Shown here piece after piece: positions 1 through 46,530 of a stretch of DNA of 46,530 nt (position 1 is the first letter of the stretch; every line of letters begins with the position of its first letter). Made by a program: the position numbers and the translations under genes. The notes under the pieces were generated by a model. It had not been told where the DNA came from and did not search any database. It saw nothing but the letters and a program-made list of their open reading frames with translations. Source of the stretch: an uncultured Clostridia bacterium (GTDB lineage Bacteria > Bacillota > Clostridia > Oscillospirales > Acutalibacteraceae); the NCBI GenBank assembly GCA_944384995.1, contig CALWVN010000015.1:1-46530 (forward strand). The letters are read 5' to 3'.

Positions 1-465
1 CTTGCAGTAACTGAACGCGTCATAATCAATGACTTCCAGACCTTCGGGAAGATTGATTTCTTTAAGCGCCGAGCATCCCCTGAAGCAGCTCCAGCCTATT
101 TTTTTAAGGCTTTGGGGGAGCGTGACCTTTTCCAGCGCAAAGTACGACACAAAAGCGTAGTGGATTTCTTCCACGCCTTCCGGAATAATAATTTCCTTGG
201 TTGTGGTGTTGGAAAAAGAAGCGTCGTCCGGATGCAGCTGCTCGATTTTCAAAACCGGTTTGCCGTCAATCTCCGCCGGGAATTCCCACACGGGATCTTC
301 GCTGCTGCATCCTGTGATTACGGCATATTCTGTGCCGTCATCGGCCCTGTAAATCTTCCATCTGAGCTGTTCCTCAGGTAAAGGCTCTGCAAATGCAGGC
401 ACTGCCGCCGTAAATAAAAACAGGATCGAAATGAAAACGGATACGAATATTTTTGTAGGTTTCAT
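1..465 (-). CDS. Secreted leucine-rich-repeat (BspA/LRR_5-type) protein, C-terminus cut by window edge
   Basis: Reading the minus strand from an ATG at 465 gives an open frame of 155 codons that runs off the left edge. It begins with a signal peptide (MKPTKIFVSVFISILFLFTA, then a cleavage-like AFA|EP near residue 27). From about residue 90 there are repeats of the pattern xxIIIPEGVEEI, VTLPQSLKKIG, CFRGCSALKEINLPEGLEVI, which is the BspA-like LRR_5 signature of secreted or surface proteins in gut Firmicutes. The partner it binds cannot be told. It is the last visible gene of a minus-strand run of surface genes, 37 bases downstream of the lipoprotein gene. No stop codon is visible, so the true length is unknown. 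Confidence 0.8.
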   Translation of the reverse strand, partial: MKPTKIFVSVFISILFLFTAAVPAFAEPLPEEQLRWKIYRADDGTEYAVITGCSSEDPVWEFPAEIDGKPVLKIEQLHPDDASFSNTTTKEIIIPEGVEEIHYAFVSYFALEKVTLPQSLKKIGWSCFRGCSALKEINLPEGLEVIDYDAFSYCK

Positions 466-502
466 AATTTTTCCTTTCCGCCGCAATATGCGGCAAAGCC
501 GT

Positions 503-1726
503 TTAATTGGGGGTCAGCTGTTCCCAGCCAAAGGGAGCGGAGCCCTGCGAGCCGAAATAAAATTCGTCCCCGTTCTGATATACCGTATCAAATTCGGTGC
601 CGACCTTGATGGTGGAGCCGTCGGCAGTGGTGTATTCGTTCCGGTCGTAGATAAAGTCGCTCCAGTCGTTCGCCCAGTCGTCCGAGGTGTAGCCGGAAGA
701 ATCGTAATCATTTAGATAAGACTGTGCCTGCGCTTCGGTCATGGCGGCAATAGAGTTTGCCTGCTGCTTCATGAGCATACTGCGGATTTGGCTTCCGTAC
801 GCCTGCTTGACATAGTTGAACTCATTGCGTATCACCGCGTTTTGGGTGATCATCTCATACTGCGGGCGGTATTTTTCCAGCGTCGCCTCGTCCGGCGCGG
901 AAAACACCGTTATCCCCGGAACCGCCCACGGGATATACACAAAGCTCGTTCCGTAGCTCGGGCTGATATACTCCGCCGCTATGCAAAGCGCCATGGCGTC
1001 CGCCAGATAGCTTTGCCCGTCGCTTCCGGTATAGCGGTACCGGCGCATGGAGACCGTGCCCTCGCTCCCGGACGCCTGCGCAGTCACCCCGTAGCCTCCT
1101 CCGGTCCGGTTGATACCATTGACCAGCGTAGTGAGATAGGTCTGTGCCGTCTGATCGAGGAGCGACTGCACCTCATCCGGCACCGGATCTTCCTTTACCA
1201 CCGTTCCGCCGGTGCCCAAGAGGCCGTTGAAGCACAGATCCAGTACCTGCCCGGCGTTTTTATAGGCAAGGTGGACGATATAGGTTTCTCTGTCGGTATA
1301 GTCCCGATGAGGGAACAACCCTGAGGTGTCATAGCTTTGCAGATAATCGTGAGCGGTTTGAATCAGAACCGCTGCCTTTTGGTCAGGGCTTGTAAACACA
1401 ATATTGGCGATACAGGGATTATTGGTGGACACAAAGCTCCAGTCGCACTGCACCTGTGCCGTCCAGCCGTAGGGCAGTACGGCGTCCATGACCGGAACGC
1501 CGGTGGTAGGGTCGGTAAGGGTGGTATAAGTCCCGAAAGAGCCGCTGTAGTCTGAAGTATCAAGCTGGGAGAGATCCTGCTTGACCTGCTCTGAGGTATC
1601 ATTGGATGAACTTCCTGTATCTTCGCCGCTTATTTCGCCGGTTGCTTCGCCGCCGGAATAAGAACAGGCAGTAAGGAGCAGAACTGCCGCAAAACACAGA
1701 CACGCCAATGTCTTGATCTTCTTCAT
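503..1726 (-). CDS. Putative surface lipoprotein, function unknown
   Basis: The protein has 407 residues. A longer frame reaches to 1816, but the start at 1726 is chosen because TGAGGAGGAA lies just upstream and the protein then opens with a lipoprotein signal peptide ending in the lipobox LLTAC, with the lipidated Cys at residue 21. A Gly/Ser/Thr/Glu-rich linker follows (about residues 22-55), then a globular part with no family I recognise. Aromatic residues and Asp/Tyr are frequent near the C-terminus. The gene sits 11 bases after the secreted protein gene at 1738 and is presumably co-transcribed with it. An extracytoplasmic, membrane-anchored role is inferred from the signal only. Confidence 0.8.
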   Translation of the reverse strand: MKKIKTLACLCFAAVLLLTACSYSGGEATGEISGEDTGSSSNDTSEQVKQDLSQLDTSDYSGSFGTYTTLTDPTTGVPVMDAVLPYGWTAQVQCDWSFVSTNNPCIANIVFTSPDQKAAVLIQTAHDYLQSYDTSGLFPHRDYTDRETYIVHLAYKNAGQVLDLCFNGLLGTGGTVVKEDPVPDEVQSLLDQTAQTYLTTLVNGINRTGGGYGVTAQASGSEGTVSMRRYRYTGSDGQSYLADAMALCIAAEYISPSYGTSFVYIPWAVPGITVFSAPDEATLEKYRPQYEMITQNAVIRNEFNYVKQAYGSQIRSMLMKQQANSIAAMTEAQAQSYLNDYDSSGYTSDDWANDWSDFIYDRNEYTTADGSTIKVGTEFDTVYQNGDEFYFGSQGSAPFGWEQLTPN

Positions 1727-1737
1727 GGTTTTCCTCC

Positions 1738-2913
1738 TCAATCTCTTTGTTGCCAGTGAGGGCAGTTGCTGCCGTCGAGTCCCTCCTTTGCACACTCGTT
1801 GCACAGAAGGATCCAACCGCTGCCGGAGCGATAATTGAAATAGCTCTTGGTATCGCCCGGTCCGGTCTTCTTTTTATTGCCGAACATGCTGTTCCAACCG
1901 TCGCAGATGTTGTTCCATAAATTTGACCAGACGGACATATCTCCGGGATCGCTCGATGTATTATCAGACTTTCCGCCGGTAATGATCCAGTTAAGAGCGT
2001 GCGCGGGAGAGTTGAACATGATTTTTGTAAAATTCCATATATCGCTCATCAGCCCGCCCTGTATCCCGCTGTTGGGAAGCGGCCGTGTCAGGGCGCCCTG
2101 GCTGCCGTCCGGGCCGGGACCGGCAATATCCCTGGGCGTAAAGGTGTTGGTCATCATTTTATAGGTGATGTTGTCGGCGTATTCGGTCATGCCATCCGCC
2201 ATTTCCAACGCATCGCTGGTGTGGCTGTTCATATAGTTGGTACAGACATTGCCGCCCACAAAGTCCCCCACTGCTCCCACGGCAGGCGCCGCTGCGGAAG
2301 CAGCGCCGATGTTGCTGGTAAGCAAACCTCCGGCCTTGAAGCTGTAATGGGTCCAGACCATAGAAGGGTGGGTGTGTCCGGTGTCTGTAAAGGTTCGTAT
2401 CGTATCCACCGTGTTGATGGTATCAACTGTTCTGGTGATGTAGCCGTTAGAACGGAGAGATTCACCCGCCTGCTGCAGCCGGTTTCCGGCAGCCTGATAT
2501 TGGCTGGGCTGACGGCGTCCCAGCGACGTCATACTGTTTGCCAGAGCGTCCTGTCCCTGACCGATGCCGGTGCCCACAATGCTCGGACTCATATCGTCCA
2601 CGATATTCCCTCCGCCGCTTGTGCCGCTGTCGGTATCCCGCGGGCGGAAACGGAAGCTTGAAGAAAGATCTTCCCAGCCCTGCCGCAGCCGATCCATGAA
2701 GCCGGACGGGGCGCCCGCCTGCGATTCCCGGAACTGGCTTGAGACCGTGTGCCCGGAAGAGGTTCCGGAACGGGAGGATTCCACAAACTCCCGATGCGCC
2801 GCGCCGAGGGAATAGTCGCCGTCCTGCGCATATGCCGGCACAGCAGCCGACGCAAAAACCAGAACCATCGCCGTAAAAACGCTCAAGGTTTTGGACAAGA
2901 GTTTCTTTTTCAT
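1738..2913 (-). CDS. Secreted hypothetical protein with Cys/His C-terminal tail
   Basis: The protein has 391 residues and a clear Sec signal peptide (MKKKLLSKTLSVFTAMVLVF, cleavage after AYA at about residue 29). The middle is rich in Ser, Gly and Asn, with a small Ala/Gly-rich hydrophobic stretch near residues 200-225. The last 35 residues carry CNEC followed by NCPHW, a compact Cys/His set that could bind a metal, although that is an inference. I do not recognise the family. The start overlaps the stop of the upstream TPR gene in an ATGA, so the two are translationally coupled. A GGAGGGAAAG site precedes the start. Confidence 0.75.
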   Translation of the reverse strand: MKKKLLSKTLSVFTAMVLVFASAAVPAYAQDGDYSLGAAHREFVESSRSGTSSGHTVSSQFRESQAGAPSGFMDRLRQGWEDLSSSFRFRPRDTDSGTSGGGNIVDDMSPSIVGTGIGQGQDALANSMTSLGRRQPSQYQAAGNRLQQAGESLRSNGYITRTVDTINTVDTIRTFTDTGHTHPSMVWTHYSFKAGGLLTSNIGAASAAAPAVGAVGDFVGGNVCTNYMNSHTSDALEMADGMTEYADNITYKMMTNTFTPRDIAGPGPDGSQGALTRPLPNSGIQGGLMSDIWNFTKIMFNSPAHALNWIITGGKSDNTSSDPGDMSVWSNLWNNICDGWNSMFGNKKKTGPGDTKSYFNYRSGSGWILLCNECAKEGLDGSNCPHWQQRD

Positions 2914-3770
2914 TGCTTTCCCTCCTCCATCAGTTTTTTGTATTCCTCTATCGAGGCAAGTAGGTCATCAAGACCGTCCTGCGCTGCCGCGCACTCGCCG
3001 GCATAATCCAGAAAAGCCGTCGCTTGCTCCGTATGGCCCAACGCATAGGCGGTAAGCGCATAATAATAGTTGGCATAAGGATTTTCCGGTTCCATCTCCA
3101 GAGTCTTTGACAGATAATACGCCGCCTGCACATACTGGTCGGTCTCATAACAGGAGTATCCCGCAAAATACATCAGATAGGGGTCAAAGGGGCAGTCATA
3201 AGCGGCGTCCTGCGCCTTGCTGCACAGTGAAGCATCCACCTTTCCGTTGTTTTGCCGGTACATCGCTTCAATTAAAAGACTGTAACATTCCTCATCCTTG
3301 CTTTCGACTTTGTTAAAGCACGGGATTGCCGAGTAATATTCTTCCTGCGCCAAAAGAAGCTTTCCCTCCAAAACCGAACGATCGTCGCAGTAGGGCAGGC
3401 CGCTGATTTTTTCCTTTGCCTCATCGTATTTTCCATCCAGAATCATCCGGTCAATATCCGCTGCGACGACGCTGTCCCATAGATCGTTATCCCCTTGATT
3501 TTCCTCCGTCATCAAAACGTCAGACTGCGCAGACTCGTCGAAGTGCGGCATACCGGGGGCGCCAAACAGGGCGCTTACCAGAAAGGAGACGGTAGCGACC
3601 GCAACGCCGATGAAAGCCATTTTCCCGGACAGCTTTTCCCTAAAGAAACATATGCCCACTAGGGCGGCAGCAGCCAGCAGAAAGGCGAGCGTCCCCCAAA
3701 GCGTAAACCCGGTCACAAGCAGCAGCAACAGGGTCAGTACTGTGAAAACGGCTGTTATAATTTTGAGCAT
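2910..3770 (-). CDS. Membrane-anchored TPR-like protein
   Basis: The protein has 286 residues. The first 72 hold hydrophobic segments at about residues 4-22, 26-44 and 52-71, so the N-terminus is in the membrane. The rest is helical with TPR-like spacing (for example CYETDQYVQAAYYLSKTLEM and ANYYYALTAYALGHTEQATA near residues 205-260), suggesting a protein-interaction scaffold. GTGAAAGGAGGCGGACAGA precedes the ATG. It lies 15 bases after the large TPR membrane protein gene and overlaps the next gene by 4 bases, so these genes form one transcription unit. No enzymatic motif is seen. Confidence 0.75.
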   Translation of the reverse strand: MLKIITAVFTVLTLLLLLVTGFTLWGTLAFLLAAAALVGICFFREKLSGKMAFIGVAVATVSFLVSALFGAPGMPHFDESAQSDVLMTEENQGDNDLWDSVVAADIDRMILDGKYDEAKEKISGLPYCDDRSVLEGKLLLAQEEYYSAIPCFNKVESKDEECYSLLIEAMYRQNNGKVDASLCSKAQDAAYDCPFDPYLMYFAGYSCYETDQYVQAAYYLSKTLEMEPENPYANYYYALTAYALGHTEQATAFLDYAGECAAAQDGLDDLLASIEEYKKLMEEGKQ

Positions 3771-3785
3771 TCTGTCCGCCTCCTT

Positions 3786-6275
3786 TCACTCTGCGGATTC
3801 GGCAGTTCCGTCCGCCGTTTCATACATATTTTGCTTGACTTCGTATAGAAACTCATTGATATAATAGGAAAAACTTACATAGCCCGCCGAGGGGTGATAG
3901 CCCATATCATCCAGCATTTCGTCCATTTCCTCGGTGACCCGCAGCGCATCGGCGTATCGCCCTACACCGTTGTAGGCGACTGCCAGTTCGATGCGGACAA
4001 AGGGGTTACTGGGATCGAGTTCAATGCTTCTTTCCAAATCCGGTATCGCATCCTCAAAGAGCTTTCCCTGCACCTTGTTGAAGCCGCGGATATACAGCAC
4101 ATACGGCAGATCGGGATGCTGTTCCAGCATCTTGTTTGCCTGAACGATGGCCGACCCCGGGTTGCTGCCCAGGTCGCCCCCGCCGTCCTGCCAGAGCAGC
4201 AGGTAGTCATATATCACCGGATCGTCGAGCAGCTTCTGCCGCTGTTCATCGGTAAACACCTTGCTGTAAAAATACTGAAATCCGCAGAACTGGGGATTTG
4301 GCGCCGTATAGTAGCTGAAGATATATTCCAAGAAGGTGCCAATCGCAGAATCCGCCGCGCTGATCTGCTCCGGATCCTCCGAGTTTTTGATAATGTCGGC
4401 AAGTTTTAATGCGCTGTCTATGGCAATGTCCGGGTCACGGGGGAGCATCCCCACCGCAAGGTAACCGAGGTTGTCGATGTCGTCCGGATATTTCTCGGCA
4501 AACTCCTGCGCCTCTTTGAGCGCCTCGTCATATTTGCCCTCTCCGTGCAGGAGGCTGATATGTAGGGATTCGATTTCTTTTGCGCTGACCTCGGGGAAAA
4601 AGTCTTCCAAAAACGCAAGCGCACCCTTTTCATCCCCCGCATTCATATATATTTGGGTAAAAAAGGCTTTGAACGAAAGAATTTTTTCGGTTTCATCCTC
4701 TTTTGTGTTATCACGGATCATACCGGAAAACCGTTCCAAAGTATCCCGGTCAAGGGCGGTATTTCCGGCCTCTCCCAATATCCACATAATTTCCGTCGTC
4801 ATCGCCTGAATATAAAAATCATCAGGATACTGATTGGCAAGCTCCGAAGCAATATTCAACGCCTTACTGCTTTTATTGTCCTCACGGAACAGCCAGTAAT
4901 ACGACTCTACGATTTTTCGCCGATCCAGCATGCGTACAGCAATGGAAACTGCGTCCTCCAGTTCCTTTCTTTCTTCTTCGTCAAGCTCAGTAGGAAGAAC
5001 CATGCGTTTTTGCACAATTCCGTAGCTGATCAGGCGGTGCAGCGCTGTCCGCTTTTCACTCGCGTTTTCAACTGAAAGCAGAGCCTCCAGCAGATAATCC
5101 GATTCCACCCCCTCGTTAATGAGCCGCTTGAGCTGTGCCGCCGGCTCATCGGTCGCAAGCGCGCTAAGAATAAGGATCTGGGTGTCACCGGTATTGGCGG
5201 CAAGGGCTTCCTTAAGGCCTTCTCCATCCGTAAGATATCCCTGCCATGCCGCCGTCAGAGTACGGGCGTAGTCGTAATAGAGAGAAGCGGTGATATAATC
5301 GTTTCTTGAAAAAGCATTGTCACCTGCTTCAAGATAAGCGTCTATTGAGGATATCGCGGCGTATGGGCGATATTTGCCGTCGGTGCCGTTGGGATTGTTG
5401 TTTATGTTGTAAAGATTACCCGCTATGAAAATGCCGAAAAGCACCAGAGAACAGGCGCTTGCAGCCAGAGCAGGAACAAAAAGTCTGTGCTTGGGCTCTG
5501 GCAGCTTCTCTTCATCCAAAACCGGAACACCCTGCGCAGCGGTGACTTCAACATGCTCTGCTTTATCTTTCTGTTTTTTTCTCTGTTTTTTGCGGGGATT
5601 CTCAAAACATCGTTTTATTGCAAAATGGTATGCAGGCAGTAAAATCATCCATTGCAGGACCGCCGCCACAAAACATAACAAAAATTGCCTTGGCAAAGCC
5701 GCAAAAAAGCTGCTGCCGGAAAACAGATAGTCAAACAGAACCCCCATCAGCTTGGACACGCCATAGCTGACATATACCGCCAGAAAAGCAAGGGGATGCC
5801 GCACCCAAAGCAGCACGGAAGAGCCTTTCGGGAACAGATTCACTTCTGCGTCGCCGTGAGAAGCAATGGCAAGCCGCCCAAGTGCAAGCATGAAAAGAAA
5901 ACTCTCTACCGCTGACAGCAGGACAAAAGCGTCTGTTGGCATTTCACCCTCGGTACGGGAAACAACCCACTGCATGGCAGTATAGATCACAAGCATGGGT
6001 AAGATGCCGTTTAAAAACTGCTTTGGCAGAATACGCAGCGCTTTTTTGGGAGCATATTCCTCATTAAGTGCCGCTCCGAAGGCAAAGCACAAAAATACCC
6101 AGCCTACAAAAGAACCGACCATCTTGGTGAAAAAGGCCTCGGTTTCCCCTAAGAGTGACCCTTTTATAAGCGCAGCGAACGCTGAGACCATGGTGGGGCA
6201 GACGGCCATAGCAAGAATGGAAAGATACAGCCATACAGCGCCCCTGCCGCAGAAAAATGAAAAAAACTTTTTCAT
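3786..6275 (-). CDS. Large polytopic membrane protein with C-terminal TPR repeats
   Basis: The protein has 829 residues. Residues 1-225 contain about six hydrophobic segments. A Lys/Arg-rich loop follows (RKKQRKKQKDK near residue 230), then another membrane segment at about 270-295. From about residue 310 to the end the sequence is helical with TPR-like repeats (for example LFEDAIPDLERSIELDPSNP), and would lie on the far side of the membrane from the basic loop. A strong GGAGGAGAACGC site precedes the ATG at 6275. It is the first gene of the minus-strand surface set that runs to the left edge. The family is not recognised; a scaffold role is inferred from the TPRs. Confidence 0.75.
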   Translation of the reverse strand: MKKFFSFFCGRGAVWLYLSILAMAVCPTMVSAFAALIKGSLLGETEAFFTKMVGSFVGWVFLCFAFGAALNEEYAPKKALRILPKQFLNGILPMLVIYTAMQWVVSRTEGEMPTDAFVLLSAVESFLFMLALGRLAIASHGDAEVNLFPKGSSVLLWVRHPLAFLAVYVSYGVSKLMGVLFDYLFSGSSFFAALPRQFLLCFVAAVLQWMILLPAYHFAIKRCFENPRKKQRKKQKDKAEHVEVTAAQGVPVLDEEKLPEPKHRLFVPALAASACSLVLFGIFIAGNLYNINNNPNGTDGKYRPYAAISSIDAYLEAGDNAFSRNDYITASLYYDYARTLTAAWQGYLTDGEGLKEALAANTGDTQILILSALATDEPAAQLKRLINEGVESDYLLEALLSVENASEKRTALHRLISYGIVQKRMVLPTELDEEERKELEDAVSIAVRMLDRRKIVESYYWLFREDNKSSKALNIASELANQYPDDFYIQAMTTEIMWILGEAGNTALDRDTLERFSGMIRDNTKEDETEKILSFKAFFTQIYMNAGDEKGALAFLEDFFPEVSAKEIESLHISLLHGEGKYDEALKEAQEFAEKYPDDIDNLGYLAVGMLPRDPDIAIDSALKLADIIKNSEDPEQISAADSAIGTFLEYIFSYYTAPNPQFCGFQYFYSKVFTDEQRQKLLDDPVIYDYLLLWQDGGGDLGSNPGSAIVQANKMLEQHPDLPYVLYIRGFNKVQGKLFEDAIPDLERSIELDPSNPFVRIELAVAYNGVGRYADALRVTEEMDEMLDDMGYHPSAGYVSFSYYINEFLYEVKQNMYETADGTAESAE

Positions 6276-6370
6276 GCGTTCTCCTCCTTTTTCTTACTTT
6301 ACTATGATTGTATAAAAAATATCGGAGGTTTTGCAGTTCCCATCTGTGCCATTCTTTTAAAAACAGGGGT

Positions 6371-6382
6371 TCACATATGTGA
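6371..6382. promoter_or_regulatory. 12-bp perfect palindrome, possible operator
   Basis: TCACATATGTGA is a perfect palindrome in the 173-base gap upstream of the five-gene surface set and downstream of the LuxR-type regulator gene. A weak candidate -10 (TACAAT) for the surface set lies nearer the start codon at about 6308-6313. A palindrome just upstream of such a promoter could bind a dimeric regulator, but a 12-bp palindrome can also occur by chance. Confidence 0.3.
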
Positions 6383-6400
6383 CATTTTATAAAATAAACA

Positions 6401-6431
6401 AAAAAAGGCCGCTTTCTTTGTGGAAAGCGGC
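6401..6431 (-). terminator. Rho-independent terminator of the LuxR-type regulator gene
   Basis: A 9-bp perfect stem (GCCGCTTTC/GAAAGCGGC) with a 6-base loop is followed, on the minus strand, by a run of seven T. It lies 18 bases past the stop codon of the gene at 6449. Confidence 0.85.
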
Positions 6432-6448
6432 ACTCTACCTAAACGAAT

Positions 6449-7852
6449 TTATTCTGCTGTAAAATTCATATAGCTCTGGAACAAACCGAGTCTCGTCTTT
6501 GTTTCGGTCTTTTCATAGATAGAGGCGATATAGCGCTGTAGCATCCGGCGGGAGATATACAGGTTGTCGGCAATTTCCTGTACGCCGTCCTCGGTGGTCA
6601 GTAATTTTTCCAACACTTCCGTTTCGCGGGGCGTTAGAGAACAGTGCTGTGCATACAGGTTCAGTCGTTCTTGCGGGGAGAGCGTGGGACTTTCGGAAGT
6701 CAGTTTCTCTGTCGGTTTGGGAGAAACGGCGGCACTGCTCAGATACGGCAGCAATACCAGCAGGATCAGGATGGACAGCAGACAGCTCACTACAGCCAAC
6801 ACCGTATTACCGACCGCGTCATAGATGGTTAACGCCGGCAGGACAGTCGCTGCCACAGTAAAGCTGCGCACAATGCGCCCCATACCTGCCCACAACTCCG
6901 GGTTGCCGCTTTTGGGCGCAAAATCCAGAAACATCACCGTTAAAAAGATCACATAAAAGCCGCTGTACAGATACATCAGCGCAGTACCGGCAAAATAGCT
7001 GACTTTATCCGAAAGAAAGAACATACAGACGGATGAAAGCAGGATCGTACATACGGCAGAAAGGGGAAGATATTTCCTTTCCCGGATATCTGCAAGAAAC
7101 CCTGCCAGAATCAGCCCCAGTGCATAGAACAGACGAACACCGCCGTAAACGTCATAAGATTTTTCGGCGTTAAAGGCCGTCAGCACACTGTCAATCATTC
7201 CCGCCACAAGGCTCATAAGCACCACGGCGATGATCAGAAGCAGTGATTTTTTGAAATCTTTTTTGGTATCAGACGAATAGGGCAAAGGATTTTCCAAGAT
7301 CCAGTCTTTTGGTGCTTTCATAATAAAATACATGACAAACGCAACACTCAAAAGAATGCTAATGATAAAGATGACAGACTGGGGGATCAAATTCTGTACC
7401 ACAAACTGTAACAGGATCGCCGCTCCCATACCCGTTCCGATCAATCGTCCCGTATATCGGCTTGCGGCAAAATACATGGCTGTATTGTAATACACACACC
7501 CACTGATATGACCGGTCAGCAGCAGGGCTGCGGAAGAGCTTGTCAGAAACAGTGCCGGCTGGTCTGCAAAAAGCAAAACCACGGCCGCCCCAAGGCATAG
7601 GATGCCGATAACGGTCTGCGCTGTTTTTCTGGATTTTTCTTTTTTACAGAGGCGGCGCAGCAGAGAAAACGAAAGAAAACCCAATCCGGTGCAGACAAGC
7701 CCAAAGGTATATACGGGATTTACGGAACTGCTTCCGAGAATCACGGCACAGCGCTCGTTGATAAACGCCTCCGTCAGCATAAAGGCAAAAAAGCATAATG
7801 CAAAACAGATTGCGCAAAGCAGCTCTGAGGATGTGATTTTCTGCCGCTTCAT
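6449..7852 (-). CDS. LuxR-family regulator with 12-TM MFS-like membrane domain
   Basis: The protein has 467 residues. Residues 1-375 contain about twelve hydrophobic segments in an MFS-like arrangement. The C-terminal 65 residues form a LuxR/GerE helix-turn-helix: LTPRETEVLEKL, then VQEIADNLYISRRMLQRYI. Proteins of this layout, a transporter-like sensor fused to a LuxR DNA-binding domain, are common in gut Clostridia and Actinobacteria, mostly with unknown ligands. The start codon overlaps the stop of the XRE regulator gene in an ATGA, so the two are co-translated. The gene has its own terminator. Its target could be the neighbouring surface-gene operon, but nothing in the sequence proves that. 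Confidence 0.85.
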   Translation of the reverse strand: MKRQKITSSELLCAICFALCFFAFMLTEAFINERCAVILGSSSVNPVYTFGLVCTGLGFLSFSLLRRLCKKEKSRKTAQTVIGILCLGAAVVLLFADQPALFLTSSSAALLLTGHISGCVYYNTAMYFAASRYTGRLIGTGMGAAILLQFVVQNLIPQSVIFIISILLSVAFVMYFIMKAPKDWILENPLPYSSDTKKDFKKSLLLIIAVVLMSLVAGMIDSVLTAFNAEKSYDVYGGVRLFYALGLILAGFLADIRERKYLPLSAVCTILLSSVCMFFLSDKVSYFAGTALMYLYSGFYVIFLTVMFLDFAPKSGNPELWAGMGRIVRSFTVAATVLPALTIYDAVGNTVLAVVSCLLSILILLVLLPYLSSAAVSPKPTEKLTSESPTLSPQERLNLYAQHCSLTPRETEVLEKLLTTEDGVQEIADNLYISRRMLQRYIASIYEKTETKTRLGLFQSYMNFTAE

Positions 7853-8061
7853 GATTCTGCCTCCTTACTGAGCTCCACTACATCGCCGATTTCGCAGTGA
7901 AGCGCCCTGCAGATCCGCTCTAAAATCTCAAGGCTCACATATTCGTCATGGCTGAGCTTTGCAATGGTGGAAGCCGAAACACCTGCCATTTCAGTTAAGG
8001 AGGATTTTTTTATTTTCATATCGATCAGCCGTTTCCACAGTTTGTTATATTGTACTGCCAT
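7849..8061 (-). CDS. Small XRE/Cro-type HTH regulator
   Basis: The protein has 70 residues from an ATG at 8061, preceded by GAGGTGAACCGT. A longer frame to 8100 is possible but includes promoter sequence, so it is rejected. Nearly the whole protein is one Cro/C1-type helix-turn-helix: LWKRLIDMKIKKSSLTEMAG, then SASTIAKLSHDEYVSLEILE and RICRALHCEIGDVVEL, similar to YozG-type regulators. It lies directly behind a good sigma-A promoter and is coupled to the membrane LuxR-type regulator. Autoregulation is plausible but not shown. Confidence 0.85.
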   Translation of the reverse strand: MAVQYNKLWKRLIDMKIKKSSLTEMAGVSASTIAKLSHDEYVSLEILERICRALHCEIGDVVELSKEAES

Positions 8062-8090
8062 ACGGTTCACCTCATTGTCATGATAAGGGT

Positions 8091-8119
8091 AGTATAGCAC
8101 AAAGTTTGCGAAATCTCAA
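8091..8119 (-). promoter_or_regulatory. Sigma-A promoter of the XRE-LuxR pair
   Basis: On the minus strand TTGAGA and TATACT are separated by exactly 17 bases. A TG one base before the -10 gives an extended -10 (TGCTATACT). The predicted transcript starts about 25 bases before the XRE start codon. Confidence 0.75.
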
Positions 8120-8229
8120 TGAATTTCCTGATTTCTCGTAAAATATGTTTAGATCGCATTTTCCATCATTATATCAAGGGTTTTGTCATCTTCCTTCGTT
8201 TCTGTGTTGTTTTGTGAAAATCCATCGAG

Positions 8230-8255
8230 ATATGCTTTCGTATGCGAAAGCATAT
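8230..8255. repeat. Perfect 11-bp inverted repeat with 4-base loop
   Basis: ATATGCTTTCG and CGAAAGCATAT flank TATG. It lies in the gene-free stretch 8120-8415 between the XRE promoter and the TnpV relic. No T-run follows on either strand, so it is not an ordinary terminator. It could be an operator, an element end or a mobile-element scar. Confidence 0.6.
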
Positions 8256-8291
8256 TTGTTCTGTTGGAAATCGAAAAATAGAGGCTGAAAA

Positions 8292-8363
8292 AGCTTGATT
8301 TCAAGCTGCTTTTAAGGCATAAACTTTGAGGGGCAAGGTGTTTGTACCTTACCCCTCGTTTTT
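8292..8363. repeat. Two hairpins in the gene-free stretch beside tnpV
   Basis: The first hairpin is AGCTTGA/TCAAGCT with a TT loop (8292-8307). The second pairs GAGGGGCAAGGT with ACCTTACCCCTC (8328-8357) and is followed on the plus strand by GTTTTTG. The second pairs fully only on the minus strand, where one G-U wobble replaces a C-A mismatch, but the T-run is on the plus side, so its direction is unclear. It may end the tnpV transcript. No gene is seen between 8062 and 8415. Confidence 0.45.
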
Positions 8364-8415
8364 GTGTTTCAAAGCGTTACAGGTTTGAAGACACCGCTTT
8401 CCTATCGGCTTCGGT

Positions 8416-8787
8416 TTATGCGAAAATTACTTCTGCGTTTACGATTTCCACTGCCGATTCACGCAGTGCGTTCATCCTGCCTATCCATTCCATCGGATGT
8501 TCGGCTTTCAGTTCTTCGGTTATGCCCTCATGCTCTGCCATCTGTTCTAGCAGTCGGGAAAACATTGCTTCCGCCTGCTTGTCGATATCCGCAAGATAAC
8601 CGTTCAGCTTACCGCTTGTCAGTAGATTGTAATACCGAACTTTATAGTGCTGTTTAAGATACCTTGCGTGCCGCTGTCCCCATATCCCTATGGGCCTATT
8701 TTCTTCGGCTGGCAGAGTGAGGTTTGGAAAGTAATAGTCGCCTTGCAGTGTATAAGTCCCGCCTGTTTCTTCAAATAATGATTTCAT
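8416..8787 (-). CDS. tnpV: TnpV-family transposon-encoded protein
   Basis: The protein has 123 residues from an ATG at 8787 with GGAGG nine bases upstream; the ATG at 8802 lacks such a site. The features match TnpV, a small protein of unknown biochemical role carried by clostridial mobilizable elements: an N-terminal YTLQGDYYFPNLTLPAEE, then GIWGQRHARYLKQHYKVRYY and LNGYLADIDKQAE. No resolvase, integrase or relaxase gene is found next to it, so it is probably the relic of an element. It marks the border between the A/T-richer left arm and the GC-rich core. Confidence 0.8.
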   Translation of the reverse strand: MKSLFEETGGTYTLQGDYYFPNLTLPAEENRPIGIWGQRHARYLKQHYKVRYYNLLTSGKLNGYLADIDKQAEAMFSRLLEQMAEHEGITEELKAEHPMEWIGRMNALRESAVEIVNAEVIFA

Positions 8788-9110
8788 TGCAGTTTCCTCC
8801 AACTTTAAATTTTAGATTTTCTGCAATATACCGTACCGATTGTCTTTACCACTTGTTTTCAAAACCTTCGTTATGGGACCTCATCATATTGGTCTCCCGC
8901 TTTTCGTATACCGTTTTACTTTGACGGTCTGTTTTAGCTGGCAGAAAGATCCCAAAACCGAAACACTTTACACCGCGCCCTGTGCGCCGACACGGCGGTC
9001 TTTCCTTTTTTACCCTTGGCAGGCCAACCTTCTGCGTGCACAAAACGAAAATCCTCTCCCTGCCGTCATCGTTTTCGGTGTCCGGCAGATTAAGTTGCCG
9101 GCGTTGGTAC
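8788..9110. other. Gene-poor stretch beside the TnpV relic
   Basis: This 323-base stretch has no convincing gene. A minus-strand frame at 8846-9043 could encode 65 basic residues (it contains KTDRQSKTVYEKRE), but it has no clear ribosome site and no family I recognise. It may be the decayed remainder of the element that brought tnpV. Confidence 0.4.
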
Positions 9111-9674
9111 TTACGCCGTCAGCGCTGCGATGATGCTTGAGTACAGCTTTACGGGGTCTTCTAAAAAGTTGTTTTTAACGACCTCAACCTGCATTCTGTC
9201 CGCCACATAGACCGTCAGGCGCATCAGCTCGTTTTGCTCGTCACCCAAAATAAACGTGACGTTATAGCCGCCGTCAGAGAGCTGCTCGGTCAAGATCTTG
9301 TTCTCGCGTTTGTTGCGTGCCAGCGTCATCAGCTTGATCGCCGAATTGACCGCCTGCTCGCGCACCGAGCGCGGCAGCGTGGTCTCCAAAAGCTCCGCCG
9401 ATTCGCGCCCGCGCGCGGTGACGGTGAGCACCTCGTCCTCGTCCTGAATATCGCGGTCAATGTTGCCGGACTTCAAAAGCTCGTCGATCGCTTCGTTCAA
9501 TTCAAAATAATTGGCAAGCCTTTCGCGCAGCACCGCGTCCACCAGCAGATTTTTCGGCACGGGACGGTCTAAGGCGCGCAGAAGGTAGCACACCAAAAGC
9601 CGTATCTCGCTGCGGTTACGCAGCCCGCCTTCTTTCACGCCTGCGTTAAAGGCGTCAAAGGAACTGAAATCCAT
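9111..9674 (-). CDS. DUF4364 family protein, predicted winged-helix regulator
   Basis: The protein has 187 residues and matches the DUF4364 family in both length and layout. The N-terminal half has winged-helix-like segments (SEIRLLVCYLLRALDRPVPK, then ANYFELNEAIDELLKSGNI and VLTVTARGRESAELL). The C-terminal half ends in a beta-rich part (YNVTFILGDEQNELMRLTVY). The family is widespread in Clostridia and poorly studied; a DNA-binding role is inferred from the fold. It lies after alr but has its own promoter, so it need not be part of the D-amino-acid operon. Confidence 0.8.
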   Translation of the reverse strand: MDFSSFDAFNAGVKEGGLRNRSEIRLLVCYLLRALDRPVPKNLLVDAVLRERLANYFELNEAIDELLKSGNIDRDIQDEDEVLTVTARGRESAELLETTLPRSVREQAVNSAIKLMTLARNKRENKILTEQLSDGGYNVTFILGDEQNELMRLTVYVADRMQVEVVKNNFLEDPVKLYSSIIAALTA

Positions 9675-9728
9675 AATTGCTACTCCGTCTTAACGTAAAC
9701 CGAATTGCGAAAGTTAATCGCAACCTAT

Positions 9729-9757
9729 ATTGTAGAGAAAACAGACAGCTTTGTCAA
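9729..9757 (-). promoter_or_regulatory. Sigma-A promoter of the DUF4364 gene
   Basis: On the minus strand TTGACA and TACAAT are separated by exactly 17 bases. The -35 overlaps the alr stop codon. A small TTGCGA/TCGCAA inverted repeat (9705-9723) follows in the leader, close to the expected transcription start, where a regulator could act. Confidence 0.85.
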
Positions 9758-10917
9758 ATAAGTGCGTCCGCAATTTCGGACACGGCGCCGTTTTCGATAT
9801 ACACGCGCGGCACGCGCTTGTTGATGTCACAGCAGAATTCATAGTTGAAGCGGTGGGAAAGGTCTGCGGCCTCCTCGACGGGGATGCGGTTCTCGCCGTC
9901 CGTGCCGATGAGCGTCACCTCGTCACCCTGACGGACGTTCGGGATGTTCGTCACGTCCACCATGAACTGATCCATGCAAACTCTGCCCACAATGGGCGCG
10001 AACTGCCCGTGGATGAGCACGCGCCCGCGATTGGAGAGCGCGCGCGGGTAGCCGTCGCCGTAGCCAACAGGGATCGTCGCGATCACGGTTTTTCCCTTCG
10101 TCACATACGTTGACCCGTAGCTGACTGCAAAGCCCGCGTCCACGGTCTTGACGAACGCGACATGGCTTTTAAGCGACATCGCCGGCACGAGCGGGAAATC
10201 CGCCTTGTTGACTTCCTCCGACGGGTACAGCCCGTAGGTCATGATGCCGCTGCGCACCATATCGAGAAAGTCACCGTCAAAATCTATAATGCCCGCGCTG
10301 TTGCACATGTGCCGCAGCGGGATGTGCACACCGGCCTTCTCAAGCATATCGAGAAAGCCCAAAAACTTTTCCTTTTGGCGGTTGCAGCTCGTTTTGTCCG
10401 CCGCGTCCGCACAGGCAAAATGCGTGAAAATGCCGTCGATCACAAGATCGTCGAGCGCTGCTATGCGCTTGACGGTCTCCACGCCGTCCGCATTCGGCTG
10501 CAAACCGATGCGGCCCATACCGGTGTCCACCTTGATGTGCACGCGCGCGGTTTTCCCGAGCTCTGCGGCGCGCGCGGCATACGCTTTTGCCGTGTCATAT
10601 TGAAAGACCGTGTGCCAAATGTCATGCTCCAGCATCAGGTCAAAATCTGCGGGGAACACAAACCCAAGCACCAAAATGGGGTTGTCGATCCCGTTTCGCC
10701 GTAGCTGCGCCGCCTCCTCGGCAGTTGCCACGCCGAACGCATAGGTGCCGATGCGCTTAAGCGCCTTAGCAACGGGCACAGCGCCGTGCCCGTAAGCGTC
10801 GGTTTTGATGATCGCCATGACCTTTACGTTCGCGCCAACCTTTTGCATGGCGGTTTGTATGTTTTGGCAGATCGCATCCAAGTCGATCTGCGCATATACG
10901 CGCGCGGGAAGCTCCAT
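9754..10917 (-). CDS. alr: Alanine racemase
   Basis: The protein has 387 residues, the usual Alr length. The start at 10917 has GAAGGTAATATCT upstream; a longer frame to 11037 lies inside pxpA and is rejected. The PLP-binding lysine is K38 in IIKTDAYGHG. The second catalytic residue, a Tyr, lies in the SYGSTY segment of the C-terminal beta domain, followed by IPVGYGDGYPR and VGRVCMDQFMVDVT. The enzyme interconverts L- and D-alanine in the cytoplasm, supplying D-Ala for peptidoglycan. Here it is the last gene of an operon with D-amino-acid transaminase, D-glutamate cyclase-type and 5-oxoprolinase genes, 14 bases after pxpA, which suggests a role in D-alanine turnover as well. Confidence 0.95.
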   Translation of the reverse strand: MELPARVYAQIDLDAICQNIQTAMQKVGANVKVMAIIKTDAYGHGAVPVAKALKRIGTYAFGVATAEEAAQLRRNGIDNPILVLGFVFPADFDLMLEHDIWHTVFQYDTAKAYAARAAELGKTARVHIKVDTGMGRIGLQPNADGVETVKRIAALDDLVIDGIFTHFACADAADKTSCNRQKEKFLGFLDMLEKAGVHIPLRHMCNSAGIIDFDGDFLDMVRSGIMTYGLYPSEEVNKADFPLVPAMSLKSHVAFVKTVDAGFAVSYGSTYVTKGKTVIATIPVGYGDGYPRALSNRGRVLIHGQFAPIVGRVCMDQFMVDVTNIPNVRQGDEVTLIGTDGENRIPVEEAADLSHRFNYEFCCDINKRVPRVYIENGAVSEIADALI

Positions 10918-10931
10918 AGATATTACCTTCT

Positions 10932-11699
10932 TTATATGATTTGCGAAAGCGGCGCAAGCGCAATGCCCGCCGCCTGAAGCGCGGAACGGATCTTTTGTAC
11001 GAACAAAAGCGCCTTTTCGCCGTCGCCGTGTACGCATACGGAATCGGCGCGGATGGCGATCTCCTTGCCCGTGATGGTGCGCACCTTGCCCTTCTCTACC
11101 ATGTCGATCACGCGCGCAATCGCTTCGTCCTCGTCCGTGATCATCGCGCCCGGCTTTGTACGCGGCACCAGCGAGCCGTCCTCCTCATACGCGCGGTCGG
11201 CGAATACTTCGCATGCCGTCCGAAGCCCTAAAGCCTTTGCCGCCGCGTGCATTTGGCTCGAAGCAGGACACAGCAGGATAAGGCTGTCATCCGTTTCAGC
11301 AACGGCTTCGCAGACCGCTTTGGCGAGCGCGCCGTCCTTGCCCGCCATGTTGTAAAGCGCGCCGTGCGGCTTGACGTGCTGTAAAGTAAGTCCCCTTGCC
11401 TTGCAGAATGCTTGTAATGCGCCGATTTGGTATTGCACATATGCTTTTGCTTCTTTCGGGCTTGCGGCAAGATTACGCCGCCCGAAGCCCAAAAGATCGG
11501 GAAAGCCCGGATGCGCGCCGATCGCAACGCCGTGTGATTTTAAAAGCGCAACGGTGCGATCCATGACCATCGGGTCGCCCGCGTGAAAGCCGCATGCGAC
11601 ATTTGCCGAGGTGATATACGGCGCGGCCGCTTCATCCGCGCCGATGGTATATGCGCCGAAGCTCTCGCCCATATCGCAGTTTAAGTCGATTTTCGCCAT
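10932..11699 (-). CDS. pxpA: 5-oxoprolinase subunit A (LamB/YcsF family)
   Basis: The protein has 255 residues, full length for the family. Diagnostic segments are KIDLNCDMGESFG at the N-terminus, NVACGFHAGDP, AIGAHPGFPD, and VKPHGALYNM, which carry the conserved acidic and His residues. With PxpB and PxpC it forms the prokaryotic ATP-dependent 5-oxoprolinase that opens 5-oxoproline (pyroglutamate) to glutamate. GGAGGGCAG precedes the ATG. It lies 12 bases after the DUF1445 gene and 14 before alr. All three pxp genes are present and intact in this operon, though not adjacent: DUF1445 separates pxpA from pxpC. Confidence 0.93.
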   Translation of the reverse strand: MAKIDLNCDMGESFGAYTIGADEAAAPYITSANVACGFHAGDPMVMDRTVALLKSHGVAIGAHPGFPDLLGFGRRNLAASPKEAKAYVQYQIGALQAFCKARGLTLQHVKPHGALYNMAGKDGALAKAVCEAVAETDDSLILLCPASSQMHAAAKALGLRTACEVFADRAYEEDGSLVPRTKPGAMITDEDEAIARVIDMVEKGKVRTITGKEIAIRADSVCVHGDGEKALLFVQKIRSALQAAGIALAPLSQII

Positions 11700-11711
11700 A
11701 TGCTGCCCTCC

Positions 11712-12500
11712 TTAAAATTTCAGATCTGTGTTTTTCACGTCCGTGATCAGCATATGCCCCGGTGCGTGCGTAATGCAGAATTCCGGCTTCGAGTGCATCA
11801 CAATGGATTGCGGTGTGACGCCGCACGCCCAGAATACAGGCGTTTCGCCTGAGTTTATCGTGACCGCGTCGCCGAAGTCGGGCTTCGCAAGATCCACGAT
11901 GCCGATCGCCGCCGGGTCGCCGATGTGCACCGGCGTGCCGTGCACGCGGGGCATCGAGGCTGTAATGTTGACCGCCTTTACAATCTGGTCATGGGGCAGG
12001 GGACGCATGCTCACGACCATGTTCCCCGAAAACACGCCTGCCGGTTCACAGGGGATGTTTGTCAGGTACATCGGCACGTTTTTGCCCTCTTCGATATGCC
12101 GCACCGGCACGCCGGATTCCAAAAGCTCCGATTCAAACGAAAACGAACAGCCAATGAGAAACGCCACCAAGTCGTCGCGCCAAAGGTTTTCCACGTTTTC
12201 GTATTCACCGATGAGCTCTCCGCGGCGGTATACGCGGTATTTCGGGATGTCCGACGCGATATTGCAGTCTTTGGCGATTTTTTTGAGATAGGGGCTGCCC
12301 ACGTCCGAAACCTCCAAAATCGGGCAGGGCTTCGGGTTGCGCTGCGCAAACAGCAAAAAGTCGTAGGCTAAATCTTTCGGCAGCACAGCAAGGTTTGCCT
12401 GCGCGTATCCCAGGCACATCCCCGAAGTTTGCGTTGCGATCTCGCCCGCGCGGATCTTCAGCCGCACGTCATGAGGGCTTGTATGTGCGTAAGCGTTCAT
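11712..12500 (-). CDS. DUF1445 (YcsI-type) protein, D-glutamate cyclase N-terminal-domain homologue
   Basis: The protein has 262 residues and is a typical DUF1445 member: an N-terminal [19 protein letters not shown], then [15 protein letters not shown] and [17 protein letters not shown], and near the end [20 protein letters not shown] and [10 protein letters not shown]. It is often annotated as a putative hydro-lyase. From family knowledge, the same domain forms the N-terminal part of the animal mitochondrial D-glutamate cyclase DGLUCY, whose C-terminal part is DUF4392; both halves occur as separate genes in this operon. The start overlaps the pxpC stop in an ATGA. A reaction on D-glutamate or 5-oxoproline is likely but is inferred from homology and context. 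Confidence 0.88.
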
Positions 12501-13453
12501 CGAACCAGATCCTTTCCGTATCGAAGCAGCAGGCGGTCAAGCGCGCGCTGCTCTTTTTTGTAAAGCTTTTCGGCTTGATGTGCAGAGACCGCACGGAAAT
12601 ACACCGTGTCGCCCGGGCGGCGCTGCACGATTTTGGGCAGATCGGCGCTTATGACCGTGGCGATCTTGGCATAACCGCCCGTGGTCTGCCGGTCGGCGAG
12701 CATCACCATCGGCGTGCCTGCGGGCGGTACCTGAATGCTGCCGAACACGATGCCATCGGAGATGATGTCCACGCCGTCCCTGTATTCAATCTTCGCACCG
12801 TCCAATTTACAGCCCATGCGGTCTGTGTTTGCCGTGACACGGTACGGCGCCGATAAAAACGTCTGAAGCCCTGCCTTTGTAAAATAGTCGTCCTGCGGGC
12901 CCAAAACGACGCGCACTTCGGCGGTGTCGCCCGCATAGCTTTCTGCGGGAACGCGCACGCGCGGGAGGCGCTCCGGCGGCAAAGCCGGTTCGCGCAGCGT
13001 GAGCTCGTCGCCCTTTTGCAGCTTGCGTCCATAAAAACCGCCGATGCCGCATTTCAGATTGGTCGAACGGCTGCCGAGCACGGGCTCGACGTCGATGCCG
13101 CCCGCAAAGGCGATATACGTATAAAATCCCGTTTTCGCAGCGGAAAAAGCGAGCACATCCCCTTCATCAGCGAAAACCGTTTGATACATGCGGATCTCTT
13201 CGCCCGAAAGGGTCGCGCCCATATCCGCGCCCGTTACGGCAAACAGGCACGGCGCGGTAAATTGGAATTTCCCGCCGAGCATCGCCATTTCAAGCACCGC
13301 TTCGTCGGTGAAGTTGCCGACTAAAGCGTTCGCGATGCGGTAAGCGCGCTCATCCATCACGCCCGAAGCGTTAAAGCCGAGATACCCGTAGCCGTTTCTG
13401 CCGCCGTCCTGCACGGTGATCAAAGCGCCGGGCGCAAGTACACGTACGCTCAT
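12497..13453 (-). CDS. pxpC: 5-oxoprolinase subunit C (KipA / biotin-dependent carboxyltransferase-like)
   Basis: The protein has 318 residues. It shows [20 protein letters not shown] at the N-terminus, then [45 protein letters not shown], and the conserved C-terminal [17 protein letters not shown] and [17 protein letters not shown]. These mark the KipA/urea-amidolyase C-domain fold, which here is 5-oxoprolinase subunit C. It overlaps pxpB upstream and the DUF1445 gene downstream by 4 bases each, so expression of the three is tightly coupled. No biotin is needed despite the family name. Confidence 0.93.
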
Positions 13454-14169
13454 ACGCTTTCCTCCGTTCTGCGGCAGACGTAAACGCCCGCGTTCACCTG
13501 CTTTTGGATTTCGTCAAACGCCGGCTCGTCAATGGGTACGAATCGGATATATTCGCCTGCCGAAAACAGCACGGGCGGTGTGCGGGACGCGTCGTAGGGC
13601 CGCACGGGTGTGGTGCCGATAAGCCGCCAGCCGCCGGGCGACGGAAGGGGATAAATCCCCGTCTGCTCGCCGCCGATGCCCACCGCGCCCGCATGGATCC
13701 TCGTGCGCGGGGTCGTAAGGCGCGGACAGAAAATGCGTTCGTCCATGCCGCCCAGATACACAAAGCCCGGCAAAAAGCCGAGCATGTAAATGCGATAGTC
13801 CCGCCCTGCGTGCAGGCGCACGACCTCCTCAGCGGAAAGCTTTGCATAGTCGGCGACGTCCTGTAAATCCTCGCCGTTATAGAGCACCGGGACCTCCACT
13901 ACGGTCTTTTGCGTCTGCGTTTCTGCGGAAAGGGTTTTGCAAAGGCGCAAAAGTTTTTTTTCAAGGCGATCTCCCGAAATCAACATGGGGTCAAACAGCA
14001 CGGTCAGGGAACGGAAGGTCGGCACACATTCGCGCACGCCGAAAATGCCTTTTTCGCGCACAACGCGATCGAGCGCATGGACCAGCGCGTTCGTGTGCTC
14101 GTCGATCTCTTTTCCGAATTCCGCCACCAGCGCGCAGTCGCCGCTTCGCAAGATCTCAGGCTGTTCCAT
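13450..14169 (-). CDS. pxpB: 5-oxoprolinase subunit B (KipI family)
   Basis: The protein has 239 residues, the usual size. Key segments are SGDCALVAEFGKEID near the N-terminus, then PVLYNGEDLQDVADYAKLSA, MLGFLPGFVYLGGMD, and PSPGGWRLIGTTPVRPYD. The Bacillus homologue KipI was first described as an inhibitor of sporulation kinase A, but with pxpA and pxpC next to it the 5-oxoprolinase role is the better call. GGAGGCGGT precedes the ATG. The stop overlaps the pxpC start. Confidence 0.92.
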   Translation of the reverse strand: MEQPEILRSGDCALVAEFGKEIDEHTNALVHALDRVVREKGIFGVRECVPTFRSLTVLFDPMLISGDRLEKKLLRLCKTLSAETQTQKTVVEVPVLYNGEDLQDVADYAKLSAEEVVRLHAGRDYRIYMLGFLPGFVYLGGMDERIFCPRLTTPRTRIHAGAVGIGGEQTGIYPLPSPGGWRLIGTTPVRPYDASRTPPVLFSAGEYIRFVPIDEPAFDEIQKQVNAGVYVCRRTEESV

Positions 14170-14203
14170 ACCGCCGCCTCCTTTGCATAGCAGGATTTAT
14201 GTT

Positions 14204-15274
14204 TTATTTTTCCTCAAAAAAACCGAGCTCCAGCGTTTTGTCAAACCAGGTCTTGCACTTGGCTTCGAGCTTCGGCGCGTAGCGGATGCATTCGCGCATT
14301 ATGGTTACGACGGCTTTGTTGGTTTGCAGATCAAAACCGTCGATCGCGGGGATCGTCCAGCCGTACATGTCTACCATGCCGCTGCGCGCCGCCGCTTTTA
14401 GCGCGTCTTCTTCCAACTCTGCGTCGTGCATAATGTCCATATCGCCGCACAAAAACGCAAGCGCTGCGATCAGCGCATAGCAGCCCCAGTCCGAAACGGT
14501 GGCGGTGATGATGTGCTCGGCGCCCACGCGCGCCGCGATCCCGCCGCCGCAGCCGCATTCGCAGGTGCCCTTTGCCGCCCGCGGGATATACCGATCCAGA
14601 TGCTCGGCGATCGTGCCCATACCCAGCTCGTTGCCCAGATCCCCGATGGCGATGTTCAAAACGCCTGCCTTTTGCAGCTTTTCAAATAGGACGTCGCTTT
14701 TCGCTTCCAGCGGCGTGGTGCGTTTCCCTACGGAATTGTGGTATTCGCCGATGCGGTTCTCGCCGGGACATTCAATGGCGACGACCGCCGCGGGCAAGCC
14801 TTGCTCGAGCAGCGCGTCCGTCTGCGGTTCTGCTTCTGCCTTATCTTTCGTGAAAGGGAATACCGCCATGGAAACGGGGTTTGCCCGCAGGTCTTCGATC
14901 GAGGTGTAAAGGTGCAGCCCTACCACGCGCGAGAGCGCTTCCACGGCGGGCAGATTCTCATGCTGGCAGATGACCACGGGCTTTGCACCGAAGGCGAGAA
15001 CGAGCGCGCGCGCAAGGAGCATGGTGCTGACGATGCCGTCCGTTTCCGCCGCTTTGTTGTCTAAGAGCACAAAACCGGTCATCAGATAAACGAGATCATT
15101 TTCTTTGACCGTCTCGAACAAAAGCTTTGCCGCATGCATAGAAAGCGGTTCGCCCGTGTAACGCCGCGCCGCGTCGTAGAGAATGCGGCACACTCCGTAC
15201 CCGCGCGGGTCGAGATTCGCAAGATCATCCAAATTCTGCCCAATGTTATAGGCGGTCAGTTCTTTCTGTGTCAT
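14204..15274 (-). CDS. DUF4392 protein, D-glutamate cyclase C-terminal-domain homologue
   Basis: The protein has 356 residues. Diagnostic DUF4392 segments are TGFVLLDNKAAETDGIVSTM, AVVAIECPGENRIGEYHNSV, AIGDLGNELGMG, CECGCGGGIAARV, ATVSDWGCYALIAALAFLCG, and DGFDLQTNKAVV. In animals this domain is the C-terminal half of mitochondrial D-glutamate cyclase, which removes water from D-glutamate to give 5-oxo-D-proline. Here it is a free-standing protein 11 bases after the transaminase gene and 34 bases before pxpB. The three clustered Cys in CECGCG could bind a metal (inference). A role in D-glutamate cyclisation fits the operon well, but substrate and direction are not proven by sequence. Confidence 0.88.
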   Translation of the reverse strand: MTQKELTAYNIGQNLDDLANLDPRGYGVCRILYDAARRYTGEPLSMHAAKLLFETVKENDLVYLMTGFVLLDNKAAETDGIVSTMLLARALVLAFGAKPVVICQHENLPAVEALSRVVGLHLYTSIEDLRANPVSMAVFPFTKDKAEAEPQTDALLEQGLPAAVVAIECPGENRIGEYHNSVGKRTTPLEAKSDVLFEKLQKAGVLNIAIGDLGNELGMGTIAEHLDRYIPRAAKGTCECGCGGGIAARVGAEHIITATVSDWGCYALIAALAFLCGDMDIMHDAELEEDALKAAARSGMVDMYGWTIPAIDGFDLQTNKAVVTIMRECIRYAPKLEAKCKTWFDKTLELGFFEEK

Positions 15275-15285
15275 AGGCGCCTCCG

Positions 15286-16131
15286 TTACGCTTTGGGGGT
15301 CGTTTCTTTCAGCAGCTTCGCACGGCAGGCGTCCTGCAGCACCTTCAGTGTTGCGGGGTCTTTACCGCCGACGGGCTTGCCGTCGAGCTCACAGGCCGCC
15401 ATGCACTGCGCGCCCGAGGACGAAACAAGGATCTCGTCCGCATCCCACAGCTCGCCGAGCGTGTAGTCGCGCTCTTCTACGGGAATGCCCTTTTCTTTGC
15501 AGATCTCAAGCAGGTGCTTTCTGGAAATGCCCGGCAGCACAAGGTTGTCAAGCTGGTGTGTGATGAACACGCCGTTTTTTAAGATGGAAACGTTCGAGTG
15601 CGCGCATTCCGTAACAAGGTCGCCGCGGTGGAACACCGTCTCCTGACAGCCCTTTTCCCGTGCGCGCTGGCTTGCCATGACGCTCGGGATCAGATTGAGC
15701 GTTTTGATGTTGCAGTGCAGAAAACGCGTGTCCTCCATAGTGATAAGCTTGTATTTCTGCGCCATGTCCTTCATTTCGCACGGCAGACAGTAGATGAGCA
15801 GATTGCTTTTGCCCTCGGGGAAAATGTGCTCGCGAAGCCCGCTGCCGCGTGTGCACTGCCAATAGACGAATTGGTTCGGGTTATCCACCTTCTGCACGCA
15901 ATCGTAAAGCGCAGCTTTGAGCGCTTCGCGCTCCATGGGCGCGGGGATCTCTAAAAGGCGGCAGCTGTTATAAAAGCGATCCAGATGCTCCTCCAGCGCG
16001 AAAATGATATGGTTCACGGAATAGGTTGCGTCATATACGCCGTCGCCGAAGTAGACGCTGCGGTCGCCCATCGGGATGGTCATTTCCTCAATAAGCCCCG
16101 TTTTTCCGTTGTAATAGCCGATGTTTTCCAC
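15286..16131 (-). CDS. dat: D-amino-acid transaminase (PLP class IV)
   Basis: The protein has 281 residues from a GTG at 16131, giving the typical N-terminus MENIGYYNGKTGLIEEM. A TTG at 16152 is the alternative but has no ribosome site, while AGGGG lies before the GTG. The PLP lysine is K143 in HCNIKTLNL. Other class IV marks are GDRSVYFGDGVYDATYSV, the LLEICKEKGIPVEERDYTLG segment and VSSSGAQCMA near the phosphate-binding loop. It exchanges the amino group between D-alanine and D-glutamate via pyruvate and 2-oxoglutarate. As first gene of the operon it would feed D-glutamate to the downstream cyclase-type proteins. A branched-chain transaminase is the alternative family, but D-Ala specificity fits the neighbours better. 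Confidence 0.88.
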   Translation of the reverse strand: MENIGYYNGKTGLIEEMTIPMGDRSVYFGDGVYDATYSVNHIIFALEEHLDRFYNSCRLLEIPAPMEREALKAALYDCVQKVDNPNQFVYWQCTRGSGLREHIFPEGKSNLLIYCLPCEMKDMAQKYKLITMEDTRFLHCNIKTLNLIPSVMASQRAREKGCQETVFHRGDLVTECAHSNVSILKNGVFITHQLDNLVLPGISRKHLLEICKEKGIPVEERDYTLGELWDADEILVSSSGAQCMAACELDGKPVGGKDPATLKVLQDACRAKLLKETTPKA

Positions 16132-16229
16132 GTCTGCAACATCCCCTGACAAAAATTAAAAAATAGAAAGCCAGGCCGTTTTCCTTTGCCCTTCCTTGTG
16201 CATGTGAAATACGACCCGACTTCTTTTTC

Positions 16230-16258
16230 ATTATAGTATGCGAAAGGAAAGGTGTCAA
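16230..16258 (-). promoter_or_regulatory. Perfect-consensus sigma-A promoter of the D-amino-acid operon
   Basis: On the minus strand TTGACA and TATAAT are separated by exactly 17 bases, a match to the full consensus. It drives dat and the genes after it. The leader is about 90 bases, with no clear hairpin or operator found. Such a strong promoter suggests high, perhaps constitutive expression. Confidence 0.9.
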
Positions 16259-16407
16259 CTAAAAACGCTTTTTTTCACGAAAATTTTTGCGTGCGCGCAG
16301 CAGTCATGCATACTGCATAACGGCAAAAAACTTTCAAATACTATCACAGAAAACGGCGCGCGGAGACTTGCCGCGAGCAAATCAAAAAAGACAGGAGAAC
16401 GATCGAC

Positions 16408-17943
16408 ATGCAGGCGCAAACGCTTGTGCAAATGAAACATGTGCGCAAGGAGTTCCCGGGTGTGACGGCGCTTTCGGATATGTCCTTTGACATCCGCGCG
16501 GGTGAGGTGCACGTGCTGCTCGGTGAAAACGGCGCGGGCAAATCGACGCTGATGAAAATTTTGAGCGGCGTGCACAAGCCGACCTCCGGCAGCATTGTGA
16601 TCGACGGAAAAGAATATAAAAGCCTCACCCCGCACGATGCGGACCGGCTCGGGATCCGCGTGATCTATCAGGAACTGAGTGTGATCCCGACGCTTTCCAT
16701 TCGGGAAAACCTGTTTGTCGGCAGGCTGCCCGTGAAAAAACGTGCGTTTTTTCATACGGTGGATTACGGCAAAATGCAGCGCCGCGCGGAAGCATTGCTC
16801 CAAAGGGTAGGGATGCACCGCGATGCGCGTACGCCCGTTGAGGATCTGAGCATTTCGGAAAAACAGCAGGTCGAGATCGCAAAAGCCCTTGCCGTGGACA
16901 GCCGCGTCATTATTATGGACGAGCCGACCGCTTCGCTGACGCATGAAGAAGTCCGGCACCTGTTTGCGGTCATCCGCGCGCTCAAAGCGCAGGGCAGGGG
17001 GATCGTATTCATTTCCCATAAGCTGCCGGAGATCCTGGAGATCGGCGACCGCGTGACCGTGCTCAAGGACGGGGCGAACGTCGGCACGAAGCAGATCACC
17101 GACGTAACGGCAGACGACCTTGTGACCATGATGGTCGGGCGGCAGATCCGCAAGAACTATCAAAACGAAAGTGCACAAAACGGCTTCGAGCAGGAAGAGG
17201 TGCTGTTCGAGGTGAAGGGGCTTTCGCGGCGTGACGGCAAGGCGCGCGCCGTTTCTTTCCGCCTGCACAAAGGCGAGATCTTAGGTTTCGCGGGGCTTGT
17301 GGGCGCGGGCAGAAGCGAGCTGATGAATGCCGTGTTCGGCGCGGCGCCGAAGCGGTCGGGGAAGATCCTGTTGCACGGGAAAGAGATCCGCACGAAAAGC
17401 CCCTATCAGGCGATTCGAAACGGACTTGCCATGGTGACTGAAAACCGCCGAGAAACGGGGTTCTTCCATAATTTTGACATCAAGCAGAACATTTCTCTGC
17501 TGCCGTTTGTCAAAACTGCGCGCGGCGGCGGGACGCTGGGACTCATCGACCGCCGCTTTGAAAAGCGTTGTGCCGAGCAGCAGCGCAAGGCCTTGCGCAT
17601 CAAGTGCGCTTCCGTAAACCAACCGGTCACGGAGCTCTCGGGCGGGAACCAGCAAAAAGTCATTTTGGGCAGATGGCTTGCGGCGCAGTCCGAAATTTTG
17701 ATCTTTGATGAGCCGACCAAGGGCATAGACGTCGGCAGCAAAGCGGAGATCTATGCGCTCATGCGGGAGCTCGCGGACAGCGGCAAGGGCGTTTTGGTGG
17801 TCTCTTCGGAACTCCCCGAGCTGCTCGCCGTGTGTGACACCATTGCCGTTTACCGCGAAGGGGAGATCGTCCGTGTTTTCCCGCACAGCGCGGCAACAGA
17901 GGAAAACATCGTGCTGGCTGCTACGGCCGGGGGCACAGAATGA
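16408..17943 (+). CDS. alsA: Sugar ABC transporter ATP-binding protein, D-allose type
   Basis: The protein has 511 residues with two fused ABC domains (RbsA/MglA/AlsA layout). The N-terminal domain has Walker A GENGAGKST (about residue 39), LSISEKQQVEIAKAL, and Walker B IIMDEPTASLT. The C-terminal domain has the degenerate P-loop usual in this family (GLVGAGRSELMNAVFG) and a good signature LSGGNQQKVILGRWL with Walker B ILIFDEPTKGID. It powers import of a pentose or hexose; allose is inferred from the operon partners. AGGAGA lies upstream of the ATG. No convincing promoter was found in 16259-16400, although one must exist because the upstream operon is divergent. Confidence 0.9.
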   Translation: MQAQTLVQMKHVRKEFPGVTALSDMSFDIRAGEVHVLLGENGAGKSTLMKILSGVHKPTSGSIVIDGKEYKSLTPHDADRLGIRVIYQELSVIPTLSIRENLFVGRLPVKKRAFFHTVDYGKMQRRAEALLQRVGMHRDARTPVEDLSISEKQQVEIAKALAVDSRVIIMDEPTASLTHEEVRHLFAVIRALKAQGRGIVFISHKLPEILEIGDRVTVLKDGANVGTKQITDVTADDLVTMMVGRQIRKNYQNESAQNGFEQEEVLFEVKGLSRRDGKARAVSFRLHKGEILGFAGLVGAGRSELMNAVFGAAPKRSGKILLHGKEIRTKSPYQAIRNGLAMVTENRRETGFFHNFDIKQNISLLPFVKTARGGGTLGLIDRRFEKRCAEQQRKALRIKCASVNQPVTELSGGNQQKVILGRWLAAQSEILIFDEPTKGIDVGSKAEIYALMRELADSGKGVLVVSSELPELLAVCDTIAVYREGEIVRVFPHSAATEENIVLAATAGGTE

Positions 17944-17957
17944 AAGGGGAACGCAAC

Positions 17958-18926
17958 ATGGCTTCTATAGAACGAGCAAAGGAAAAACCAACCTTTAACA
18001 CGCTTTGGCAGCGCTTCGGCACCTTCGGTATCTTGATCCTGCTGCTTGCGATCCTTGCCGTTGCACGCCCCGGGCACTTTTTCTCCGTCTCGACGGTCAC
18101 GCAGATCTTGGCGCAAAGCTCCGTAAATATTTTGATCGCGCTCGGTGAATTTTTTGCGATCCTGATTGCGGGCATCGATCTTTCCGTCGGCTCTGTCGTT
18201 GCATTGACGGGCATGGTGACCGCGCAGCTGATGGTGGCAGGCGTAAACCCGCTGCTGAGCCTTGTGCTCGGCGTCCTGCTCGGCGGCGTGCTGGGGCTTA
18301 TCAACGGCGTACTTGTCAACCGTACGGGGCTGCACCCATTCATCATTACGCTGGGCACACAGGCGATCCTGCGCGGCATCACGCTGATCATCTCAAATTC
18401 CAGCGCTGTGTTCGGCTTTCCCGCAAGCTTTACGCGCACCATTTCCGTCAATGTGTTCGGGCTCGTCCCCTTAGTCGCGATTATTGCCCTTTTGACGGCG
18501 GCAGTGCTCTCGTTTTTGACGCGGCAGACGAAGCTCGGCAGAAACATTTACGCCCTCGGCGGCAACCGTGAAGCGGCGTGGTACGCGGGGATCAATGTAA
18601 AGCTGCACACCTTGATCGTGTTTATGATCTCGGGCCTTTGCGCGGGCCTTGCGGGCGTGGTGCTCCTCGGGCGCGTCGGTTCGGCGGAGCCCGCGGCGGC
18701 GACCGGCTTTGAAACGTATGCCATCGCGGCGGCAATCATCGGCGGCACCAGCTTTTTCGGCGGCAAGGGCAAAATTTTCGGCGTAGTCATCGGCGGCTTT
18801 ATCATCGGGGTCATCAATTTCGGTATGAACCTGCTGTCGCTGCCGAGCACCCTGCAGCAGGTTGTTATGGGCGCGCTCATCATCGGCTCCGTTGCGCTCG
18901 ACCGTTTTGTGGCGAATAAGAAGTAA
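17958..18926 (+). CDS. alsC: Sugar ABC transporter permease, D-allose type
   Basis: The protein has 322 residues from an ATG at 17958 with AAAGGGGAACGCAAC upstream. An ATG at 17940 that overlaps the alsA stop in an ATGA is the alternative and would add six residues. There are about ten hydrophobic segments. RbsC/AlsC-family marks are IAGIDLSVGSVVALTGMV, NRTGLHPFIITLGTQAILRG, GRNIYALGGNREAAWYAGI, and AIAAAIIGGTSFFGGKG. It forms the membrane channel with the alsA product, taking the sugar from the lipoprotein binding protein encoded four genes downstream. Confidence 0.9.
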   Translation: MASIERAKEKPTFNTLWQRFGTFGILILLLAILAVARPGHFFSVSTVTQILAQSSVNILIALGEFFAILIAGIDLSVGSVVALTGMVTAQLMVAGVNPLLSLVLGVLLGGVLGLINGVLVNRTGLHPFIITLGTQAILRGITLIISNSSAVFGFPASFTRTISVNVFGLVPLVAIIALLTAAVLSFLTRQTKLGRNIYALGGNREAAWYAGINVKLHTLIVFMISGLCAGLAGVVLLGRVGSAEPAAATGFETYAIAAAIIGGTSFFGGKGKIFGVVIGGFIIGVINFGMNLLSLPSTLQQVVMGALIIGSVALDRFVANKK

Positions 18927-18941
18927 GAAGAGGACAAAGCT

Positions 18942-19625
18942 ATGAAACCTATGTTTAATCCGTCCTTAATGTGTATGGATTTTTTGGATATGCGAAACCA
19001 GGCGGAGATTCTCAATACCCGCTGTGATATGTACCACGCGGATGTCATGGACGGGCATTACGTCAAAAATGTCACGCTCTCGCCCGACTTCATCCGCGCG
19101 TTTCACACGGTTGCGCAAAAGCCGATGGACTGTCACCTCATGGTGACGGACCCCGATCTGTTTTTAGAACCGCTTGCCGAGGCGGGCGCGGATTATCTTT
19201 GCGTGCAGGCGGAGACGGTCAACCGCGATGCGTTCCGCATCCTCAATAAAATCGAAGCCCTCGGCTGCAAAACGGGTGTGGTGCTTAATCCTGCCACGCC
19301 GCTTGAGTTTGTGCGCCATTATTTGGAGCGCGTCGACATTTTAACGATCATGACCGTAGACCCCGGCTTTGCCGGGCAGCCGTTTATCCCCGAAATGCTC
19401 GAAAAGCTCCGTGAGGCGCGCGAGTTTAAGGAAAAGTACGGCTGCAAATATCTTATCGAAGTGGACGGCTCGTGCAACGAACGCACCTTCAAGGCCTTGT
19501 ATGACGCGGGCGCGGAGGTTTTTATTGTCGGTACGTCGGGGCTTTTCTCGAAAGACCGCGACTTGAAGCTTGCATGGGAAAAGATGCTGGCGGATTTCCG
19601 CAATGCGACCGGGGAATCGGTTTAA
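18942..19625 (+). CDS. alsE: D-allulose-6-phosphate 3-epimerase (ribulose-phosphate epimerase family)
   Basis: The protein has 227 residues and is very like E. coli AlsE from memory: NPSLMCMDFLDM at the start, then HADVMDGHYVKN with metal and catalytic residues, PMDCHLMVTDPDL, IMTVDPGFAGQPFIPEMLEK, and IEVDGSCNERTFKALYDAGA plus VFIVGTSGLFS. It converts D-allulose 6-phosphate to D-fructose 6-phosphate, the last step before glycolysis. Ribulose-phosphate 3-epimerase is the alternative, but the SLMCMD and DGSCN segments and the operon favour AlsE. GAAGAGGACAAAGCT precedes the ATG. It lies 15 bases after the permease. Confidence 0.9.
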   Translation: MKPMFNPSLMCMDFLDMRNQAEILNTRCDMYHADVMDGHYVKNVTLSPDFIRAFHTVAQKPMDCHLMVTDPDLFLEPLAEAGADYLCVQAETVNRDAFRILNKIEALGCKTGVVLNPATPLEFVRHYLERVDILTIMTVDPGFAGQPFIPEMLEKLREAREFKEKYGCKYLIEVDGSCNERTFKALYDAGAEVFIVGTSGLFSKDRDLKLAWEKMLADFRNATGESV

Positions 19626-19642
19626 GGAAAGGAGGAGAAGCG

Positions 19643-20602
19643 TTGGAACTGTTGACCATCGGCATTGACATCGGCGGCACGAATTTTCGGATCGGCACGG
19701 TGGATGCGGCGGGCAATGTCGAGGACTTTGAAAGCCACTCGAGCGCCATGTTCCGAAAAGAGGATGCAGCCGATGTGCTGGCGCATGTGATCCTTGGGTA
19801 TATGGAGCGGTATGCGCTGCGCGGGCGTATTCGCGGCGTCGGCATAGGCGTGCCCGCCGTCGTCAGTCGGGACAAACGCCTGGTGCGCTCTGCGCCGAAC
19901 CTGCCGGGTTTCGATTCGCTTGCCCTTCCCGCGCTTTTGGAAGAGCAGCTGTGTCTGCCCGTGTTTTTGGACCGCGACGTCAACCTGCTGCTGCGCAGTG
20001 ATATGCATACGCTGCTTTTAGAGCCGGACAAGACGGTTTTGGGCTTTTATGTCGGTACAGGCTTCGGCAATGCGATTTACCTCGACGGCGGCTTCTATGC
20101 CGGGAAAAACGGTGCGGCGGGTGAGCTTGGGCATATCCCGATGCTGGATCTGACCGAAACGTGCCCATGCGGCAACGTCGGCTGCTGTGAGGTGCGCTGC
20201 TCCGGAAAACATCTCGAATGGATCGCCAAGCGGATGTTTCCCCAAACGCCGGTGCGGCAGGTGTTCGCAAGGCATCATGGGCATCCGGCGCTCGAACGGT
20301 ATGTGCGCGACCTTGCCGTGCCCATCGCCGCAGAGATCAATATATTAGATCCCGACTGCGCCGTGCTTTCCGGCGGGGTGCTCGGTATGCCGGGCTTCCC
20401 GCGGGCGATATTGCTGGAGGCGATCCATGCACATGTGCGCAAGCCGTATCCCGCCGAGGGGCTTGATCTGCGCTTCGCGGCGCAAAGTCCGCAAAACGGC
20501 GTGCGCGGCGGCGGGATGCTTGCCGCAGAACAACTCAATAAAGCTGTGCCGCGCACCGCACGACCGGTGCAAGCGGCTTCTGGAAAGAGGGAATTTTTAT
20601 GA
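19643..20602 (+). CDS. alsK: ROK-family sugar kinase, D-allose kinase type
   Basis: The protein has 319 residues from a TTG at 19643 with GGAGGAGAAGCG upstream; a longer frame from 19574 overlaps alsE and is rejected. The ROK marks are IGIDIGGTNFRIGTV (phosphate-binding), GIGVPAVVSRDK, FLDRDVNLL, GFYVGTGFGNAIYLDG, and the zinc-site cluster CPCGNVGCCEVRCSGKHLEW. The CSGKHLEW ending resembles AlsK and not glucokinase, from memory. It phosphorylates the imported sugar to the 6-phosphate. It is 17 bases after alsE, and its stop overlaps the binding-protein start in an ATGA. Confidence 0.88.
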   Translation: MELLTIGIDIGGTNFRIGTVDAAGNVEDFESHSSAMFRKEDAADVLAHVILGYMERYALRGRIRGVGIGVPAVVSRDKRLVRSAPNLPGFDSLALPALLEEQLCLPVFLDRDVNLLLRSDMHTLLLEPDKTVLGFYVGTGFGNAIYLDGGFYAGKNGAAGELGHIPMLDLTETCPCGNVGCCEVRCSGKHLEWIAKRMFPQTPVRQVFARHHGHPALERYVRDLAVPIAAEINILDPDCAVLSGGVLGMPGFPRAILLEAIHAHVRKPYPAEGLDLRFAAQSPQNGVRGGGMLAAEQLNKAVPRTARPVQAASGKREFL

Positions 20603-21591
20603 AAAAAAGTATACGCAAACGCATCTGTACTGTCCTGCTTGCGACCGTATTGCTCCTGACGGGCGTGCTCGCAGGCTGCGGCGACGATACGCCGGGCGGC
20701 GGCACGGGTACCGCGCAGGCGGAATACGCCGTGATCTTAAAAACACTGTCCAATGACTTCTGGGCGACCATGAAAACGGGCATTGAGGAAGAGGCGGAAA
20801 AACAGGGCGTTACGGTGGATATTTTTGCCGCCAACAGCGAAGAGGACACTGAGGGGCAGCTGCGCATTTTGGAAAACTGTATTGCAAAGGGCTACAAAGC
20901 CATCGGCGTTGCTCCGCTGTCGCCCACCAATCTGCTGAATGGCGTAGCGCAGGCAAACCAAAAGGGCATTTATGTGATGAATATCGACGAGCAAATGGAT
21001 ATGGAAACGCTGAAAAACGTCGGCGGCAGCGTCATTGCCTTTGCCACGACGGACAACGTTGCGGTCGGGGAACAGGCGGCAAACTATATCGTCGGTAAGC
21101 TGACTGCCGGCGGACAGGTCGCAATCATCGAAGGCAAGGCGGGCAACGCCTCGGGCGAGGCGCGCAAGCAGGGCGCGACCGAAACGTTCCGCGCGGCGAC
21201 GGGCGTGGAGCTGGTCGCGTCGCAGCCGGCGGATTGGGACCGCCAGAAGGCGCTCGACACCGCCGCAAGCATTTTGCAGCAGTATCCGGATCTGGATGCG
21301 TTTTATTGCTGCAACGACACCATGGCGCTCGGCGCGCTGCAGGCGGTAAAGAATGCCGGGAAGCTCAGCCGGGTGCTGGTGGTCGGCACGGACGGCGCCG
21401 CAGAGGCGATCGAAAGCATCCGCGCGGGGGAACTGACCGCCACCATTGCACAGGATTCCGCCGAGATCGGTGCAACCTCTTTGCGCAAAATGATCGAAGC
21501 GGTGCAAAGCGGTGCGGCGATCGACCCTGAGGCACAGCCCGAAACGATCCCCGTGGAAGCCTATATTGTTGAGCAGGATACCGTCGGGTAG
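20599..21591 (+). CDS. alsB: Sugar ABC transporter substrate-binding lipoprotein, D-allose type
   Basis: The protein has 330 residues. It opens with a lipoprotein signal ending in VLAGC, followed by a Gly/Thr linker, so it is tethered to the outer face of the membrane. The mature part matches E. coli AlsB segment for segment from memory: YAVILKTLSNDFWATMKTGI, APLSPTNLLNGVAQ, FATTDNVAVGEQAANYI, AIIEGKAGNASGEARKQGAT, VASQPADWDRQKALD, and CNDTMALGALQAV. It delivers the sugar to the alsC/alsA transporter. It is the strongest evidence that the operon handles D-allose, although ribose binding cannot be excluded. Confidence 0.92.
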   Translation: MKKSIRKRICTVLLATVLLLTGVLAGCGDDTPGGGTGTAQAEYAVILKTLSNDFWATMKTGIEEEAEKQGVTVDIFAANSEEDTEGQLRILENCIAKGYKAIGVAPLSPTNLLNGVAQANQKGIYVMNIDEQMDMETLKNVGGSVIAFATTDNVAVGEQAANYIVGKLTAGGQVAIIEGKAGNASGEARKQGATETFRAATGVELVASQPADWDRQKALDTAASILQQYPDLDAFYCCNDTMALGALQAVKNAGKLSRVLVVGTDGAAEAIESIRAGELTATIAQDSAEIGATSLRKMIEAVQSGAAIDPEAQPETIPVEAYIVEQDTVG

Positions 21592-21606
21592 ATTAGGAGG
21601 CGCAGG

Positions 21607-22050
21607 ATGAAGATCGCGATCGGCTGCGACCATGTGGGTTTCGAACTGAAAGACTGCATCGCAGAGCATTTGGAAAAGCACGGGCATACCGTACAGGACT
21701 TCGGCACAAACAGCGGTGAGCGCACGGACTATCCCGTTTACGGCAAGGCCGTCGCTGAAGCGGTGGCAAGCGGCGCGTGCGAAAAAGGCATCGTCCTTTG
21801 CGGCACGGGCGTTGGGATTTCCATTGCCGCTAACAAGGTGCGCGGGGTGCGCGCCGTGGTCTGTTCCGAGCCGTATTCCGCACTGCTCTCACGCCGCCAC
21901 AACGACACGAACGTGCTGGCGCTGGGCGCGCGCGTGGTCGGGCGCGCTTTGGCGCTGATGATCGTGGACGCGTGGCTTATGGGCGAATATGAAGGCGGCA
22001 GGCACGCAAAACGTGTGGAAATGCTTGCAGAGCTGGATGATATGCGCTGA
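21607..22050 (+). CDS. rpiB: RpiB/LacAB-family sugar-phosphate isomerase, likely allose-6-phosphate isomerase
   Basis: The protein has 147 residues, the typical RpiB length. Marks are IAIGCDHVGFELKDCIAEHL, DFGTNSGERTDYPVYGKAVA, the catalytic-site GIVLCGTGVGISIAANKVRG, and SRRHNDTNVLALGARVVG. In the E. coli system the RpiB homologue interconverts allose 6-phosphate and allulose 6-phosphate and also acts on ribose 5-phosphate. As last gene of the operon it completes the path from allose 6-phosphate to AlsE. TTAGGAGGCGCAGG precedes the ATG. The stop lies 22 bases before the first of two identical hairpins. Confidence 0.93.
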   Translation: MKIAIGCDHVGFELKDCIAEHLEKHGHTVQDFGTNSGERTDYPVYGKAVAEAVASGACEKGIVLCGTGVGISIAANKVRGVRAVVCSEPYSALLSRRHNDTNVLALGARVVGRALALMIVDAWLMGEYEGGRHAKRVEMLAELDDMR

Positions 22051-22072
22051 ATACAAGACGTGCAAATATAAA

Positions 22073-22102
22073 AAGCGGCTTTGTTCGAAAACAAAGCCGC
22101 TT
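22073..22102. repeat. Hairpin, copy 1 of a 30-base repeat
   Basis: AAGCGGCTTTGT and ACAAAGCCGCTT flank TCGAAA. The identical 30 bases recur at 22279-22308. This copy is not followed by a T-run, so it would terminate weakly alone. It lies straight after the RpiB gene. Confidence 0.85.
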
Positions 22103-22116
22103 CAGACTGTCAAAGA

Positions 22117-22262
22117 AGTCTTTTTTCCTCCCTCTGATGAGGGAGGTGGCACGCGCTTCGCGCGTGACGGAGGGAGAGAAACCTTGAAATATCAAGACTT
22201 TTGACTACTCCCCTCAGTCTCGCTTCGCTCGACAGCTCCCCTGACAAGGGGAGCAAAAGACA
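22117..22262. mobile_element. MITE-like palindromic element between the two hairpin copies
   Basis: This stretch holds no gene. It contains three perfect stem-loops: CCTCCCTC/GAGGGAGG (22127-22146), CACGCGC/GCGCGTG (22150-22166), and GCTCCCCT/AGGGGAGC (22235-22254). Its ends form an imperfect inverted repeat (GTCTTTTTTCCTCCC at 22118 against GGGGAGCAAAAGAC at 22248). It is bracketed by two identical 30-base hairpins. It resembles the small palindromic intergenic repeats common in gut Clostridia. Non-autonomous mobility is inferred from the inverted ends. Confidence 0.5.
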
Positions 22263-22278
22263 CTTTTTCAACACGCTC

Positions 22279-22312
22279 AAGCGGCTTTGTTCGAAAACAA
22301 AGCCGCTTTTTG
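22279..22312 (+). terminator. Terminator of the allose operon, copy 2 of the repeated hairpin
   Basis: A 12-bp perfect stem (AAGCGGCTTTGT/ACAAAGCCGCTT) with a TCGAAA loop is followed by TTTTGTT on the plus strand. This is the functional-looking copy of the hairpin also seen at 22073. Confidence 0.8.
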
Positions 22313-22341
22313 TTAAAATGTTGTCAAAAACAGTCTGAATG

Positions 22342-22371
22342 TTGACAACCGCATGTTTTTTATGGTAGACT
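22342..22371 (+). promoter_or_regulatory. Likely sigma-A promoter of the acyl-activating fusion gene
   Basis: TTGACA and TAGACT are separated by 18 bases, about 60 bases before the start codon at 22432. The -35 is consensus; the -10 is weaker. Confidence 0.55.
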
Positions 22372-22431
22372 GCAATCGGTTCTCCCGTACGGAGATACAG
22401 CGGGGAAATTGGGCTTCGGAGGTGCGAAAAG

Positions 22432-25008
22432 ATGAATATTTATGATGCCGTGTATCAGGTCAATCGTTCTCACCCTGAAAAACGTGCCATGTCCATCGCC
22501 TTGGAAAACGGCGAAAACCGTGTCTATACCTACGGCGAGGTGTTTCAAAAAGCCGGGCTGTATGCCGAGCGCCTGACTTCCTTTGGCGTGCGCGCGGGCG
22601 ACCGTGTGGCGTTCGTCTGCGAATCAAGCCCCGAGTGGACAATCGCATTTCTTGCTGTATGCAGGCTTCGATGCACGGCGGTGCTGCTTGACGCATCTCT
22701 CGGCGGCGAAGAACTTGCGGATTTCCTTCAATTTTCCGATGTGCGCGCCGCTTTTTTCTCGGAAAAAGCGCGGCAAAAACTGTCGATGCATACGTTTCCG
22801 TTCCCTGTGTTCCATGTGCTCGACGGTGCCGTTTTCCCAGATTCCTCTGCATGTGTGCCGGACCCCATGCCGCAAACGTCCGATCCGGATGAAGAAGTTG
22901 CGTGCATCCTCTTTTCTTCAGGGACTACGCGCAAGGCGGCGGGTATTTTGCACACGCATGACGCGCTCATTGAGACCACGCGTATGACGCTCGAGGTGCA
23001 GGGGCTCAAGGCCGACGACCGTTATCTCGGCATTTTGCCGAATTCCCATATTTACGGCCTTGTCTGTTTGGTGCTCGGTCCGGCGCTTTCCGGCGCGGCG
23101 GTGCATTATATCGAGTCTGTCAGCGCTGAGGCGGTGCTTGGGGCGTTCGCGTCCTATCACCCCACCGTCCTGCCCGCCGTGCCGAAGGTCTATGAGCTGT
23201 TTATGACGCAGATCCTGCGTAAAATTAACGCGAACCCTGCAACCAAGCTGCTGTTTAAGACGTTTTTCCCTCTCTGCCTGAAAAAGCGCCGCAAAAGCGG
23301 AAGCCTTTTGGGCAAGCGGCTGTTCAAAAGCATCCACGAAGGCTTCGGCGGCAGCCTGCAATACTTATGCTCGGCGGGTGCACCGCTTTCCAAAGAGGTC
23401 GCGGATTTCTACTACGGCACGGGCTTTGACATCCTCATCACGTACGGCGCGACCGAAACGAACATCCCCACCGTCGGCAATATACCCGGCTGCATCCGTA
23501 CAGACTCCTGCGGCAAGCCCTATCCTGCGATCACGCTCAAACGCAGTGAAGCCGGCGAGCTTTTGATCAAATCCCCTTACCGCATGAAGGGGTATTTCCG
23601 AGACGAAGCGGCAACGCGTGCGGCGTTTACCGAGGACGGCTTCTTCAAAACAGGCGACCTTTGCGAGATCGACGAGGCGGGCTTCGTGCGCGTCACGGGG
23701 CGCAGCAAGGAAAATATCGTCCTGCCCTCCGGCAAAAAGGTCACGCCCGATGATCTGGAAGAGAAATATGCCGCGCTCGAGGGCGTTTCGGAATTTGTAA
23801 TTTGCGGCGTCCCGCGGGAAAGTGCGGACGGCGACGAGATCCATGCCTTTTTGGTGCTCGAAAACGATACGCCCGAAAACCGTGAAGCGGTCGCGGCACA
23901 GGTGCGCGCACGGGGTGCGGACGTGCACCGCAATATGCGCGTTACAAAGCTGCATTTCGTGCGCGAGATCCAGCGCACGTCCCTGCAAAAGCCGAAGCGT
24001 TATCTTTTGCAGCAGCAGGCGCTGAAAGAGCGCCAAGCCGACATGCTTTTGCCCGAAGCTGCCGTTCCCGAAGCGGAATCGGACGTTGCGCTTTTCGTGC
24101 AAAACGCCGTAGCGCGCGTCGCGGATGTCGAACCCGAATACGTGCTGCCCACGACCCGTATTTTTGAGGAACTGTCCGTGGATTCGTTAAGCTCGATCGA
24201 TCTCGCGCTGACGATCGAGGAGCGCTACCATGTCAATTTGGAAAACCGTTTTACGGCGAGCATGACCGTCGCCGATCTCGTTGCGGCGCTGCAAGATCCC
24301 GCCGCCGCGCCGGGTGCTGCTGAAGGAACGGGGACGGCTTATCCTAAGGAAAAAACAGTCGGCGATTATCTTGTTTATGCTTTCTGCCGCAACCTTGCGC
24401 GCACGTGCTACCGCATGCGCTTTTACGGCACGGAAAACGTCCCGCAAAACGGCGGGTTCATCCTTTGCGCCAACCATGTTGCCAAGCTCGATTACCTCTA
24501 TATTTCCGCCGCGTTTCCGAAAGACCGCTTCATGCACCTTTGCTGTATGGCAAAAAAAGAGCTGTTCCGCAAAGACCCGTTCAGCAAAAAGCTGATCCGC
24601 ATTGCGGGCATGGTGCCCGTGGACCGCAGCGGTGTCAACATGAAAACCATGGCGGCGCTTAAGGAAAAACTGCAGGCGGGCTGGGGCGTCGTCATCCATC
24701 CCGAGGGAACAAGAAGTGCGGACGGTATTTTCCGCGATATGAAGAACGGTGCCGCCGTGCTCGCCGTCGACGTAGGCGTGCCGATCGTACCCGTTTATGT
24801 CAACGGCGCGTATGCGATCTTCCCGAAAGGTGCGAAATGGTTCCGCATGTTCGACTGGCGGCATATGCGCAAATTCCCGCTGGATGTCTATTTCGGCGCG
24901 CCCATTGCGAGCGAGGGGAAGGATGTGCAGGCGCTGACCGCCGAGGTGCGCGATGCGATCTTGGCGCTGCAATCCGCTGCGCGCGGCAAAAACGAAAAAG
25001 AAGCATAA
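22432..25008 (+). CDS. Three-domain protein: AMP-dependent acyl-activating enzyme, acyl carrier protein and PlsC-type acyltransferase
   Basis: The protein has 858 residues. Residues 1-545 form an AMP-binding (ANL) domain: a P-loop variant FSSGTTRKAAGILHTH (the usual GxPKG is RKAAG), ITYGATETNIP, and GFFKTGDLCEIDEAGFVRVT. Residues 555-635 form an acyl carrier domain with the phosphopantetheine serine at S585 in SVDSLSSIDL. Residues 665-850 are a PlsC/LPLAT acyltransferase with H682 and D687 (NHVAKLD) and H756-E758 (HPEGTRS). The order suggests that a fatty acid is activated, loaded on the built-in carrier and moved to a lysophospholipid or other acceptor. Similar ligase/acyltransferase fusions exist in Firmicutes. 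It stands alone, and its natural substrate is not known. Confidence 0.9.
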   Translation: MNIYDAVYQVNRSHPEKRAMSIALENGENRVYTYGEVFQKAGLYAERLTSFGVRAGDRVAFVCESSPEWTIAFLAVCRLRCTAVLLDASLGGEELADFLQFSDVRAAFFSEKARQKLSMHTFPFPVFHVLDGAVFPDSSACVPDPMPQTSDPDEEVACILFSSGTTRKAAGILHTHDALIETTRMTLEVQGLKADDRYLGILPNSHIYGLVCLVLGPALSGAAVHYIESVSAEAVLGAFASYHPTVLPAVPKVYELFMTQILRKINANPATKLLFKTFFPLCLKKRRKSGSLLGKRLFKSIHEGFGGSLQYLCSAGAPLSKEVADFYYGTGFDILITYGATETNIPTVGNIPGCIRTDSCGKPYPAITLKRSEAGELLIKSPYRMKGYFRDEAATRAAFTEDGFFKTGDLCEIDEAGFVRVTGRSKENIVLPSGKKVTPDDLEEKYAALEGVSEFVICGVPRESADGDEIHAFLVLENDTPENREAVAAQVRARGADVHRNMRVTKLHFVREIQRTSLQKPKRYLLQQQALKERQADMLLPEAAVPEAESDVALFVQNAVARVADVEPEYVLPTTRIFEELSVDSLSSIDLALTIEERYHVNLENRFTASMTVADLVAALQDPAAAPGAAEGTGTAYPKEKTVGDYLVYAFCRNLARTCYRMRFYGTENVPQNGGFILCANHVAKLDYLYISAAFPKDRFMHLCCMAKKELFRKDPFSKKLIRIAGMVPVDRSGVNMKTMAALKEKLQAGWGVVIHPEGTRSADGIFRDMKNGAAVLAVDVGVPIVPVYVNGAYAIFPKGAKWFRMFDWRHMRKFPLDVYFGAPIASEGKDVQALTAEVRDAILALQSAARGKNEKEA

Positions 25009-25012
25009 GAAA

Positions 25013-25036
25013 AACGCCCGTCTTTTGACGGGCGTT
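25013..25036 (-). terminator. Rho-independent terminator of rpmB
   Basis: A 10-bp perfect stem (AACGCCCGTC/GACGGGCGTT) with a TTTT loop is followed on the minus strand by TTTTTCTT, if the T-run is taken to continue past the stem. It lies between the convergent rpmB and fusion genes and may serve both. Confidence 0.85.
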
Positions 25037-25054
25037 CATCATTGCAATACACAA

Positions 25055-25243
25055 TCAAACCGCGCGGGTAACCTTGCCGGAGCGCAGGCAGCGCGTGCAG
25101 GCGTAGACCCGTTTAGGAGAGCCGTTTACGATTGCTTTTACTTTTTTGACATTGGGCTTCCAGGTTCTGTTGGAACGTCTGTGCGAGTGCGAAACCTTGA
25201 TGCCGAACGCGACGCTTTTGCCGCAGAATTCACATTTCGCCAT
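25055..25243 (-). CDS. rpmB: Ribosomal protein bL28
   Basis: The protein has 62 residues from an ATG at 25243 preceded by GGGAGGTGCCTTTGAA; a frame running on to 25333 is rejected. It is the whole of bL28: MAKCEFCGKSVAFGIKVSHS, then RSNRTWKPNVKKVKAIVNGS and RVYACTRCLRSGKVTRAV. It has four Cys in two CxxC pairs (CEFC and CTRC), the zinc-binding form of L28. It is a component of the 50S subunit. It is transcribed alone from its own promoter, divergent from recA. Confidence 0.96.
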   Translation of the reverse strand: MAKCEFCGKSVAFGIKVSHSHRRSNRTWKPNVKKVKAIVNGSPKRVYACTRCLRSGKVTRAV

Positions 25244-25281
25244 TTCAAAGGCACCTCCCTTTTCTCGTTTAAGCAAAGAAA

Positions 25282-25311
25282 ATAATAGCAGAAACCCATA
25301 GGAAATGTCAA
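25282..25311 (-). promoter_or_regulatory. Sigma-A promoter of rpmB
   Basis: On the minus strand TTGACA and TATTAT are separated by 18 bases, about 40 bases before the rpmB start codon. Confidence 0.8.
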
Positions 25312-25390
25312 GTCTTTTTTTCAAAAGACGCAAAAAAGCCGAAGCGGGCGGTCAAAACATGTGCCGTACCGAGAAATCGGAAAAAAAGGG

Positions 25391-25419
25391 TTGCTTTTTT
25401 TATAAGAATGGTATATAAT
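25391..25419 (+). promoter_or_regulatory. Sigma-A promoter of recA
   Basis: TTGCTT and TATAAT are separated by exactly 17 bases. The -10 is consensus. It lies nine bases before a LexA-like box, so SOS control is likely. Confidence 0.8.
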
Positions 25420-25427
25420 GCAGAAAA

Positions 25428-25441
25428 CGAACATTTGTACG
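25428..25441 (+). promoter_or_regulatory. LexA (SOS) operator-like site at recA
   Basis: CGAACATTTGTACG resembles the Gram-positive LexA box CGAAC-N4-GTTCG, with one mismatch in the right half (GTAC for GTTC). It lies at about +1 to +15 relative to the predicted start, where LexA binding would block transcription. RecA in SOS control is well known in Firmicutes. Confidence 0.7.
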
Positions 25442-25459
25442 ATTTGGAGGATCGATCCT

Positions 25460-26569
25460 ATGGCGGAAAAGAATAAGGCGCTGGAAACGGCGCTTGTGCA
25501 AATCGAAAAGAAATACGGCGCAGGCGCAGTCATGCGCTTGGGCGAAACGCGTGCGCTCCAGATCGAAGCGATCTCCACGGGCTCACTTTCTTTGGACATC
25601 GCCACAGGGATCGGGGGCTTACCGCGCGGCAGGATCGTGGAAATCTACGGCCCCGAATCCTCCGGTAAAACCACCCTTGCGCTGCATGTGGTCGCCGAAG
25701 CGCAAAAGCAGGGGGGCGAAGCGGCGTTCGTGGATGCCGAGCATGCGCTCGACCCCGTCTATGCCGCGAACCTCGGCGTGGATGTGGATTCTCTGCTGGT
25801 CGCCCAGCCCGACAACGGCGAGCAGGCGCTTGAGATCACCGAAGCGCTCGCACGTTCGGGCGCTTTGGATGTCATCGTTGTGGACTCCGTCGCGGCGCTC
25901 GTGCCGCGTGCCGAGATCGACGGCGACATGGGCGACAGCCACGTGGGGCTGCACGCGAGACTTATGTCGCAGGCGCTGCGCAAGCTCACCGGCGTTATTG
26001 CGAAATCCAACACCGTCGTTATTTTCATCAACCAGCTTCGTGAAAAGGTCGGCGTGGTCTACGGCAACCCGGAGGTAACGACGGGCGGCCGTGCGTTGAA
26101 ATTCTATGCCACCATGCGCATCGACGTGCGCCGCGTAGAGGGGCTCAAGGGCGCGGGCGGCGAATTTGTCGGCTCGCGTACCAAGGTCAAAATTGTGAAA
26201 AACAAGGTCGCACCGCCGTTTAAGACGGCGGAATTCGACATCATGTACGGCCAGGGCATTTCCCGTGTGGGCGAAGTGCTTGACGCGGCGGTGGAGCTTG
26301 GGATCGTCAAAAAAAGCGGTGCGTGGTTCTCCTACGGCGGCGAACGGCTCGGGCAGGGGCGCGACAATGTAAAGAACCTGCTTTCCCGCGACGAAAAGCT
26401 GTGCGGTGAGATCGAAAAGCAGGTGCGCGAGCAGATGGCGAATGCCGCGCAGAAGACCGAACAAGCGGCAAAAGACCCGGCGGACGAACCCGTCGCCTAT
26501 AAGCCTGTGGCAACCACCAAAGCCGCCGCGCGCGCCAAGATCGACGTGGCGGTCGAGGACGACGAATGA
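25460..26569 (+). CDS. recA: Recombinase A
   Basis: The protein has 369 residues. The start at 25460 has GGAGG nine bases upstream; a frame opening at 25418 lies inside the promoter. RecA marks are [13 protein letters not shown], Walker [10 protein letters not shown] (residues 64-72), [10 protein letters not shown], Walker [17 protein letters not shown], and [20 protein letters not shown]. The last 45 residues are a charged, Ala-rich tail. RecA binds single-stranded DNA, drives strand exchange and activates LexA self-cleavage. It overlaps recX by 4 bases. Confidence 0.98.
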
Positions 26570-27192
26570 AATTAAGCGCAAAGCCCGGCAAAGGGGATAA
26601 GATCCATATTTTTGTGGATGACGAATACCGCCTGACGGTGGACAGCCGCTTTTGGTATTCAGAACGCTGGCACAACCAAACACAAATCGACAGCGGGGAG
26701 CTTGCCGCCTTGGAAGAGGCGGTCGGCTCCCGCCGTGCGTTCAACAGCGCCGAGGACTATCTTTCGCGCCGCGACCACAGCGAAAAGGAGCTTTACGAAA
26801 AGCTCTGCCGCAAGTACCCGCCTGCAGCGGCCGAGGCCGCAATTGAGAAAGCAAAGGATTTAGGGCTTTTGGACGACGAACGCTTCGCTGCAAACTACGC
26901 ATTGGAGCTGTATGAAAAAAAACATTTTGCCTCTCACCGCATCCTTTTGGAACTGCGGCGCAAGGGAGTGGACCGCGAAATTGCGGAAAATGCGGTGGAA
27001 GGTCTTGACAAAGCCGGCGAAACCCGTATTATAGAACTGTTGCGCGGCAAATACCGTGCCGCCCTTTCGAATGAAAAAGGCAGGCGGCGCGCCGTAAACG
27101 GGCTTTTGCGCATGGGCTATGCGTACCCGGACATTCGCGCCGCGCTGAAAACATTGGAACAGGAACTCGAGGAGCTGGATACAGATGGCTGA
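26566..27192 (+). CDS. recX: RecA regulatory protein RecX
   Basis: The protein has 208 residues and starts in an ATGA overlap with recA. It has the RecX repeat pattern of three-helix units: [40 protein letters not shown], and [20 protein letters not shown]. The family caps or shortens RecA filaments. The gene overlaps rimO by eight bases, linking DNA repair and ribosome-modification genes in one transcript. Confidence 0.93.
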
Positions 27193-28510
27193 AAAAATCG
27201 GGATGATCTCGCTTGGCTGCCCGAAAAATCAGGTGGATGCCGAGCTCATGCTCGCCCGCCTGTCCGAAGGCGGCTTCGAGATCACCAACGAGGTGGACGG
27301 GGCGGATCTTGTCATCGTCAATACCTGCGGTTTTATTGAAGAGGCAAAACAGGAAGCGATCGAGAATATACTGGATATGGCACAGCTCAAAAAAGAGGGC
27401 GTCATCGGCAAGATCGTTGTGACGGGCTGCCTTGCGGAGCGTTACCGCGAGGAGATCTTACAGGAGATCCCCGAAGCGGACGCCGTTGCCGGGATCGGCT
27501 CGAACGCCGATATCTGCGACATTTGCCGCCGCGTGCTCGACGGCGAGACCGTTGAGCAGTTCGGCGAAAAAACGGATCTTCCGCTTTCGGGCGAGCGTAT
27601 GCTCACCACGCCGCCGTGGTTTGCCTATCTGAAAATCGCTGAGGGCTGCTCGAACCACTGCACGTACTGCGCCATTCCCGCCATCCGCGGCGAATTCCGC
27701 AGCCGTGCGCCCGAGGATATTCTGAAAGAAGCAAAAGAACTCGCCGATTCGGGCGTTAAGGAATTGGTCGTCGTCGCGCAGGACACCACCCGCTACGGCG
27801 AGGATCTGTACGGCAAGCCTGCGCTTGCGGCGCTCTTAAAAGCGCTGGACGCCGTGGAGGGTATCGAGTGGATCCGCGTGCTGTACTGCTACCCCGACCG
27901 CATCACCGACGAGCTTTTGGACGTCATGGCGAAAAGCGATAAGATCCTGCACTATATCGATTTGCCCCTGCAGCACGCCGACGCACGCATCCTGCGCGCC
28001 ATGAACCGCAGAGGCGACAGCGAAAGTCTGCTGAATCTTATCGAAAACATCCGCAAACACATGCCCGATGTTGTGCTGCGCACCACGCTTATCACGGGCT
28101 TCCCCGGTGAGGATGAGACGGCGTTCGAGACACTCTGCGAATTTGTGAAAGCGGCACGTTTTGAACGGCTCGGCTGTTTTGCGTTTTCCGCTGAAGAGGG
28201 TACGCCTGCGGCGGAATTCCCCGATCAGGTGGACGAGGAGGTCCGCCGCGAACGCGGGGAGACAGTCATGGACATCCAAAGCCACATTTTTGACGAGAAA
28301 AGCCGCGAATGCATCGGCAAGGTCTATAAGACCGTCGTCGAAGGGTACGATCCGTATACGGACAGTTATTTCGGCCGCACCTGGCGCGACGCACCCGAAA
28401 TCGACGGTGCGGCGCATTTCACCTGTGGATATGAGCTGCATGAGGGCGATATGGTCGAGATCGAGGTCTTCGACGTGCGCGACTGTGATTTGATCGGAGA
28501 AGTTATATGA
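27185..28510 (+). CDS. rimO: Ribosomal protein uS12 (Asp) methylthiotransferase RimO
   Basis: The protein has 441 residues, full length. The N-terminal UPF0004 domain (IGMISLGCPKNQVDAELMLA, VNTCGFIEEAKQEAIENI, VTGCLAERY) holds the three Cys of the auxiliary iron-sulfur cluster. The radical-SAM motif is CSNHCTYCAIP. The C-terminus ends in a TRAM-like domain. It adds a methylthio group to an Asp of ribosomal protein S12, using two [4Fe-4S] clusters and S-adenosylmethionine. It overlaps recX and pgsA. Confidence 0.95.
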   Translation: MAEKIGMISLGCPKNQVDAELMLARLSEGGFEITNEVDGADLVIVNTCGFIEEAKQEAIENILDMAQLKKEGVIGKIVVTGCLAERYREEILQEIPEADAVAGIGSNADICDICRRVLDGETVEQFGEKTDLPLSGERMLTTPPWFAYLKIAEGCSNHCTYCAIPAIRGEFRSRAPEDILKEAKELADSGVKELVVVAQDTTRYGEDLYGKPALAALLKALDAVEGIEWIRVLYCYPDRITDELLDVMAKSDKILHYIDLPLQHADARILRAMNRRGDSESLLNLIENIRKHMPDVVLRTTLITGFPGEDETAFETLCEFVKAARFERLGCFAFSAEEGTPAAEFPDQVDEEVRRERGETVMDIQSHIFDEKSRECIGKVYKTVVEGYDPYTDSYFGRTWRDAPEIDGAAHFTCGYELHEGDMVEIEVFDVRDCDLIGEVI

Positions 28511-29100
28511 AATTAAACACGCCAAACAAGCTTACCATCGCGCGCATGCTCATGACGCCGGTGTTTCTTGCACTGCTTTTGTGGGAGTCTTTGCCGCACC
28601 GTTTCTTAATTGCGACGATCGTGTACGCCATCGCTTCCGCTACGGACGCGATCGACGGCAAGCTGGCGCGCAAAAACGGGCAGATCACCAATTTCGGCAA
28701 GCTTTTAGACCCCATAGCCGACAAGGTACTCACCACCTCGGCGCTGCTTGCGTTTTTGCAGATGGGGCTTTGCAACATTTGGATCGTGATGATCGTCTTA
28801 ACGCGCGAATTCACCATTGCCTCCATCCGCATGATCGCGGCGGCGGGCGGCGTTGTGATCCCCGCAAACTTTTGGGGCAAGCTGAAAACCGTCAGCCAAA
28901 TGGTCTTTACCATCGTCATCATGCTGCTCGGCGAGGTGTATCAATATGTGCCGCAGATCTATCCCGGCGTTACGGTGCCGTATTGGCTCACGCTCGGCAA
29001 TATCTCCAATTTCCTGTTGTGGATCACCGCGATCTTGACCGTGATCTCCGGCGTGATCTATATCAAGGACAGCAAAAGTGTGATCGATTACACCAAATGA
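28507..29100 (+). CDS. pgsA: CDP-diacylglycerol-glycerol-3-phosphate 3-phosphatidyltransferase
   Basis: The protein has 197 residues and four to six hydrophobic segments. It has the CDP-alcohol phosphotransferase signature DGKLARKNG followed by FGKLLDPIADK, giving the D-G-x2-A-R-x8-G-x3-D-x3-D pattern. It makes phosphatidylglycerophosphate in the membrane, the first committed step to phosphatidylglycerol. The start overlaps the rimO stop in an ATGA, with GGAGAAGTTAT upstream. No terminator is seen after it; the cysE leader follows. Confidence 0.95.
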   Translation: MKLNTPNKLTIARMLMTPVFLALLLWESLPHRFLIATIVYAIASATDAIDGKLARKNGQITNFGKLLDPIADKVLTTSALLAFLQMGLCNIWIVMIVLTREFTIASIRMIAAAGGVVIPANFWGKLKTVSQMVFTIVIMLLGEVYQYVPQIYPGVTVPYWLTLGNISNFLLWITAILTVISGVIYIKDSKSVIDYTK

Positions 29101-29190
29101 CCGTCTGAAATCCGAAACGTGTTTTGGCATTTTGACGGGTGCACATTTTTGTGTTTTGTGCTATACTGTATTTGAAGGATATTTCAACTG

Positions 29191-29439
29191 CAAGGACGGA
29201 GAGAAGTAGCAAAGCCTTTTGCCCGCCCAGAGAGAAAGCGCCACGGGCTGCGAGCGCTTTTGCGGGGCACTTTGCGAAATGCACTCCCGAGCAGGCGGGG
29301 GGAAGAGAATGTATCCCCGCCCGTTTTGGCCGCGTTAAGGCAAACGAGCCGTTCCCGAAAAGGGAGCGGGAAACGAAGTGGAACCGCGATATTGTCGCCT
29401 TCGTCGCGCCCGAAAGGGGCGGCGGAGGCTTGTTTTTTT
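29191..29439 (+). promoter_or_regulatory. T-box riboswitch, cysteine-specific
   Basis: The leader starts with the T-box opening GGACGGAGAGAAGTAGC (29194-29210). GCAAAG (29209-29214) pairs with CTTTGC (29270-29275) to make stem I. A UGC (Cys) triplet at 29280-29282, followed by A, sits on the 3' side of the specifier loop after GAA. The T-box core AAGTGGAACCGCG is at 29376-29388, and a terminator hairpin follows. Uncharged tRNA-Cys would stabilise the antiterminator and switch on cysE-cysS. An extended -10 (TGCTATACT at 29159-29167) is the likely promoter; no good -35 was found. Specifier assignment is supported by the downstream genes. Confidence 0.9.
29397..29439 (+). terminator. T-box attenuator terminator
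   Basis: A GC-rich hairpin (GCCTTCGTCGCGCCC against GGGGCGGCGGAGGC, GAAA loop) is followed by TTGTTTTTTT. It is the terminator of the leader and overlaps the start of the antiterminator strand, 12 bases before cysE. Confidence 0.85.
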
Positions 29440-29451
29440 CGGAGGAAAGCT

Positions 29452-30099
29452 ATGTTTGAAAGACTCAAAGAGGACGTCGCCGCCGTCAAGGAACGCGACC
29501 CCGCGGCGACCTCCACCCTGCAGATTTTACTGCTGTATCCGGGGCTTAGAGCCGTTCGGATGCACCGCCGCGCCAATTGGCTGTGGCGGCATAATCACAA
29601 ATTTTTGGCGCGGTGGCTCTCCCAGCGCGCCGTGCGCAAAACAGGCATTGAGATCCATCCCGCCGCCAAGATCGGCAGACGCTTTTTCATCGACCACGGC
29701 ACGGGCGTCGTCATCGGCGAAACGGCGGAGATCGGCGACGATGTGACGCTGTATCAGGGTGTGACGCTCGGCGGCACAGGCAAGGACACGGGCAAGCGCC
29801 ATCCGACCATCGGCAACGGTGTGATGATCGGCGCGGGCGCAAAGGTATTAGGGCCTTTCCGCGTCGGCGACAACTCCAACATCGCCGCAGGTGCGGTGGT
29901 GCTTGAGGAGATCCCGCCCGAAAGCACGGCGGTCGGCGTGCCCGCGCGTGTGGTCAAGCGTAACGGCGTGCGCGTGGACTGCCTCGATCAGGTGCATGTG
30001 CCTGATCCCGTTTCGCAGGAGCTTTGCCGCATGTCCGTGCGCATCCATGCGCTCGAAAAGGAATTGGAAACCTACCGCGAAAGCGGGCAAGCTAAATAA
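29452..30099 (+). CDS. cysE: Serine O-acetyltransferase
   Basis: The protein has 215 residues from an ATG at 29452 preceded by GGAGGAAAGCT; longer frames lie in the T-box. The family marks are the short CysE form (ALQILLLYPGLRAVRMHRRA region, then RFFIDHGTGVVIGETAEIGD, VTLYQGVTLGGTGKDTGKRH, and NGVMIGAGAKVLGPF), with left-handed beta-helix hexapeptide repeats. It makes O-acetylserine from serine and acetyl-CoA, the carbon skeleton of cysteine. The T-box ties it to cysteine supply. Confidence 0.95.
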   Translation: MFERLKEDVAAVKERDPAATSTLQILLLYPGLRAVRMHRRANWLWRHNHKFLARWLSQRAVRKTGIEIHPAAKIGRRFFIDHGTGVVIGETAEIGDDVTLYQGVTLGGTGKDTGKRHPTIGNGVMIGAGAKVLGPFRVGDNSNIAAGAVVLEEIPPESTAVGVPARVVKRNGVRVDCLDQVHVPDPVSQELCRMSVRIHALEKELETYRESGQAK

Positions 30100-30139
30100 A
30101 AGCGATCCCGAACAAATCGGATCGTAAAGGAGAAGAATT

Positions 30140-31540
30140 ATGCGCGTTTACAATACGCTCACCCGCAAAAAAGAAGAACTCGTGCCCGTTACGCCGGGCG
30201 AAGTGAAGATCTATGCCTGCGGCCCGACAGTCTACAACTTTATCCACATCGGCAACGCCCGCCCGCTGTGCGTGTTCGACACCCTGCGCCGCTATCTGGA
30301 ATTCCGCGGCTATAAGGTATGCTTTGTGCAGAATTTTACGGACATCGACGACAAGATCATCCGCCGTGCCAATGAAGAGGGCACGGACTACAAGACCGTG
30401 TCCGAAACGTACATCCGCGAATTCTGGACGGACGCCAAGGGGCTCAACTTCCGCGAGGCGACCGTGCACCCCAAGGCGACGGAAAACATCGACGAGATCA
30501 TTTCCATCATTTCGACCCTGATTGAAAAAGGCTATGCCTATGCTGTTGAAAACGGTGACGTGTATTTCAGCCCCGGGAAATTCACGGAATACGGCAAGCT
30601 GTCGCACCAGCCGATCGAAGACCTCGAAGCGGGCGCACGCATCAACATCGGCGAGCTGAAAAAGGAGCCGATGGATTTCGCGCTTTGGAAGGGCGCCAAG
30701 CCCGGCGAGCCCGCATGGGATGCGCCGTGGGGCAAGGGCAGACCCGGCTGGCATATTGAATGCTCGGCGATGGCGCGCCGGTACTTGGGCGAGACCATCG
30801 ATATCCACTGCGGCGGGCAGGATCTCATTTTCCCCCACCACGAAAACGAGATCGCCCAAAGCGAGTGCTGCAACGGCGTGCCGTTTGCGCACTATTGGAT
30901 GCACAACGGCTATATCAATGTCGATAACGTCAAAATGTCCAAGTCCTTAGGCAACTTCTTCACCGTGCGCGATGTCGCGGAAAAATACGGCTACGAGCCG
31001 ATCCGCTACCTGATGCTGTCGTCGCACTACCGCAGTCCCATCAATTACAGCGTGGACATCATCGAGCAGTGCCGCGCATCACTTGAACGGCTGTATACCT
31101 GCCGCGACAGCATCGATTTCGCCTTGCAGAGCGCGGGCGATACGGAACCCGAAAACGCTGCCGACATCCGCAAACAGTTAGAGAGCCGCAAAGCACAGTT
31201 CATCGAGGCAATGGACGACGACCTGAATACCGCCGACGGTCTTGCCGCCGTGTTTGAGCTTGTGCGCGACATCAACGTGTCCGTACTGTCCTCCGGTTCC
31301 AAGGCGCTTCTGGAGGAAGCTGCGGCACTGTTCGATACACTTGCTACCGATGTACTCGGTCTGGTGAATAACCGAAAAAAGGAGACACTCGAAGCGGACA
31401 TTGCAGCGCGCATCGAAGCGCGGCAGGCAGCGCGCGCGGCGAAAAACTGGGCGGAAGCCGACCGCATCCGCGACGAGCTGAAGGCTGAGGGCATCGTGCT
31501 CGAAGATACCCCGCAGGGTGTCAAATGGCACCGCGTGTAA
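30140..31540 (+). CDS. cysS: Cysteinyl-tRNA synthetase
   Basis: The protein has 466 residues, the usual length. Class I marks are the HIGH-type FIHIGNARP near residue 36 and KMSKS at residues 265-269. Zinc-site Cys/His are in YACGPTVYN and the HIECSAMA segment. It charges tRNA-Cys, the molecule read by the T-box upstream, so the operon is a self-balancing loop. AAGGAGAAGAATT precedes the ATG. It lies 40 bases after cysE with no terminator between. Confidence 0.97.
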   Translation: MRVYNTLTRKKEELVPVTPGEVKIYACGPTVYNFIHIGNARPLCVFDTLRRYLEFRGYKVCFVQNFTDIDDKIIRRANEEGTDYKTVSETYIREFWTDAKGLNFREATVHPKATENIDEIISIISTLIEKGYAYAVENGDVYFSPGKFTEYGKLSHQPIEDLEAGARINIGELKKEPMDFALWKGAKPGEPAWDAPWGKGRPGWHIECSAMARRYLGETIDIHCGGQDLIFPHHENEIAQSECCNGVPFAHYWMHNGYINVDNVKMSKSLGNFFTVRDVAEKYGYEPIRYLMLSSHYRSPINYSVDIIEQCRASLERLYTCRDSIDFALQSAGDTEPENAADIRKQLESRKAQFIEAMDDDLNTADGLAAVFELVRDINVSVLSSGSKALLEEAAALFDTLATDVLGLVNNRKKETLEADIAARIEARQAARAAKNWAEADRIRDELKAEGIVLEDTPQGVKWHRV

Positions 31541-31571
31541 TGGGTTTTTCCCATAGAAAGGCCGGAAAAGC

Positions 31572-32633
31572 ATGGAAGTTTTAAACCGAGCTGCCATCAA
31601 AAAAGAAGCCCGCCTGTTCATCGGGCAAAATAACCGCTGGGGCAAAATGTTCCTTGCGTATCTCCCGATCCTGCTGGCGACGGGGGCTGTGAGCGCCATC
31701 ACCACCGGAATTTCCGTCGCGCGGCAGTTTTCCGAGTTATTCGGGGGCGGGTATGCCGCTTATGACCCTGCGCTTGAATTTCAGATCAGCTATAACCTTT
31801 TCTCTCTTGTGGATATCCTGCTCATCCCGTTTGTGTGTGCCGCAGCGGGCTATTTCCTAAATCATTTGCGCGGTTTTCAACCGGACTGGAAAAGCCTTTA
31901 CAAAGAGGGCGCACATTTTTACGGCAAATACTTTGTCGTCGGGTTCTTGCGGGAGCTGTTTATCGGGTTGTGGGCCTTGCTGTTCATCATCCCGGGCATC
32001 GTCAAATCCTATGCGTGGTATATGGTGCCGTATATCATCCACGACAATCCGACGCTCGACGCCAAGCATGCGCGTGAGATCAGCGACTGTCTGACGCAGG
32101 GCTTCAAATCCGATCTGTTCGTTTTGGATCTGAGCTTTATTTTGTGGAATATGTTCGTCGGCGTGACGGGCGGCATCGCTTCGATTTATGTCGTGCCGTA
32201 TCAAGCTACCACAAAGGCGATGTACTACGAAAACCTCAAGGCGTATGCAATCTCCACGGGGCGCGTCGCATCCGAGGTGTTTTCACCTATGCCGCAGGGC
32301 GGTGCATGGGCGCAGGGGCAAAACCCGTATGTAAGCCCGCAGCAGCCGCCGTATTCCGCACCGAATCCGGCGAATCCGTATGCGCAGGGCTTCCAAGCCC
32401 CGCCGCAAGAGCCTTATGCGCAGCAGCCGTCAGTGCCGGGCGAACAGGCGAACACCTTTACACCACCCGCGCCGGAGGATACCTTCCGCCCATGGGACGT
32501 TCCGCCCGGAACGGGGCAAACGCCGCCGCAGCCTGCGCGATCCGCGCAGCCGACACAGCAAGCATCTGCGCCGTCTGTAGACAAACAGGCGGGCGAAACT
32601 ATAAACCGAGAAGAAAAGGAGCAGGACGAATGA
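31572..32633 (+). CDS. DUF975 family integral membrane protein
   Basis: The protein has 353 residues. Residues 1-235 contain about five hydrophobic segments with the DUF975 signs: NRAAIKKEARLFIGQNNRWG, GFLRELFIGLWALLFIIPGI, and VKSYAWYMVPYIIHDNPTLD. The tail (about 235-353) is long, rich in Pro, Gln, Ala and Gly, and ends in a Lys/Glu tract, so it is probably disordered. The function of the family is unknown. The gene has 31 bases of gap after cysS and overlaps apgM in an ATGA; it is in the cysteine operon without obvious link to it. Confidence 0.85.
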   Translation: MEVLNRAAIKKEARLFIGQNNRWGKMFLAYLPILLATGAVSAITTGISVARQFSELFGGGYAAYDPALEFQISYNLFSLVDILLIPFVCAAAGYFLNHLRGFQPDWKSLYKEGAHFYGKYFVVGFLRELFIGLWALLFIIPGIVKSYAWYMVPYIIHDNPTLDAKHAREISDCLTQGFKSDLFVLDLSFILWNMFVGVTGGIASIYVVPYQATTKAMYYENLKAYAISTGRVASEVFSPMPQGGAWAQGQNPYVSPQQPPYSAPNPANPYAQGFQAPPQEPYAQQPSVPGEQANTFTPPAPEDTFRPWDVPPGTGQTPPQPARSAQPTQQASAPSVDKQAGETINREEKEQDE

Positions 32634-33844
32634 AATACGTGATCGTTTTGTGCGACGGCATGGCGGATTACCCCGTGCCCGCGCTCGGCGGCAAAACACC
32701 GATGGAGGTCGCCAATAAACCGCATATCGACGTGCTCGCAAAGCATGCCGAGGTCGGGCTCGTGCGCACGGTCGCAAAAGGCTTAAAGCCCGGCAGCGAC
32801 GTTGCAAACATGAGCGTGATGGGCTTTGACCCGAAGCTTTACTACACGGGGCGTTCGCCCTTGGAGGCGGCAAGCATCGGCGTAGAACTGCGCGACACCG
32901 ATATGACACTGCGCACCAATCTTGTAACGCTTTCCGATGCAGAAAATTTTGCCGACAAGACCATGGTGGACTACTGCGCGGGCGATATCTCCACGCCCGA
33001 GGCTGCTGAGATCATGAAAGACGTCCAGGCACATTTCGGCAATGCGGAATTCACCTTTTATCCGGGCGTCAGCTACCGCCACTGCCTTGTATGGGCAAAC
33101 GGTACGACCGATCTCGGCGCTATGACACCGCCGCATGACATTTCCGGGCGTGTGATCGGCGAGTACCTTTCGGATTCCCCGAACGCTGCGCCGCTTATTG
33201 CCATGATGCGCGACAGCTACGCGTTTTTGATGCAGCATCCTGTCAACCAAAAGCGCATCCGCGAGGGCAAACGTCCCGCCAATGCGATTTGGATGTGGGG
33301 CGAGGGCAAGAAGCCGATGCTTCCGTCGTTCGAATCGCTCTACGGCAAGAAAGGCGCAGTCATTTCTGCCGTCGATCTGCTCAAAGGCATCGCGAAATGC
33401 GCCGGGATGCGCGCGCCGGAGGTCGAGGGCGCGACAGGCTATATTGACACGAATTTTGAGGGCAAGGCAAACGCCGCCGTGGACGCACTCAAAAACGGCT
33501 GTGACCTTGCGTACATCCACTTGGAAGCGCCCGACGAATGCGGTCACCGCAACGAACCCGAAAACAAGGTCAAGTCCATTGAAGCCATCGACAGCCGCGT
33601 GCTGCCCATTGTGCTCGACGGGCTTTCTGAGATCGGTGAGGATTATAAGATCATGATCCTGCCCGACCACCCGACCCCCATTGTTACGGGCACGCATGCA
33701 AGCGATCCTGTGCCGTACCTCATTTATCATCGCGACGGCGAAAAACAGGGCGTCGAGACGATCAACGAGCAGACCGCCAAAGCGACGGGCGTGTTCGTGG
33801 AGCACGGCCCCGACATTATGAAAAAATTTCTGGAGGAAGCGTAA
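32630..33844 (+). CDS. apgM: Cofactor-independent phosphoglycerate mutase, archaeal-type (ApgM)
   Basis: The protein has 404 residues from an ATG at 32630 that overlaps the DUF975 stop; a frame opening at 32144 is a shadow in the wrong part and is rejected. ApgM marks are VIVLCDGMADYPVPALGGKT, GSDVANMSVMGFDPKLYYTG, RSPLEAASIGV, and IHLEAPDECGHRNEPENKVK, with metal-binding Asp/His in MILPDHPTPIVTGTHASDPV. It interconverts 2- and 3-phosphoglycerate. In a cysteine operon it could support serine formation from 3-phosphoglycerate (inference). It overlaps metY by one base. Confidence 0.92.
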   Translation: MKYVIVLCDGMADYPVPALGGKTPMEVANKPHIDVLAKHAEVGLVRTVAKGLKPGSDVANMSVMGFDPKLYYTGRSPLEAASIGVELRDTDMTLRTNLVTLSDAENFADKTMVDYCAGDISTPEAAEIMKDVQAHFGNAEFTFYPGVSYRHCLVWANGTTDLGAMTPPHDISGRVIGEYLSDSPNAAPLIAMMRDSYAFLMQHPVNQKRIREGKRPANAIWMWGEGKKPMLPSFESLYGKKGAVISAVDLLKGIAKCAGMRAPEVEGATGYIDTNFEGKANAAVDALKNGCDLAYIHLEAPDECGHRNEPENKVKSIEAIDSRVLPIVLDGLSEIGEDYKIMILPDHPTPIVTGTHASDPVPYLIYHRDGEKQGVETINEQTAKATGVFVEHGPDIMKKFLEEA

Positions 33845-35121
33845 TGAAACCGGAATACAAAATCGAGACCAAATGCGTACAAAGCGGTTATTCGCCCAAA
33901 AACGGCGAGCCGCGTGTGCTGCCGATCTACCAGTCCACGACCTATAAATACGATACGGGCACAGCCATGGCAAAGCTGTTTGATCTGGAGCCCGGTTATA
34001 TGTATACCCGCCTTGCCAACCCCACCAACGACGCGGTGGCGGCAAAGATCGCTTCGCTTGAAGGCGGCGTGGCGGCGGTGCTGACGGCCTCCGGGCAGTC
34101 GGCAAACTTCTTCGCCCTCATCAACATCCTCGGCGCGGGCGACCATATCGTCTCTTCTGCGACGATCTACGGCGGCACGTTCAACCTCCTGAACGTCACC
34201 ATGCGCAAGATCGGCATCGATGTGACCTTTGTCGATCCGCGCGCGGACGAAGCGACGCTCAACGCCGCATTCCGTCCGAATACCAAGGCTGTGTTCGGCG
34301 AAACGATCGCCAACCCTTCGCTGGACGTGCTGGATATTGAAAAGTTTGCCCGCGTCGCGCATGCGCACGGCGTGCCGCTGATCGTGGACAATACCTTCCC
34401 CACGCCCGTCAACTGCCGTCCGTTCGAGTTCGGCGCGGACATCGTGACCCATTCCACCACGAAATACATGGACGGCCACGCCTGCGCTTTGGGCGGTGCC
34501 GTTGTGGACAGCGGCAACTTTGATTGGGAACAGAACGACAAGTTCCCCGGCCTTACCACGCCCGACGAAAGCTACCACGGCGCGGTGTATACGCGTGACT
34601 TCGGCAAAGCGGGCTACATCACCAAGATCGTCGCCCAGCTTCTGCGCGATTACGGTTCCACACCCTCGCCGCAAAACAGCTTTTATTTGAATCTGGGGCT
34701 GGAAACGCTTGCACTGCGTGTAGAGCGCCACTGCCAAAATGCGCAGCGCGTTGCCGAGTTCTTGGAGCAGGACGAGCGCATCAGCTGGGTGAATTATCCG
34801 GGGCTTAAAAGCAGCCCGGACCGTGCGCTGGTGGAAAAATATCTTCCGCACGGTACCTGCGGCGTCATTTCATTCGGCGTCAAGGGCGGCAGAGAAGCGG
34901 CGGAAAAGTTCATGAACCGGTTGGAGCTCGCCGCCATCGTCACGCACGTTGCAGACACGCGTACCTGCGTGCTGCACCCCGCCTCGACCACGCACCGCCA
35001 GCTTTCCGATAAGGAACTGGAGGAATGCGGCGTCACGCCCGATATGATCCGCTTCTCCGTCGGTATTGAAAACGTCGAGGACATCCTTGCGGATATCGAA
35101 CAGGCACTTGCCAGTCTGTAA
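33844..35121 (+). CDS. metY: MetY-type O-acetylhomoserine/O-acetylserine sulfhydrylase (PLP)
   Basis: The protein has 425 residues. Cys/Met-metabolism marks are TKCVQSGYSPKNGEPRVLPI, YTRLANPTNDAVAAKIASLE, VDNTFPTPVNCRP, and the PLP lysine K207 in HSTTKYMDGH. It adds sulfide to O-acetylhomoserine or O-acetylserine; family members differ. No cysK is seen in the window. Since cysE, which makes O-acetylserine, is in the same T-box operon, a cysteine-synthase role is plausible here. It is the last gene before a strong terminator. Confidence 0.92.
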   Translation: MKPEYKIETKCVQSGYSPKNGEPRVLPIYQSTTYKYDTGTAMAKLFDLEPGYMYTRLANPTNDAVAAKIASLEGGVAAVLTASGQSANFFALINILGAGDHIVSSATIYGGTFNLLNVTMRKIGIDVTFVDPRADEATLNAAFRPNTKAVFGETIANPSLDVLDIEKFARVAHAHGVPLIVDNTFPTPVNCRPFEFGADIVTHSTTKYMDGHACALGGAVVDSGNFDWEQNDKFPGLTTPDESYHGAVYTRDFGKAGYITKIVAQLLRDYGSTPSPQNSFYLNLGLETLALRVERHCQNAQRVAEFLEQDERISWVNYPGLKSSPDRALVEKYLPHGTCGVISFGVKGGREAAEKFMNRLELAAIVTHVADTRTCVLHPASTTHRQLSDKELEECGVTPDMIRFSVGIENVEDILADIEQALASL

Positions 35122-35171
35122 AGTCAGTCAGCCTTACAAAAAGATAACGATCATTGATCCGTTTATTTACG

Positions 35172-35205
35172 GCAGGGACGCTATGCGTCCCTGCTTTTTG
35201 CTTTT
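35172..35205 (+). terminator. Terminator of the cysE-metY operon
   Basis: A 10-bp perfect stem (GCAGGGACGC/GCGTCCCTGC) with a TAT loop is followed by TTTTTGCTTTT, 50 bases after the metY stop. Confidence 0.9.
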
Positions 35206-35271
35206 GTACCAATAACCAAATCCCGCACACCGACGTAAAATACAGAAGAAACCGAAAAGCGGGTGACAAGG

Positions 35272-35982
35272 ATGCGGCAGAAATACAATGCGCGAACGCG
35301 GAAGTCTAAAAAAAGGCGCCGCAGATTGCGCGTCGTAGCGGCGCTTTTGGCACTGTGCGTGCTGACGGTCGCCATCTTGGTACAAATGCGTCCCGTCGTG
35401 CTACGCTATGCGCAGACGGTCGGTAAGCGGATTTTGCTCAACGCCGCCAACGAAGCGGTGGTGCAGGTGCTTTCTGATCTCGGAACCGATTACACAGACA
35501 TCGTGGAGCTTGCCACCGACGGCGAAGGGCGCGTCACAAGCCTGCAGATCGATGCCGTGACGGTCAATGTTTTAAAAAGCCGCATCTCCCTTGCCATCGC
35601 CGAGGCAGTCGCCGCACGGGAGTCTTATCAGCTGTCCATCCCGCTGGGTACGTTCCTGGGCAACGAATACACCGCGGGGTTAGGCCCGCGCATCACTTTT
35701 TCCATGCAGTTGACGGCGCACACGGTCGTCAACATCGAAAGCGCATTTGAAGAAGCGGGCTTAAATCAGGTCAAGCATCGCATCCTGCTGCAGATCGAGA
35801 GCACAGGGCGGCTGGTTTTGCGCGGCGCGACGGATGGGATCACCGTAGATTCCACGGCGCTTGTGGCGGAGACGGTCATCGTGGGTGTAACGCCCGACGC
35901 CTTTACAAATGTTATCGAAACACCGCTTTCGGACGCGGCGGGTATCATCAATGATTACGGTGCCGTCAGCGAATCACCGTAG
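35272..35982 (+). CDS. yunB: Sporulation protein YunB
   Basis: The protein has 236 residues from an ATG at 35272; GGGTGACAAGG lies before it. A GTG at 35263 is the alternative. It opens with a very basic segment (RKSKKRRRRLRVV) and one membrane segment (about residues 25-43), and has the YunB marks NAANEAVVQVLSDLGTDYTD, VTSLQIDAVTVNVLKSRISL, and SIPLGTFLGNEYTAGLGPRI. In Bacillus it is a mother-cell protein needed for sporulation. Its presence supports a spore-forming organism. It stands alone between two terminated regions. Confidence 0.9.
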   Translation: MRQKYNARTRKSKKRRRRLRVVAALLALCVLTVAILVQMRPVVLRYAQTVGKRILLNAANEAVVQVLSDLGTDYTDIVELATDGEGRVTSLQIDAVTVNVLKSRISLAIAEAVAARESYQLSIPLGTFLGNEYTAGLGPRITFSMQLTAHTVVNIESAFEEAGLNQVKHRILLQIESTGRLVLRGATDGITVDSTALVAETVIVGVTPDAFTNVIETPLSDAAGIINDYGAVSESP

Positions 35983-36094
35983 CGCGAGCTTTCGGATTCC
36001 CCAAAAAACAGTACGGAATTTTGCTGTTTCGCTCGGATTATTGATAGATTTTCGCCTCCCTACGTGCTATATTCAAGCCAAGGGAGGCGATCGT

Positions 36095-37093
36095 ATGGAA
36101 AGCAGAACAAAATTGGCTTTATCGGAATCCACCGTGCGCCGCTTGTTTGCGGCGGCGGGGATTTCGGAAATCACGGACATTGCGGCACTCGGCGCGGGGG
36201 AATTCAACGCCGTGTATGCCGCGAAAGGGAACAAACAGGCGTATGTGCTCAAGGTCGCGCCGAGCGAGAAAACGGGCGTGCTGCACTATGAGCAGGGCAT
36301 GATGCGCGCCGAGGTGTTTTGGTACAGCCAAATGCGTGCGCATACCGACATCCGCGTGCCGGAAGTGTACTATACGGATTTTTCACACAAGCTGATCCCG
36401 GCGGATTGGTTTATCATGGAGCGCCTGCCGGGCGAACAGCTCGACAAGATGAAACTGTCTGCCGGGGAAAAGGCGGCGGTGGATCGCCGGCTTGCGCAAA
36501 TGGTTGCGGCGATGCACAAAATCTCTGGTGAGCGTTTCGGCTATGTGCAAAATGAGTTGTATGCCGATTGGTATGCGGCGCTGCACGCGATGACGGAAAA
36601 CCTTTTACACGACGCGCGCGCAAAGGGGAAACGCTCCAAGCGCGGCGAACGGCTGCTGTGTTTGGAAGAAAAATACCGTACCGTCTTAAGCCGCGCCGAA
36701 TGCACGATGGTCAATTTCGATATTTGGGCGCCGAATATCCTTTGCCGCCGCACGGAAAACGGCATGGAATGTATGTGGATTGACCCCGAACGCTGCTTTT
36801 GGGGCGACCGTATCGCCGACCTTTTCTGTCTGGAGTTCGGTACGCCGCTAAAGAAAAAGACAAAGACCTTAGAAGCCTACAACGCTGCGGCAAAAACGCC
36901 GATCCGGGTCACGCGCGACGAGCAGATCCGCTATGCGCTGATGTTGGGCTACGCCGCGCTCATTATGGAGACCGAAAAGTACTATCGCTATACCCCGCGT
37001 CACTTCGGCTGGTGGCGCAATGTTGCCGCTTCCTTTTATCTGTATCAAAGCGCATTCCGTGAACTGCGCGCCATGGAACATGAAACGCGATAA
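36095..37093 (+). CDS. Aminoglycoside phosphotransferase/choline-kinase-fold protein
   Basis: The protein has 332 residues from an ATG at 36095 with GGGAGGCGATCGT upstream. The fold signs are the nucleotide-binding strand GAGEFNAVYAAKGNKQAYVL with a Lys for ATP, EQGMMRAEVFWYSQM, and WFIMERLPGEQLDKM. The catalytic loop reads NFDIWAPN at residues 207-214, with Asn in place of the first His of HxDxxxxN. The metal site is probably IDPE further on. It probably phosphorylates a small molecule; the substrate is not known. An extended -10 (TGCTATATT at 36065-36073) lies upstream. It overlaps the MATE gene. Confidence 0.8.
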   Translation: MESRTKLALSESTVRRLFAAAGISEITDIAALGAGEFNAVYAAKGNKQAYVLKVAPSEKTGVLHYEQGMMRAEVFWYSQMRAHTDIRVPEVYYTDFSHKLIPADWFIMERLPGEQLDKMKLSAGEKAAVDRRLAQMVAAMHKISGERFGYVQNELYADWYAALHAMTENLLHDARAKGKRSKRGERLLCLEEKYRTVLSRAECTMVNFDIWAPNILCRRTENGMECMWIDPERCFWGDRIADLFCLEFGTPLKKKTKTLEAYNAAAKTPIRVTRDEQIRYALMLGYAALIMETEKYYRYTPRHFGWWRNVAASFYLYQSAFRELRAMEHETR

Positions 37094-38393
37094 GGCGGCA
37101 GCGCTGCAAAGCGCGCCGATTCTGCGGCTGATGCTCACCTTTTCAGGCGGGACACTCGCCGCCCTTGTGCTGTCGGGGCTCTACACGCTGACGGACACCC
37201 TGTTTGTAAGCTACGCCGTGGGCGCTCAAGCAGTCGGCGGCGTCTCCGTCGCGTTCCCTTTTGTGATGTTCCAGTCGGCGGTCTCCACGGCTTTGGGCGG
37301 GGGCGCGGCGACGCTCGTTTCACAAAAAATGGGAAAAAACGAACCCGCCGCAGCGGGGGAGATCGCCCTAAACGCGATGCTGACCTTTTGGCTCACCGCG
37401 CTCCTTGTCACCGTGCTCGGGCTTTTGAGTCTGGATGGCTTTCTGCACTATTCCGGGCTTTCGGGAAGCCTTTATAGTTATGCGCGCGAATATTTACAGA
37501 TCATTTTGATTGGCAACCTGTTTTCCACGGGCTTTTCGTCGGTCATCCGCGCCGAGGGGAATATCCGCTACGGCGTTCTGATCTGGGTCATCCCCGTGAC
37601 GCTGAATATCCTGCTGGATTACCTTTTCCTCCTGCAATGGGGCTTCGGCGTGCGCGGCTCGGCGATCGCCACGGTGCTGGCACAGTTTGTAAGCTTTTCC
37701 ATGAGCCTGCTGTTTTTTGCGCGGTTTTCCGTTTTGCGCTTTCGCGGTGCGCGTTTGCACATAAAAACCGTACTGCGGATCTTGGCGATCGGTCTGCCCT
37801 CCCTCGTCCAGCAGTCGGGGCTGGCGCTCTCCCTTGCGGTCATGAATATGGCGCTCGGCCGCTTAGGCGGGGAAGCGGCGGTGACGGTTTACGGCTTTGT
37901 TTACAAAATCTTAGTGTTTGCCTATTATCCGTTCCTTGCGGTGACGCAGGCGTTAAGCCCTGTTGCCAGCAGCAGCTATGCCGCTGAAAAACATGACCGC
38001 GTGCGTGCGGCGACGCGCATTGCCATGGCGATGGCGGTCGGCAGCGGCATTCTTCTGTGCGCGCTGTTGTGTGTGTTTCCCGAAAGCGTCCTGCGGCTTT
38101 TGACCGATGATGGGCAGGTACTTACGGAAGGCGTACCCGCATTGCGCAAAGCGGCGCTTTCCTTACCTTTCGTGCCTGTTTCACTGGTGGCGGGGACGCT
38201 GCTGCAATCACAAGGCAGGGTAAAAGCATCCCTGTTTTTACAATCGTCGGGCAGCGTACTGTGTCTGTTCCCCGTGCTCTTGGCTTTATGGCTTGTGTGC
38301 GGGCTCGATGGCGTCTGGTACGCGCCCTTTGCCGCCGCCCTCCTTTCCGCCGTACTTACCGCTGTCTGTTTTTTGCGCTTTCGCAGGATGTGA
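37080..38393 (+). CDS. MATE-family exporter
   Basis: The protein has 437 residues with about twelve hydrophobic segments. MATE marks are LMLTFSGGTLAALVLSGLYT, DTLFVSYAVGAQAVGGVSVA, FPFVMFQSAVSTALGGGAAT, and the second-half LPSLVQQSGLALSLAVMNMA. It exchanges Na+ or H+ for a cationic drug or metabolite. The start at 37080 lies 14 bases inside the phosphotransferase gene and lacks a strong ribosome site, so translational coupling is likely. This pairing suggests one modifies and the other exports a compound, which is inference. Confidence 0.88.
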   Translation: MKRDKAAALQSAPILRLMLTFSGGTLAALVLSGLYTLTDTLFVSYAVGAQAVGGVSVAFPFVMFQSAVSTALGGGAATLVSQKMGKNEPAAAGEIALNAMLTFWLTALLVTVLGLLSLDGFLHYSGLSGSLYSYAREYLQIILIGNLFSTGFSSVIRAEGNIRYGVLIWVIPVTLNILLDYLFLLQWGFGVRGSAIATVLAQFVSFSMSLLFFARFSVLRFRGARLHIKTVLRILAIGLPSLVQQSGLALSLAVMNMALGRLGGEAAVTVYGFVYKILVFAYYPFLAVTQALSPVASSSYAAEKHDRVRAATRIAMAMAVGSGILLCALLCVFPESVLRLLTDDGQVLTEGVPALRKAALSLPFVPVSLVAGTLLQSQGRVKASLFLQSSGSVLCLFPVLLALWLVCGLDGVWYAPFAAALLSAVLTAVCFLRFRRM

Positions 38394-38420
38394 AGCTTAA
38401 GCATCCAAAAGCCAAATGAA

Positions 38421-38672
38421 ATCCGAAAGGAGCAAAATGTATCCGTGGCATTAGGCACCGGCGTGAACATCAAGCATTCGCCGTTGTGCGGTAGGAATTT
38501 CGAATACTTTTCCGAGGATCCGTATTTGTCGGGTGTGATCTCAACGGAGATCGCAGATAGCATGGTGGATATTTTGGAAGGCAAAGGCGTTGCAAAGCCC
38601 TTGCTTCGTATCCTAAAGGGCTTGACCAAAACCCTGAAAAACCTGCCGAAGCTTCTGGATACGGTATCCTAA
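38421..38672 (+). pseudogene. Fragment of a GH3 beta-glucosidase, decayed
   Basis: The frame after the MATE stop encodes [20 protein letters not shown] then [17 protein letters not shown], the GH3 motif around the substrate pocket seen in complete beta-glucosidases (about 700-900 residues). It then goes straight into a different 40-residue basic tail ([20 protein letters not shown]) and a stop, so most of the enzyme is missing. A GTG at 38445 could start a 75-residue peptide behind AAAGGAG, but it would lack the catalytic domain. It is best read as a gene relic with an internal deletion. Confidence 0.7.
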
Positions 38673-38683
38673 AAAGGAATAAT

Positions 38684-38719
38684 ACAAAAAAGGAGGCGCA
38701 CCGCGCGGTGCGCCTCCTT
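38684..38719 (-). terminator. Terminator of the DUF4352 gene
   Basis: A 14-bp perfect stem (AAGGAGGCGCACCG/CGGTGCGCCTCCTT) with a CG loop is followed on the minus strand by TTTTTTG. It is near the GH3 fragment and may work both ways. Confidence 0.85.
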
Positions 38720-38736
38720 CTATATATTCAACTTGG

Positions 38737-39258
38737 TTACGCCACAACGAAAATCGCCTTGTTGCCGGACCAGAAGTCCGTTTCGTATTCGACCTCAATG
38801 CTTCGCGCGCCCTCGGGCACTTCAAAGCATACGCTGCCGCTTGCCTTCCTTCCGGGGGAAAGCGTCGCGGAAAGGTCATCATCCTCACCGTAATAGGCTT
38901 CTACAGCCACGTCATCCGCATAGCAGTCAAAGTCCCAAGAGGAAACAAAGTGATCAACATCTCCCACGTTTTCCACGTCAAAGGTAAGCCGAATATACTT
39001 GTTACCGTCCGCAGGCGCTAAATATTCGTTGTAGCCGGTGAAATTTACGTCGCATGCCGTATAGGTGATCTTCAAGTCCCCTGCGTTCAGCGTGTCGCCG
39101 ACATTGGCGGTCAAATTCGTCTGCGCTTCGGCGGCGTCTGCGGCGGCTGTCGAGTCGCCGCTGGAAACGGTTGCTTCATCCTCCCCGCTGCCGAGCGCGA
39201 ACAGCACGAACACGCCGCAGCACAGCACGGCGCACAAAACGGAAATTACCTTTTTCAT
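38737..39258 (-). CDS. DUF4352 domain secreted protein
   Basis: The protein has 173 residues from an ATG at 39258 behind GGAGGATTATTT; a longer frame to 39339 is rejected. It has a hydrophobic start (ISVLCAVLCCGVFVLFALGS) that acts as a signal or anchor, an Ala/Asp/Glu-rich linker (about residues 24-45), and a DUF4352 immunoglobulin-like domain: VGDTLNAGDLKITYTACDVN, ADGNKYIRLTFDVENVGDVD, and ATLSPGRKASGSVCFEVPEG. Its function is unknown. It overlaps the VanZ-like gene in an ATGA, so the two are coupled. Confidence 0.82.
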   Translation of the reverse strand: MKKVISVLCAVLCCGVFVLFALGSGEDEATVSSGDSTAAADAAEAQTNLTANVGDTLNAGDLKITYTACDVNFTGYNEYLAPADGNKYIRLTFDVENVGDVDHFVSSWDFDCYADDVAVEAYYGEDDDLSATLSPGRKASGSVCFEVPEGARSIEVEYETDFWSGNKAIFVVA

Positions 39259-39701
39259 AAATAATCCTCCTTCTTTTGTACCCAACATCCGAAAGCCACC
39301 GCAAGCAATGCCCCGAAGCCTTCCGCAGCCATGTCCCACAGGTCAAAGGTGCCGTGTACGAGTCCTGCTTTTTGCAAAAGCTCAAACACGACGCCGACTG
39401 ACACCGTTCCCCAAAAGGCAAACGGCGCGCGGCGGCGAAACGCACCAAGCACGGCGAACAGCATGAGCCCCAGCGCCAATCCCCAAAAAAAGTCGCCGAG
39501 CCAATTTGCCGCTATGAAGGCGAGCAAATTGTTTTTGGGGAGTGCCTGCGGCACAGTGCCGAACACACGCCGCAGTAAGGTGTGGAGATATGTGTCCCGG
39601 CGGAAAAGCAGATATGTCACGGCGCCGCAGACAAGCGCCGCGACGCTTGCCGCAAAGCAAAACGCCGAACACCGTGCAGACTTTGTGAACCTTTGTCGCA
39701 T
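39255..39701 (-). CDS. VanZ-like membrane protein
   Basis: The protein has 148 residues and four hydrophobic segments. VanZ-like features are LLRRVFGTVPQALPKNNLLA, NWLGDFFWGLALGLMLFAVL, and the C-terminal VFELLQKAGLVHGTFDLWDM. The family is named for a teicoplanin-resistance protein, but most members are of unknown use, so no resistance role is claimed. CGAGGCAAAGT precedes the ATG. It has a good promoter and overlaps DUF4352. Confidence 0.75.
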   Translation of the reverse strand: MRQRFTKSARCSAFCFAASVAALVCGAVTYLLFRRDTYLHTLLRRVFGTVPQALPKNNLLAFIAANWLGDFFWGLALGLMLFAVLGAFRRRAPFAFWGTVSVGVVFELLQKAGLVHGTFDLWDMAAEGFGALLAVAFGCWVQKKEDYL

Positions 39702-39746
39702 ACTTTGCCTCGGTATTGCATGCTGCTTTCGGATTTGTGTAATTCA

Positions 39747-39775
39747 AGAATACCGCATTTTGCAGTAAAAGTCAA
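39747..39775 (-). promoter_or_regulatory. Sigma-A promoter of the VanZ-DUF4352 pair
   Basis: On the minus strand TTGACT and TATTCT are separated by exactly 17 bases. It lies within an inverted repeat shared with the divergent XRE gene. Confidence 0.75.
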
Positions 39776-39787
39776 TACCGCAAAATG
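39756..39787. promoter_or_regulatory. Inverted-repeat operator between VanZ-like and XRE genes
   Basis: CATTTTGC (39756-39763) and GCAAAATG (39780-39787) form a perfect 8-bp inverted repeat with a 16-base centre. It covers the -35 of the minus-strand promoter and lies just before a TATAAT (39796-39801) for the plus-strand XRE gene. A dimeric XRE regulator could bind here and control both genes. Confidence 0.5.
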
Positions 39788-39816
39788 TTGTAACATATAA
39801 TAAACCCGGTGATAGT

Positions 39817-40017
39817 ATGTATCAGCGGATTCGCGACCTGCGTGAGGATCACGATCTCACGCAGCGGGAAATGGCACAGATCCTGCACTGTTCCCAGCAG
39901 GTATACAGCAATTATGAGCTCGGGCAGCGCGATATCCCGACTGCGGTGCTCATCGCGCTTGCGAAATATTACAAAACGACGACCGATTATATCCTCGGCT
40001 TGAGCGACACGCCGTAA
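39817..40017 (+). CDS. XRE/Cro-type HTH regulator
   Basis: The protein has 66 residues. It is one Cro/C1-type helix-turn-helix: YQRIRDLREDHDLTQREMAQ, then ILHCSQQVYSNYELGQRDIP and YKTTTDYILGLSD. It starts at an ATG with GGTGATAGT before it and a TATAAT 16 bases further up. The divergent partner, the inverted repeat and the short distance suggest it controls itself and the VanZ-like/DUF4352 pair. Confidence 0.9.
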   Translation: MYQRIRDLREDHDLTQREMAQILHCSQQVYSNYELGQRDIPTAVLIALAKYYKTTTDYILGLSDTP

Positions 40018-40022
40018 AACAA

Positions 40023-40057
40023 AAAAGGGCGGACGGAAAGTAATCCTTTCCGTCCGC
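40023..40057 (-). terminator. Terminator between XRE and AlkD-like genes
   Basis: A 12-bp perfect stem (GCGGACGGAAAG/CTTTCCGTCCGC) with a 5-base loop is followed on the minus strand by CCTTTTTTG, and on the plus strand by TTGTTTG. It likely ends both convergent genes. Confidence 0.8.
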
Positions 40058-40077
40058 TTGTTTGTGATATATGTACC

Positions 40078-40737
40078 TTATACCCGCAGTGTTTTTACGT
40101 ATTGCTTCGTCTCTTTGTCTACCCGCAGGCTGTCGCGGATCTTGCCGATCGTCATATTCTGCACCTCGCGTGAAAGAAGCCTGCTCTCCAAAATAGGCAT
40201 TACGCGATCCCGATACCGCACGAATGCGACCGACAGTGCCCAGGCAACTGCCATGTTGACATAATAAAAATCGCTTTGCAGGCTCTGCAAATACGCCAGC
40301 ACCATGTCGATGTAGTCATCCGTAAGATAATAATCCATCAGCACGACCACGGCAAAGCGCAGCTCGTATTCCTTTTGCGAGCGCATATAGGCTTGCAGGT
40401 AGTCTAAAAATGCCTTGCGAGACTTTTCGATGAATTTCATAGAAGCTATTGTGCAGTCGCAGACCGCCCAGTTATCGATCCGCGGGATGAATTCATCCAA
40501 AAGCGTAAGTCGGGTTTCAAAATCGAGCTTTTTGTACCCGATGTAAAACCCGTGCAGCATGACTTCTTCGTAATAGTCCCAAGCAAAATCATCATCGTCG
40601 AGTTTTTTCCCAAGCTTTCTAAGCTGCGGGATGCGCACCCCGAGGATGCGGCTTTCATCATACCCCGGCACCAGCTTTTTATGAAAGTCTTTGTACTGTG
40701 CGTCTGCGAGCGCAAACAGTTCCTTGCGTACATCCAT
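40078..40737 (-). CDS. AlkD-like DNA alkylation repair protein
   Basis: The protein has 219 residues from an ATG at 40737 with GGAGG 11 bases before it. It shows the HEAT-like AlkD family marks: ILGVRIPQLRKLGKKLDDDD, IPRIDNWAVCDCTIASMKFI with conserved Trp/Asp, and ELRFAVVVLMDYYLTDDYID. AlkD enzymes excise N3- and N7-alkylated bases without base flipping; catalytic details vary within the family. It lies seven bases after the glycosyltransferase and is probably co-transcribed with it. Confidence 0.85.
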   Translation of the reverse strand: MDVRKELFALADAQYKDFHKKLVPGYDESRILGVRIPQLRKLGKKLDDDDFAWDYYEEVMLHGFYIGYKKLDFETRLTLLDEFIPRIDNWAVCDCTIASMKFIEKSRKAFLDYLQAYMRSQKEYELRFAVVVLMDYYLTDDYIDMVLAYLQSLQSDFYYVNMAVAWALSVAFVRYRDRVMPILESRLLSREVQNMTIGKIRDSLRVDKETKQYVKTLRV

Positions 40738-40744
40738 GCCGGTT

Positions 40745-41692
40745 TTATCCTCCTTGTTGATTTGTAACAGCGCCTTGTGTCGAAGCAATGCGTACTGCCG
40801 CCGCCATCCCGCCGTCTCCGTAAGACGGGGCGTTCAGAAAGTCCTCCGATGCTTTGCTGCATGTCCCGCTTGCAGCTATTGCGTGCAGGATCTCGTTTTC
40901 CCAGCCGCGCAGCCTTGCAGCGGAGGTGGCTTCCATTTGTAAAAGTACCTGTATCATGTGTGCGCGGTAGGCGGCGCTGTGCTTTTCCATGATATAACGC
41001 ATAAGCTCGAGCCGCCCGTTCATGCTTTTTATATTGGAGGAGGCGGGCGCTGTGCGGTACCGCAGCAGCGGCTGCCGAACAATGCCAATCCCGGCTTTCG
41101 GGTCGGTTTCCAACAGGCTTAAAAAGAAATCCCAATCTTCAAAGCCCGTTCGCATGGCTTCGTCATACCCGCCGCATTGTTCCCATGCATTGCGGCGGAG
41201 GATATGCGTTGCAGGACAGCCGTTTCGCGGCAGAAACGCGGCAATGTCCCCGCCGCACGGACATACCGTTGCCGTAAGCACGCCGAAGGTGCGCATCCAT
41301 GAAGACGCCGCAACCATTGCCGCATCTTCGCGCAGCAGACGGCTTATCTGTTCGATATACGCGGGCTCGAGCATATCGTCGCCGTCCAACACCAAGACCA
41401 GCGGGGCTTGTGTATGCTGAATACCGACGTTCCTTGCAGATGAAACGCCGCCGTTCGCCTGTTTGATCACCGTTAGGGGGACCGGTGCGTTTGTGTCCGA
41501 TGCAATTTGATCCAAGATGTCTAAGGAGTTTTCATCCGTCGAACCGTCATCTACAAGGATGATCTTTGCGGGAAGCAGGGTTTGGCAGAACAGGGAACGA
41601 ACCGCTTCAAAAAGCATAGTGCCTTGATTGAAGCTTGTAACGACCGCTTCCACATCGTTCGCAATGCAGCGATTCTCATAGTTTGCGTTCAC
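40745..41692 (-). CDS. GT2-family glycosyltransferase
   Basis: The protein has 315 residues from a GTG at 41692 with GGGGAGG six bases before it. A longer frame to 41872 has no site and is rejected. GT-A marks are EAVVTSFNQGTMLFEAVRSL, the DDGSTDEN donor loop, ANGGVSSARNVGIQHT and the DxD-like LDGDDM. No membrane segment is seen, so it is cytosolic or peripheral. It could act in cell-surface glycan formation; acceptor and sugar cannot be told. It precedes alkD. Confidence 0.85.
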   Translation of the reverse strand: MNANYENRCIANDVEAVVTSFNQGTMLFEAVRSLFCQTLLPAKIILVDDGSTDENSLDILDQIASDTNAPVPLTVIKQANGGVSSARNVGIQHTQAPLVLVLDGDDMLEPAYIEQISRLLREDAAMVAASSWMRTFGVLTATVCPCGGDIAAFLPRNGCPATHILRRNAWEQCGGYDEAMRTGFEDWDFFLSLLETDPKAGIGIVRQPLLRYRTAPASSNIKSMNGRLELMRYIMEKHSAAYRAHMIQVLLQMEATSAARLRGWENEILHAIAASGTCSKASEDFLNAPSYGDGGMAAAVRIASTQGAVTNQQGG

Positions 41693-41925
41693 AAAATTCC
41701 TCCCCAAAATTATATATCGCTGTTTTATTAAAGCGTTCGTGAGGCAAAGAACAGAAAGCTTTGTTGGCTGTGCCGCAATAAGAAAATGGTATGGCTTTGC
41801 GGTTTGGTTTGATTGCGGACACAGCCGAAGCTTTTCCATCTGCATTATAGCAAAGCCCTGCACGCCGCGCAAGATATTACGGAAAAGCGTGCAGCGAAAA
41901 AAGTCGGGAAAATATAAATTTTTGC

Positions 41926-41954
41926 TTGACGAAACGGGTTTTGTATGCTATGAT
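41926..41954 (+). promoter_or_regulatory. Sigma-A promoter of the tRNA pair
   Basis: TTGACG and TATGAT are separated by exactly 17 bases, with TG one base before the -10. It lies 17 bases before tRNA-Thr. The 41693-41925 stretch otherwise holds nothing I can name. Confidence 0.8.
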
Positions 41955-41971
41955 ATTCGAGCGTTGAAAAT

Positions 41972-42047
41972 GCTGGTGTAGCTCAGTTGGTAGAGCAGCT
42001 GATTTGTAATCAGCAGGTCGGGGGTTCGAGTCCGTCCACCAGCTCCA
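41972..42047 (+). tRNA. tRNA-Thr (anticodon UGU), CCA encoded
   Basis: The cloverleaf is complete: acceptor GCTGGTG/CACCAGC, D-arm GCTCAGTTGGTAGAGC, anticodon stem GCTGA/TCAGC with loop TTTGTAA (anticodon TGT), T-arm with TTCGAGT, discriminator T and CCA at 42045-42047. Confidence 0.97.
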
Positions 42048-42058
42048 CCCCTGATACA

Positions 42059-42074
42059 GAGTCCGAACGGACTC
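42059..42074 (+). repeat. Hairpin between the two tRNA genes
   Basis: GAGTCCG and CGGACTC flank AA. The first arm repeats GAGTCCG of the tRNA-Thr T-arm. A second small stem (CCCTC/GAGGG) follows. They may be processing signals or a trace of an old recombination. Confidence 0.5.
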
Positions 42075-42138
42075 AACCCTCAAGAGGGTGAGCGCCGAGA
42101 AGATAACAATTCGGTGGGCGCAACGTACAATTTCATAT

Positions 42139-42223
<85 letters not shown>

Positions 42224-42253
42224 TATCAGGACAACAAAAAAGATATTGTCCGA

Positions 42254-42280
42254 GAAAACCCCGATTTTATCGGGGTTTTC
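42254..42280 (+). terminator. Terminator of the tRNA operon
   Basis: GAAAACCCCGAT and ATCGGGGTTTTC flank TTT. The stem ends in a T-run. It closes the tRNA-Thr/tRNA-Tyr transcript. Confidence 0.85.
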
Positions 42281-42398
42281 GCATTTCTAAAAGCGGTTTT
42301 CGCAAGTACAAATCCATAGATGTAAAATAGATATTTCCCCTTTGCGAGGGGATTTGAACTCTCGTGAAACAGAGAATTGACATCTTACATATAATCTG

Positions 42399-42435
42399 AG
42401 CCAATCGTTCAAAAACAACGGTTGGCTCTTTTTTT
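42399..42435 (+). terminator. Terminator hairpin just upstream of the right-arm genes
   Basis: An 11-base stem with one mismatch (AGCCAATCGTT/AACGGTTGGCT), loop CAAAAAC, is followed by CTTTTTTT, 34 bases before the start codon at 42470. It may be an end of a short leader, an insulator, or part of leader control of the element genes. Confidence 0.8.
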
Positions 42436-42469
42436 ATGCCATAAAACATGACATGAGAAAGGAGAAGAC

Positions 42470-43177
42470 ATGTTTACATCAACTCCAATACTAAGAGACT
42501 TGGAAAGACTCATGCAGCAAATTCCTAATTTTGCTCCGCGAGGTTACGGCGTTATGGTTCTTTGTGCGCATGAGAATACCGCTAATGATTGTGATTGTGC
42601 TTACTGCCTTTACCATACCGGCAGGGGGAAAAACATCAGATGTATGCTGGAACGCTGCGTCTGTATGAAGGAGCGAATCCAAGCCGGCGCAGCTACACAG
42701 AGAGAAGTCCTTACGGAAACCTTGTCGGCAATCCCGTATCCTCCGTTTCAGAGGCGACTGGAACAACATCTAAAAGAAAGCGAGGAAAGGCCCATGGAGT
42801 TTAAGGATACAAGGCATCGCCTGATCTTTGCCGAAGCGATCCAAAAGAGAGATATAAAAAACTATGCACTTATGTCAGCGTTGTATCTGCTAACTGCTGA
42901 TCTAAAACTGTGGAATGTCGTAAGGCGATACATGGAAGAAAACAGTATCCATTTTAACAAAATCAAACTTTGTGGTATCCATCCGGATGGCTATACCTTG
43001 TTCTGTGGTGCAAAAGACCTGTACCTTGGAACAAAGCATTTGTCAGTAGGTGATCTTTCCGATCCGGAACTGATTACCCCTAAAATGTTTGCCTTAGTTT
43101 GCAATGCAATGGCAATACGCCGGTTTGGACTCGGCGCAATAAATTACAGGAAGGATGAAAGTGAAGAAAATGCTTAA
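42470..43177 (+). CDS. ICE-type hypothetical protein with N-terminal Cys cluster and DUF6075-like C-terminus
   Basis: The protein has 235 residues. Residues 25-65 hold nine Cys with the pattern CDCAYC-x12-C-x4-CVC, which could bind a metal. The C-terminal half (FKDTRHRLIFAEAIQKRDIK, ALMSALYLLTADLKLWNVVR, GIHPDGYTLFCGAKDLYLGT) resembles DUF6075 proteins of clostridial mobile elements from memory; I hold this loosely. GAGAAAGGAGAAGAC precedes the ATG. It overlaps the next gene by 23 bases. Codon use is A/T-richer than the core. Confidence 0.65.
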   Translation: MFTSTPILRDLERLMQQIPNFAPRGYGVMVLCAHENTANDCDCAYCLYHTGRGKNIRCMLERCVCMKERIQAGAATQREVLTETLSAIPYPPFQRRLEQHLKESEERPMEFKDTRHRLIFAEAIQKRDIKNYALMSALYLLTADLKLWNVVRRYMEENSIHFNKIKLCGIHPDGYTLFCGAKDLYLGTKHLSVGDLSDPELITPKMFALVCNAMAIRRFGLGAINYRKDESEENA

Positions 43178-44027
43178 TGCAATCATTCAGAATCAAAAAG
43201 GAGAAACAGCGGTGGTCGATCTAACGGCAAACCGGAATACACTGTATCAGGAGATTCATACCATCGGGCTCTATCTGACTCCCGAACGACTTTTCCTGCG
43301 TGATGAAGAAGATGAGGAATACAGTGTCAAGCTCTATGCCGAAAGCGATATTGGTCAACATTTGCTGCCGCTGCTTGGAGAACATGACACACTATATGAT
43401 GCATATCTGCTTGATCTGGCGGTTACAAATGCGCGGGGAGAAATCAGGTCAGATCTGGAACAAAATATTCTGAACGATCAGTATCGAGATTTTTCCGAAG
43501 TATTGGATGACATCAATGAAATGAAAATGGCAGCGGCCGACACCCGCCTTACTTTTTATTGCCCTCTGAAGGCGTCACTTGATGAAGATGACGGCGAGGG
43601 CCCTTACGCGGTTTCCAACTGGTATATTGCAGATAACCGCAGTAGTATAGAGGATAGACTTTACGAGGAGCAATTGCCGGATTTGGGTGATATGGCAGAA
43701 TACCTTGGTGAACACAGCGGCATTGGTAAAAAACTTATCTATGCAGTTTGGGGACTGGATGAAATAAACGGCAGGCTTTATGGAAAAATTGACTGTTATT
43801 TGCACTCTGCCTTAAATGAAGAAGAAACCGAGGAACTGCGCGAGGCGATCATCGGGCAAAACAGCGACGGCTTTGGGGAGGGATTCGAACAGCGCCCTAT
43901 CAAGACGCAAGACGGTGATCTGTATGTATCTTTCTGGAATCCGAGCAGAGAATATTTCCTTCATACCGAATCCGAAATGGACGCATATATTCATGGTATG
44001 AACGGTCAGCAGATGGGAGGAATGTAA
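43155..44027 (+). CDS. ICE-type acidic protein, function unknown
   Basis: The protein has 290 residues from an ATG at 43155; an ATG at 43170 is the alternative. It is acidic, with the recognisable opening GETAVVDLTANRNTLYQEIH, then DEEDEEYSVKLYAESDIGQH and the ending ESEMDAYIHGMNGQQMGGM. Very similar N-termini occur in integrative elements of gut Firmicutes, from memory. Acidity recalls DNA-mimic antirestriction proteins, which would suit the next-door methyltransferase, but no ArdA domain is clear. It is 3 bases before the DUF4314 gene. Confidence 0.6.
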   Translation: MKVKKMLNAIIQNQKGETAVVDLTANRNTLYQEIHTIGLYLTPERLFLRDEEDEEYSVKLYAESDIGQHLLPLLGEHDTLYDAYLLDLAVTNARGEIRSDLEQNILNDQYRDFSEVLDDINEMKMAAADTRLTFYCPLKASLDEDDGEGPYAVSNWYIADNRSSIEDRLYEEQLPDLGDMAEYLGEHSGIGKKLIYAVWGLDEINGRLYGKIDCYLHSALNEEETEELREAIIGQNSDGFGEGFEQRPIKTQDGDLYVSFWNPSREYFLHTESEMDAYIHGMNGQQMGGM

Positions 44028-44030
44028 CCA

Positions 44031-44318
44031 ATGGAACAAAGAATGACACGCCGGCAAGTTGAACAGTACAAAGAAAGATATAAGCCGGGGACGAGGCTCT
44101 TTCTCATAAATATGAATGACCCTTATGCTCCGGTATCGTCTGGCACAAAGGGAACAGTAACACTTGTAGACGATCGGGCGCAGATCCATATGAGATGGGA
44201 TAACGGCAGAACCCTTGCTCTCATTCCGGGGGAGGACAGCTTCCGCACATTGACGGAAAAAGAAATGGCCGAGGAACAAGACGCCCTGGAAGCTAATTCC
44301 CCTATTATTGAAATGTGA
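44031..44318 (+). CDS. DUF4314 family protein
   Basis: The protein has 95 residues and matches DUF4314: VEQYKERYKPGTRLFLINMN, DPYAPVSSGTKGTVTLVDD, AQIHMRWDNGRTLALIPGED. It is a small beta-rich domain of unknown role, frequent in integrative and conjugative elements. It is 3 bases after the acidic protein and 17 bases before the methyltransferase. Confidence 0.85.
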   Translation: MEQRMTRRQVEQYKERYKPGTRLFLINMNDPYAPVSSGTKGTVTLVDDRAQIHMRWDNGRTLALIPGEDSFRTLTEKEMAEEQDALEANSPIIEM

Positions 44319-44335
44319 GGTGATGAGATAAAAGA

Positions 44336-45631
44336 ATGGTCGGATGCCATATGGCAATTCGATTTTTTGATATGTTTTCCGGCATTGGCGGATTCAGATC
44401 CGGTTTAATGAGGATAGGCGGATTTGAATGCATAGGCCACTGCGAAATCGATAAATATGCTAATCAAGCGTATAACGCAATTTATGAACCGAAAGGAGAA
44501 CTGTACTTTGAAGACGCACGAGCCATCGAACCGGACAAACTTCCAGATATCGACCTTATTTGCGCAGGATTTCCTTGTCAGAGTTTTTCAATCGCTGGAA
44601 AAAGGCGGGGATTTGCCGACACGAGAGGAACTCTCTTCTTTGAAATCAGTCGTATCGCCGCAGCTAAAAGACCTGAGGTTCTGCTGCTTGAAAATGTTCC
44701 CGGACTCTTATCGCATGACAGCGGCAGGACATTTGCGACGATACTCTCTTCGCTGGATGAATTGGGGTACGATGTCACATGGCAGGTGCTTAACAGCGCG
44801 GATTTCGGTGTCCCCCAATCCCGAAAGCGGGTGTATATTGTCGGATATCTTAGAGAAAAATGTGCCGGAGAAATATTATCTTTCACAGAAGCAAATGGAA
44901 AAAATATTATACAAGTCATATCAGGCTCACAAGGAAACAGAGTCTATTCAGATCAAGGATTAGGTGTAACGCTTACGAGCCAAGCAGGTGGTTTTGCAGG
45001 AAAAACCGGTCTCTACCAAGTTGGCATACCTATAAAAGTGAATACAAAAAAGGGATACCAGATCGCAGAACCGGGCGATAGTATAGATTTAGCCTACCCG
45101 AATCAAAATACGAGGCGCGGTAGAGTTGGAAAAGATATCGCTCATACTGTAACACCTGGAAATACTCAGGGCTGTTTTTTTATTGATTTGAATCATGATC
45201 CTGTTGTTACCGATAATGCAAGGTGCATTACGGCAAGACATGATTCAGGAATAAGTAACAGGCGCGGGGAACATTCGGGAGTTTTGATTGAAGAAAAACC
45301 ACGAGCAGTGATCAATCCTGACAGAGATACAGTAAGGCAACAAGGCAGACGAATTAAAGAGCCGGATGAAGAGATGTTTACCATTACGGCACAAGATCGG
45401 CATGGCATATGGCACAGAGGCAGGATCCGAAAACTCATGCCGATTGAATGCTGGCGGCTTCAAGGCTTTACCGATGAACAATTCAATAAGGCTGCTGACA
45501 CTGGTCTCTCAGACGGTCGGCTCTACAAAATGGCGGGTAACGCAGTGAGCGTTCCCGTCATTTCTGCTATCGGATATATGATACGGCAAATTTATGAAAG
45601 CCAACACTGTGTTGGAGGTGATGATGGATAA
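44336..45631 (+). CDS. Orphan DNA (cytosine-5) methyltransferase
   Basis: The protein has 431 residues. C5-methyltransferase motifs are in order: I FDMFSGIGGFRSGL, IV GFPCQSFS with catalytic C81, VI LLENVPGLL, VIII QSRKRVYIVG, and X MAGNAVSVPV. The target-recognition region between VIII and IX is long (about 180-370) and contains repeated ITA-type segments (TITAQDRHG, ARCITARHDSG, AHTVTPGNTQG). No cognate restriction endonuclease is next to it, so it is an orphan that could protect the element or mark DNA. The start at 44336 has GAGGTGATGAG upstream; an ATG at 44351 is an alternative. Confidence 0.92.
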   Translation: MVGCHMAIRFFDMFSGIGGFRSGLMRIGGFECIGHCEIDKYANQAYNAIYEPKGELYFEDARAIEPDKLPDIDLICAGFPCQSFSIAGKRRGFADTRGTLFFEISRIAAAKRPEVLLLENVPGLLSHDSGRTFATILSSLDELGYDVTWQVLNSADFGVPQSRKRVYIVGYLREKCAGEILSFTEANGKNIIQVISGSQGNRVYSDQGLGVTLTSQAGGFAGKTGLYQVGIPIKVNTKKGYQIAEPGDSIDLAYPNQNTRRGRVGKDIAHTVTPGNTQGCFFIDLNHDPVVTDNARCITARHDSGISNRRGEHSGVLIEEKPRAVINPDRDTVRQQGRRIKEPDEEMFTITAQDRHGIWHRGRIRKLMPIECWRLQGFTDEQFNKAADTGLSDGRLYKMAGNAVSVPVISAIGYMIRQIYESQHCVGGDDG

Positions 45632-45689
45632 AGGTGAGAAGTCAGTCAAACAGCTGAAAGAAAGGATATGGATAATAGCCTTGAAATGA
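45624..45689 (+). CDS. Possible 21-residue small ORF
   Basis: An ATG at 45624 with GGAGGTGATG upstream opens a frame MDKGEKSVKQLKERIWIIAL then K and a stop. It overlaps the methyltransferase stop. A frame shift near residue 15 would give the alternative ending NSLEMM, so it could be a broken short gene. Too short to name. Confidence 0.3.
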   Translation: MDKGEKSVKQLKERIWIIALK

Positions 45690-45714
45690 TGTAATTCCAC
45701 AACAGGAGGAATGA

Positions 45715-46464
45715 ATGGAAAAAATTATAAAAATCAGAGAGTTGGATGTCTGTTACGACAAAACGATAAAATATCACAAGAAAGAAATTCAATATATGTC
45801 ACGGAAAAAGTCCCGGCGTTCAGGCAGTGATGACTGTAATGTCAGGGGCTTTTTCATCTTAAGAAAATCAAGAACAGACAATAGATTGATGATCGGAAGC
45901 AATGTATTTGATTGCTTGGACAGCAGAAAGAAACTATATAAGCTCAAAGGATTTGTGAAAGATGAGGAAGAAAACCTCTATGGGCTTATTAAATGCAGGG
46001 TTCCATTTTATATATTTTGGCTTACCCTTCTTATCTGTCTGGTTATTTTGGTCAATTGTCTTAGTGAACATGAGACCGGAACTCAAGATGATGTCGTGTG
46101 GTCGCCTCAGATCGAAGATGGCATTTACAACGATGATGACAGCTTGGCAGAAGAAATTGAACAGAAGCAGATAACAATACATGGTTTTACCGACTGGACG
46201 ATCCCCGCAGGGCAAACAGACAGCCTGCCTATTGCTTTGGAAAACTCCGAAGGCAATCCTTGTTATTTTTCTTTTTCCATCGTACTTCAAGACGGCACGA
46301 AGCTATATGAGTCCGATCATGTGCCGCCTGGCGAGTCTTTGCGCAATATAACGATCAATAAGGCATTAGAAAAAGGCGATCACCAAGCATCTGTTTATAT
46401 CACGACCGCTGAAATCGGCACAGGTGCACCAATGAATTCAGTAAGAGCAGAAATTGGACAATAG
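45715..46464 (+). CDS. Single-pass membrane protein of ICE type
   Basis: The protein has 249 residues from an ATG at 45715 with GGAGG five bases upstream. It has a basic N-terminal part (MSRKKSRRSGS), one membrane segment (about residues 97-116, YIFWLTLLICLVILVNCL), and an extracellular domain (TIPAGQTDSLPIALENSEGN, then HVPPGESLRNITINKALEKG). Similar domains are seen in proteins of Firmicute conjugative elements from memory. Its job is unknown. A further ribosome site and ATG lie at the very end (46528-46530), so another gene likely starts there. Confidence 0.7.
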   Translation: MEKIIKIRELDVCYDKTIKYHKKEIQYMSRKKSRRSGSDDCNVRGFFILRKSRTDNRLMIGSNVFDCLDSRKKLYKLKGFVKDEEENLYGLIKCRVPFYIFWLTLLICLVILVNCLSEHETGTQDDVVWSPQIEDGIYNDDDSLAEEIEQKQITIHGFTDWTIPAGQTDSLPIALENSEGNPCYFSFSIVLQDGTKLYESDHVPPGESLRNITINKALEKGDHQASVYITTAEIGTGAPMNSVRAEIGQ

Positions 46465-46530
46465 TCAATAAAGTGGACAAGTGAAATTAGCAAAATAGCG
46501 TTTTTCCATTTGATTTGGAGAAAGGCCATG
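46465..46530 (+). other. End stretch with a ribosome site and start codon
   Basis: Only 66 bases remain. GGAGAAAGGCC followed by ATG at 46528-46530 looks like the start of another plus-strand gene that continues beyond the window. Only the first codon is visible. Confidence 0.4.

Follow-up and report, generated by a model that had tools for sequence, protein, structure and literature searches.

A conserved operon of Clostridia that may funnel D-amino acids into L-glutamate through D-glutamate cyclase homologues and 5-oxoprolinase

A seven-gene operon from an uncultured Clostridia bacterium (family Acutalibacteraceae) may convert D-amino acids into L-glutamate in one direction only, a proposal to which we give an even chance of being correct. 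The operon itself is conserved beyond chance. It lies in the window, a stretch of 46,530 nucleotides (assembly GCA_944384995.1, contig CALWVN010000015.1), where seven intact genes occupy the minus strand in the order dat, DUF4392, pxpB, pxpC, DUF1445, pxpA, alr. Our observations concern gene content and intactness, conservation, the partition of gene neighbourhoods, and the conservation of active-site residues.

In the proposed route, Dat would transfer amino groups from D-alanine or other D-amino acids to 2-oxoglutarate, yielding D-glutamate along with pyruvate or a different keto acid. DUF4392, with its two-metal site, and DUF1445 would jointly convert D-glutamate to 5-oxoproline, a reaction catalysed in animals by one fused D-glutamate cyclase. 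An inversion of the 5-oxoproline ring, for which DUF1445 is the likeliest enzyme, would yield the L form, and PxpABC would then spend ATP to open 5-oxo-L-proline to L-glutamate. Alr, where present, would connect the L- and D-alanine pools. We infer all of these reactions and their directions, the inversion most of all; a flow of D-alanine and D-glutamate to L-glutamate is plausible.

Features of the operon and its surroundings (positions in the window; scores in bits with model cut-offs where given)
Feature	Position	Strand	Support
Sigma-70-type promoter of the operon, TTGACA-N17-TATAAT	16230..16258	-	12/12 consensus positions, 17-base spacer
dat	15286..16131	-	PF01063 149.6
DUF4392 / GLUCM-like_C, homologous to the C-terminal half of animal D-glutamate cyclase	14204..15274	-	PF14336 297.7, cut-off 27.9
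pxpB, 5-oxoprolinase subunit	13450..14169	-	TIGR00370 190.2, cut-off 145.55
pxpC, 5-oxoprolinase/urea amidolyase-type carboxyltransferase subunit	12497..13453	-	TIGR00724 296.5, cut-off 230.2
DUF1445 / D-Glu_cyclase, homologous to the N-terminal half of animal D-glutamate cyclase; candidate 5-oxoproline epimerase	11712..12500	-	PF07286 236.8, cut-off 25
pxpA, 5-oxoprolinase subunit (LamB/YcsF)	10932..11699	-	PF03746 353.3; NF003814 380.4, cut-off 226
alr, alanine racemase	9754..10917	-	TIGR00492 388, cut-off 168; start ATG 10917
Promoter of the next gene (DUF4364), overlapping the alr end	9729..9757	-	11/12 consensus, spacer 17
DUF4364, next gene after alr, own promoter	9111-9674		

Coordinates and a promoter scan bear out the layout described in an earlier, sequence-only reading: a single minus-strand run with gaps of at most 34 bases (here 11, 34, 12, and 14), two four-base ATGA overlaps (pxpB/pxpC and pxpC/DUF1445), and one promoter. 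Four promoter-like sites were seen between positions 9550 and 16450, against 3.2 expected from shuffles, and the only perfect one is the operon promoter. Because the DUF4364 promoter overlaps the end of alr, the operon plausibly ends there. For dat, homologues favour the GTG start at 16131 over the TTG at 16152; for alr, the mechanical open reading frame starts at 11037, and the family scans took 9754-10923, two codons longer than the gene as tabulated.

The Pfam and NCBIfam scores of the seven genes confirm the identities first assigned, with two nuances. The pxpC product reaches 245.8 bits against the PxpC equivalog NF045499, under its cut-off of 500. Dat scores 216.6 bits against TIGR01121, under the cut-off of 277.45 although this is the top score among the 19 models listed, and is therefore a divergent member at most. 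Its nearest PDB entry is 1daa, and the catalytic lysine (K150), Y40, and R107/H109 are conserved (numbering from TTG 16152). The canonical D-amino-acid transaminase motif comprises, in 1DAA numbering, F26, Y31, V/A33, YxQ at 88-90, RxH at 98-100, and the catalytic lysine (PMC10003956); the alignment to 1daa places F35, Y40, A42, Y97/Q99, R107/H109, and K150 of Dat at these sites. The same motif calls for K, R, P, or T at position 35 (PMC10003956), where Dat has Tyr44 instead.

How widely is the arrangement shared? A genome scan for DUF4392 gave 545 confirmed loci, of which the best 80 were used. Among these, 68 carry an operon-type DUF4392 (at least 45% identity to the window protein), and 40 of the operon-type loci have room on both sides. 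The six core genes are together in 33 of the 40 and all seven in 19, with the exact gene order of the window in 16, so the order is not unique to one strain, and the co-occurrence raised by the sequence-only reading can be given as a count. (Nine loci were lost to wrong-frame reading frames, hence gene content was scored by tblastn.) Alr is the variable member, present in 19 of the 33 loci with all six core genes. Among the same best 80 loci, the set is found chiefly in Clostridia and also in spirochaetes; a quick tree places the operon DUF4392 proteins in one clade of Bacillota and Spirochaetota (66 rows, SH-aLRT 99).

Where neighbourhoods divide, they tend to do so between Dat/Alr with DUF4392 on one side and DUF1445 with PxpABC on the other. 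One genome has dat-DUF4392 and pxpA-DUF1445 on separate contigs (G048); another (G043) has dat-pxpB-pxpC-DUF1445-pxpA-alr without DUF4392, and a distant DUF4392 on another contig. The DUF4392-alr pair alone is kept in three genomes (G044, L062, and L063), and a fourth (L070) has DUF4392 with no alr in view. DUF1445 and PxpA are absent from all four of these genomes, so DUF4392 can act outside the proposed route.

DUF4392 resembles a protein of solved structure. Its structure model (pLDDT 96.5) matches the fold of TON_0340, a DUF4392 relative (E 7.7e-19). Changing E59 or D157 abolishes TON_0340 activity; these residues correspond to E77 and D212 of the window protein, which are invariant among 77 aligned sequences. 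TON_0340 has been described in print as a phosphatase, weakly active and dependent on Mn, and distant DUF4392 genes have other neighbours (an Amdase with UbiD, a SelA-like gene, a dehydratase). Both points, along with the NCBI label of DUF1445, still "putative hydro-lyase", would suit a different substrate for DUF4392 and DUF1445, such as a small molecule bearing a phosphate or another modification, in a looser nitrogen-salvage cluster. We consider this distinctly unlikely: the fused mouse protein converts D-glutamate to 5-oxo-D-proline, and its loss raises D-glutamate (PMC5339696). That work and the Pfam families D-Glu_cyclase and GLUCM-like_C agree with the earlier claim that DUF1445 and DUF4392 are the two parts of the animal enzyme.

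The association of DUF1445 with oxoprolinase genes likewise argues against another substrate and favours the D-glutamate route. In a phylum-level sample (36 places; the window's own and three partial ones left out, 32 read), pxpA is in view at 25 of the 32 DUF1445 neighbourhoods and out of view at seven. Five neighbourhoods hold a bare DUF1445-DUF4392 pair, with DUF1445 first in all five, the order of the animal fusion; all five genomes encode PxpB elsewhere, outside the stretch read, in one case (G173) on the same contig at a distance of about 12 kb. One genome has DUF1445 without PxpA or PxpB (G354). On plasmids, where 240 records matched DUF1445 and 64 matched DUF4392 and ten of the places were inspected (4 and 6, respectively), four of the five DUF1445 neighbourhoods seen adjoin oxoprolinase genes. 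One of the four, a Sulfitobacter plasmid gene, adjoins a hydantoinase B/oxoprolinase, an oxoprolinase type not related to PxpABC, and a TRAP transporter; the Sinorhizobium plasmid gene has no oxoprolinase gene among its annotated neighbours.

A further issue is stereochemistry, which the sequence-only reading overlooked. The animal product is the D form and PxpABC is described for 5-oxo-L-proline, in a C. glutamicum study (PMC13274462), so some enzyme must invert the centre; with no inversion, the pathway would either cycle futilely or halt. No epimerase for 5-oxoproline was named in the literature searched, and the inversion step is therefore a postulate. DUF1445 is most likely the putative inverting enzyme. 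Racemases and epimerases of the two-cysteine kind carry an invariant pair of cysteines that face one another across the active site. Three cysteines of DUF1445 (C59, C118, and C226) are invariant in 91 of 91 sequences, and in the structure model a strand and a helix flank C118, and likewise C226. A search for an internal repeat within DUF1445 gave no sequence support (hhalign probability 0.1%). A bolder version is tentative, and more probably wrong than right: DUF1445 would be a cofactor-free, cysteine-based 5-oxoproline epimerase, forming with a metal-dependent DUF4392 cyclase and ATP-driven PxpABC a one-way, MurI-independent converter of D-glutamate to L-glutamate, and with Dat a non-oxidative D-amino-acid route of anaerobes. 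If true, the epimerase would account for the presence of DUF1445 beside two unrelated kinds of 5-oxoprolinase.

Is salvage the whole story? The operon alr is the sole Alr detected in the window genome, which has no MurI over the cut-off (one match of 53.6 bits against 146.65; the genome is 86% complete). A relative whose DUF4392 is 97% identical (G100) has a MurI match of 54.7 bits, again under the cut-off, and G098, of the same genus and 99% complete, has no MurI match, whereas murD is present. Dat and Alr may therefore also supply D-glutamate and D-alanine for the wall, and salvage may be just half of the story in the window genome. Taken further, the operon here would mainly make these two compounds in place of MurI, leaving DUF4392, DUF1445, and PxpABC to trim surplus D-glutamate or recycle 5-oxoproline from side reactions. 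A family sample points the same way: MurI falls short of the cut-off in eight of 10 DUF4392-bearing genomes versus 22 of 90 others (Fisher p 0.0009, uncorrected for kinship), and in five of the seven with operon-type DUF4392. We nonetheless think a mainly supplying operon rather unlikely. MurI is present in 24 of the 50 operon-bearing genomes searched, including C. tyrobutyricum, which has alr inside its operon. (These 50 of 71 loci offered were picked for showing both dat and DUF4392; one other such locus, L026, was left out.) With 14 of the 50 set aside as cut or otherwise laid out, MurI is lacking in 12 of 21 genomes with alr in the operon versus three of 15 without (p 0.04), but on the tree, with only four independent pairs on supported branches, there is no significant trend. 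G098 also lacks DUF4392 and a Dat of the operon kind, so some relatives make D-glutamate otherwise; in Chlamydia, DapF can make it (PMC5885031). As a separate observation, the MurI of those 24 genomes could interconvert D- and L-glutamate without ATP, which counts against a one-way funnel.

The 26 operon genomes without MurI over the cut-off would also accommodate a reversed flow, in which 5-oxo-L-proline is epimerised and the cyclase pair runs backwards to D-glutamate, while PxpABC competes for 5-oxo-L-proline. The mouse cyclase is reported, in work of Katane in 2018, to be reversible; the same work reportedly found that Mn2+ abolishes the reverse reaction and that D-glutamate is the better substrate. 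Importers near some operons also suit amino-acid uptake better: one locus (L029) has a Na+:alanine symporter downstream, and LIV-type permease genes lie within 4 kb in 12 of the best 80 of 545 loci, a count that rests on open reading frames, wrong-frame losses included, and may be low. We regard reversed flow as very unlikely; the importers also count in favour of the forward route.

How does this operon compare with known systems? Like animal DGLUCY (C14orf159 / 9030617O03Rik), it has both cyclase halves; unlike it, the halves are encoded in the window by separate genes on either side of pxpB and pxpC, and their surroundings include Dat, PxpABC, and often Alr. While the animal enzyme ends at 5-oxo-D-proline, the product made in the operon's route must be able to pass on to PxpABC. 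B. subtilis YcsI, a DUF1445 protein, belongs to the ycsFG-ycsI-kipIA operon, which is not known to include dat or alr. That operon comprises pxpA, mntG, DUF1445, pxpB, and pxpC (PMC10448178), and so resembles ours in joining DUF1445 to all three 5-oxoprolinase genes. It differs in including a Mn importer; moreover, the B. subtilis control genome matches PF07286 but, like the other control genomes (0 of 14), has no PF14336 match. C. glutamicum pxpTABC is similar in that PxpABC opens 5-oxo-L-proline to L-glutamate with an importer alongside, and the main text of that paper does not mention D-proline, DUF1445, hydro-lyase, or D-glutamate (PMC13274462). DadA/DadX and D-amino-acid oxidase routes also turn D-amino acids into common metabolites, and DadA has been linked to growth on D-glutamate (PMC6131576); those routes are oxidative, whereas the proposed operon would use no external electron acceptor and would spend ATP.

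Split homologues of human D-glutamate cyclase were already known from gut bacteria (PMC11580864). The parts were known (YcsI with pxpABC, and the split cyclase), and no literature description of the whole set was found. The interpretation in the sequence-only reading is supported in part: its gene names and cyclase link stand, and it passed over these known parts, the sole Alr with no MurI, and the variability of Alr.

Where bacterial walls turn over, the gut being one such place, D-alanine and D-glutamate are plentiful, and oxygen-dependent oxidases are of no use to anaerobes for consuming them. If true, the proposed route would give a definite job to two large families named "domain of unknown function" or "putative hydro-lyase", and would hint at a separate task for each half of the human D-glutamate cyclase. 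It would also bear on the balance of D-glutamate pools in bacteria without glutamate racemase.

Seven intact genes, all on the minus strand, make up the operon in the window: dat, DUF4392, pxpB, pxpC, DUF1445, pxpA, and alr. No gap between neighbors exceeds 34 bases, and two neighboring pairs overlap by ATGA, as the sequence-only reading had described. That reading also placed a single promoter ahead of the run, and a sigma-70 promoter indeed lies there. The transcription unit probably ends at alr, because a second promoter precedes the next gene. The window's genome assembly spans 1.89 Mb and is 86% complete. Flanking features include a transposon-encoded protein downstream and divergently transcribed sugar genes; the window also contains a T-box leader.

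Features of the operon and its surroundings (window positions unless stated otherwise)
Feature	Position	Strand	Remark
Operon sigma-70 promoter	16258-16230	-	perfect consensus match
Promoter ahead of next gene	9757-9729	-	11/12 consensus match
dat start codon	GTG 16131	-	matches start of Dat homologues; mechanical ORF list has TTG 16152
alr start codon	ATG 10917	-	most likely start
CxCGC motif, operon-type DUF4392	14549-14563	-	residues 238-242
TnpV	8416-8802	-	downstream of operon and DUF4364
D-allose ABC transporter-like genes, D-allulose-6-phosphate 3-epimerase	16408-19625	+	permease above model cut-off, ATP-binding protein below
T-box leader	29184-29405	+	102.6 bits
Asp/Glu-racemase-like gene	1429-2145 of L002 (window's genome)	-	only MurI-model match, weak

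When named bacterial and archaeal genomes were searched with a DUF4392 alignment, 545 relatives were confirmed, of which the 80 highest-ranking were analyzed; the counts in this paragraph refer to those 80. Operon-type DUF4392 (at least 45% identical to the window protein by tblastn) accounts for 68, and 40 of these loci, with room on both sides, served for counting gene content. All six core genes (the set minus alr) are present at 33 of the 40, five at four loci, and fewer at three; the full seven are found at 19. The window's exact order occurs at 16 loci and thus is not unique to this strain. Another 12 loci keep this order but lack alr, and three follow a Clostridium arrangement (dat, DUF4392, DUF1445, pxpA, alr, pxpB, pxpC). 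Carriers include Clostridium tyrobutyricum, Lacrimispora, Caproicibacter, Eubacterium coprostanoligenes, and four spirochaete bins (two truncated by contig ends); a Selenomonadaceae bin has five of the genes, without dat. The closest named locus found, from an uncultured Clostridia bacterium, encodes a DUF4392 protein 97% identical to that of the window.

Operon-type DUF4392 forms one supported clade (66 rows, SH-aLRT 99). Its distribution in the window's own family is patchy: DUF4392 exceeds the cut-off in 10 of 100 genomes (seven operon-type, three distant), and a same-genus genome, 99% complete, has none over cut-off. Four of the seven, the window's included, carry all seven genes in identical order.

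DUF1445 associates with oxoprolinase. It occurs in 35 genomes of a 199-genome phylum sample; of 32 neighborhoods read, 25 have pxpA in view, five hold a bare DUF1445-DUF4392 pair, and two show neither partner. All five genomes with the bare pair encode PxpB elsewhere, beyond the stretch read (about 12 kb away in one, G173). At another locus, L169, a five-gene set joins pxpA-DUF1445-pxpB-pxpC with a distant DUF4392. Plasmid clusters from Lactiplantibacillus, Klebsiella, and Shinella (L110, L112, and L113; on mobilizable, conjugative, and non-mobilizable plasmids) combine DUF1445 with PxpA, PxpBC-like proteins, an NRAMP transporter, and a biotin carboxylase, which suggests a carboxylating variant of oxoprolinase. 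On present evidence two kinds of oxoprolinase accompany DUF1445, the second (hydantoinase B/oxoprolinase) seen once, in a same-strand run with DUF1445 and a TRAP transporter on a Sulfitobacter plasmid. The neighbors in view of a Sinorhizobium plasmid DUF1445 include no annotated oxoprolinase gene.

Operon-type DUF4392 associates with Dat and, sometimes, Alr: Dat lies upstream at 51 of 58 such loci with room (best 80 of 545 relatives). In one sampled genome, G048, the genes are spread over three contigs (dat-DUF4392, pxpA-DUF1445, and PxpB); another, G043, has the entire operon except DUF4392, with a distant DUF4392 on a separate contig. Only DUF4392-alr is left in G044, L062, and L063, and L070 has DUF4392 with alr absent from view; DUF1445 and PxpA are absent from all four genomes. 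The CxCGC motif sits in an insert missing from short-type DUF4392 (L018, L019, L021), and C238 is nearly invariant among longer forms. Distant DUF4392 at five loci (L090, L092, L096, L101, L107) adjoins an arylmalonate-decarboxylase/Asp-Glu-racemase family gene, with UbiD at L092, L101, and L107 and an aminotransferase at L096 and L107; these loci perhaps represent an undescribed pathway.

In the proposed pathway, D-amino acids would donate their amino groups through Dat to form D-glutamate. DUF4392 and DUF1445, as a split cyclase, would convert D-glutamate to 5-oxoproline, from which PxpABC would generate L-glutamate at the expense of ATP. Stereochemistry is the weak joint, because the mouse cyclase product is 5-oxo-D-proline (PMC5339696), whereas PxpABC is described for 5-oxo-L-proline (PMC13274462). 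Since DUF1445 tracks oxoprolinases and DUF4392 tracks Dat and Alr, we infer cyclization by DUF4392 and inversion by DUF1445. Nearby uptake genes fit substrate import: among the 80 top-ranking loci of 545, 12 have LIV-type permeases within 4 kb, and at L029 the operon is followed downstream by a sodium:alanine symporter.

Alternatively, in the window's genome Dat and Alr may provide cell-wall precursors, because the operon Alr is the only one found, no MurI passes the cut-off, and murD is present. (The weak racemase-like match in L002 adjoins a gene resembling, by eye, an ATP-grasp enzyme.) Across the family sample, MurI is missing from 8/10 DUF4392 carriers versus 22/90 others, and from 5/7 operon-type genomes. 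Among genomes at least 90% complete (hand counts, split MurI scored as present), the figures are 6/8 versus 12/67 (p 0.002, kinship uncorrected), and 4/6 for the operon type (p 0.019, kinship uncorrected). Near-complete family genomes lacking both MurI over cut-off and operon-type Dat include G098, G002, G009, G018, G036, G040, G057, and G063, among others. However, MurI is present in 24/50 operon genomes elsewhere, and the tree gives no independent support for linking alr in the operon with MurI loss. Supplying D-amino acids may be an additional, local role of the operon but cannot account for its purpose in general.

Parts of the proposed pathway are already known: D-glutamate cyclase from mouse (PMC5339696), and DUF1445 with pxpABC from B. 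subtilis (PMC10448178). For gut-microbe homologues of the human cyclase, one table row appears to list zero full-length and six split (PMC11580864). The complete set is not known to have been described, and a search of open-licence papers yielded no account of it. The operon is a conserved pathway cluster of known families, one step of which may hold a new enzyme activity.
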